Shown here: positions 1 through 28,669 of the stretch, piece by piece
Position numbering within the stretch: position 1 is the stretch's first letter
Layout: every line of letters starts with the position of its first letter
IMG/VR virus record: IMGVR_UViG_3300045284_000182
Location: 1 to 28,669 of that record
DNA length: 28,669 nt
Source of the DNA: a virus
Direction: 5' to 3' (one strand)
The notes under the pieces: generated by a model
Told to the model about the DNA's origin: nothing
What the model saw: only the letters and a program-made list of their open reading frames with translations
Databases searched by the model: none
Translations under genes and position numbers: made by a program

Positions 1-127
1 TACTACTGCTCGAACTACAACACCCCCCACAACAGGGTGACGTTGTGCGGGTTCCGGACGATGAGCCCGGCGCAGCCGCACGCCGCCGCAACCTGGAACC
101 TCCTCTCCCTGATCGAGATCGGCGACC
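1..127. repeat. 127-bp terminal direct repeat, left copy
   Basis: Bases 1-127 are identical to bases 28543-28669. The repeat lies inside a coding sequence that stays in frame across the joint, so it is best read as the overlap of a circular assembly and not as a biological terminal repeat. 127 is also a common assembler k-mer length. A circularly permuted, headful-packaged genome or a circular replicating form would both give this result. Confidence 0.97.
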
Positions 128-312
128 AGGTCAGTCTCACCGTCGGCTCCCCCGGCGGGGGCGGGTTCACGGACGAGGGGTTCTTCGTCGAGGGGATCCA
201 CGAGCAAGTTCAGCCGTTGGGCGCCGACTACGACGACGTCACCCTCACCCTTGACCTGTCGCCGCAGGCGTATTTCACCGACCTGACGATGTTCGGCGGT
301 GGCGGTGGCTAA
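1..312 (+). CDS. Siphovirus tail protein, C-terminal part (continues from 27448..28669)
   Basis: This is the 3' end of the tail gene that starts at 27448 and runs off the right edge. Joining the two parts at the 127-bp overlap gives one open frame of 468 codons ending at TAA 310-312. The part unique to this end covers roughly the last 104 residues. It ends in a Gly-rich tail (MFGGGGG) after a segment with alternating hydrophobic residues that looks like beta structure. No start codon belongs here: the frame is open from base 1. The next gene overlaps its stop. The tail role rests on position right after the tape measure gene and on the N-terminal part; the exact virion role (distal tail or baseplate-hub type) is inferred. 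Confidence 0.85.
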   Translation, partial: YYCSNYNTPHNRVTLCGFRTMSPAQPHAAATWNLLSLIEIGDQVSLTVGSPGGGGFTDEGFFVEGIHEQVQPLGADYDDVTLTLDLSPQAYFTDLTMFGGGGG

Positions 313-721
313 CAAGCCGGTCCTCCACGCGCACGACCACCAGCACGGCGGCGCCGACCCCGTCCGGATCACCTGGGAATCCACCGGGGAAGCAGGCGAG
401 GGCGGCGGCGGGATCATGTTCGACACCGACCCGCAGGCCGGCGGGTGGCTCGAGGTCGAGACCGACGGGCCGGGCACGACCGAGGCCGGGTACGGGATCG
501 AGCTGTTCGACGCGTCCGGGAACGGGATCGACCTGACCGCCGGCTCCGGCGGCAACGTCTATCTGTTGACGACCGGGGGCGGTGACATCATTCTCCAGCC
601 GACCGGCGCGATCCTGCTCACAGCCGCCGCGATCTACATGCAGGATCTCCCCGCCAGCGACCCCGGGGTCCCCGGCCGGTTGTGGCGCGACAGCAGCGGG
701 TTCCTGCGGGTCTCGCTATGA
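299..721 (+). CDS. Small phage structural protein, His/Gly-rich N-terminus
   Basis: A 140-residue protein starting at GTG 299; GTG 305, giving MANKPV, is an equally good start. Both overlap the stop of the tail gene. The N-terminus carries a histidine cluster followed by glycine ([13 protein letters not shown]), a pattern I know from the beginnings of tail-fibre and minor virion proteins of actinobacteriophages. The middle is Gly- and Asp-rich with repeated short beta-like stretches ([27 protein letters not shown]), compatible with a beta-helix or fibre stem. It sits between the distal tail gene and the collagen-like fibre gene and overlaps the latter by ATGA at 718-721. A minor tail or appendage protein is the likely role; no enzyme motif is visible. 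Confidence 0.75.
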
Positions 722-1911
722 CAACCACCAGGTTCTCGAAGATCATCTGGGGGGCGGGGTTCACCGTCACCGATGAGGGCGCCGGTGTGATCACCGTCGA
801 CGGCGGCGGCGGCAGTGGCCCCGCCGGCGACACCGGTCCTGCAGGCCCGGCAGGCCCCACCGGCCCGAAGGGGGATAAGGGCGACCCGGGCGACCCGGGC
901 GGTGCGACCGGCCCCGCCGGGCCGACCGGCCCGACCGGCCCCACTGGTCCCACCGGCGCGACCGGGGCCACTGGTGCCGCCGGGCCGGGTGTCCCGACCG
1001 GCGGCACGACCGGGCAGGCCCTGACGAAGGTCAGCTCGACCGACTACGACACCCACTGGTCAACCGTCACGAGCGGCGGCGCCGTCGCGTCCGACACGAT
1101 CTGGGACACCAAAGGCGACCTCGCCGTAGCGACCGCCGCCGACACCGCCGCGAAGCTTCCCGTCGGGACGAACGGCCAGGTCCTCACCGCCGACAGCACC
1201 CAAACCACGGGGATCAAATGGTCCGCGGCCGCAGGCGGGATGGTCGCCGACACCCTGTGGAACGCGAAAGGCGATCTCGCCGTCGCATCCGCGGCGGACA
1301 CCGGCGCGCCGCTCACCGTCGGCTCGAACGGACAGGTGCTGACCGCCGACAGCACCCAAACCCTGGGGGTGAAGTGGGCGACCCCGTCGGCCGGCGGCTC
1401 CGGCGCGTTGACGCTCCTCTCGACGACGACGCTCGGGACCGCCGGCTCGATCGACATCACCAGCATCAGCGGCAGCTACAGCGACCTGATCTGCGTCCTG
1501 ATCGCCCGCGACACGTCCGGTAGCGGCGTCGTGAACTCGACAGCGACGTTCAACAACGACGGCAGCAACTACTACTGGGAACGCTTCGACGTTGCCACTA
1601 CCGCCGCGGTGACCGGGTTCGAGCAGATAGCCGGCGGCCCGATCACGTTGAACCGGTTCCCCGGCTCGACCGCGAACGCGAACTTCTTCGGGTCGCTCGA
1701 ACTGACGATCTACGGGTACTCGTCCACCAGCTGGGTGAAAACGTTCCAGTGGCAGTCGTTCTGGTCGCCCGGCGTGGTGAGCGGAGGCCCGACCGTCCGC
1801 CGCGGCGGCGGCTTCTGGAACAGCACCGCCGCGATCAACCGGGTCACGTTCGGGTCGAGCAGCGGCACCCTCGCGATCGGATCCCAGCTCCGCATCTACG
1901 GGCGCACATGA
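718..1911 (+). CDS. Collagen-like tail fibre or appendage protein
   Basis: 397 residues from ATG 718, which overlaps the previous stop as ATGA. Layout: a short N-terminal virion-attachment segment (about 1-32); a collagen-like run of about 18-20 Gly-X-Y triplets (about 34-90) rich in GPT, GPA and GAT; then two copies of a roughly 43-residue module around 127-168 and 178-220, sharing [19 protein letters not shown] and GxKW; then a C-terminal domain of about 170 residues with aromatic, beta-rich sequence ending LRIYGRT. Collagen-like stalks are known in phage fibres, where the triple helix trimerises the protein. The KGDL module recurs in siphophage fibre proteins. The C-terminal domain probably binds the host surface (inference). 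It precedes the lysis genes, the usual place for the last tail gene. Confidence 0.88.
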
Positions 1912-1924
1912 GGAGGTACCCGAT

Positions 1925-2623
1925 ATGGCGTTGACGTTGACCAGGACGTTGCAGCTCACGAACCCGCTGATGCACGGCGCCGACGTCACCGGCGCGCAAC
2001 AGCTCCTCACCGCCAAAGGCTTCCCCTGCAAGACGGACGGGGTGTTCGGGCAGGAGACCGGGAACGCGTGCGTCGCCGCAAAAACCCGGTTGGCGTACCC
2101 GAAAGGGAAACGAACCCCGACATGCGGGAGGTTCCTCGTCGACGCACTCGAGAAGCACGCCCCGTTCGCGCCGCCGGCGGTCACGTCCGCGCGGGAGCGC
2201 TACACAGCGGTGCTCAGGCAGTTCTACGACGAGCGCGCGAACTGGGACTACGGCCAGGTCCGGCCGATCCCTCACCCCGGGCAGAGAGGCCGCGTCAAGA
2301 CCGACTGCTCCGGCGGGGTCACCTACGCCGCCCAGGTCGCGAAGGTCCCCGACCCGAACGCCAGGGGCTTCGACGGGCTCGGGTACACCGGCACCCTGCT
2401 CGAGTCGAAGTACGCGAAACGGGTCAGCCTGCTCCAGGCCCGCCCCGGCGACCTGATCGTGTACGGCCCGTTCCCCGGACACCACGTCGTCGCGATCCTC
2501 GAAGCAGGCCCGGACCCGCTCGTGTGGTCGCACGGCAGCCAGGGCGACCCCAGGATCATGCGGCACTCCCAGCAGGCCGCGTATCAGCCGGCCGGTGTCG
2601 CGGTGCTCTCGTTCCTTCCGTGA
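1925..2623 (+). CDS. Endolysin: peptidoglycan-binding plus NlpC/P60-like peptidase
   Basis: 232 residues with a strong ribosome binding site (AGGAGGT at 1911-1917, 7 nt before ATG 1925). Residues about 10-75 resemble a PG_binding_1 domain (GADVTGAQQLL, DGVFGQETGNA). Residues about 90-232 look like an NlpC/P60-type cysteine peptidase. The likely nucleophile is Cys128 in TDCSGG; the GDLIVYG strand is followed by a His pair (186-187); His203 in WSHGS may complete the site. The enzyme would cut cell-wall stem peptides at the end of infection after holin release. There is no signal peptide, so it needs a holin. The next gene starts inside its last codon and stop (GTGA at 2620-2623), and the operon position supports the lysis role. 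Confidence 0.9.
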   Translation: MALTLTRTLQLTNPLMHGADVTGAQQLLTAKGFPCKTDGVFGQETGNACVAAKTRLAYPKGKRTPTCGRFLVDALEKHAPFAPPAVTSARERYTAVLRQFYDERANWDYGQVRPIPHPGQRGRVKTDCSGGVTYAAQVAKVPDPNARGFDGLGYTGTLLESKYAKRVSLLQARPGDLIVYGPFPGHHVVAILEAGPDPLVWSHGSQGDPRIMRHSQQAAYQPAGVAVLSFLP

Positions 2624-2952
2624 AACGGTCGTCGTCGGACTGGGTCGCGATCATCCTCGCCGGCGGCCTCTCAACCGCCGTCGTCACCCTGGTGATCGGC
2701 GTGATCTGGGCCGCGATCCAGCACGGCAACACCGCGTCCTCATTGTCGGAGAACGAGTCGGCGGTGCTGACGACGGCGTTCGGCGCGATGGCCGGGATCC
2801 TCGGCGCCTGGGTCGGCTACAGGGCCGCCAACGGCCACGAACCACCCGAGGATGGGTGGCCCGAGCCGCTGCCGAACCCGCACACCGCATTACCGAACTG
2901 GCCCGACCGCCACGACACCGCCGAAACCCCCCCCAAACCCCCGCCGGGGTGA
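2620..2952 (+). CDS. Candidate holin, two membrane segments
   Basis: 110 residues from GTG 2620, overlapping the endolysin stop. Two hydrophobic stretches are visible: residues about 8-33 (WVAIILAGGL to VIGVIWAAI) and about 52-70 (AFGAMAGILGAWVGY). Between them lies a short polar loop with several acidic residues (SLSENES). A Pro-rich, charged cytoplasmic-type tail of about 40 residues ends in PPKPPPG. Size, membrane topology and position directly after an endolysin fit a holin, which forms the pores that let the endolysin reach the wall. I do not recognise a named holin family, so the assignment rests on topology and context. Its stop overlaps a further tiny membrane gene (GTGA at 2949). Confidence 0.72.
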   Translation: MKRSSSDWVAIILAGGLSTAVVTLVIGVIWAAIQHGNTASSLSENESAVLTTAFGAMAGILGAWVGYRAANGHEPPEDGWPEPLPNPHTALPNWPDRHDTAETPPKPPPG

Positions 2953-3017
2953 CGTGGCTGCTGTTCGTGCTCGCGCTCTTGCTGGCGGTCGCGGTCGTCG
3001 CGTCAATGCGCCGCTAG
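2949..3017 (+). CDS. Tiny single-span membrane protein of the lysis cassette
   Basis: 22 codons from GTG 2949, overlapping the previous stop by GTGA. The product is almost entirely one hydrophobic helix (WLLFVLALLLAVAVVA) followed by SMRR, giving a short positive end inside the cell. Its stop TAG at 3015-3017 shares the palindrome CTAG with the stop of the convergent minus-strand gene. Translational coupling and location suggest a second lysis-associated membrane peptide, such as an antiholin or pinholin-like partner. This is inference; the peptide is too short for a family assignment. Confidence 0.5.
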   Translation: MTWLLFVLALLLAVAVVASMRR

Positions 3018-3472
3018 AACTCGCTCTTTGGCAGGTAGTAGCCGGTGTTGTCGCTGCTGCCGAGGTCGGTGTAGCCGGCGCACCGGATCATCGAGTGCTG
3101 CTGCGGGTTGAAGGTGTGGTAAAACGACGCGTCGACCTCGGTGTGCGCAGGGACGCTGATCCCGTGCCCGTAGTTGGAGAGGTAGCTCTCGCTCGAGTTG
3201 CCGCCGTCGGAGTAGTCGAACGTCGCCCACGGGTTCACGGTCCCGGCTGCGCTGCCGCTGTTGCGGAGAGTGATCGTGACGTAGATCCGGGCGTCACCTT
3301 CGCTCTCGGTGCATGAGTTGTCGCTCGACGCTCCCCGCAGCATCGTTATGTGAGCCGACCCGGTAGACGCCGCGGACGCGGTGGCGGCGCTGCTCGAGGT
3401 CTTGATGCTGCTGTTGTGCGAGATCCCGTAGATCCCCGCGACGATCACGCCGACCACGATCAAAGCCTTCAT
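3014..3472 (-). CDS. Exported or membrane-anchored protein of unknown function (possible conversion gene)
   Basis: 152 residues on the minus strand. The start has a good ribosome binding site (AAAGGAG about 9 nt upstream). The N-terminus is a hydrophobic signal or anchor (MKALIVVGVIVAGIYGI), followed by a Ser/Ala/Thr-rich linker (about 20-42) and a beta-rich domain (about 43-152). That domain contains two Cys (in NSCTES and RCAGY) and the patterns YVTITLRNSGSAAGTV and VPAHTEVDASFY, which recall the Ig-like DUF4352 or FxLYD type of secreted domains. It would sit outside the cell membrane. As the only gene with this topology on the opposite strand, next to the integration module, it may be expressed from the prophage (superinfection exclusion or lysogenic conversion). 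That is inference. It ends tail to tail with the lysis operon, overlapping at CTAG 3014-3017. Confidence 0.75.
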   Translation of the reverse strand: MKALIVVGVIVAGIYGISHNSSIKTSSSAATASAASTGSAHITMLRGASSDNSCTESEGDARIYVTITLRNSGSAAGTVNPWATFDYSDGGNSSESYLSNYGHGISVPAHTEVDASFYHTFNPQQHSMIRCAGYTDLGSSDNTGYYLPKSEF

Positions 3473-3645
3473 GGCTGAAACTCCTTTGTCCAGTTCCCCC
3501 GCCGGCTGACCCGCCGGGGTTCACCAAGGAAAGTACCGGGCGCCCCAGGCGTGCTGTATCCCCCATGTGGGGTGACCGGGGCTGGGCTACGGTACGAGGT
3601 CGGGTCGGCCGCCGAGCCCTGTCCAGTGCTTGGCGCCGGCCCTCT
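3473..3645. other. Intergenic spacer between the two minus-strand genes
   Basis: 173 bp without a convincing reading frame. On the minus strand it holds the ribosome binding site of the exported-protein gene at its left end. It also has an imperfect dyad, CCCCA-TG-TGGGG, at 3561-3572, and a short GC stem (CCGGC/GCCGG) near 3503-3520. The dyad could be an operator or part of a promoter for the exported-protein gene, but I cannot identify -35 and -10 boxes with confidence. Confidence 0.4.
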
Positions 3646-3873
3646 TTATTCCTCCTCGAGCCGCCGGCCGATCTCCCGCCAGTCCTGCACCGTGCGGTAC
3701 GGCACCCCGATCGCTTTCCCGAGCGCGCGGTCGCTCCACCCGTCCAGGCTCGCCTCGTAGGTCGCCCGGTACAGAGCCTCCTTCGCGGTCTCCTCTTCCC
3801 GTCGCGCAGCGGTGAGCTGGTCGTGGAGGGCGCGGACACGGTCGGCGCTCTCCCGGGGCGGGTTGCGGGCCAC
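3646..3873 (-). CDS. Small helix-turn-helix DNA-binding protein (regulator candidate)
   Basis: 75 residues from GTG at 3873 on the minus strand. The first half is a charged helical region, likely coiled coil (residues about 10-43). The second half reads WSDRALGKAIGVPYRTVQDW at about 46-65, a typical helix-turn-helix with a sigma-region-4 or Xre-like recognition helix, and the protein ends in RRLEEE. It is divergent from the excisionase and integrase genes, with a 266-bp control region between them that contains an inverted repeat and phased direct repeats. That arrangement fits a regulator of the lysis-lysogeny or integration decision. No other repressor is visible, so this is the best immunity-repressor candidate, although at 75 residues it would lack the usual C-terminal domain. 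A terminase-small-subunit-like HTH is an alternative, but the position argues against it. Confidence 0.65.
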   Translation of the reverse strand: MARNPPRESADRVRALHDQLTAARREEETAKEALYRATYEASLDGWSDRALGKAIGVPYRTVQDWREIGRRLEEE

Positions 3874-3888
3874 GCGCTACAGGTTGGC

Positions 3889-3946
3889 CGAACCCGCGCC
3901 CCGCTGCTTGCACGGGCAACCATGCGTTGTTAGTGTCGCGGGTTCG
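3889..3946. repeat. 10-bp perfect inverted repeat in the control region
   Basis: CGAACCCGCG at 3889-3898 and its exact reverse complement CGCGGGTTCG at 3937-3946, with 38 bp between them. It lies just upstream of the minus-strand HTH gene. It could be an operator pair allowing looping, or the arms of a recombination site. The spacing is too long for a typical terminator hairpin. Confidence 0.6.
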
Positions 3947-4033
3947 CGGGCAGGCACTCCTGGGGGGGCAAGTTGGCGAAGTCGTTGTTGCGCAGGCGCG
4001 AACGTTTCGACCGCAAACAGCGACACTTCCGCA

Positions 4034-4103
4034 TGTCCTCGTTTGTCCCCGCCTGTCCCCGGTTGTCTCTCATCGTCCTCTCATGTCCTCGTTTGTCCCC
4101 GGA
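4034..4103. repeat. Seven direct repeats at exact 10-bp spacing (iterons)
   Basis: Units begin at 4034, 4044, 4054, 4064, 4074, 4084 and 4094. Five of the seven start TGTCC; units 4 and 5 are degenerate (TGTCT, CGTCC). The consensus is TGTCCYCGNN. Units 1-2 recur exactly as units 6-7, giving a 19-bp identical stretch at 4032-4050 and 4082-4100. Ten-bp spacing puts every unit on the same face of the helix. The array ends 36 bp before the excisionase start. Excisionases of the lambda Xis and P2 Cox type bind phased direct repeats cooperatively, so this is a likely Xis or repressor filament site. Confidence 0.8.
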
Positions 4104-4139
4104 CGGTGCCTGGCTAGAGGCGGTAGAACCGGTCGTGCT

Positions 4140-4331
4140 GTGACTCTGCTCTCCACCCGCGACGCCGCGAAACAGCTCGGTGTCAGCACCAAAACGGTGC
4201 TCCGCTACACCAAGAAGGGGCTCCCGTTCTACGACCTCCCCGGCGGGCTGCGGTTCGACCCCGACGAGATCTACGAGTGGATCGAGCAGTACCACCGCCG
4301 CAACGGCAACGGATCCGAGCGGCACGAGTAG
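4140..4331 (+). CDS. xis: Excisionase-like MerR/HTH_17 DNA-binding protein
   Basis: 63 residues from GTG 4140. Almost the whole protein is one helix-turn-helix of the excisionase/MerR type: LLSTRDAAKQLGVSTKTVLR (about 3-22), then the wing (LPFYDLPGGLRFDPDEIYEW, about 29-48). In this family the N-terminal helix-turn-helix and the beta-wing bind DNA, and recombination directionality factors are short versions of it. It lies 4 bp before the integrase and directly after a phased repeat array. It probably controls excision by binding near attP and may also regulate int transcription. The ribosome binding site is weak (only an AGAGGCGG-like stretch upstream), so an upstream in-frame ATG near 4083 cannot be excluded, although that extension is not protein-like. 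Confidence 0.8.
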   Translation: MTLLSTRDAAKQLGVSTKTVLRYTKKGLPFYDLPGGLRFDPDEIYEWIEQYHRRNGNGSERHE

Positions 4332-4335
4332 TACG

Positions 4336-5418
4336 ATGCCTCCAACCATAAAAAGCCCGGCACCGCTCACACGGCCCGGGCGCGGCACAGGAGGAATCAG
4401 CTCCCATGCGTTCCCTACGCTACAAGCCCTCGCCGACGCAGCACGGCTGCTGCGCGAATCGGTGAAAGACAACTCGTACCGCGCGACCCCCCTCGGCTTA
4501 GAGGTCGCCCGGTACATCCGCTGGTTCCGGTCCGAGTGGGGCGCAGCCCCCGGCAGCATCGACAAATACGAGCAAGCACTCGCGAGGCTCTCGCTGTATT
4601 TCGCCGACCTCGAGCTCACCGATATGGAGGCGCCGGTCGGGGTCGAGCGGCTCCGCGAGTGCCTCGACCATTACTGGGGCACGGTCGAGCCCGCGACCCG
4701 TGGCCGGGTGATCGCGACGTGGCGGTCGTTCTTCGACTGGGCGATCCGCGAGAACCGCGGGATCATCTCGAACCCGGCCCGCGCGTTGACGATGCCGAAA
4801 CGGCGCGACACGCGCCGGGAGCCGTTCCCGGAGAAGTTCGTCCGCCGCGCGGTCGCGCAACGCCACGGCTGCGACCGCTGCGGCGTCGTCCTCGTGCTCC
4901 TCTACGGCGTCCGCCGGGCCGAGCTCGCCGGCGTCCAGTTCCGTCACTTCGACTTCGGCTACCGGCAGCTCTCACTCGTCGGGAAAGGCGGCAAGGTCAG
5001 GATCATCCCGATCGTCGAGGACGAGTTCTGGGTCGACCTCACCTCGTTGGAGCTCGACCAGGGCGGCCCCGACATCGCCGGCGACAAGTACCTGATCTGC
5101 CCCAGGCGCAGGACCGGGATGAACACCACGTTCTTCCACGCGAAAAGGATGCTCCCCCGCGCGATCGACCGCTGGTGGTACGACCGGCTCGAGGAGGTCG
5201 ACCTGATCCAGCCCGACGCCCGGCGGGATCACGGGATGCACCGCGGCCGCCACACCGTCGCGACCGAGATCCTCCGCGAGACCGGCAACATCGTCGCGGC
5301 GCAGGAGCTCCTCGGGCACTCCTCCCCGGAGACGACACGGCAGTACTACGCCGGATTCGACACCCGTGACCTCGAGGCCGTCATCCGCGCCGCACGCGCC
5401 CGGAGTGGCACAGCATGA
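4336..5418 (+). CDS. int: Tyrosine recombinase, phage integrase
   Basis: 360 residues from ATG 4336. The catalytic set is complete: Arg193 in GVRRAEL, Lys220 in GKGGKVR, His302 and Arg305 in MHRGRHT, His328 in LLGHSS and Tyr337 in TTRQYY. The N-terminal part (about 25-155) is the SAM-like core-binding domain, with LLRESVKDNSYRATPLGLEV at about 38-57. I remember that motif from integrases of actinobacterial elements, and it argues for a start upstream of it. The enzyme integrates the phage genome at a bacterial attB and, with the excisionase-like protein 4 bp upstream, excises it. An excellent Shine-Dalgarno with an out-of-frame ATG (4406) lies inside the beginning of the gene. GTG 4462 is an alternative start that would remove part of the conserved N-terminal region. 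The next gene overlaps by ATGA at 5415. Confidence 0.93.
   Translation: MPPTIKSPAPLTRPGRGTGGISSHAFPTLQALADAARLLRESVKDNSYRATPLGLEVARYIRWFRSEWGAAPGSIDKYEQALARLSLYFADLELTDMEAPVGVERLRECLDHYWGTVEPATRGRVIATWRSFFDWAIRENRGIISNPARALTMPKRRDTRREPFPEKFVRRAVAQRHGCDRCGVVLVLLYGVRRAELAGVQFRHFDFGYRQLSLVGKGGKVRIIPIVEDEFWVDLTSLELDQGGPDIAGDKYLICPRRRTGMNTTFFHAKRMLPRAIDRWWYDRLEEVDLIQPDARRDHGMHRGRHTVATEILRETGNIVAAQELLGHSSPETTRQYYAGFDTRDLEAVIRAARARSGTA
4406..4465 (+). CDS. Possible 19-codon leader peptide within int
   Basis: AGGAGGA at 4389-4395 is followed 10 nt later by ATG 4406, which opens a 19-codon frame out of phase with int. That frame stops at TGA 4463-4465, overlapping an in-frame integrase GTG (4462) as GTGA. 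This looks like a translation-coupling device that could give a shorter integrase from GTG 4462. It may equally be chance in a GC-rich sequence. The peptide has no recognisable function. Confidence 0.25.
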   Translation: MRSLRYKPSPTQHGCCANR

Positions 5419-5849
5419 GCGACAAGCCGGAAATCAAGTGGATCGAGGACACGCGCATACTCTCGATAGTGGGGGCGCCGCCCGGGTGGTACTCGCTGAC
5501 CCGCCGCGACGACGACAACGGCTACGACCCGAAAGGCGGGTCAATCCATGACGTCGCCTACGTCGAGCCGATCGCCTTTTTCGCGCTCCTCGAAACCGTC
5601 GAACGTCGCTACAAAATCACGAAGGACAAGGACGGCGAGGAGGTTTGGGAGTCAACCGGCGAGACGGACGTGGACAAGGACGGGGGCTTTCCGCACACCT
5701 ACGTCAAACCGGTCGCGTGGCACTCGGGCGAGGAGGACTTTCCGGGCGCCGACGAGCTCGGCCTCTTGTCCAGTCAGGGGCTCGTCGTCAACCCCATGCA
5801 TGACCTGAACGCGTCCTGGATCCGCGCCCGGTTCGGTCCCAAAACATGA
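5415..5849 (+). CDS. Hypothetical acidic protein downstream of int
   Basis: 144 residues from ATG 5415, overlapping the integrase stop by ATGA, so it is probably translated with it. The protein is acidic and rich in Asp, Glu and Lys, especially at about 70-95 (ITKDKDGEEVW, GETDVDKDGGFPH). Aromatic stretches such as APPGWYSLTRRDDDNGYDP suggest a folded soluble domain. I see no signal peptide, membrane segment or catalytic motif and do not recognise a family. Coupling to int hints at a role in the lysogenic stage or in host interaction, but that is only context. A low-GC non-coding stretch follows. Confidence 0.7.
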   Translation: MSDKPEIKWIEDTRILSIVGAPPGWYSLTRRDDDNGYDPKGGSIHDVAYVEPIAFFALLETVERRYKITKDKDGEEVWESTGETDVDKDGGFPHTYVKPVAWHSGEEDFPGADELGLLSSQGLVVNPMHDLNASWIRARFGPKT

Positions 5850-6033
5850 GTGTAATACAGCTTTCGCTCAACCATGCGGGTTGCAGCGTTTTAAGACAGG
5901 AAAGCATAGTTAGGTGTCCCCAGCAACCCGATAACCATGCGGGACTGCCGGCTGGGCTAGCGGATTGTTTCCGCTGTTCTGCTCCGCTAGGCGGTAGGCC
6001 GTATTTCCCTGCAAACGGCTTGATTTCGGCGTG
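5850..6033. promoter_or_regulatory. AT-richer non-coding region before the methylase
   Basis: About 184 bp of visibly lower GC than its surroundings. It contains an 11-bp direct repeat AACCATGCGGG at 5870-5880 and 5933-5943, an 8-bp inverted repeat CGGGTTGC/GCAACCCG at 5877-5884 and 5923-5930, and a head-on pair of the start-associated repeat at 5955-5992. An open frame of 62 codons crosses the region but is not protein-like. It may hold a promoter, a structured RNA or attP. The base composition shift could mark a recombination boundary. Confidence 0.5.
5955..5992. repeat. Head-on pair of start-associated repeats
   Basis: The minus strand of 5971-5992 reads GCCTAGCGGAGCAGAAC, a 16-of-17 match to the repeat found before the next five genes. 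On the plus strand, 5955-5965 carries GGCTAGCGGAT, a shorter copy. Together they make a perfect 8-bp inverted repeat, CTAGCGGA (5957-5964) with TCCGCTAG (5983-5990), with an 18-nt loop. An opposite-strand copy outside any gene shows the element is a DNA or RNA repeat and not only shared protein sequence. Confidence 0.75.
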
Positions 6034-6669
6034 ATGCCGTACTACGCCGACGACTGGGTCACGATCTATCACGGCGACTGCCGCGAGTTCATGCCTGACT
6101 GCGACATCGTCCTCGGCGACCCGCCCTACGGAGTCGGGATGGAATACGGGGCGTTCGAGGACACCCCGGAGCGGGTCGCGGAGCTCGCCGCAGCGATGCT
6201 CCCGATCTTCCGGCAGGCCGGGCGGGTGGTCGCACTGACACCCGGGATCGTCAACCTCTCGAGGTGGCCTGACCCAGACTGGTGCCTCGCCTGGGTGTGG
6301 GAGCACACGGGCTCGACGGGTAAGTGGGGCTTCAACCAGTGGGGACCGATCCTCGTCTGGGGCACCGACCCGATGCTGAAGGCGGGACGTGGTCGGTTCC
6401 CGGACGTTATTCGCTGTCAGGCGAACGAGGAGCCGCCACCGTTCGGTCATCCCTGCCCGAAACCGATGCGGGCGTGGCGCCGGATCCTGCTGCGACTATC
6501 GCTACCGGGCCAGACGGTAGTCGACCCGTTCATGGGAAGCGGCACAACTCTCCGAGCCGCAAAAGATCTTGGCCGCAAAGCGATCGGGATCGAGCTCGAG
6601 GAGCGCTACTGCGAGGTCGCGGCGAACCGTTGCGCCCAGGAGGTTCTCGACCTGCGGGGTGTCGCGTGA
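6034..6669 (+). CDS. DNA N6-adenine or N4-cytosine methyltransferase (beta class order)
   Basis: 211 residues from ATG 6034 (GTG 6031 is an alternative). The catalytic motif IV is DPPYG (Asp29 to Gly33) near the N-terminus, and the SAM-binding motif I is DPFMGSGTTLRAA (164-176) near the C-terminus, followed by KAIGIELEERYCEVA. This IV-then-I order is that of the beta class of amino-methyltransferases. It transfers a methyl group from S-adenosylmethionine to an amino group of A or C in DNA. The region between the motifs (about 40-160), with many Trp residues, should contain the target recognition part. No restriction enzyme is nearby, so it is a solitary phage methylase, likely protecting phage DNA from host restriction or altering expression. 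The specificity cannot be read from sequence. Confidence 0.9.
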   Translation: MPYYADDWVTIYHGDCREFMPDCDIVLGDPPYGVGMEYGAFEDTPERVAELAAAMLPIFRQAGRVVALTPGIVNLSRWPDPDWCLAWVWEHTGSTGKWGFNQWGPILVWGTDPMLKAGRGRFPDVIRCQANEEPPPFGHPCPKPMRAWRRILLRLSLPGQTVVDPFMGSGTTLRAAKDLGRKAIGIELEERYCEVAANRCAQEVLDLRGVA

Positions 6670-6672
6670 TTC

Positions 6673-6709
6673 GCCTAGCGGATTCGAACCAGGCTTCGAG
6701 GCCGAAGGC
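6673..6709 (+). repeat. Start-associated repeat, copy A
   Basis: GCCTAGCGGATTCGAAC begins at 6673, exactly three bases after the methylase stop TGA (6667-6669), and the copy runs up to GTG 6710. Read from the methylase frame it places TAG as a second in-frame stop. The distance from repeat start to GTG is 37 bp, the same as in copy B. Confidence 0.85.
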
Positions 6710-6916
6710 GTGGTGATCCACATCGTTCCGGGTCCGACCGTCGAGATACGCCGCGAGCGCGGCGAGCAGCGCTGGTGCTTCGGCTGCCGTAAGCGTCTCG
6801 AGGGCTACTGGGTGCTCCTCGACGACCCGCCCGAGCGCCAGCCGTCCTACTACGACCCAGTCTGGGTCTGGCGCTGCGACGGCTGCAACCGGGACCGGTC
6901 GAGGTTCCCCGCGTGA
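6710..6916 (+). CDS. Small zinc-ribbon-like protein
   Basis: 68 residues from GTG 6710, chosen because the spacing to the upstream repeat (37 bp) equals that of the next gene. GTG 6713 and GTG 6659 are alternatives. Two CxxC pairs are present, CFGCRKR near residue 23 and RCDGCNRD near residue 57, a layout typical of small zinc ribbons. Between them is an aromatic-rich loop (GYWVLLDDPPERQPSYYDPV). Zinc ribbons often bind nucleic acid or proteins; nothing more specific can be said. The gene is the first of five small genes separated by the same repeat and lacks a clear Shine-Dalgarno. Confidence 0.7.
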   Translation: MVIHIVPGPTVEIRRERGEQRWCFGCRKRLEGYWVLLDDPPERQPSYYDPVWVWRCDGCNRDRSRFPA

Positions 6917-6919
6917 CCC

Positions 6920-6956
6920 GCCTAGCGGATCAGAACGAGCGTTCAAGGCGGGAAGC
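6920..6956 (+). repeat. Start-associated repeat, copy B
   Basis: GCCTAGCGGATCAGAAC starts at 6920, three bases after the stop TGA 6914-6916, and the copy ends at GTG 6957. It is followed by GAGCGTTCAAGG, shared in part with copy C. Confidence 0.88.
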
Positions 6957-7142
6957 GTGACCTGGGAATGCGGCGAGTGCGGCGCCCGGTGGCCGGAGGC
7001 TGTCCCGACCTGCATCGACTGCCTCGTCCGCGACCGCGACGGCGCGGTGAACGCCCTGGCCGAGGTGGCGCGGGAGCGGGATTCATGGCGGAAGGTTGCT
7101 CGTGAGTACGAGACGGCGCTCGCCGACCGAGGGCTGTTGTGA
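6957..7142 (+). CDS. Small zinc-ribbon and coiled-coil protein
   Basis: 61 residues from GTG 6957, at the end of a start-associated repeat. The N-terminal half holds two CxxC pairs (ECGECGARW and TCIDCLV), a compact zinc-ribbon pattern. The C-terminal half is a charged helix (AEVARERDSWRKVAREYETA, about 36-55), probably coiled coil. It may bind nucleic acid or act as a small adaptor; I do not recognise it. Its stop is followed after three bases by the next repeat copy, as with its two upstream neighbours. Confidence 0.72.
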   Translation: MTWECGECGARWPEAVPTCIDCLVRDRDGAVNALAEVARERDSWRKVAREYETALADRGLL

Positions 7143-7145
7143 CCG

Positions 7146-7173
7146 GCCTAGCGGATCAGAACGAGCGTAAACG
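7146..7173 (+). repeat. Start-associated repeat, copy C
   Basis: GCCTAGCGGATCAGAAC at 7146-7162, identical to copy B for 23 bases (through GAGCGT). It starts three bases after the stop at 7140-7142 and ends directly at GTG 7174. Confidence 0.88.
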
Positions 7174-7548
7174 GTGAACAGCTACGACGAGGCCGTAGTT
7201 CGGGACGCGCTCACGAAGCTGGTCGAGATCCGCGACGTGCGCGACTTCGAGTTCCTGCTCCCGTCCGAGGCGGACGCGCTGATCAGAATCATCGAGGAGG
7301 TGAGCGAGCCGGGTTCGAGTGCCGCCGTCGCAGACACCGATGCGACCCCGCAAGACGGGGACGGCCCGGAGACGGTAGGAGAGCGCCAGGGTAGGCAGCC
7401 CGGCTCGCTGACTTGCCCCAACCGGCCTGAGTGGGCGATGCCCGGAGTAGCAGCAATCGTTGGCGACGGGCTCTGCGTCCACTGCTCTAAGGAAGCGGGC
7501 GAATGGATCAAATGCCTAGCGGATTCGAACTGGTGTGAACGGTCGTGA
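7174..7548 (+). CDS. Hypothetical protein with C-terminal Cys-containing domain
   Basis: 124 residues from GTG 7174, immediately after repeat copy C. The N-terminal part (1-47) is a predicted helical domain with alternating charged and hydrophobic residues (YDEAVVRDALTKLVEIRDV). A low-complexity linker follows, with many Thr, Asp and Gly (about 50-75). The C-terminal part has three Cys (TCPNRPEW, LCVHCSKE) that could bind a metal. The last residues (CLADSNWCERS) are encoded by repeat copy D, so the repeat here overlaps coding sequence. No family recognised. The stop overlaps the next GTG as GTGA at 7545. Confidence 0.65.
   Translation: MNSYDEAVVRDALTKLVEIRDVRDFEFLLPSEADALIRIIEEVSEPGSSAAVADTDATPQDGDGPETVGERQGRQPGSLTCPNRPEWAMPGVAAIVGDGLCVHCSKEAGEWIKCLADSNWCERS
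7514..7544 (+). repeat. Start-associated repeat, copy D (inside a 3' coding end)
   Basis: GCCTAGCGGATTCGAAC at 7514-7530, followed by a diverged tail up to GTG 7545. It encodes the C-terminal LADSN of the upstream gene. Copies A and D share the TTC variant of the core. Confidence 0.85.
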
Positions 7549-7727
7549 GCCAGCTAGACGGTGTCCACACGATCCCCGTTCCGCACGGCTGGTCGGTCGA
7601 GCAGGCGTGGGAGGCGATCCGGCGTGGTGACCGTCTGACCGACCCTGAGCCTCGTTGGGCGAACGTGCTGATCCGCGACGGCAAGCTCGTCGGGCTTGCG
7701 GATCAGAACGGGTGTTACCGGCCGTGA
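7545..7727 (+). CDS. Hypothetical 60-residue protein
   Basis: 60 residues from GTG 7545, overlapping the previous stop. The sequence looks like a small soluble fold: HTIPVPHGWSVEQAWEAIRR, then RWANVLIRDGKLVGLADQNG. The strand-rich second half ends in the residues coded by repeat copy E (LADQNGCYRP). I do not recognise the family. The next gene begins in its last codon (GTG 7724). Confidence 0.62.
   Translation: MSQLDGVHTIPVPHGWSVEQAWEAIRRGDRLTDPEPRWANVLIRDGKLVGLADQNGCYRP
7694..7723 (+). repeat. Start-associated repeat, copy E (most diverged)
   Basis: GGCTTGCGGATCAGAAC at 7694-7710, two changes from copies B and C, then GGGTGTTACCGGCC and GTG 7724. It encodes the C-terminus of the upstream protein. 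No further copy was found downstream by eye. Confidence 0.75.
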
Positions 7728-7894
7728 AAGCGACGACGGTTGATGAGGCGCAACGCGTCCAGGCCCGGCGGATGACCGACGAGCAGCTACGCGACGAACT
7801 CCGCCGCGTCTCGGGCGTCGCGGATCGGCCGTCGATCGCCGCCCGGTGGGTCGCGGTCCTTCGTGCCGAGCAGGCGTCACGGGATGCGACATGA
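7724..7894 (+). CDS. Small helical hypothetical protein
   Basis: 56 residues from GTG 7724, at the end of the last start-associated repeat. It is mostly helical and basic (DEAQRVQARRMTDEQLRDEL, then AARWVAVLRAEQASRD). It could be a small DNA-binding or regulatory peptide, but no motif is clear. The stop overlaps the next start as ATGA at 7891-7894. Confidence 0.6.
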   Translation: MKATTVDEAQRVQARRMTDEQLRDELRRVSGVADRPSIAARWVAVLRAEQASRDAT

Positions 7895-7998
7895 CGGCGG
7901 CGCTGATGTTCATGGTCGGGGTCGCGTTCGGCGCAGCGTTGAACGCCCTCTGGGGTGACGTGCTCGAGCTGTTCGACCTGTACCGCGAGAACCGATGA
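7891..7998 (+). CDS. Small single-span membrane protein
   Basis: 35 residues from ATG 7891, overlapping the previous stop. The first 20 residues are hydrophobic (ALMFMVGVAFGAALNALW) and the rest is polar with acidic residues (GDVLELFDLYRENR). This is a likely N-in or N-out single membrane helix with a short soluble tail. Function unknown. The coupled start and stop codons are the main support for its being a gene. Confidence 0.5.
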   Translation: MTAALMFMVGVAFGAALNALWGDVLELFDLYRENR

Positions 7999-8051
7999 AA
8001 ACGACGCATAAGAAAGCCGCGAACAACGCAGGTTCGCGAGGCCATCGATAG
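7995..8051 (+). CDS. Possible 18-residue basic peptide
   Basis: ATG 7995 overlaps the previous stop by ATGA and opens 18 codons ending at TAG 8049-8051. The product is very basic (MKTTHKKAANNAG). The only support is the coupled start; it may be untranslated spacer before the lysozyme-like gene. Confidence 0.25.
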   Translation: MKTTHKKAANNAGSRGHR

Positions 8052-8167
8052 CGACAGGAAGGAACGGTGAGATCCTCCGTGCAGCCCACCTCATATTCGT
8101 CGCGTATCTCGTCACGCTTATCGTCGCGGTCGGCGCCAAGAGCAGCCGTACGAGCCCGGACACGCTC

Positions 8168-8413
8168 ATGCGCGCGTTCGCGTGCATCCACCGCTACGAA
8201 GGCAGTTGGACCGATCCGGGCGCCCCGTATTACGGCGGGTTGCAGATGGACTGGTCGTTCATGAGCACCTACGGGCCCGAGTACCTGAAGGCGTGGGGGA
8301 CGGCGGATCATTGGCCGCCGTCGGTGCAGATCAGCGTCGCTGTTCGCGCCTACCTGGCCGGCCGGGGGTTCTACCCGTGGCCCACCTCGGCCCGGCTGTG
8401 CGGGCTGCTGTGA
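8168..8413 (+). CDS. Transglycosylase/lysozyme-like protein, likely N-terminally longer
   Basis: From ATG 8168 the product has 81 residues: FACIHRYEGSWTDPG, then YYGGLQMDWSF and GRGFYPWPTSARLCGLL. This pattern matches the small transglycosylase or Rpf-like lysozyme domain of actinobacteria, with Glu in RYEGSW as the expected catalytic acid. The same frame is open upstream to 8012 and codes a signal or membrane segment (AAHLIFVAYLVTLIVAVGA) and a linker, but without ATG, GTG or TTG. The only codon with a well placed Shine-Dalgarno (AAGGA 8059-8063) is ATC 8072. The protein would cut peptidoglycan glycan strands outside the membrane if the signal is made. It is away from the lysis cassette, so it may help DNA entry or remodel the lysogen wall. 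Confidence 0.72.
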   Translation: MRAFACIHRYEGSWTDPGAPYYGGLQMDWSFMSTYGPEYLKAWGTADHWPPSVQISVAVRAYLAGRGFYPWPTSARLCGLL

Positions 8414-8487
8414 GGGCCGCACTGGTGATCACGCTCCTGATTGTGCTGCTCGTCGTGCTCGTCGTTGTGTTGGCGGGTGAGTGGTGA
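8410..8487 (+). CDS. Tiny single-span membrane protein
   Basis: 25 residues from GTG 8410, overlapping the lysozyme-like stop by GTGA. The product is a single hydrophobic helix (ALVITLLIVLLVVLVVVLAG) ending in EW. It resembles the small spanning peptide at 2949 in design. It could assist the adjacent lysozyme-like protein at the membrane; no family assignment is possible. The next gene starts at its stop (GTG 8484). Confidence 0.5.
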   Translation: MRAALVITLLIVLLVVLVVVLAGEW

Positions 8488-9026
8488 GCACGCCCACGGA
8501 TCCGGTGCCTGCGCCGCTCCCGTCACACGTCCCCAGCGGCCAGGCGCCGGGCACCACCCTCGAGCACGTCGAAGCCCAGATCACGGACACCCCGACGGTG
8601 GTGCTCCCGTTCGTGGGGACGATCGTTGATCTCCGCGAGCCCGTCGAGGTCGCCGAAGCGCTCACCCATGTGCGGGAGGTGAAACGCCAACTCGACGAGC
8701 TGAGAGCGCTCCTCGAGGGCGTGCTTCGGCTCGAAGCTCAGAAGCAGGGGACGAAGACGCTGCACTTGGGGCCGCTCGTCGCGGTGATCAGCGGCGGCAC
8801 CCGCCCCGAATACGACCCGGAGGCGCTGATGGCCGGGCTGCGCACCGCCGGCCTGCCTGAGGAACGGATCCGGGCCGCTGTGAAAGAGGTCGTGGAGTAC
8901 AAGCCCGACCAGCGTGTCCTCAGGCAGCTCGCCGCCGCGAACGCTGACTACGCCGCCGCCATCGACAGCGCGAAACGCACCGTCGAGACGCCGTGGCGTG
9001 TCCAAGTCAAAGGAGAAACGAGATGA
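8484..9026 (+). CDS. Hypothetical protein upstream of RecT, coiled coil
   Basis: 180 residues from GTG 8484 (GTG 8481 also possible), overlapping the previous stop. Residues about 1-50 are a Pro/Thr-rich N-terminal segment. About 60-90 form a charged coiled coil (ALTHVREVKRQLDELRALLE). The rest is a compact domain (LGPLVAVISGGTRPEYDPE, then helices to QVKGETR). Its stop overlaps the RecT start by ATGA, so both are made together. In single-strand annealing modules the partner is often an exonuclease, Gp157-like or Gam-like protein. This one has no nuclease motif that I can see, and a Gam- or Gp157-like role is a guess from layout. Confidence 0.68.
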   Translation: MSTPTDPVPAPLPSHVPSGQAPGTTLEHVEAQITDTPTVVLPFVGTIVDLREPVEVAEALTHVREVKRQLDELRALLEGVLRLEAQKQGTKTLHLGPLVAVISGGTRPEYDPEALMAGLRTAGLPEERIRAAVKEVVEYKPDQRVLRQLAAANADYAAAIDSAKRTVETPWRVQVKGETR

Positions 9027-9700
9027 CCGAAATGGTGCATGTCGACGCGGGGATGCGCGAGTTCGAGCTCGACCAGCGCCGCGCCAAAGCGTATTCCGAG
9101 TCGGGCTACTGGCCTGACACCGCGTCGATCGCGAAAGCGCTGGTGAAGATCGAGGCCGGCCGCTCGCTCGGATTGCCGGCGCTCGTGGCGATGAGCGAGG
9201 TCCACGTCATCGAAGGGAAACCGACCCTCGGGGCCGGGGCCCTCGCGAGCCTGGTTCGCACGTCGGGGCGTTACGACTACAAGGTGATGGAGCTCACCGC
9301 GGAGCGCTGCACGATCCGGTTCTTCGACCGCGGCGCGTTCGCCGGCGACAGCGTCTTCGTGCTCGAGGACGCCAAGAACGCCGGGCTGCTCGGCCGGGGC
9401 CCGTGGAAGCAGTACCCGCGGAACATGCTGTTCGCCCGCGCGATCAGTAACGGGGTCGCGTGGTTCTGCCCCGACGTCGTCAGCGGCCGCGTGTACACGC
9501 CCGAGGAGCTCGACGCCACCGCCACGCCGGGGGAGTTGCCGGCCGAGCTCGTCGATGACGAGATCCCGTTCGGCGACCCCGTCGAGATCGACGCGGTGGA
9601 GGAGTACGAGCTCGAGCGGGAGTACCTGAACCAGGATGAGGCCGAGGTCGTCGGCGCATTGGAGGACGAGCTCGACGCGAAGCCTGAGCCTGGGGTGTGA
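9023..9700 (+). CDS. recT: RecT-family single-strand annealing protein
   Basis: 225 residues from ATG 9023, with AAAGGAG at 9009-9015. Residues about 35-150 match the RecT core: SIAKALVKIEAGRSLGLPAL, then MSEVHVIEGKPTLGAGALASL and WKQYPRNMLFARAISNGVAW. RecT proteins bind single-stranded DNA and anneal complementary strands in phage recombination and in circularising or repairing genomes. The acidic C-terminal tail (about 175-225) may recruit host single-strand binding protein or replication proteins. The usual 5'-3' exonuclease partner (RecE or lambda Exo type) is not found nearby. Ribosome binding site and ATGA overlap fix the start. Confidence 0.9.
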   Translation: MTEMVHVDAGMREFELDQRRAKAYSESGYWPDTASIAKALVKIEAGRSLGLPALVAMSEVHVIEGKPTLGAGALASLVRTSGRYDYKVMELTAERCTIRFFDRGAFAGDSVFVLEDAKNAGLLGRGPWKQYPRNMLFARAISNGVAWFCPDVVSGRVYTPEELDATATPGELPAELVDDEIPFGDPVEIDAVEEYELEREYLNQDEAEVVGALEDELDAKPEPGV

Positions 9701-10146
9701 ACGCCAGGCAAAAGTGGCGAAACGCGATCCGGGATAGCGGATTGGATCAGGCAACCCGCGCGGTCGCGTGGACATTGGACACGTACATGGACGGTCATGG
9801 GGTCGCGTGGCCGTCGAAGGCGAGCCTCGCGGTTGGTGCGGGCTGCTCAGTGCCGACGGTGAAACGAGCGATCCGCCGGCTCGAGCTGATGGGGTTCGTC
9901 ACGGTGCGGCGCACCCGTGGGCGCACTGCGAACACCTACACCGCGACGCTCCCCAACGGGGCCACCAGTGACCCTGTTGCCAGGCAGTCAACGGGGTCAT
10001 ACGTGACATCCAACGGGGTCACCCGTGACCCCCGAACTAGAAGTACTGAACAAGAAGACGATCGCTCACGCGATCAGGAGCTCGAACATATCGACGCGGC
10101 GATGGTCGAACTCGCCCGCGGCTGGCTCGATCGGATGCCGTCATGA
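9697..10146 (+). CDS. Winged-helix replication-type protein
   Basis: 149 residues from GTG 9697, overlapping the RecT stop by GTGA. Residues about 18-75 form a winged helix: TRAVAWTLDTYMDGHGVAWP, SKASLAVGAGCSVPTVKRAI, RRLELMGFVTVRRTRGRTAN. This is the helix_turn_helix_36 type common in phage replisome organisers and DnaD-like initiators. The region after about 88 is polar and low complexity, ending in a short helix (AAMVELARGWLDRMPS). It likely binds an origin or recruits host replication proteins. No helicase or helicase loader is encoded next to it, so host replication enzymes must be used (inference). Confidence 0.78.
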   Translation: MNARQKWRNAIRDSGLDQATRAVAWTLDTYMDGHGVAWPSKASLAVGAGCSVPTVKRAIRRLELMGFVTVRRTRGRTANTYTATLPNGATSDPVARQSTGSYVTSNGVTRDPRTRSTEQEDDRSRDQELEHIDAAMVELARGWLDRMPS

Positions 10147-10325
10147 ACGACGACCCGCACCACGCGTTCCGCGCACGGATCGACGAGCTCACCGACCAAC
10201 GCGACAAAGCATTGGAGCGCGAACAGCGGCAACGACGGCGTGCCGCCGCCTGGAGGGACCGCGCGTACAAGCTCGGGAAACAGCTCGAGCTCGCACGGGC
10301 CCGTCTCCAACGCGCGAAGCGATGA
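10143..10325 (+). CDS. Small basic coiled-coil protein
   Basis: 60 residues from ATG 10143, overlapping the previous stop by ATGA. The whole protein is a charged helix (RARIDELTDQRDKALEREQR, then LGKQLELARARLQRAKR), very rich in Arg. It is probably a coiled coil that binds nucleic acid or a partner. I do not recognise a family. It ends the tightly coupled run that began at 8410. Confidence 0.62.
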   Translation: MNDDPHHAFRARIDELTDQRDKALEREQRQRRRAAAWRDRAYKLGKQLELARARLQRAKR

Positions 10326-10503
10326 CCGGCCGCAGCATGGGATAAACTCGGGATCCCGCAAGTTGGCATCCGTCGCAAGGAAGCGAGAACCCGAACCACA
10401 GACGGTTCCCGCCGATGCGACAACCGCCAACCCCGGGAGCGCGCCTATCGCTCCATGGAGGTTGACGGTTGCCACACACCAGTATCCAGAGGAAGTGTCA
10501 GTA
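10326..10503. other. Intergenic region before the HNH gene
   Basis: 178 bp with no convincing gene. TAAACT at 10343-10348 could be an actinobacterial -10 box (TANNNT), directly followed by the palindrome CGGGATCCCG (10349-10358), but no good -35 is seen. GGAGG at 10457-10461 is adjacent to a TTG that would extend the HNH frame, too close to function as its ribosome binding site. A promoter restarting transcription here is plausible but not proven. Confidence 0.35.
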
Positions 10504-11181
10504 GTGGCCCGCCGGGCTCGCGAAATCACGGCCGATGGGAAAACATGGTGTGCCCACCACGCGATGTTTGAGCCCGTCGAAGACTTCGACTGGACATGGA
10601 TGGGCGAATCCGGAAACGGATCCGACTCCGGATTCCGCACACCGAAGACGAACTGCCGCCTCGCCGAGCAGACGATCCGCGATCACGGCAAGGAAGCCGA
10701 CCCTGCCCGCTACGCGATCGAAGGTCGCGCGAAGCAACTCGCCGGCGACCTCTCGAAGGCGCTCGGGAACACGATCGGCTACCGCTTCGTCCTGATCGAG
10801 CTGAACTGGGGCGCACTGGTTCCGATCATGCGTGCGCTGCTCGCGCCGGACGGCATCTGCCTCAACTGCGGCCGTCACCGATCTACTTGTCGCGAGCTCC
10901 ACATCGAGCACCGCATCCCGGTGGTCCACATCGCCGACTGGCCGGCACAGCACGCACGCAACCTCTGGATCGCCTGCGCCGGCTGCAACATCGAGAAGGG
11001 CCGCAACGACGCCGACCGCGACTGGCTCGAGCGCGAGCATCGGAAATGGGTGATCGACCGGGAATGGGCGAAACACGCTGGCGAGAAGGGATGGCCAGCC
11101 TACAACCCAGTGTTCGGGTCGATCGAACCGGCCGCACCCATGCGGCAGATGACGATCGACGACATGCTCGCTGCGCTTTGA
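10504..11181 (+). CDS. HNH endonuclease
   Basis: 225 residues from GTG 10504, with GAGGA at 10489-10493 at a good distance; GTG 10495 is an alternative. The C-terminal half holds a zinc-dependent HNH domain: Cys119 and Cys122 (LNCG), HIEHRIPV with His133 and His136, Asn153 in RNLWIACAGC, and the CN..KG end (Cys161, Asn162, Lys165). The N-terminal region has CAHH (about 16-19) and an aromatic segment (EDFDWTWMGE) of unknown role. It cuts DNA with a beta-beta-alpha metal site. Possible roles are homing, packaging support or recombination. Its place in the early region and lack of an intron-like split leave the role open. Confidence 0.85.
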   Translation: MARRAREITADGKTWCAHHAMFEPVEDFDWTWMGESGNGSDSGFRTPKTNCRLAEQTIRDHGKEADPARYAIEGRAKQLAGDLSKALGNTIGYRFVLIELNWGALVPIMRALLAPDGICLNCGRHRSTCRELHIEHRIPVVHIADWPAQHARNLWIACAGCNIEKGRNDADRDWLEREHRKWVIDREWAKHAGEKGWPAYNPVFGSIEPAAPMRQMTIDDMLAAL

Positions 11182-11213
11182 CCCGCGGCTCCCAGACCAC
11201 GCCGGCGAAGGAC

Positions 11214-11366
11214 ATGCCGAAGACATGCAAGTTCTGCGGCAACAGGATCCTCACGTCGAAGCAGGCGTTCCAGCACCACGTCGACCACATCAACCATACG
11301 AACGAGGCGTGGCATATAGCCTGCAACCCGCAGGTTTCCAGGCCGGGCGGGGGCCGCAGCCCGTGA
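11214..11366 (+). CDS. Small C2H2 zinc-finger-like protein
   Basis: 50 residues from ATG 11214. TTG 11178, overlapping the HNH stop, is an alternative that adds 12 residues. The pattern is CKFCGNRILTSKQAFQHH followed by VDHIN: Cys-x2-Cys, 12 residues, His-x3/4-His, close to a classical C2H2 finger. Such single fingers occur in small phage and actinobacterial DNA-binding proteins. The C-terminal part is Pro/Gly-rich. A DNA-binding regulator is likely; the target is unknown. A strong hairpin follows its stop directly. Confidence 0.62.
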   Translation: MPKTCKFCGNRILTSKQAFQHHVDHINHTNEAWHIACNPQVSRPGGGRSP

Positions 11367-11368
11367 CT

Positions 11369-11402
11369 CCCCCGCGCTGCTTCTCCGAGCCAGGCGCGGG
11401 GG
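11369..11402 (+). terminator. Strong GC hairpin after the zinc-finger gene
   Basis: CCCCCGCGC at 11369-11377 and its exact complement GCGCGGGGG at 11394-11402 make a 9-bp stem with a 16-nt loop, two bases after the stop codon. There is no T tract downstream, so it is an L-shaped or factor-dependent terminator, or an mRNA 3' stabiliser. Actinobacterial terminators often lack T tracts. Confidence 0.5.
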
Positions 11403-11537
11403 CCGGCCTGGAAAAACAAGCCCCGCCGGGATCCCGTGTAGAGTTCACACCCGTACGCGTTCCGCACAGTGGATCTCCTGGTGGCCACCGGCCCACCGTG
11501 CAGGAACCAACCACCCCACCCAAGCGAAGGGGACACA
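11403..11537. promoter_or_regulatory. Intergenic region with possible promoter
   Basis: 135 bp after the hairpin. TAGAGT at 11439-11444 fits an actinobacterial -10 (TANNNT). It is preceded by CGGGATCCCG (11427-11436), and no convincing -35 is visible. GAAGGGGA at 11525-11532 is the likely ribosome binding site of the next small gene. Confidence 0.3.
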
Positions 11538-11630
11538 TTGAAGCGCGAGACCGGAACCGAGCCGCAGCCCGACCCCACACCCACGCCCGAGCCCGAGCCC
11601 GACGACGACGACGACGAGGCCGACCAGTAA
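11538..11630 (+). CDS. Small acidic Pro-rich protein
   Basis: 30 residues from TTG 11538, preceded by GAAGGGGA. The product starts MKRETGTEPQPDPTPTPEPE and ends in a run of Asp and Glu. It is a short, very acidic, disordered peptide. Its stop TAA overlaps the codon GTA at 11627 that begins the conserved part of the glycosyltransferase. Small acidic proteins of phages can mimic DNA or act as tails of virion proteins; here nothing supports a specific role. Confidence 0.45.
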   Translation: MKRETGTEPQPDPTPTPEPEPDDDDDEADQ

Positions 11631-11650
11631 CCCCGGTCACGTTCTCGATC

Positions 11651-12136
11651 GTGATCGCCACCTCAGGCAGACCCACCATCACCGACACGTTGGCTGCGCT
11701 GACCCCGCAGCTCCAACCCGGCGACGAGGTGCTGATCCTCAGAGACTCGACAGGTGATCACGGCAACACCCCACGCAACCAAGCGATCCCACGGTGTGCT
11801 GGTAGCCACATCCTGTTCGTCGACGACGACGACACCCACACCGAAGACGCACTAGCCCACATACGCGCCGAGGTCACGAAACACCCGCGCCGCGTCCACC
11901 TCTTCGCCATGCAATACGACGACGGCCGCACCGTCCAACCACGCTGGCCACTGGAGATCGGGTACGTCGGCACCCCCATGATCGTCGCCCCGAATACCAA
12001 AGGGATGCTCGGCACCTGGTCAACACGCTACGAAGGCGACTACGACTTCGCCCACTCGACACTCGAGCTCCGAGGCGACACCCCGATCCTCCACAACCAC
12101 GTCATCGCGACCGTCACACCGAGGTGGCCCAGATGA
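11651..12136 (+). CDS. GT2-like glycosyltransferase, start uncertain
   Basis: From GTG 11651 the protein has 161 residues. The conserved first strand (VTFSIVIATSGRP) begins upstream at GTA 11627, so this start cuts it. The nucleotide-sugar site is seen in VIATSGRP, ALTPQLQPGDEVLILRDSTG and the DxD-type motif in ILFVDDDDTHTED. Family 2 GT-A enzymes transfer a sugar from a nucleotide donor. At about 160 residues it is short, so it may be a minimal or degraded GT-A domain. A single G-to-A change could have turned an overlapping GTGA start into GTAA. Together with the two glycosyltransferases in the virion operon it suggests sugar modification of virion, DNA or cell wall. Confidence 0.72.
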   Translation: MIATSGRPTITDTLAALTPQLQPGDEVLILRDSTGDHGNTPRNQAIPRCAGSHILFVDDDDTHTEDALAHIRAEVTKHPRRVHLFAMQYDDGRTVQPRWPLEIGYVGTPMIVAPNTKGMLGTWSTRYEGDYDFAHSTLELRGDTPILHNHVIATVTPRWPR

Positions 12137-12222
12137 ACTACCGCACCGTTACGGTCGGCGAGATCGCACTCGTCATCATCGCCGTCTTCATCGCCCTCGC
12201 CTACTTCAACGGGTGGGGCTGA
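12133..12222 (+). CDS. Small single-span membrane protein
   Basis: 29 residues from ATG 12133, overlapping the glycosyltransferase stop by ATGA. One hydrophobic helix (IALVIIAVFIALAYF) fills residues about 11-25, with a polar N-terminus. It is coupled to the glycosyltransferase and could hold it at the membrane, but that is inference. Confidence 0.5.
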   Translation: MNYRTVTVGEIALVIIAVFIALAYFNGWG

Positions 12223-12242
12223 GAAATGGGGGCCGTTTTTTT
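12208..12242 (+). terminator. Possible terminator with 7-T tract before the terminase
   Basis: AACGG (12208-12212) can pair with CCGTT (12233-12237), immediately followed by or overlapping a run of seven T (12236-12242). The stem is short and the loop (20 nt, G-rich) is large, so the call is weak. The T run is the only long one in the region and marks the end of the early operon. Confidence 0.4.
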
Positions 12243-12306
12243 GGTGGTGACACCCCGGTGACCCCCGCAGTCAAGCCGTTCCATCCATCCGGGGCGTGAC
12301 GGGCTG
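12243..12306. other. Spacer before the terminase, possible cos or pac region
   Basis: 64 bp directly upstream of the terminase start. It holds the tandem motif GGTGACACCCC (12246-12256) and GGTGACCCCC (12257-12266). Packaging sites usually lie near the terminase genes, so this is a candidate recognition site. I cannot see a defined cohesive end, and the circular overlap shows no natural end. Confidence 0.3.
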
Positions 12307-14055
12307 ATGCCTGCGCAGGCAATGAGAAAGACGGCGGATCGTGGGTATGGGGGCGCGCATCAGAACATTCGGGCGTCGGTGGGGCGGGTGGTGTTGGCTG
12401 GTGGGGCGCGGTGTTGGCGTTGCGGCGGTTTGATCCGGCCTGGTGAGCCGTGGGATTTGGGCCATGTGGATGGTGATAGGTCGCGGTATGCGGGGCCGGA
12501 GCACAGGGCGTGTAACCGCGCGACGGCTGGCCGGCGGTGGGTCGCCCCTGCGGCGGTTGCGGTTGAGCCGGAACAGGCGGGTGTCCCGGCCGGGGATGAG
12601 CGCTGGGCGGCCCCGTGGTTGGACGAGCTCCGTGACGTTCCGTCGGATGCGACGTGGCCGCGGTTCATGACGGTGCCGCACCCGCGGGCTGTCGGGTCGA
12701 TCGGCCCGGCGTTCATAGGGTTCGCGGAGGCGCGTGAGGGGCGTGCGTTGCGGTGGTGGCAGAGGTTGGTCGCGACGCGGTTGCTCGAGGTCGACGCCGA
12801 GGATCGGTTGGTGTGGGAGACGCTGCTGCTGACGATGGCGAGGCAGCTCGGGAAGTCGTGGCTGCTCCGCGAGTTGTTGTTGTGGCGGATGCATCAGCGG
12901 CCCAGGTTCGGCGAGACCCAGGACGTCTTGCATACCGGCAAGGATCTGCAGGTGTGTAAGGAGGTGTTGAGGCCGGCGTTGTACTGGGCGGAGGAGCAGC
13001 CGGGCTACAAGGTGGGTCGGGCGAACGGGGAGCAGTTCGTGGAGTGGTTGGAGGATCACAGCCGCTGGATGCTCCGCGCGAAGGGCTCGACGTACGGCTA
13101 CTCGGTGAGCGTCGCCGCCGTTGATGAGGCGTGGAAGGTGCCGCCGGAGGCGGTCGACGAGGGTGTTGTCCCGACGATGGTGGAGCGGGAGCAGCCGCAG
13201 TTGTGGCTGGTGTCGACGGCGCACCGGGAGGCGACCGCGTTGATGTTGTCGCGGCGGAAGGTGGCGTTGGAGAATTTGGAGGTCGGCGACGGCGACCTCC
13301 TGATCGAATGGTCGGCACCCAGGCTGGCGGCGTTGGATGACGTGGCGGGGTGGAGGATGGCGTCGCCGCACTGGACGGCGCAGCGGGAACGCCTGATCGG
13401 GAAACAGCTCGACGCCGTCCGTGCCGGGGAGGCTGACCTGGTCGAGGACGAGACCGACCCGGTCGAGGCGTTCCGGGCGCAGTGGCTCAACACGTGGCCG
13501 GCAAGGTTGGCGCAGGGCGGGACCGGGGAGCCGTTGCTGCCGGCCGGGCTATGGGGGTTCCTCGCCGAACCCGGGGTGCAGTCGACGGGCGCGCTGTTCG
13601 TCGCGTTGGAGGATGATTTCGGGAACGGCGCCGCGGTCGCCGCGGCGGCGGTGCTCGACGACGGCCGGATCGAGGTCGACGGCTGGATGTGCCTGGACTG
13701 GGACACCGCCGTCCTGGAGGCGCGCCGGCTCGCCGCGCTGCGGCCCGTCAGGCAGCTCCTCGTCGGCGCCTCTTTGCTGTCCCGGATCGCGGCCGACACC
13801 GTCCCCGCACCCGTCCCCGCCGCCGCCGCGGAAACACGGTTGGGTCTCCCGCTGCTCAGGGACCTCGCGGCGTCCGGGATGATCGTTCATGACACCACCA
13901 CCACCGAGCTCGACGAGGCCGTCTTGGCGGCGCAGGTGCGGGAGCTCTCGTCCGGGCTCACGCTGGACCGCGGGCCCGGCTACCCGCTCGTCAAAGCGTT
14001 GGTGTGGGCCGTGAACGCCGCCCACAAACCCGCCCCTGTCCCGGCGGTGTTCTGA
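12307..14055 (+). CDS. terL: Terminase large subunit with N-terminal HNH domain
   Basis: 582 residues from ATG 12307. Residues about 35-76 form an HNH-type zinc module (Cys36, Cys39, DLGHVDGD with His53, GPEHRACN with His66 and Asn70). A linker (80-115) leads into the terminase: [14 protein letters not shown] (about 148-161), the Walker A variant ARQLGKS (178-184), Walker [10 protein letters not shown] with Asp273 and Glu274, and LWLVSTAH as motif III. The C-terminal nuclease domain begins near [11 protein letters not shown]. The ATPase drives DNA into the prohead and the nuclease cuts the concatemer. In many HK97-like phages a separate HNH protein next to the terminase is needed for cutting; here it appears in the same chain. 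No small subunit gene is seen. The portal gene follows by TGATG overlap. Confidence 0.9.
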
Positions 14056-15320
14056 TGGGCCTGTTCAGCAGATCGATCCGGCCCCCCGAGATCCCGAACG
14101 AGAACGACCCCGCAACCGCAGCACCGAACACCGTTGGGCCGCCCAGCGTGAACCCCGGCGATCCGCACGGCGTCCTCTTCGACACGGGTCTCGGCAACGA
14201 CGGGCCCGGCTGGCCGCCGTTGCGGGTGACACCGTCGGCGTGGTCTGGGTGGCCGGAGGAGTGGTCAACGCCGAACTGGTCGTCCGGGGGTGTGGTGGCG
14301 CCGCTGACGGAGACGGCGTGGATGTGCGTCGACTACAACGCGCAGCAGCTCTCGACGATGCCGCCGTACCTGAAGAACGCCGCGCCCACGCTGAGCGCGG
14401 ACTGGTTGAACAACCCCGACCCCGACCAGTACACATCCTTCGAAGAGTTCGCGCACCAGCTGTTCTGGGACTACCAGGCAGTCGGGGAAGCGTTCGTATT
14501 GGCGACGGCGTGGTACTCGACAGGCTGGCCCGCCCGGTTCCATGTGGTGCCCCCGTGGTGGGTGTCGGTCGAGATCGACGACGGCCTCAGACGGTACGAG
14601 ATGGGCGGCGAGGACGTCACCGACCAGATCCTCCATGTCCGGTACAAATCGCAGGTCGGGTACGCGCACGGCATAGGGCCCCTCGAGGCCGGGCGTTACC
14701 GGATGGTGGCGGCGCAGATGCTGCTGCAGTACGGGACGAAGCTCGCCGCCGGCGGCGGGATCCCCACCGGCGTCCTGCAGCACCCGTTGGAGCTCACACC
14801 GGATCAGGCGGCGCTGCTGAAGGCTGACTGGGTGCAGTCGCGGCTGTCGGCGATCGGGGAGCCGGCCGTCCTGAGCGGCGGGATCACCTGGACACCGACG
14901 CAGATCAACCCCGCCGACATGGCACTCACCGCGCTCCTCGACAGGGCCGAAGGCCGGATCGCGCATTTGCTCGGCGTCCCGTCGGAGCTCGTCGGGATCC
15001 CCACCAGCACGGACCCGATGACCTACAAGAACGTGACGATGTGGTTCGACATGCACTGGCGCTCCGGGCTCCGCCCCAAAGCGCAGCACGTGATGGCCGC
15101 GCTCTCGCAGTGGGCGCTCCCGAGGGGGACGAGCGTGGAGCTGAACCGCGACGAGTACGTCGCCGCCGAACCCCTCGAACGCGCCCAGACCGCGCAGATC
15201 CTCAACTCGATCGTTGACCCGGCAACGGGGCAGCCGGCGTTGACGGTCAGCGAGATCCGTGATGCCGAACGCTTGGACAACAGCACACCCTCCGACATAG
15301 CGAGCGGGGTACTCAGATGA
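14055..15320 (+). CDS. Portal protein, HK97-type
   Basis: 421 residues from ATG 14055, overlapping the terminase stop as TGATG. Typical portal features: a polar N-terminal region (1-80), then LTETAWMCVDYNAQQLSTMP (about 86-105), FWDYQAVGEAFVLA (the stem and wing area), HVRYKSQVGYAHGIGPLEAG, and LLGVPSELVGIP near the crown. The portal forms the dodecameric ring at the unique capsid vertex through which DNA enters and leaves. Order terminase-portal-protease-capsid is the normal HK97 order. The protease start overlaps its stop (ATGA at 15317). Confidence 0.92.
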   Translation: MGLFSRSIRPPEIPNENDPATAAPNTVGPPSVNPGDPHGVLFDTGLGNDGPGWPPLRVTPSAWSGWPEEWSTPNWSSGGVVAPLTETAWMCVDYNAQQLSTMPPYLKNAAPTLSADWLNNPDPDQYTSFEEFAHQLFWDYQAVGEAFVLATAWYSTGWPARFHVVPPWWVSVEIDDGLRRYEMGGEDVTDQILHVRYKSQVGYAHGIGPLEAGRYRMVAAQMLLQYGTKLAAGGGIPTGVLQHPLELTPDQAALLKADWVQSRLSAIGEPAVLSGGITWTPTQINPADMALTALLDRAEGRIAHLLGVPSELVGIPTSTDPMTYKNVTMWFDMHWRSGLRPKAQHVMAALSQWALPRGTSVELNRDEYVAAEPLERAQTAQILNSIVDPATGQPALTVSEIRDAERLDNSTPSDIASGVLR

Positions 15321-15982
15321 CAGCCACCCTTGTAGAACCCACTGTTGGGACCGGGATCGAGATCAGGTCGGGGACGGAGTACCAGGTCGCCGACGTCAAC
15401 TTCCCGAAACGGATCGTGACCGTGGTCGCGATGCCGTACGAGCAGCCCGCGAGGATCGTCGAGGGCGGACGCGCGTTCACCGAGGTCGTCTCCCGGAACG
15501 CGTTCGACGGGATCGAGAAACGCGCCGGGAAGGTTCGCGCGAACCGCGACCATTCCTGGGACAAGCCGGTCGGGAAGGTCGTAGGGTTCCACCCGTCCCG
15601 GAAAGAGGGCCTCGTCGCTGAGGTGAAGATCTCCGCGACGAACCTGGGGGACGACACCCTGAGGCTCTGCGACGACGACGTCCTCTCGGCGTCGGCCGGG
15701 TTCGGGCTGCTGCGCCGCGACGACGGCCGCGTCTGGGACGACGCCGAAGTGTGGGAACAGTCCCGCTCCGTGCGCCGCCTGAACCGGCTGTGGCTCGACC
15801 ACCTCGCCCTCGTCCCGAACCCCGCGTACGCCGACGCGACCGTGATCGACGTCAGAGGCACCGTCGAGATCCCGGCCGGGGTCGCGACCCCGAACCGGCG
15901 GCGGTTGCTGCTGGAGCAGCAACGGGAAGAGCTGGAGGCGTTGAACCGCCGCTGGCTCGGTTATACTCGCGACGCGAGTTAG
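15317..15982 (+). CDS. HK97-family prohead protease
   Basis: 221 residues from ATG 15317, overlapping the portal stop. The catalytic residues of the U35/S78 herpesvirus-like fold are visible: His79 in RANRDHSWDKPVG and Ser126 in LSASAGFGLL (Ser124 is an alternative). The family-typical LDHLALVPNPAYADA follows. The protease is packed in the prohead and removes the scaffold-like delta domain of the capsid protein before DNA packaging. The C-terminal part (about 190-221) is a charged coiled coil (LLLEQQREELEALNRRWLG), which may bind the capsid protein. A palindrome overlaps the end of the gene. Confidence 0.93.
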   Translation: MTATLVEPTVGTGIEIRSGTEYQVADVNFPKRIVTVVAMPYEQPARIVEGGRAFTEVVSRNAFDGIEKRAGKVRANRDHSWDKPVGKVVGFHPSRKEGLVAEVKISATNLGDDTLRLCDDDVLSASAGFGLLRRDDGRVWDDAEVWEQSRSVRRLNRLWLDHLALVPNPAYADATVIDVRGTVEIPAGVATPNRRRLLLEQQREELEALNRRWLGYTRDAS

Positions 15983-16098
15983 CAGGCTCCTCAGCCGTTA
16001 GAGACCAAACCGCAGGGCGGGACGGCTGTAGCAGGGGTTAAGCGCTCGAGCAACGGACTTCTTCCGTTTGTTCGCGTAACCCTGAAAGGAGCCCCCGA
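15965..16098 (+). promoter_or_regulatory. Structured leader of the major capsid gene
   Basis: Three inverted repeats follow each other: ACTCGCG-A-CGCGAGT (15965-15979, overlapping the last protease codons), CAGCCGT/ACGGCTG (15992-15998 and 16022-16028, 23-nt loop) and AACGGA-CTTCT-TCCGTT (16052-16068). An AAAGGAG ribosome binding site stands just before ATG 16099. Such a structured leader could protect or process the abundant capsid mRNA, or hold an internal promoter or partial terminator. No -10 or -35 is clear. Confidence 0.5.
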
Positions 16099-17286
16099 AT
16101 GGGCCCAACAGACCAGATGCTCGCCCGGTACGTCGGCGAGATCGAGGACCGCCAAGCGTTCATCGACGGGATCGTCGAGTCCGCCAAAGGCGAAGACCTC
16201 AGCGACGAGCAGCTCGAGCTCGTCACCGAAACACGGAACCGGATCGCGAAAGTGAACGACCTGATGGGCCCCCTCGAGGAGGCCCGCCGCATCAGCGGTG
16301 ACTCCGCGAAACGGATCGCGCAGATCGCCAGGTACATGACCGAGAAGCCGGCCCCGACCGAGGTCGAGTACCGCTCCGCCGGCGCCTACGTCCTCGACGT
16401 GTGGAAATCCGGCCTCGGCGGCGAGGACGCCACCAGGCGCCTCGACATCTTCAACCGCGCCGCGGCGCACCAGACCACTTCCGACAACCCGGGGCTGCTC
16501 CCCGAGCAGATCCTCGGCCCGGTGATCAACTTCGTCGACGAATCACGCCCCCTCACGACCGCGCTCGGCCCGAGGAACCTCCCGACCGGCACCTGGTCGA
16601 GGCCGAGGATCACGCAGCACTCGAACGTCGCCGCCCAAGGCGGGGAGAAGACCGAGCTCGTCAGCCGGAAGCTCACGATCGCGAAGATCCCCGTCAACGC
16701 CGTCACCTACGGCGGCTACGTCAACGTTTCCAGGCAGGACATCGACTGGACGACCCCGTCGATCATGGACATCGTCATCAGCGACCTCGCCGGCTACTAC
16801 GCGCAGGTCACCGAAGCAGCACTCGGGTCCGCATGCGTCGGGTCCGCGTCCGCCGGTACCGATCTGCCAGGCACAGCGACCGCCGCTGACGTCACCAACG
16901 CGATCTGGGGCGCCGCCGGGTCCGTGTACGCCGCCACGAAGGGGCAGGGCCGCCTGATCCTGGCCGCACCCCCGGACATGCTCGGCCTCGTCGGCCCGCT
17001 GTTCGCACCCGTCAACCCGTTCAACGCCCAATCCAGCGGGTTCAACGCGGGGCAGTTCGGCACCGGCGCGATGGGCGCCATCTCGGGTGTCCAGGTCGTC
17101 GTCACGAACGGCTTGGCCGCGAACGAGATGCTCGTCCTCTCGACCGCCGCGGTCGAGGTGTACGAGGACCGCATCGGCTCCCTCCAGGTCGTCGAGCCGT
17201 CCGTGCTCGGCGTCCAGGTCGCCTACGCCGGCTACTACACCCCGCTCGTGATCGAGCCGACCGGGATCATCAAGATCGTCCGCTGA
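16099..17286 (+). CDS. Major capsid protein, HK97 fold
   Basis: 395 residues from ATG 16099 with a good ribosome binding site (AAAGGAG). The N-terminal about 85 residues are a helical, charged delta or scaffold domain (QAFIDGIVESAKGEDLSDEQ, then LMGPLEEARRIS), to be removed by the upstream protease. The rest matches the HK97 fold: LLPEQILGPVINFVDESRPL (E-loop area), KLTIAKIPVNAVTYGGYVNV, then QDIDWTTPSIMDIVISDLAG (spine helix region) and the P and A domains ending GIIKIVR. It builds the icosahedral shell. No separate scaffold gene is present, consistent with the delta domain taking that role. Next gene overlaps by TGATG. Confidence 0.94.
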   Translation: MGPTDQMLARYVGEIEDRQAFIDGIVESAKGEDLSDEQLELVTETRNRIAKVNDLMGPLEEARRISGDSAKRIAQIARYMTEKPAPTEVEYRSAGAYVLDVWKSGLGGEDATRRLDIFNRAAAHQTTSDNPGLLPEQILGPVINFVDESRPLTTALGPRNLPTGTWSRPRITQHSNVAAQGGEKTELVSRKLTIAKIPVNAVTYGGYVNVSRQDIDWTTPSIMDIVISDLAGYYAQVTEAALGSACVGSASAGTDLPGTATAADVTNAIWGAAGSVYAATKGQGRLILAAPPDMLGLVGPLFAPVNPFNAQSSGFNAGQFGTGAMGAISGVQVVVTNGLAANEMLVLSTAAVEVYEDRIGSLQVVEPSVLGVQVAYAGYYTPLVIEPTGIIKIVR

Positions 17287-17450
17287 TGAGCACCTACGAC
17301 GCACCCAACCAGCAGGTCGTCCGCGCCGACGGGTCCGCACCGTGGGAGGAAGGCAACGGCGGCTCGAGCAACACGCCGACGCCGGGCCCGCGGGGCGCGA
17401 AGACCGCGAAGGAAGAAGCCAAGCCGAAGCCCGAAAACCAGGGAGGCTGA
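17286..17450 (+). CDS. Small polar protein downstream of the capsid gene
   Basis: 54 residues from ATG 17286, overlapping the capsid stop. The sequence is polar and disordered, with Gly, Ser and Pro in the middle (GNGGSSNTPTPGPRG) and a Lys/Glu tail (AKTAKEEAKPKPENQGG). Small disordered proteins in this position are common in actinobacteriophages, and their role is mostly unknown. The GGGAGG at its end doubles as the ribosome binding site of the next gene. Confidence 0.65.
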   Translation: MSTYDAPNQQVVRADGSAPWEEGNGGSSNTPTPGPRGAKTAKEEAKPKPENQGG

Positions 17451-17451
17451 G

Positions 17452-17844
17452 ATGGCGATCGGGCTCGCAGCGGCCGTCCTGAACGGATGGCTCGACGCGC
17501 TCTGCAAAGGCACGAACTACACCGCCCCTGTCGCGTTCTACGTGAAGCTCCATCTGGCCGACCCCGGCGTCGCTGGGGCGACCAGCCCCGCGTTGAACAC
17601 CACACGGGTGCAGGCAACGTTCGGGTCCGCTAGCGGTGGTTCGTCGACGACCACCGCCGACCTGAACTGGACCTCCGTCCCGAACGCGGAAACGTACTCG
17701 CACGTGTCGTTCTGGACGGCGAGCTCGGCCGGCACGTTCCTCGGCTCGGACGATCTCGCGACCCCGAGGACGGTCGCGGTCGGGGACAACTTCACGATCC
17801 CGGTCGGGTCGTTGACGGTCGCGGTCACACCGGTCGCGGCCTGA
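17452..17844 (+). CDS. Virion structural protein, decoration type
   Basis: 130 residues from ATG 17452, with GGGAGG (17441-17446) as ribosome binding site. The N-terminus (GLAAAVLNGWLDALCKGTNY) is followed by VAFYVKLHLADPGVAGATSP, a motif I recall from phage structural proteins of this size. The remaining part is beta-rich with Thr and Ser (TFGSASGGSSTTTADLNW, SHVSFWTASSAGTFLG). A capsid surface or decoration protein is likely; a fibre-base role cannot be excluded. Confidence 0.75.
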   Translation: MAIGLAAAVLNGWLDALCKGTNYTAPVAFYVKLHLADPGVAGATSPALNTTRVQATFGSASGGSSTTTADLNWTSVPNAETYSHVSFWTASSAGTFLGSDDLATPRTVAVGDNFTIPVGSLTVAVTPVAA

Positions 17845-17847
17845 TAG

Positions 17848-19086
17848 ATGGCAAGGTTGTTCCACAGCGGCGCCGAGATCGACGCAGGTGTGGCAACCAC
17901 GATCGCGTCCGCCTTCGGCCCGGACGGAGTCGGCGCCGGCGCGGGAACACTCAGTCGCGACACCACGGTGTTCCGCTCCGGCGCCGCCTCCTGGAAGTTC
18001 GACTCGGCCGGAACCAACTCGACCGTAGTGATCCTGCAGTCGGTCGTCTCTGTGGCTGGTGCCGCGTATTACTTCCGGATCTACCTGCGTGCTGCCGCGG
18101 CGCCCGCGTCGGCAGCCCAGATAATGGTTATCGACTCTCAGAACGCTGTCCGTCTCCGCACGGATGGCGCCCTGGAGCTGATGAGAGGGGCCACGGCGCA
18201 GGGCAGCCCATCGTCGGCGGTCACCGGATCGACCTGGCACCGCGTCGAGCTGAAAGCAACGATGACGAGCACGAACTGGACCGCGTCCGAGCTCACCGTC
18301 GACGGTGTCTCGGTTGCGACCTGGTCGGGGTCTGCCGCTGCAAGTACCGGCACCTTTTTCATGAGCTGGGGCTGGCAGGACGCCCCAGGGGCCAGCACCG
18401 TCATCAATATCGATGACGTCGCCGTGAACGACTCGTCCGGGGCGTCACAGAACGGCTACCCGGGCGCCGGGGCCGTTGTGCTGCTCAAACCGACCGCTGA
18501 CAGTGCTGTCGGCACCGGTTGGACGCTCGGCACAGGAACCGCGATCTCCGGCAACAGCGGCAAGACCGCCGTCTCGAACACGCCGCCGCTCGGAGTCGCC
18601 GACGTTGCCGTCGGGTCCGACGTGAAGCAGATCCGGAACGCGACCGCGAACGCGAGCGTCAACTACGACGCCACGATGACGACCTACACCGCCGCCGGGG
18701 TCGGCGCCTCAGACACCGTGAACGCTGTTATGCCGTGGGTCGCGACCGCGGCGCCGGTAACCACCAGCGCGAAGGCCGGGACGGTCGGGGTCGTGTCGAA
18801 CCCGACGATCACGAACGTCAGCCTTAGTTCCACCGGCACCGCGGGCGCGTTCTGGGCGGGGCAAGCCGGGGGAAGCTATGGGGCCGGCTGGAAATGGTCG
18901 GCAGGGACAGTCGCGGCCGCGCCCACCGTCACCCTCGGGACAGCCCCGGTGATGCGGATCACGCAGGTCACCTCCAGCACCAGGATCGCGATGGTCTCCG
19001 GGATGTTCATGTATGTCGACTACACCCCCGCCGCCGTCGCAGCAGCCCCGATCCCCGACGTCGGCATGGCCCTCACCGTCACCTAA
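17848..19086 (+). CDS. Virion surface protein with concanavalin-like domain
   Basis: 412 residues from ATG 17848, 3 bp after the previous stop. The N-terminal about 200 residues resemble a LamG/concanavalin-A-like sandwich: SGAASWKFDSAGTNSTVVIL, AYYFRIYLRAAAAP, WHRVELKATMTSTNWTASEL, ending INIDDVAVND. The C-terminal half is a second beta domain rich in Ala, Thr, Val and Gly, with W-containing strands (TGWTLGTGTAISGN, GAGWKWSAGTVAAAP). Such domains bind carbohydrates, and on capsids may help attachment to surfaces. Its place directly after the capsid gene supports a head decoration or head fibre. Confidence 0.8.
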   Translation: MARLFHSGAEIDAGVATTIASAFGPDGVGAGAGTLSRDTTVFRSGAASWKFDSAGTNSTVVILQSVVSVAGAAYYFRIYLRAAAAPASAAQIMVIDSQNAVRLRTDGALELMRGATAQGSPSSAVTGSTWHRVELKATMTSTNWTASELTVDGVSVATWSGSAAASTGTFFMSWGWQDAPGASTVINIDDVAVNDSSGASQNGYPGAGAVVLLKPTADSAVGTGWTLGTGTAISGNSGKTAVSNTPPLGVADVAVGSDVKQIRNATANASVNYDATMTTYTAAGVGASDTVNAVMPWVATAAPVTTSAKAGTVGVVSNPTITNVSLSSTGTAGAFWAGQAGGSYGAGWKWSAGTVAAAPTVTLGTAPVMRITQVTSSTRIAMVSGMFMYVDYTPAAVAAAPIPDVGMALTVT

Positions 19087-19095
19087 GGAGGCTCG

Positions 19096-19536
19096 ATGGC
19101 TACCTACGCCGTAGGCGCGAGAACCACCAACGCCCCCACCGCCACGCTGCCGGCGATCAGCCTCTACGCGACCTCGGCCGTCAACTTCTCCATGCTCGAG
19201 ATCGGGATCACGAACACCACCGCCGTCGCCTGCACGGTCGGGTTGTGCCGGTTGACGACCGCGGGGACGCAGGGCGGCGCGCTGACGGAGGCGAACCTCG
19301 ACCAGTCGTCCGTGCTCCCGACCTGCACCGCCGTCAACTCGCACACCGGCACCGCCCCCACCCTCGTCGACCTCGGCTACCGCTGGTCGCTCGGAGCCGC
19401 GATCGGGTCCGGGGTGATCTGGACGTGGCAGCCGTGGGAGCTCACCGTGATCCCGGCCGCCGCGAACGGCGTCGGCATCTACTGCCCCACCGGCACCGGG
19501 CAGATCCTCGACGTGTACTTCAAATGGATCGAGTGA
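19096..19536 (+). CDS. Small virion structural protein
   Basis: 146 residues from ATG 19096, with AAGGAGG as ribosome binding site. It is Thr- and Ala-rich and beta-type (TNAPTATLPAISLYATSAVN, GLCRLTTAGTQGG). It has three Cys besides (ACTVGLC, PTCTAV, IYCPTG) and ends in a conserved-looking strand DVYFKWIE. No enzyme motif. The context in the block of surface proteins suggests a decoration protein or a subunit of a head appendage. Confidence 0.72.
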   Translation: MATYAVGARTTNAPTATLPAISLYATSAVNFSMLEIGITNTTAVACTVGLCRLTTAGTQGGALTEANLDQSSVLPTCTAVNSHTGTAPTLVDLGYRWSLGAAIGSGVIWTWQPWELTVIPAAANGVGIYCPTGTGQILDVYFKWIE

Positions 19537-19537
19537 G

Positions 19538-20812
19538 ATGAGCCAGGTCGTCCGGGCGGTACCGCAACCAGGCCAACACCAGCTCGGGCCGCGGTTCGCG
19601 CTGCCGCCGGTCGTGGCGGGCGGCCCGACGACCTGGACCGGCGCCGCCACCGTCCAGGTCACCGACACCGCCGTCACCGCCGGGACACGGACAACGTTCG
19701 CCGTCAGCACCGTCGCGCTCACGGATAACCGGACGACCGCCGGGACACGGAAGACGACGTCGAGCTCGACCGTCGCCCTGGTCGACCAGGTCACCACGGG
19801 CGGCAGCCGGAAGGCGGTCGCGGCGTCCACCGTCGCGCTCACGAACAGCCGCACCACGACGGGGCGCCTCACCGCCCGCACCAGCACCACGACCGCTCTG
19901 GTCGACGCGGTCACGACGGCCGGGAGCCGCAAGGCCATCAGCTCCAGCACCGTCTCGCTGACCGACGCCCGTACGACCGCGGGTCGGCTGTCGGCGCGCA
20001 GCTCGAGCACCACCCCCATGACGGTCACCGTCACCACCTTCGGGTCGGTCGTCGGCGCGCCAACGACGTGGACCGGGGCCGCGACCGTCGCGCTCACCGA
20101 CACACGTGTCACGGCCGGAACCCGGAAGACGTTCGGGGCGACCACCGTCCCGCTGACCGTCAGCCGTGTCACCGCAGCGCGGCTCACCATGAAAGCCGCG
20201 TCCACAGCCGCCGGCGTCGTGTCGGTCGTCACCGCCGCGGTACGGAAAGCGATCTCGGCGTCCACCGTCGCCCTCACCGACCTCCGTACGACAGCCGGGA
20301 CACGGAAGACGTTCGGCATCGTCGCTCGCGGCGAGACCGTCACCGTCACCACCAGCGGCGCGCAAGCCGGCGTGAAACTCGGCGCCGCCACCGTCCAACT
20401 CATCGACCAGCGGACGACCGCGGGCACCCGGAAAACGTTCGCGGTGGTCGCCCGCAGCGAAACCGTCACGGTCACGGTCGCCGGGGCGCGGAAGACGTTC
20501 GGGTCGACCACCACCGGCGAGACCGTTCATGTCACGACCTCGGGCGCCCGCGTCAAGTACGGCGCCTCCGTCGTTCCGCTCCACGTCACCGTCACGTCGG
20601 GCGGCGGCCGGGCCGCCGTCACCACCGTCACCGTCAACGTTTTCGTCAACGTCCACACCAGCTCGGATGTGGTGGTCCCGCTGCCGGCCGGCCGGATCGA
20701 GTACGCCACGATCGGCGGGATCAGCCGCGTCATCTACCGCGGCATCGACCAGTCCGGCCAGGGCCGCATCGACCGCCCCACAGCGGGCGGGCTCGCAAGG
20801 GCGGGACGCTGA
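19538..20812 (+). CDS. Thr-rich tandem-repeat virion protein (about sixteen 20-residue units)
   Basis: 424 residues from ATG 19538. From about residue 38 to 375 it consists of tandem units of 20 residues with consensus STVALTDxRTTAGTRKTFxA, diverged to different degrees. Three blocks begin with similar linkers (PTTWTGAATV at about 31 and 174, and KLGAATVQLI near 284). Each unit has two short beta strands and a Thr-Ala-Gly turn, so the protein may be a beta-solenoid or a row of hairpins. It has no Cys and few aromatics. The C-terminal 45 residues (VVVPLPAGRIEYATIGGISR) are non-repeat, perhaps the attachment or folding domain. The many Thr and Ser are possible glycosylation sites, and two glycosyltransferase genes follow 1 kb downstream. 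I know no family with exactly this repeat. Confidence 0.82.
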   Translation: MSQVVRAVPQPGQHQLGPRFALPPVVAGGPTTWTGAATVQVTDTAVTAGTRTTFAVSTVALTDNRTTAGTRKTTSSSTVALVDQVTTGGSRKAVAASTVALTNSRTTTGRLTARTSTTTALVDAVTTAGSRKAISSSTVSLTDARTTAGRLSARSSSTTPMTVTVTTFGSVVGAPTTWTGAATVALTDTRVTAGTRKTFGATTVPLTVSRVTAARLTMKAASTAAGVVSVVTAAVRKAISASTVALTDLRTTAGTRKTFGIVARGETVTVTTSGAQAGVKLGAATVQLIDQRTTAGTRKTFAVVARSETVTVTVAGARKTFGSTTTGETVHVTTSGARVKYGASVVPLHVTVTSGGGRAAVTTVTVNVFVNVHTSSDVVVPLPAGRIEYATIGGISRVIYRGIDQSGQGRIDRPTAGGLARAGR

Positions 20813-21438
20813 TGGCTGAGGTCGTCACCTTCGTCGGCTACCAGCCGCCGCAAAGGTATGACGGGCACCCGTGGACGCAGGTGCGGGTCGAGGAGGCCGC
20901 CGACCAGACCGGCAGCTACGTCGCGCTCGAGACGATCGCGCTGACGCCGGTCGACACCGACCCGACCCAGCCCGCAACGAGGTCGTTCACGACCGAGCTC
21001 GGCACCGCGCTCGACTACTGGTACCGGGTCGTGTTCCTCGACGCGACCGGTGACGTCAGCCAGCCCACCACCCCGGTGCAGAACACCGGCGGGTCGACGG
21101 TCAGCTCCTACGTGTACGGCAGCGTCGACGAGCTCGCCCGCATCCTGAAGCTCAGCAACCCGACGGTCGCGCAGACCGCCGCGATGAGCCGCTGCCTCGA
21201 GGCCGCGAGCTGGCAGGCCGACTCGTACATGGCGCGCACCACCCCGCTCACCGACGCCCGCCAGTTGCAGCTCGTCACGAACGCCGTCTACGACATCGCG
21301 CGGGAGCACTGGCAGCAGTCAGAGGTCGCGTTCGGGATCTGGGAAGGCGCGATCGGCGCCGTCGTGATCGCCCGCGACACGTTCGCCCGGCACGCGTTCA
21401 AGCTGCTCTCTTTGAAGCAAGGGTTCGGGCTCGCATGA
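20812..21438 (+). CDS. Head-tail connector with N-terminal fibronectin-like domain
   Basis: 208 residues from ATG 20812, overlapping the previous stop (TGATG). Residues about 15-95 look like a fibronectin-III-type domain (YVALETIALTPVDTD, LDYWYRVVFLDATGDVS). From about 100 on it matches head-tail connector proteins of the gp6/gp15-like type: SVDELARILKLSNPTVAQTA, AAMSRCLEAASWQADSYM, LVTNAVYDIAREHWQQSEVA. The helical part would bind the portal ring; the added domain would stick out at the neck. Connector proteins normally lack such a domain, so this is a domain gain. The next gene overlaps by ATGA. Confidence 0.82.
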   Translation: MAEVVTFVGYQPPQRYDGHPWTQVRVEEAADQTGSYVALETIALTPVDTDPTQPATRSFTTELGTALDYWYRVVFLDATGDVSQPTTPVQNTGGSTVSSYVYGSVDELARILKLSNPTVAQTAAMSRCLEAASWQADSYMARTTPLTDARQLQLVTNAVYDIAREHWQQSEVAFGIWEGAIGAVVIARDTFARHAFKLLSLKQGFGLA

Positions 21439-21893
21439 CCACCGCTGTCGCCGGCGCCTCGCTCGTGGAGATCGTGAACGCGATCGCGGACCAGGTCACC
21501 GACCAGGTCGCCTCGGAGGACCTCGCAGGGGAGGCGCTGCAGGTGTGGCCGTTCCTCGTCCTCAGCCCCACCCCGCCCTGCGTGGACATCTACCCGGCCG
21601 ACCCGTTCAGCGAGCAGACCGACTACGGCCCGAGGACCGAACGCGACATCTGGTTCACCGTCCGCGCGAGGGTCAGCCCCACCGACGTCGACGCGTCGCA
21701 GCAGCTCCTCCTCCAGCTGATGGACCCGCGCTCGTCGACGTCGGTGTTCGCCGCTTTGATCGCCGACCGGACCTTGGGCGGCCGCGTCTCCGATCTGCTC
21801 CCGTCAGGGCCGTCCGGGGTGATCGTCTACACACCCGTCGGCGGCGAAGGCTATTTGGTCGGGTGCGAGTGGCGCACAAGGATCCTGCTGTGA
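21435..21893 (+). CDS. Tail terminator or neck protein
   Basis: 152 residues from ATG 21435, overlapping the connector stop by ATGA. The pattern of an N-terminal helix (LVEIVNAIADQVTDQVASED), a Pro-rich strand (WPFLVLSPTPPCVDIYPADP), then DIWFTVRARVSPTDVDASQQ and C-terminal strands (GYLVGCEWRTRILL), fits the tail terminator/gpU-like or head-completion family, which caps the tail tube and joins it to the head. The family is called from size, secondary structure order and place before the tail tube. Its stop overlaps the GT4 gene start. Confidence 0.7.
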   Translation: MTTAVAGASLVEIVNAIADQVTDQVASEDLAGEALQVWPFLVLSPTPPCVDIYPADPFSEQTDYGPRTERDIWFTVRARVSPTDVDASQQLLLQLMDPRSSTSVFAALIADRTLGGRVSDLLPSGPSGVIVYTPVGGEGYLVGCEWRTRILL

Positions 21894-23074
21894 GCCGGAT
21901 CCTCTGGCTCGGGAACCCTCCCGGTGTCGGGTCGGGGTACGGTGAGCAGGCGGCGCTGTTCGTGCCTCGGCTTGCCGCGCTGGGGCACGAGCTCGCCGTG
22001 GCGTGCAACTACGGCCTCCAGGGGATGTGCCTCGAGGCCGGGCCCGTCACCTACTACCCGTCCGACAGCGACTGGGGCAACAAAACCATCGGCACGTACG
22101 CCGAGCACTTTCGCGCCGACCACATTGTCGCGCTGTGTGACGCGTGGGTGATGCGGCCCGACGACTGGCCCGACGACCTCCGGATGGCGATCTGGGCGCC
22201 CGTCGACAAGTACCCGTTGCCGCCCGCCGTGCTCAGGGTGCTGGCGCACGAGAAAGTCACGCCGATCGCGATGTCGCGGTTCGGGGAACGGATGATGAGC
22301 GACGCCGGCCTCCAACCCCTGTACGTCCCCCACGGCGTCGACCGCAACCTGTTCCGCCCGCGCCCCGCCGACAAGCAGGCGATCCGGGAGGAGCTCGGTG
22401 TCCCCGCGGACGCGTTCCTGGTCGGGATGGTCGCCGCCAACACCGGGAACCCCGCCCGGCCCCGGAAAGCGTTCTCGCAAACGTTCAGGGCGTTCTCACG
22501 GTTCGCCAAGGATCACCCCGACGCCTGGTTTTACGGGCACACCCAGATGAAGCCGGGCAAGGCCGGAGGAATCGATATCGCCGCCGCGGTCCTTCTCGCC
22601 GGCTGCCCGACCGACCGGATGCGCTTCTCACCAGAAGCGATCTTCCAGCTCGGCTGGCCCGCCGAGAACGTCGCGAACCTCTACCAGGCGTTCGACGTGC
22701 TCGTGAACGCGTCGATGGGTGAGGGGTTCGGCGTCCCGATCCTCGAGGCGCAGGCGTGCGGTGTTCCCGTCATCGCCTCGGACCACTCCGCGATGACCGA
22801 GCTCACGGTGGCGGGCTGGCTCGTCGGAGGCGACCCGTCCGACGACCACCTGGAGGACGCGACCTACATCACCCCGTCGATCGGCGCGATCCACGCCGCG
22901 CTCGACGCCGCGTACGAGCAGCGCGACAATCAGCAGCTCAAAGACACCGCGGTGGCGTTCGCGGCCCGCTACGACGCCGACAGCGTCACGCAGGCGTACT
23001 GGGCGCCGGCGTTGGAGGCGCTCGACGCGCCGCGCGAAGTGAAGCCGCTCCACGAGGCGCGGGTGCTCGCGTGA
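21890..23074 (+). CDS. GT4-family glycosyltransferase (GT-B fold)
   Basis: 394 residues from GTG 21890, overlapping the tail terminator stop by GTGA. N-terminal domain: RILWLGNPPGVGSGYGEQAA (glycine-rich donor or acceptor loop). C-terminal domain: VPHGVDRNLFRP (147-158), then NASMGEGFGVPILEAQACGV, with the E-x7-E signature Glu278 and Glu286, and VIASDHSAMTEL. This is the retaining GT4 layout using nucleotide-diphospho-sugars. The gene lies inside the late virion operon between neck and tail tube, so it is made together with the virion proteins and probably glycosylates them. Cell-surface modification of the host is an alternative. Some mycobacteriophage virions are known to be glycosylated by phage-encoded enzymes. 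Confidence 0.92.
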   Translation: MSRILWLGNPPGVGSGYGEQAALFVPRLAALGHELAVACNYGLQGMCLEAGPVTYYPSDSDWGNKTIGTYAEHFRADHIVALCDAWVMRPDDWPDDLRMAIWAPVDKYPLPPAVLRVLAHEKVTPIAMSRFGERMMSDAGLQPLYVPHGVDRNLFRPRPADKQAIREELGVPADAFLVGMVAANTGNPARPRKAFSQTFRAFSRFAKDHPDAWFYGHTQMKPGKAGGIDIAAAVLLAGCPTDRMRFSPEAIFQLGWPAENVANLYQAFDVLVNASMGEGFGVPILEAQACGVPVIASDHSAMTELTVAGWLVGGDPSDDHLEDATYITPSIGAIHAALDAAYEQRDNQQLKDTAVAFAARYDADSVTQAYWAPALEALDAPREVKPLHEARVLA

Positions 23075-23709
23075 CCGTCGCGGTCGTGACGCCGTGGTAC
23101 CGCCACCTCGAGCTCCAGGCCGATTACGACCGCGCGCTGGAGCTGGGGCCGTGGCCCGACGAGCTCCTGATCGTCGACAACGGCTCCAGCCCCCCGTTGG
23201 AGTTCGCCGCGATCCGCAACGACGACAACCTGGGGTTCTGCAAAGCCTCCAACCAGGGATTGGAGGCCGCGTGCAGCGACGTGGTCGTGTTCCTGAACAA
23301 CGACATCAGCGCGACCGAGCACGGCTGGCTCGAGGTGCTACACGACGCCGTAGCCCCGTCCGTGCTCGTCGGCGCCCGGATCCGCAGCGACGGGCACGCG
23401 ATCGTCGACCACTGTGTCTACCCGTACATCGACGGCTGGTGCCTGGCAGGGCTCCGCGAAGACCTACTCGAGCTCGGCGGCTTCGACACCAGCCTCGAAG
23501 AACCCGCCTACTACTCAGACAACCTGCTCTGCCTCGAAGCGAGGGCGCGCGGGTTCACGCTCAGGCAGGTCGACACCGGCCTCCTCCACCGCGAAGGCGC
23601 AACCAACGCCGCCCGGACACCCCAGGAAACAGAAGCAGCATCACGAGCCAACCAACAGCGATACCAGGAGCGGGTACGCGCCCTGGTCACAAAAGGAGCG
23701 ACACAATGA
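23071..23709 (+). CDS. GT2-family glycosyltransferase (GT-A fold)
   Basis: 212 residues from GTG 23071, overlapping the GT4 stop by GTGA. Motifs of family 2 are clear: TVAVVTPWYR at the start, LLIVDNGSSPP (Asp36), NLGFCKASNQGLEAA, VVFLNNDISATEHGWLE with the DxD-like NND (76-78), and GGFDTSLEEPAYYSDNLLCL as the acceptor and catalytic-base region. It transfers a sugar from a nucleotide donor, probably extending or starting glycans on virion proteins together with the GT4 enzyme next to it. It is similar in design to rhamnosyl-type GT2 enzymes, but the sugar cannot be told. The C-terminal 25 residues are a charged helix. The tail tube gene overlaps its stop. Confidence 0.92.
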   Translation: MTVAVVTPWYRHLELQADYDRALELGPWPDELLIVDNGSSPPLEFAAIRNDDNLGFCKASNQGLEAACSDVVVFLNNDISATEHGWLEVLHDAVAPSVLVGARIRSDGHAIVDHCVYPYIDGWCLAGLREDLLELGGFDTSLEEPAYYSDNLLCLEARARGFTLRQVDTGLLHREGATNAARTPQETEAASRANQQRYQERVRALVTKGATQ

Positions 23710-24137
23710 GCAAGTTCCTCTTGACCGACGCGAAAGTCGTCGTGAACGGGGTCGACCTGTCCGACCACGCGTTCAACGTGGACACCCCGCAGGTGAAGCC
23801 GCAGGTCGACGTGTCCGGGTTCAACCCGAACGCCACCACCGAGTACCTCCCCGGTTTGGCGGACCAGACGATCACGGTCCAGTTCCGACAGGACTTCGCA
23901 AGTGGCAAGGTCCACTCCACCCTGCAGGGGCTGTACGCGGGCGGGTCGGTGTTCGTCGTCTACGTCCAGCCAACCTCGGGGACGGTGTCCGCGACGAATC
24001 CGGCGTTCGGGGGGTCCGCGACGATGTACGACTACAACGGCCTCGCGGGGGCGTTGAACGCGTCGTCGGACATGACCGTGAACTTCAAGCCCGCCCCCGG
24101 CTCGAGGTTCGCGTGGGCCGCCACAGTTCCGAGCTGA
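23706..24137 (+). CDS. Major tail (tube) protein
   Basis: 143 residues from ATG 23706, with AAAAGGAG as ribosome binding site, the strongest of this region, which fits a protein needed in many copies. Sequence: FLLTDAKVVVNGVDLSDHAF, then TTEYLPGLADQTITVQFRQD, GSVFVVYVQPTSGTVSATNP and MTVNFKPAPGSRFAW. This is the pattern of actinophage tail tube proteins (a beta sandwich forming hexameric rings). Position before the chaperone and tape measure genes agrees. It is short for the class, without an extra Ig-like domain. Tail tube proteins are among the known targets of phage glycosyltransferases. Confidence 0.88.
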   Translation: MSKFLLTDAKVVVNGVDLSDHAFNVDTPQVKPQVDVSGFNPNATTEYLPGLADQTITVQFRQDFASGKVHSTLQGLYAGGSVFVVYVQPTSGTVSATNPAFGGSATMYDYNGLAGALNASSDMTVNFKPAPGSRFAWAATVPS

Positions 24138-24144
24138 GCCGGCC

Positions 24145-24537
24145 ATGCCCGTCGTTGTCCAGGGTCTGCACGAGTTGCAGGCCTCACTAGCCCACGCCGA
24201 CCGCGACCTCCGGTTGGGTGTCCGTCGCGGCCTCAGGCAGGTCGCCGAGCCGGTGCAGCGGGGCGCGGAGGAGCTCGCCCGCGCGAACATCACCAGGATC
24301 GGCCCGCGCTGGTCGAGGATGCGGGTCGGGATCACCCGCGACCTCGTCTACGTCGCCCCCCGGCAGCGGGGCGCCCGAGGTCGCGGCAACCCGCGCGCCC
24401 GCGGCAAGCAGTTCGCCGACCTGCTGATGGATCGCGCGATGGAGCCCGCATTGGATCAGCACGCCGGCGAGATCGAAGCCCGCCTCGAGGAGCTCCTCGA
24501 CCGGATCTCGGACGAGTTCAACCACGGAGCTGTCTGA
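24145..24537 (+). CDS. HK97 gp10-like tail or neck protein
   Basis: 130 residues from ATG 24145. The helix VRRGLRQVAEPVQRGAEELARAN (about 26-48, cited in parts) is followed by RVGITRDLVYVAPRQRGARG, then KQFADLLMDRAMEPALDQHA and a C-terminal helix. This is the layout of HK97 gp10-like proteins, which join or complete head and tail. It is unusual that it stands after the tail tube gene; in many phages it precedes it. Its Arg content is high. The chaperone gene overlaps its stop (TGATG at 24537). Confidence 0.78.
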   Translation: MPVVVQGLHELQASLAHADRDLRLGVRRGLRQVAEPVQRGAEELARANITRIGPRWSRMRVGITRDLVYVAPRQRGARGRGNPRARGKQFADLLMDRAMEPALDQHAGEIEARLEELLDRISDEFNHGAV

Positions 24538-24983
24538 TGCCGCAGATCACGTTCAACGGGAAACCGTACGAGCTCGTCACGTTGGATGACGTCACGATCG
24601 ACGAGGCGATCGTCGTCTGGGAGTACGCCCACGTCAGCCTCGACCAGATCCCAGATCTGGAAGGGATGCACCCAGGTGTCGTCAAAGCCCTGATCCACAT
24701 CGCCGTCGCACGGGGCGAGCCGGGCGAGTCGGCCAGGTCGATCCGGGACGAGGTCGGGCGATTGAGGATGGCCGAGCTGCAGGACGTGTTCCAGGACATC
24801 AGCGAAGAGGTCGAAGATCTCCCTCCTCCCAGCGCCGCCGAGCCGACCTCAACGAGCGAAGGTTCTGGCGGGACTTCCGAACCCACCACGGGGCCGCACC
24901 CGGCACCCAGCGCGGGGAACGGTTCTGGCAGCCCTGGATCGGCCACTGGTGCCACCTCCGACCAACGGATCTCGGTCGGATGA
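24537..24983 (+). CDS. Tail assembly chaperone, upstream frame (G-like)
   Basis: 148 residues from ATG 24537 if read without a frameshift. Residues 1-93 are a normal chaperone domain (ITFNGKPYELVTLDDVTIDE, VVWEYAHVSLDQIPDLEG, LRMAELQDVFQDISEEVEDL). The last about 50 residues are Pro/Ser/Gly/Thr-rich and look like the shadow of another frame. The protein binds the tape measure protein and helps tail tube polymerisation. In most siphoviruses a fraction of ribosomes shifts -1 near its end to make a longer protein, and the frame found here (24818-25036) fits this. Confidence 0.85.
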   Translation: MPQITFNGKPYELVTLDDVTIDEAIVVWEYAHVSLDQIPDLEGMHPGVVKALIHIAVARGEPGESARSIRDEVGRLRMAELQDVFQDISEEVEDLPPPSAAEPTSTSEGSGGTSEPTTGPHPAPSAGNGSGSPGSATGATSDQRISVG

Positions 24984-25036
24984 CCCCCCGGCAGCTCGAG
25001 GACTGCCACGCCTGGGTGAAAGCGCAGGGCAGCTAG
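24818..25036 (+). CDS. Tail assembly chaperone, -1 frameshift extension (T-like)
   Basis: The -1 frame relative to the upstream chaperone is open from about 24806 to TAG 25034-25036. It codes a protein-like segment: ADLNERRFWRDFRTHHG, GERFWQPWIGHWCHLRPTDL, then RMTPRQLEDCHAW. No ribosome binding site or start codon explains it except ATG 24980, which would give only 18 residues, so translation by a programmed -1 shift is expected. The likely place is 24816-24832, where the 0 frame reads CTC CCT CCT CCC. This C-run is not the classical XXXYYYZ heptamer, so the exact site is uncertain. The coordinates given start at the likely shift area. Confidence 0.72.
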   Translation, partial: SPSSQRRRADLNERRFWRDFRTHHGAAPGTQRGERFWQPWIGHWCHLRPTDLGRMTPRQLEDCHAWVKAQGS

Positions 25037-25037
25037 C

Positions 25038-27455
25038 GTGGCCCGCAAGCTCGTCGTCGAGCTGATCGCGGATCCGCGCGGCTACACCGCCGGCCTGCAG
25101 ACGGCGGCGAAGCAGACGAAGGTGTTCGGCGCCGAGATGGACAAAGCGACCCGCGGGATCCTCTCGGGGACGGGGGCGCTCCACGGATTGGGCCGCTCGT
25201 TGGCGTTCGCGTCCGGCGGGTTCCTCGCATTCGAAGGCGTCAGCCGGTTCCTCGAGGACTCCGTCAGCGCCGCCCGTGATGCGGGTGTCGCGCAACGTTC
25301 CCTCGCGGCGCAGGTGAAAGCGGCCGGGGACTCGTTCGCCGGGAACCAGGCCGCGATCACCAAAGCCGAGCTGTCGCTGGAGAAGTTCGGGTTCACGTCG
25401 GAGGACTCCGCGCAGGCCCTCACCGTCCTCGAGCGCGGCACAGGGAACATCACCAAAGCGATCGGGCTCCAGTCGACCGCCGCGGACCTCGCCCGCGCGA
25501 AGAACATCGACCTCGCGTCCGCCGCGAACGTGCTCGCGAAAGTGTTCGGCGGTCAGGAAACAGCTTTGCGCCGCGCCGTCCCCGGGCTCGACAAGAACGC
25601 TCACGGCCTCGACCTGATCCGCGAGGCGCAGCAGCGGCTCGCCGGGCAAGCGAAGGCAGGGACGACCGAGGCTGAGAGGTTCCACGCGACGCTGCACGAC
25701 ACCGAGGTGATCATCGGCACCGCGTTGTTGCCGACGCTGAACAAGTTCCTCACCTCGCTCGGCGACTGGCTCCAGAAAATGAACGAGTCCGGCCGGTTGC
25801 AGAAAGACGTGAACGAGGTCGTGAAGACCGGCACCGGGATCTTCGAGGGTGTGCTCGCGGTCGTGAAACCGCTCGCGACGGCGTTCCAGGATCTCGGGAA
25901 AGCGGTCGGCGGGACGAAGAACGAGGTGAAGCTGCTCGCCGCCGCGTTCGCGGCGTTCAAGGTCAGCAAGCTGATCGGCGGTCTCGCCACCGTCGGTTCG
26001 ACCGCCGCAACCTCAGCCGGGGAGGTGACCGCGCTCCGCGGTGCGCTCAGCCGGCTCGCAGGGATCGGGCTGATCACGATCCCGATCGAGATCCTGCTGA
26101 ACAAGGGCGCGATCGACAAGTCCGTGAGCGGGTTCCTCGACAGTCACGGGCTCGGGTTCCTCGGCGGCACGAACCGCACCACCGCGGACGACCCGAGGCT
26201 CGCGGGAACGTTCCCCGAGCTCGCGAGGAAGCTGCAACAACAGGGGCTCGGGGTTCCTGGGCTTGCTGGCCCGTCCGGCGCGACCAGCCGCGGCCTGGGC
26301 GGCCCTGTCGGCGCTCCGAGCGTGAACGTACCGGGGCGTGTCGCTGGCGCCGCGTTCCAGAACGCCGCGCTGAGCGCCACCCAGGCCCGCGCGATCGGAC
26401 TCGCATCAGACCCGAACAACCTCGCGCTGCTCCGCGCCCAGGCGGCGCACGACCAGGCCGCGATCGCGTTCGCCGCGAAGCTTCGCTCGTCGGGGCGGAT
26501 CTCGAACGCGAAGTACGTGGCCGAGGTGACGGGATACACAACCGACCTGCAGCAGACGAACGCGACGGTCGCGGGGATCCTCCAGGCCGCTGCGCAAGCA
26601 GCGGCGGACAAGACGCAGGCCGCGGCCGAGAAAACGAAAGCAGCAGCGGAAGCGGCCAGGGCCGCGGCCGCGAAAGCGCAACAGGGGCTCCTCGACAGGT
26701 TCCAGCTCAACGTCGACAGGACCCAGCTGACGACGGGTCTCAAAGACGACCTGTCGGCATTGCAGGCGCAGAAGGCCGGGTACCAGGAGATCATCCGGAC
26801 GGAGGGCGCGACCCACGACCTCCTCGAGACGCTCCTCGGGGTCGAGCTCGCGATCAGCGCGAAGAAACAGGAGATCGCGGATGCCCGCGCCGGGAAGAAG
26901 CAGGCTCAGGCCGACAAGGCCGCGAAGCAGGTGCAGGCGAAGCTCGACGCGGCGAACCTGCTGGTCGCGAAATCGGGGCTGACCGAGACGCTCAAGGACG
27001 ACCTCGCCGCGAACAAGAACCTCCTCGCGACGATGAAGGCGACGGGTGCGGCCGCGATCGACGTCGTCAACCAGCAGAAAGCGATCAACGACGTGAAAGC
27101 GCAGCTGGCCGACCAGATCGCCGCCGGCAAGAAAACCGACGACAAGGCGGCGGACACCGCCGCCCAGGCCGCCCAGTCCAGCCTCCGGCTGTTCCACCGC
27201 CTGTCGGCGTCGGGGTTCGTGAACCGGTTCGGCGCCGGCCTGTCCCGCGCGCAGAAGCAACGGCTCGAGGTCGGGTTCGCGATGACCGGCCCCGGCGGCA
27301 CCCTCCCGGCCGGGCATTCGGGGCAGTTCACCGCGGGGGTGACGATCCATGGTGGCGTGCATATGCACGGCGTCCACGACGTCGCCGGGCTCGAGAACGA
27401 GCTCGCGAAACGCGCCAAAGCCCGGCCTGCGATCAGGCGGGGGACGCGTGGCTGA
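25038..27455 (+). CDS. Tail tape measure protein
   Basis: 805 residues from GTG 25038, one base after the chaperone extension stop. N-terminal: RKLVVELIADPRGYTAGLQT, a common start of tape measure proteins. Hydrophobic segments near 55-75 and 295-360 could insert into the host membrane. About 515-560 is an Ala/Lys coiled coil (AAADKTQAAAEKTKAAAEAA). An internal duplication has LKDDL at about 567 and 651. The C-terminus (HGGVHMHGVHDVAGLENELA) is of a type seen in many of these proteins. At about 0.15 nm per residue, 805 residues predict a tail of roughly 120 nm. It is the longest gene, as is usual in siphoviruses of this genome size. No lytic domain seen. Confidence 0.93.
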   Translation: MARKLVVELIADPRGYTAGLQTAAKQTKVFGAEMDKATRGILSGTGALHGLGRSLAFASGGFLAFEGVSRFLEDSVSAARDAGVAQRSLAAQVKAAGDSFAGNQAAITKAELSLEKFGFTSEDSAQALTVLERGTGNITKAIGLQSTAADLARAKNIDLASAANVLAKVFGGQETALRRAVPGLDKNAHGLDLIREAQQRLAGQAKAGTTEAERFHATLHDTEVIIGTALLPTLNKFLTSLGDWLQKMNESGRLQKDVNEVVKTGTGIFEGVLAVVKPLATAFQDLGKAVGGTKNEVKLLAAAFAAFKVSKLIGGLATVGSTAATSAGEVTALRGALSRLAGIGLITIPIEILLNKGAIDKSVSGFLDSHGLGFLGGTNRTTADDPRLAGTFPELARKLQQQGLGVPGLAGPSGATSRGLGGPVGAPSVNVPGRVAGAAFQNAALSATQARAIGLASDPNNLALLRAQAAHDQAAIAFAAKLRSSGRISNAKYVAEVTGYTTDLQQTNATVAGILQAAAQAAADKTQAAAEKTKAAAEAARAAAAKAQQGLLDRFQLNVDRTQLTTGLKDDLSALQAQKAGYQEIIRTEGATHDLLETLLGVELAISAKKQEIADARAGKKQAQADKAAKQVQAKLDAANLLVAKSGLTETLKDDLAANKNLLATMKATGAAAIDVVNQQKAINDVKAQLADQIAAGKKTDDKAADTAAQAAQSSLRLFHRLSASGFVNRFGAGLSRAQKQRLEVGFAMTGPGGTLPAGHSGQFTAGVTIHGGVHMHGVHDVAGLENELAKRAKARPAIRRGTRG

Positions 27456-28669
27456 CCCCGTGGGCCGAGTGAACATCGCGTTCGGGCAGCCGTCCCTCCT
27501 CTACGACTGCGACTGGACCCGGATCGACGACCATCCCCATTTGGTCACGAGCTACTCGATCGACCGTGGCCGCCAGTACGAGCTCGACCGCACCGACACC
27601 GGCCGCGCGACGGTCACGATCGCTGACCAGGACGGGATCCTCGACCCGACGAACGCGGACGGCCCCTACTACGGCGAGATCGAGCCGTTGATCCAGATCG
27701 CGCTCGGCCGCTGGAACCCCGTCACCGACACCTGGTACACCCGCTACCGCGGCTTCGTCGAGGACTACGACTACAGCTTCGACCCCTCGCAGCGGGTGAA
27801 CCGGCTCACGATCACGTGCGTCGACCTGTTCGAGATCCTGTCCGCGATCGAGATGACCCCGAGGTTCACGGGGGACACGCCGGCGTTCGGCGACGACCCC
27901 GCGATCGTCGCCCCGGACAGCCAGGGGCAGATCGTGTTCTCGAACGAGACGATGCAGGACCGCGTCCAGGGCGTCCTCGGGGACGCCGGGATCCCCGTCG
28001 ACTGGTTCGTGGTCTTCACCGGGAACGTGATGCTGTCGACGACGGTGTACGCACCGACCGAGAGCATCATGAGCGTGATCCAAGAAGCCTGCGACGGCGA
28101 GTTCCCCGCTGTCTCGAACGCGTACTGCGAGGGGCGCACCGGGAAGCTCGCGGTGCACGGCAGGCTCGCGAGGTTCGACCCGGCCGCGGTCCACGCCGAA
28201 CCCGGGGTGTCCGACGTGTGGGACTGGCACCACTGGCACGCCGGCGACGGCGCCGCCGTTGCGGCCGGCTCCGGTCTCGCGCACATCCGCGAGTTCGCGT
28301 TCAACCGCGGCCTGAGCAAGGTCATCAACAGCGCGTTCGCCTCCCCGGCGTACATCCTGTTCGACGGGACGCAGCTCGCGAACGCCGAAGGCGACGACTG
28401 GGCCCGCACAGACAACGCCGACTCGATCGCCCTGTACGGGATCCGCTCATGGTCGGCGGAGAACCTGATCACGCTGTACGGCCTCGACGGCGGCGCGACC
28501 CCCGGCCACGAGACCGTCGACGAGATCGTCAAGTTCACGGCTTACTACTGCTCGAACTACAACACCCCCCACAACAGGGTGACGTTGTGCGGGTTCCGGA
28601 CGATGAGCCCGGCGCAGCCGCACGCCGCCGCAACCTGGAACCTCCTCTCCCTGATCGAGATCGGCGACC
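27448..28669 (+). CDS. Siphovirus tail protein, N-terminal part (continues at 1..312)
   Basis: Starts at GTG 27448, overlapping the tape measure stop, and is open to the window edge; the rest is at 1-312 (468 residues in all). N-terminal sequence RVNIAFGQPSLLYDCDWTRI, then VTSYSIDRGRQYELDRTDTG, RATVTIADQDGILDPTN and YTRYRGFVEDYDYSFDPSQR, is the pattern of actinophage minor tail proteins downstream of the tape measure (Dit/gp27-like distal tail or hub). Further on, ILSAIEMTPRF, MQDRVQGVLGDAGI and ADSIALYGIRSWSAENLITL are typical of the same proteins. It probably forms the tail tip ring to which the fibre proteins (299-1911) attach. Confidence 0.9.
   Translation, partial: MADPVGRVNIAFGQPSLLYDCDWTRIDDHPHLVTSYSIDRGRQYELDRTDTGRATVTIADQDGILDPTNADGPYYGEIEPLIQIALGRWNPVTDTWYTRYRGFVEDYDYSFDPSQRVNRLTITCVDLFEILSAIEMTPRFTGDTPAFGDDPAIVAPDSQGQIVFSNETMQDRVQGVLGDAGIPVDWFVVFTGNVMLSTTVYAPTESIMSVIQEACDGEFPAVSNAYCEGRTGKLAVHGRLARFDPAAVHAEPGVSDVWDWHHWHAGDGAAVAAGSGLAHIREFAFNRGLSKVINSAFASPAYILFDGTQLANAEGDDWARTDNADSIALYGIRSWSAENLITLYGLDGGATPGHETVDEIVKFTAYYCSNYNTPHNRVTLCGFRTMSPAQPHAAATWNLLSLIEIGD
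28543..28669. repeat. 127-bp terminal direct repeat, right copy
   Basis: Identical to bases 1-127. The coding frame of the tail gene passes without change, since base 28669 and base 127 have the same codon position. Removing one copy gives a circle of 28,542 bp. Confidence 0.97.

Follow-up and report, generated by a model that had tools for sequence, protein, structure and literature searches.

The stretch of DNA analysed here (the window; 28,669 nt) carries identical ends of 127 bp (positions 1–127 and 28543–28669), by which it is identified as a complete circular phage genome of 28,542 bp. On its plus strand, a gene for a 63-aa protein of the HTH_17/excisionase family, here called xis (4140..4331; start codon GTG), precedes the gene for a tyrosine integrase of 318 aa (4462..5418; Pfam Phage_integrase), the start of which was inferred from a GTGA overlap. 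A small helix-turn-helix (HTH) protein of 75 aa is encoded divergently on the minus strand (3646..3873); it matches Pfam HTH_23 (1.7e-4) below the curated cut-off, and its gene is kept in the related loci L004 and L016. An array of seven 10-bp units (4034..4103, plus strand), the proposed head-to-tail binding array and operator of Xis, lies between the divergent genes.

A 19-aa leader open reading frame (ORF; 4406–4465) starts at the hairpin RNA described next, upstream of the integrase gene, and its stop codon overlaps the integrase GTG (GTGA). Leader ORFs of 14–29 aa are likewise present in most other phages of the set described below, where they stop only a few bases from the start of the integrase frame, an arrangement which suggests that integrase translation is coupled to that of the leader ORF. 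The region further specifies a conserved two-hairpin RNA (window 4355–4409), which recurs in at least 35 other loci (e.g., L053, L056, L058–L061), where it precedes int in many phages and other genes in chromosomes of Thermoleophilia and Acidimicrobiia. Hairpin 1 has a GC stem in which the pairs change together between loci, while in hairpin 2, GGCACAGGAGGNNNNNNCTCCCATGC, GGAG/CUCC and GCA/UGC pairs bury the ribosome site and the start codon; only the first hairpin provides independent evidence, because the search pattern fixed the second. No Rfam family was found in window 3850–6050, and the two-hairpin RNA is a candidate for a new translational switch or riboswitch.

The units of the array, with the consensus TGTCCYCGNN, read TGTCCTCGTT (unit 1, at 4034), TGTCCCCGCC (4044), TGTCCCCGGT (4054), TGTCTCTCAT (4064), CGTCCTCTCA (4074), TGTCCTCGTT again (unit 6, at 4084, the same sequence as unit 1) and TGTCCCCGGA (unit 7, from 4094 to the array end at 4103), where units 4 and 5 are degenerate and in register. 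All steps measure exactly 10 bp, and a gap of 36 bp separates the array end from the GTG of xis. The original prediction, which had described seven TGTCCYCG units in this register and at this place, two of them degenerate, is confirmed in every one of these particulars. Exact TGTCCYCG occurs nine times on the two strands of the window, where 4.05 occurrences are expected, and five of the nine are clustered within the 70 bp of the array. The top lag-10 self-match of the whole window is the array itself (37 out of 60; 200 dinucleotide shuffles gave a mean of 30.6 and a maximum of 35); of all lags from 5 to 30, the three that score highest over the 150 bp preceding xis are 10, 20 and 30. This signal and the strict 10-bp register uphold the predicted helical phasing, which is that of a head-to-tail filament, and the array conforms, by its direct repeats spaced one helical turn apart, to a tandem operator of the recombination directionality factor (RDF) type, such as the sites of Apl, Cox and Xis. 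A position-weight matrix scan allowing steps of 9–11 bp revealed no second array in the window genome; as the window is a closed circle, this absence is meaningful.

Directly 5′ of the array lies a conserved box, CCGCAAACAGCGACACTTCCG (4011..4031, plus strand), and versions of it (GCAAA..GCGG..A.TTCC) precede the arrays in L004, L016, L032, L033 and L001. The inferred xis promoter includes a −10-like TAGAAC (4124..4129, plus strand) situated 20 bp downstream of the array end and 10 bp upstream of the xis start codon; the xis mRNA is probably near-leaderless. A −10-like TARAAM occupies the same place in L004, L016 (as TAAACC), L032, L033, L001 and L002. The arrays of the relatives lie at roughly −106 to −23 with respect to the start codon, in either orientation, and end 10–24 bp before the −10-like box, and the −35 boxes are poor in all array-bearing promoters compared.

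Family models and fold both place the 63-aa protein among the winged-HTH proteins of the excisionase type (HTH_17/TIGR01764). It scores above the cut-off with Pfam HTH_17 (PF12728; 2.8e-9, 37.5 bits; cut-off 27) and with NCBIfam TIGR01764, “excise” (29.4 bits; cut-off 28.8), and its sequence relatives in the PDB are the Xis of Pukovnik (4j2n; 1.6e-5) and BldC (6ama; 4.7e-5), as well as RacA. With the NCBIfam model HTH_BldC, it is not listed at E < 0.01, and the Xis-type protein of L016 reaches 52.5 bits, below the cut-off of 77. The AlphaFold2 model of the 63-aa protein (pLDDT 84) resembles 4j2n (Z 7.3), BldC 6amk (Z 7.0) and 8dgl (Z 6.8), and is also close to the GIsul2 excisionase and to the wHTH domains of terminase small subunits. 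These Z scores are middling and backed by the PDB sequence matches; a likeness of predicted folds would by itself not reveal function.

An unbiased probe, consisting of the conserved sequence just before int, returned 29 viral stretches, and the locus set comprised 29 distinct loci, the window included, nine with an HTH_17 gene upstream and 20 others. At least four YGTCC motifs in one 10-bp register were found in five of the nine HTH_17 loci versus none of the 20 others. A check for the array in related phages, as the original prediction had suggested, found it in L004 and L016. YGTCC arrays also occur in more distant relatives with other HTH_17 proteins: in L032, where six units YGTCCAGR (P = 0.002 versus shuffles) accompany a very different HTH_17 protein; in L001, with six units on the opposite strand, four of which have YGTCC in register (P = 0.002 versus shuffles); and, in a weaker reversed form (TGTCCACGTC TGTCCCGCCC TGACCACTTC), in L033. 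The small HTH protein in L001, L032 and L033 differs in type from that of the window; nevertheless, the arrays are still at the HTH_17 promoter.

Across the relatives, the array is tied to the excisionase gene, with the exceptions of L002, L027 and L044, three HTH_17 loci in which the YGTCC array is absent. L002 exhibits only a weak lag-10 signal, and L036, which carries an HTH_3 regulator, a lag-10 signal of another sequence. The repeat block of L027 (lag 10, upstream −593) was rejected as an operator array, being a low-complexity GGCGCGGC run, and HTH_17 relatives identified by alignment search (L019–L023) occur in unrelated contexts, without arrays. A second relative of the L032 type was not found. 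The array motif alone is not specific virus-wide, because only three of the 11 viral contigs that match the window-type pattern are clearly xis/int loci. Among the others, repeats of TGTCCCCG were observed in L013 (at about 770–830), upstream of a gene for a Cro-type repressor, and in L006 and L011, between the terminase and portal genes.

In an unbiased search, the pattern TGTCCNNGNNTGTCCNNGNNTGTCC was furthermore sought in 399 Thermoleophilia genomes (the class of a Gaiellaceae genome) and in 375 from the class to which an Acidimicrobiaceae genome belongs. Triple TGTCCNNG arrays were present in five of these 774 genomes (three Thermoleophilia and two of the Acidimicrobiaceae class) and the reversed-pattern control yielded none; four of the five adjoin tRNA fragments of the type that integration usually leaves behind as a scar. 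L101 has the 3′ half of tRNA-Arg duplicated exactly over 44 nt, approximately 85 bp from five TGTCC units, which adjoin the arm-like sequences GTGTAATTCAG and ATGTAATTCC, with further TGTAATTC sites near the intact tRNA; this layout is that of an att site equipped with arm sites and X sites. The arrays of L102 and L103 lie 43–45 bp behind a tRNA-Thr, with a second tRNA-Thr fragment beyond, and that of L119/L121 is beside a tRNA-Arg copy of 41/43 nt, while L120 has a reversed array 72 bp upstream of a gene for a 93-aa HTH_17 protein. Since the unit is found at tRNA-linked scars as well as at HTH_17 promoters, it is used at both kinds of excisionase site, att and xis promoters.

Phages lambda and L5 have the classical arrangement, in which the core and arm sites for Int adjoin the X sites. 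That the array could at once be an X-site cluster and part of attP, with the sites for Int next to it, had been part of the original prediction; it now appears improbable. Host arrays of the TGTCC unit at 43–85 bp from tRNA cores speak in its favour, as do the arm-like sequences flanking the array of L101. However, the array and its flanks are common to phages with different integrases: in L004, the array is conserved, with Xis 92% and the small HTH protein 96% identical, next to an integrase different from that of the window, and in L016, an 8-unit array, Xis (59%) and HTH (66%) are combined with a third integrase. Conversely, L001, L002 and L003, with integrases 98, 90 and 90% identical to that of the window, do not have the window's array, which is thus not co-inherited with its integrase as a part of attP would be. 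Conserved with Int is instead a non-coding block after the integrase gene (5848..5947, plus strand), some 1.7 kb from the array. It consists of an arm-like GTGTAATACAG, similar to the arm-like sites of L101, and then a conserved 55-bp core; 31 bp at 94–100% and 55 bp at 87–96% identity are separated by a variable 14-bp spacer. The block is absent from L004 and common only to same-integrase phages, which keep it across changing gene contexts; it looks as attP should, and it is likely to be attP. The claim that the array is part of attP is not supported in this phage: L004 and L016 retain array and xis but have exchanged the integrase and the putative attP, and the Int-linked block is located elsewhere. 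The region 3874–4139 had no convincing attB-like match in 389 host-class genomes, a set that may omit the true host species, and this result is not decisive.

For the putative attP block, no attB was found in the 399 Thermoleophilia genomes, which returned only short matches. A 21-bp candidate, TTTCGCTCAACCATGCGGGTT, is located upstream of an HU-like gene, and another, AACCATGCGGG, is inside a tRNA-Ser gene terminator; both were read as regulatory or terminator sequence of the host and not as attB. The matches to AGGTGTCCCCAGCA in four genomes correspond to one orthologous coding gene. The sequence AACCATGCG(G) occurs thrice around xis–int (3918–3927, 5870–5879 and 5933–5942) and also in host chromosomes, upstream of the HU-like gene and in the tRNA-Ser terminator, and is possibly a regulatory or terminator motif of the host. 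The interval from int to the putative attP holds a gene for 144 aa (5415–5849) that is 98% identical at the DNA level to L004 and flanked on both sides by a sharp mosaic breakpoint, with different integrases on its left in L004 and the window.

The protein that binds the array could be the divergent 75-aa HTH protein, acting as a lysogeny repressor, rather than Xis. The array is within the promoter region that the two divergent genes share, the HTH gene is kept together with it in the window, L004 and L016, and it was not detected in L002, which itself is without the array. Nonetheless, host att scars and L120 have arrays without such a gene, the arrays of L001, L032 and L033 remain at the HTH_17 promoter next to a different type of small HTH, and head-to-tail arrays with 10-bp spacing have been documented as the way in which the HTH_17/Xis/BldC fold binds (PMC7498355, PMC5859096, PMC11963761); we therefore consider the 75-aa protein an unlikely operator-binding repressor here, and a less likely binder than the 63-aa protein. 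Somewhat more room, as a minority reading, is left for the HTH_17 protein being a BldC-like transcription factor only, with the array as its operator and no role in recombination in this phage. Such a function would agree with the lack of a second array at the putative attP, with one xis type being found beside three unrelated integrases, and with the BldC-model score of the L016 protein (~52 bits, under the cut-off of 77); against it stand the score with the NCBIfam excise model, above its cut-off, the adjacency of int and the occurrence of the TGTCC unit in tRNA-linked att scars of other elements. Genomes of this sort often contain short GC-rich repeats, yet it is very improbable that those of the window arose by chance or as a neutral minisatellite: the 10-bp register is strict though units are degenerate, the array is kept in L004 and L016, and different units recur at homologous promoters, so that the cross-phage data already disfavour this origin.

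We consider it probable that the array is an autoregulatory operator at the xis promoter, to which the phage's own winged-HTH protein of the excisionase family would bind cooperatively. The Xis-family site of the original prediction is supported by the HTH_17/TIGR01764 gene behind the array and by the TGTCC 10-bp grammar at tRNA-linked host att scars, and its operator function by the placement of the array, which ends 20 bp before the −10-like TAGAAC. One monomer would bind each 10-bp unit via the core YGTCC, and monomers would line up head to tail on one face of the DNA to form a short filament that bends it; single sites would be weak and neighbours one turn apart strongly cooperative, as read from Apl, Cox and BldC. 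At the promoter side, the end of the filament would reach the −35 region, some 20 bp before the −10 box. Rising Xis would then most likely repress xis and the integrase cistron behind it: the position of the last unit at the −35 region favours repression, and activation, in promoters that all have poor −35 boxes, is the less likely alternative. The outcome could be a concentration-dependent excision/lytic switch. What the sequences themselves show is the array with its register and position, that it is inherited with xis rather than with int, and that it recurs with other HTH_17 genes and at tRNA-linked att scars; binding, filament formation, the sign of regulation and the role of the 63-aa protein in excision are deductions. 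As the putative attP carries no second array, a role of this protein in excision is only putative.

A wider proposition is put forward tentatively: in these actinobacterial phages, the only strong array of the excisionase-family protein would be at its own promoter, detached from attP; a cassette of HTH regulator, YGTCC array and xis would be exchanged among unrelated integrases; and the YGTCC code would also serve at the tRNA att sites of other elements. If true, a shared excisionase operator code couples the control of excision to whichever integrase sits behind. YGTCC every 10 bp would constitute a readable code for excisionase-family proteins in poorly known phages and integrative elements of soil actinobacteria, usable to locate att sites and switch promoters from sequence alone. 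The natural variants (arrays of five to eight units in both orientations, and one xis type combined with three integrases) would allow one to test whether filament length sets the threshold for lysis–lysogeny or excision.

The binding of RDFs to tandem sites with a spacing of one helical turn is cooperative, and Apl of phage 186 has seven such sites between the early promoters (pR–pL) and five at attP (PMC7498355). The locus in the window shares with 186 a small excisionase/regulator and seven direct repeats about one helical turn apart in the early promoter region. It differs in that Apl also has attP sites, none of which were found at the putative attP of the window; in that pR and pL are face to face in 186, whereas the genes are divergent in the window; and in that Apl is a sequence outlier among RDFs, whereas the window protein belongs to HTH_17. 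P2 Cox (4lhf), a parallel already named in the original prediction, is likewise an excisionase and early-promoter regulator that forms filaments, but its sequence similarity to the 63-aa protein is weak (E 0.005), and, unlike in both 186 and P2, the putative attP of the window carries no second array.

Head-to-tail binding to promoter repeats is also the mode of BldC (PMC5859096). The window protein resembles it as a single-domain MerR-like/HTH_17 protein with direct repeats at promoters, in either orientation and of variable unit number; the BldC units, however, are ~9 bp and AT-rich (AATTNNNNC), those of the window 10 bp and GC-rich with the core YGTCC, and BldC is a chromosomal, developmental regulator, unlike the phage protein. 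The Xis of Pukovnik (4j2n) is the closest solved excisionase by sequence and fold (31% identity over 51 residues), a comparison made at the protein level; our literature search found no direct study of the sites of the Pukovnik or pSAM2 excisionases. RdfS of ICEMlSym-R7A, an HTH_17-type excisionase, forms filaments and binds attP as well as its own promoter (PMC11963761); compared with the window, RdfS (PDB 8dgl) has sites without a consensus unit and an extra N-terminal helix. That the array is a further example of this known type of switch, with an unusually clear comparative record, is well supported by the sequences compared.
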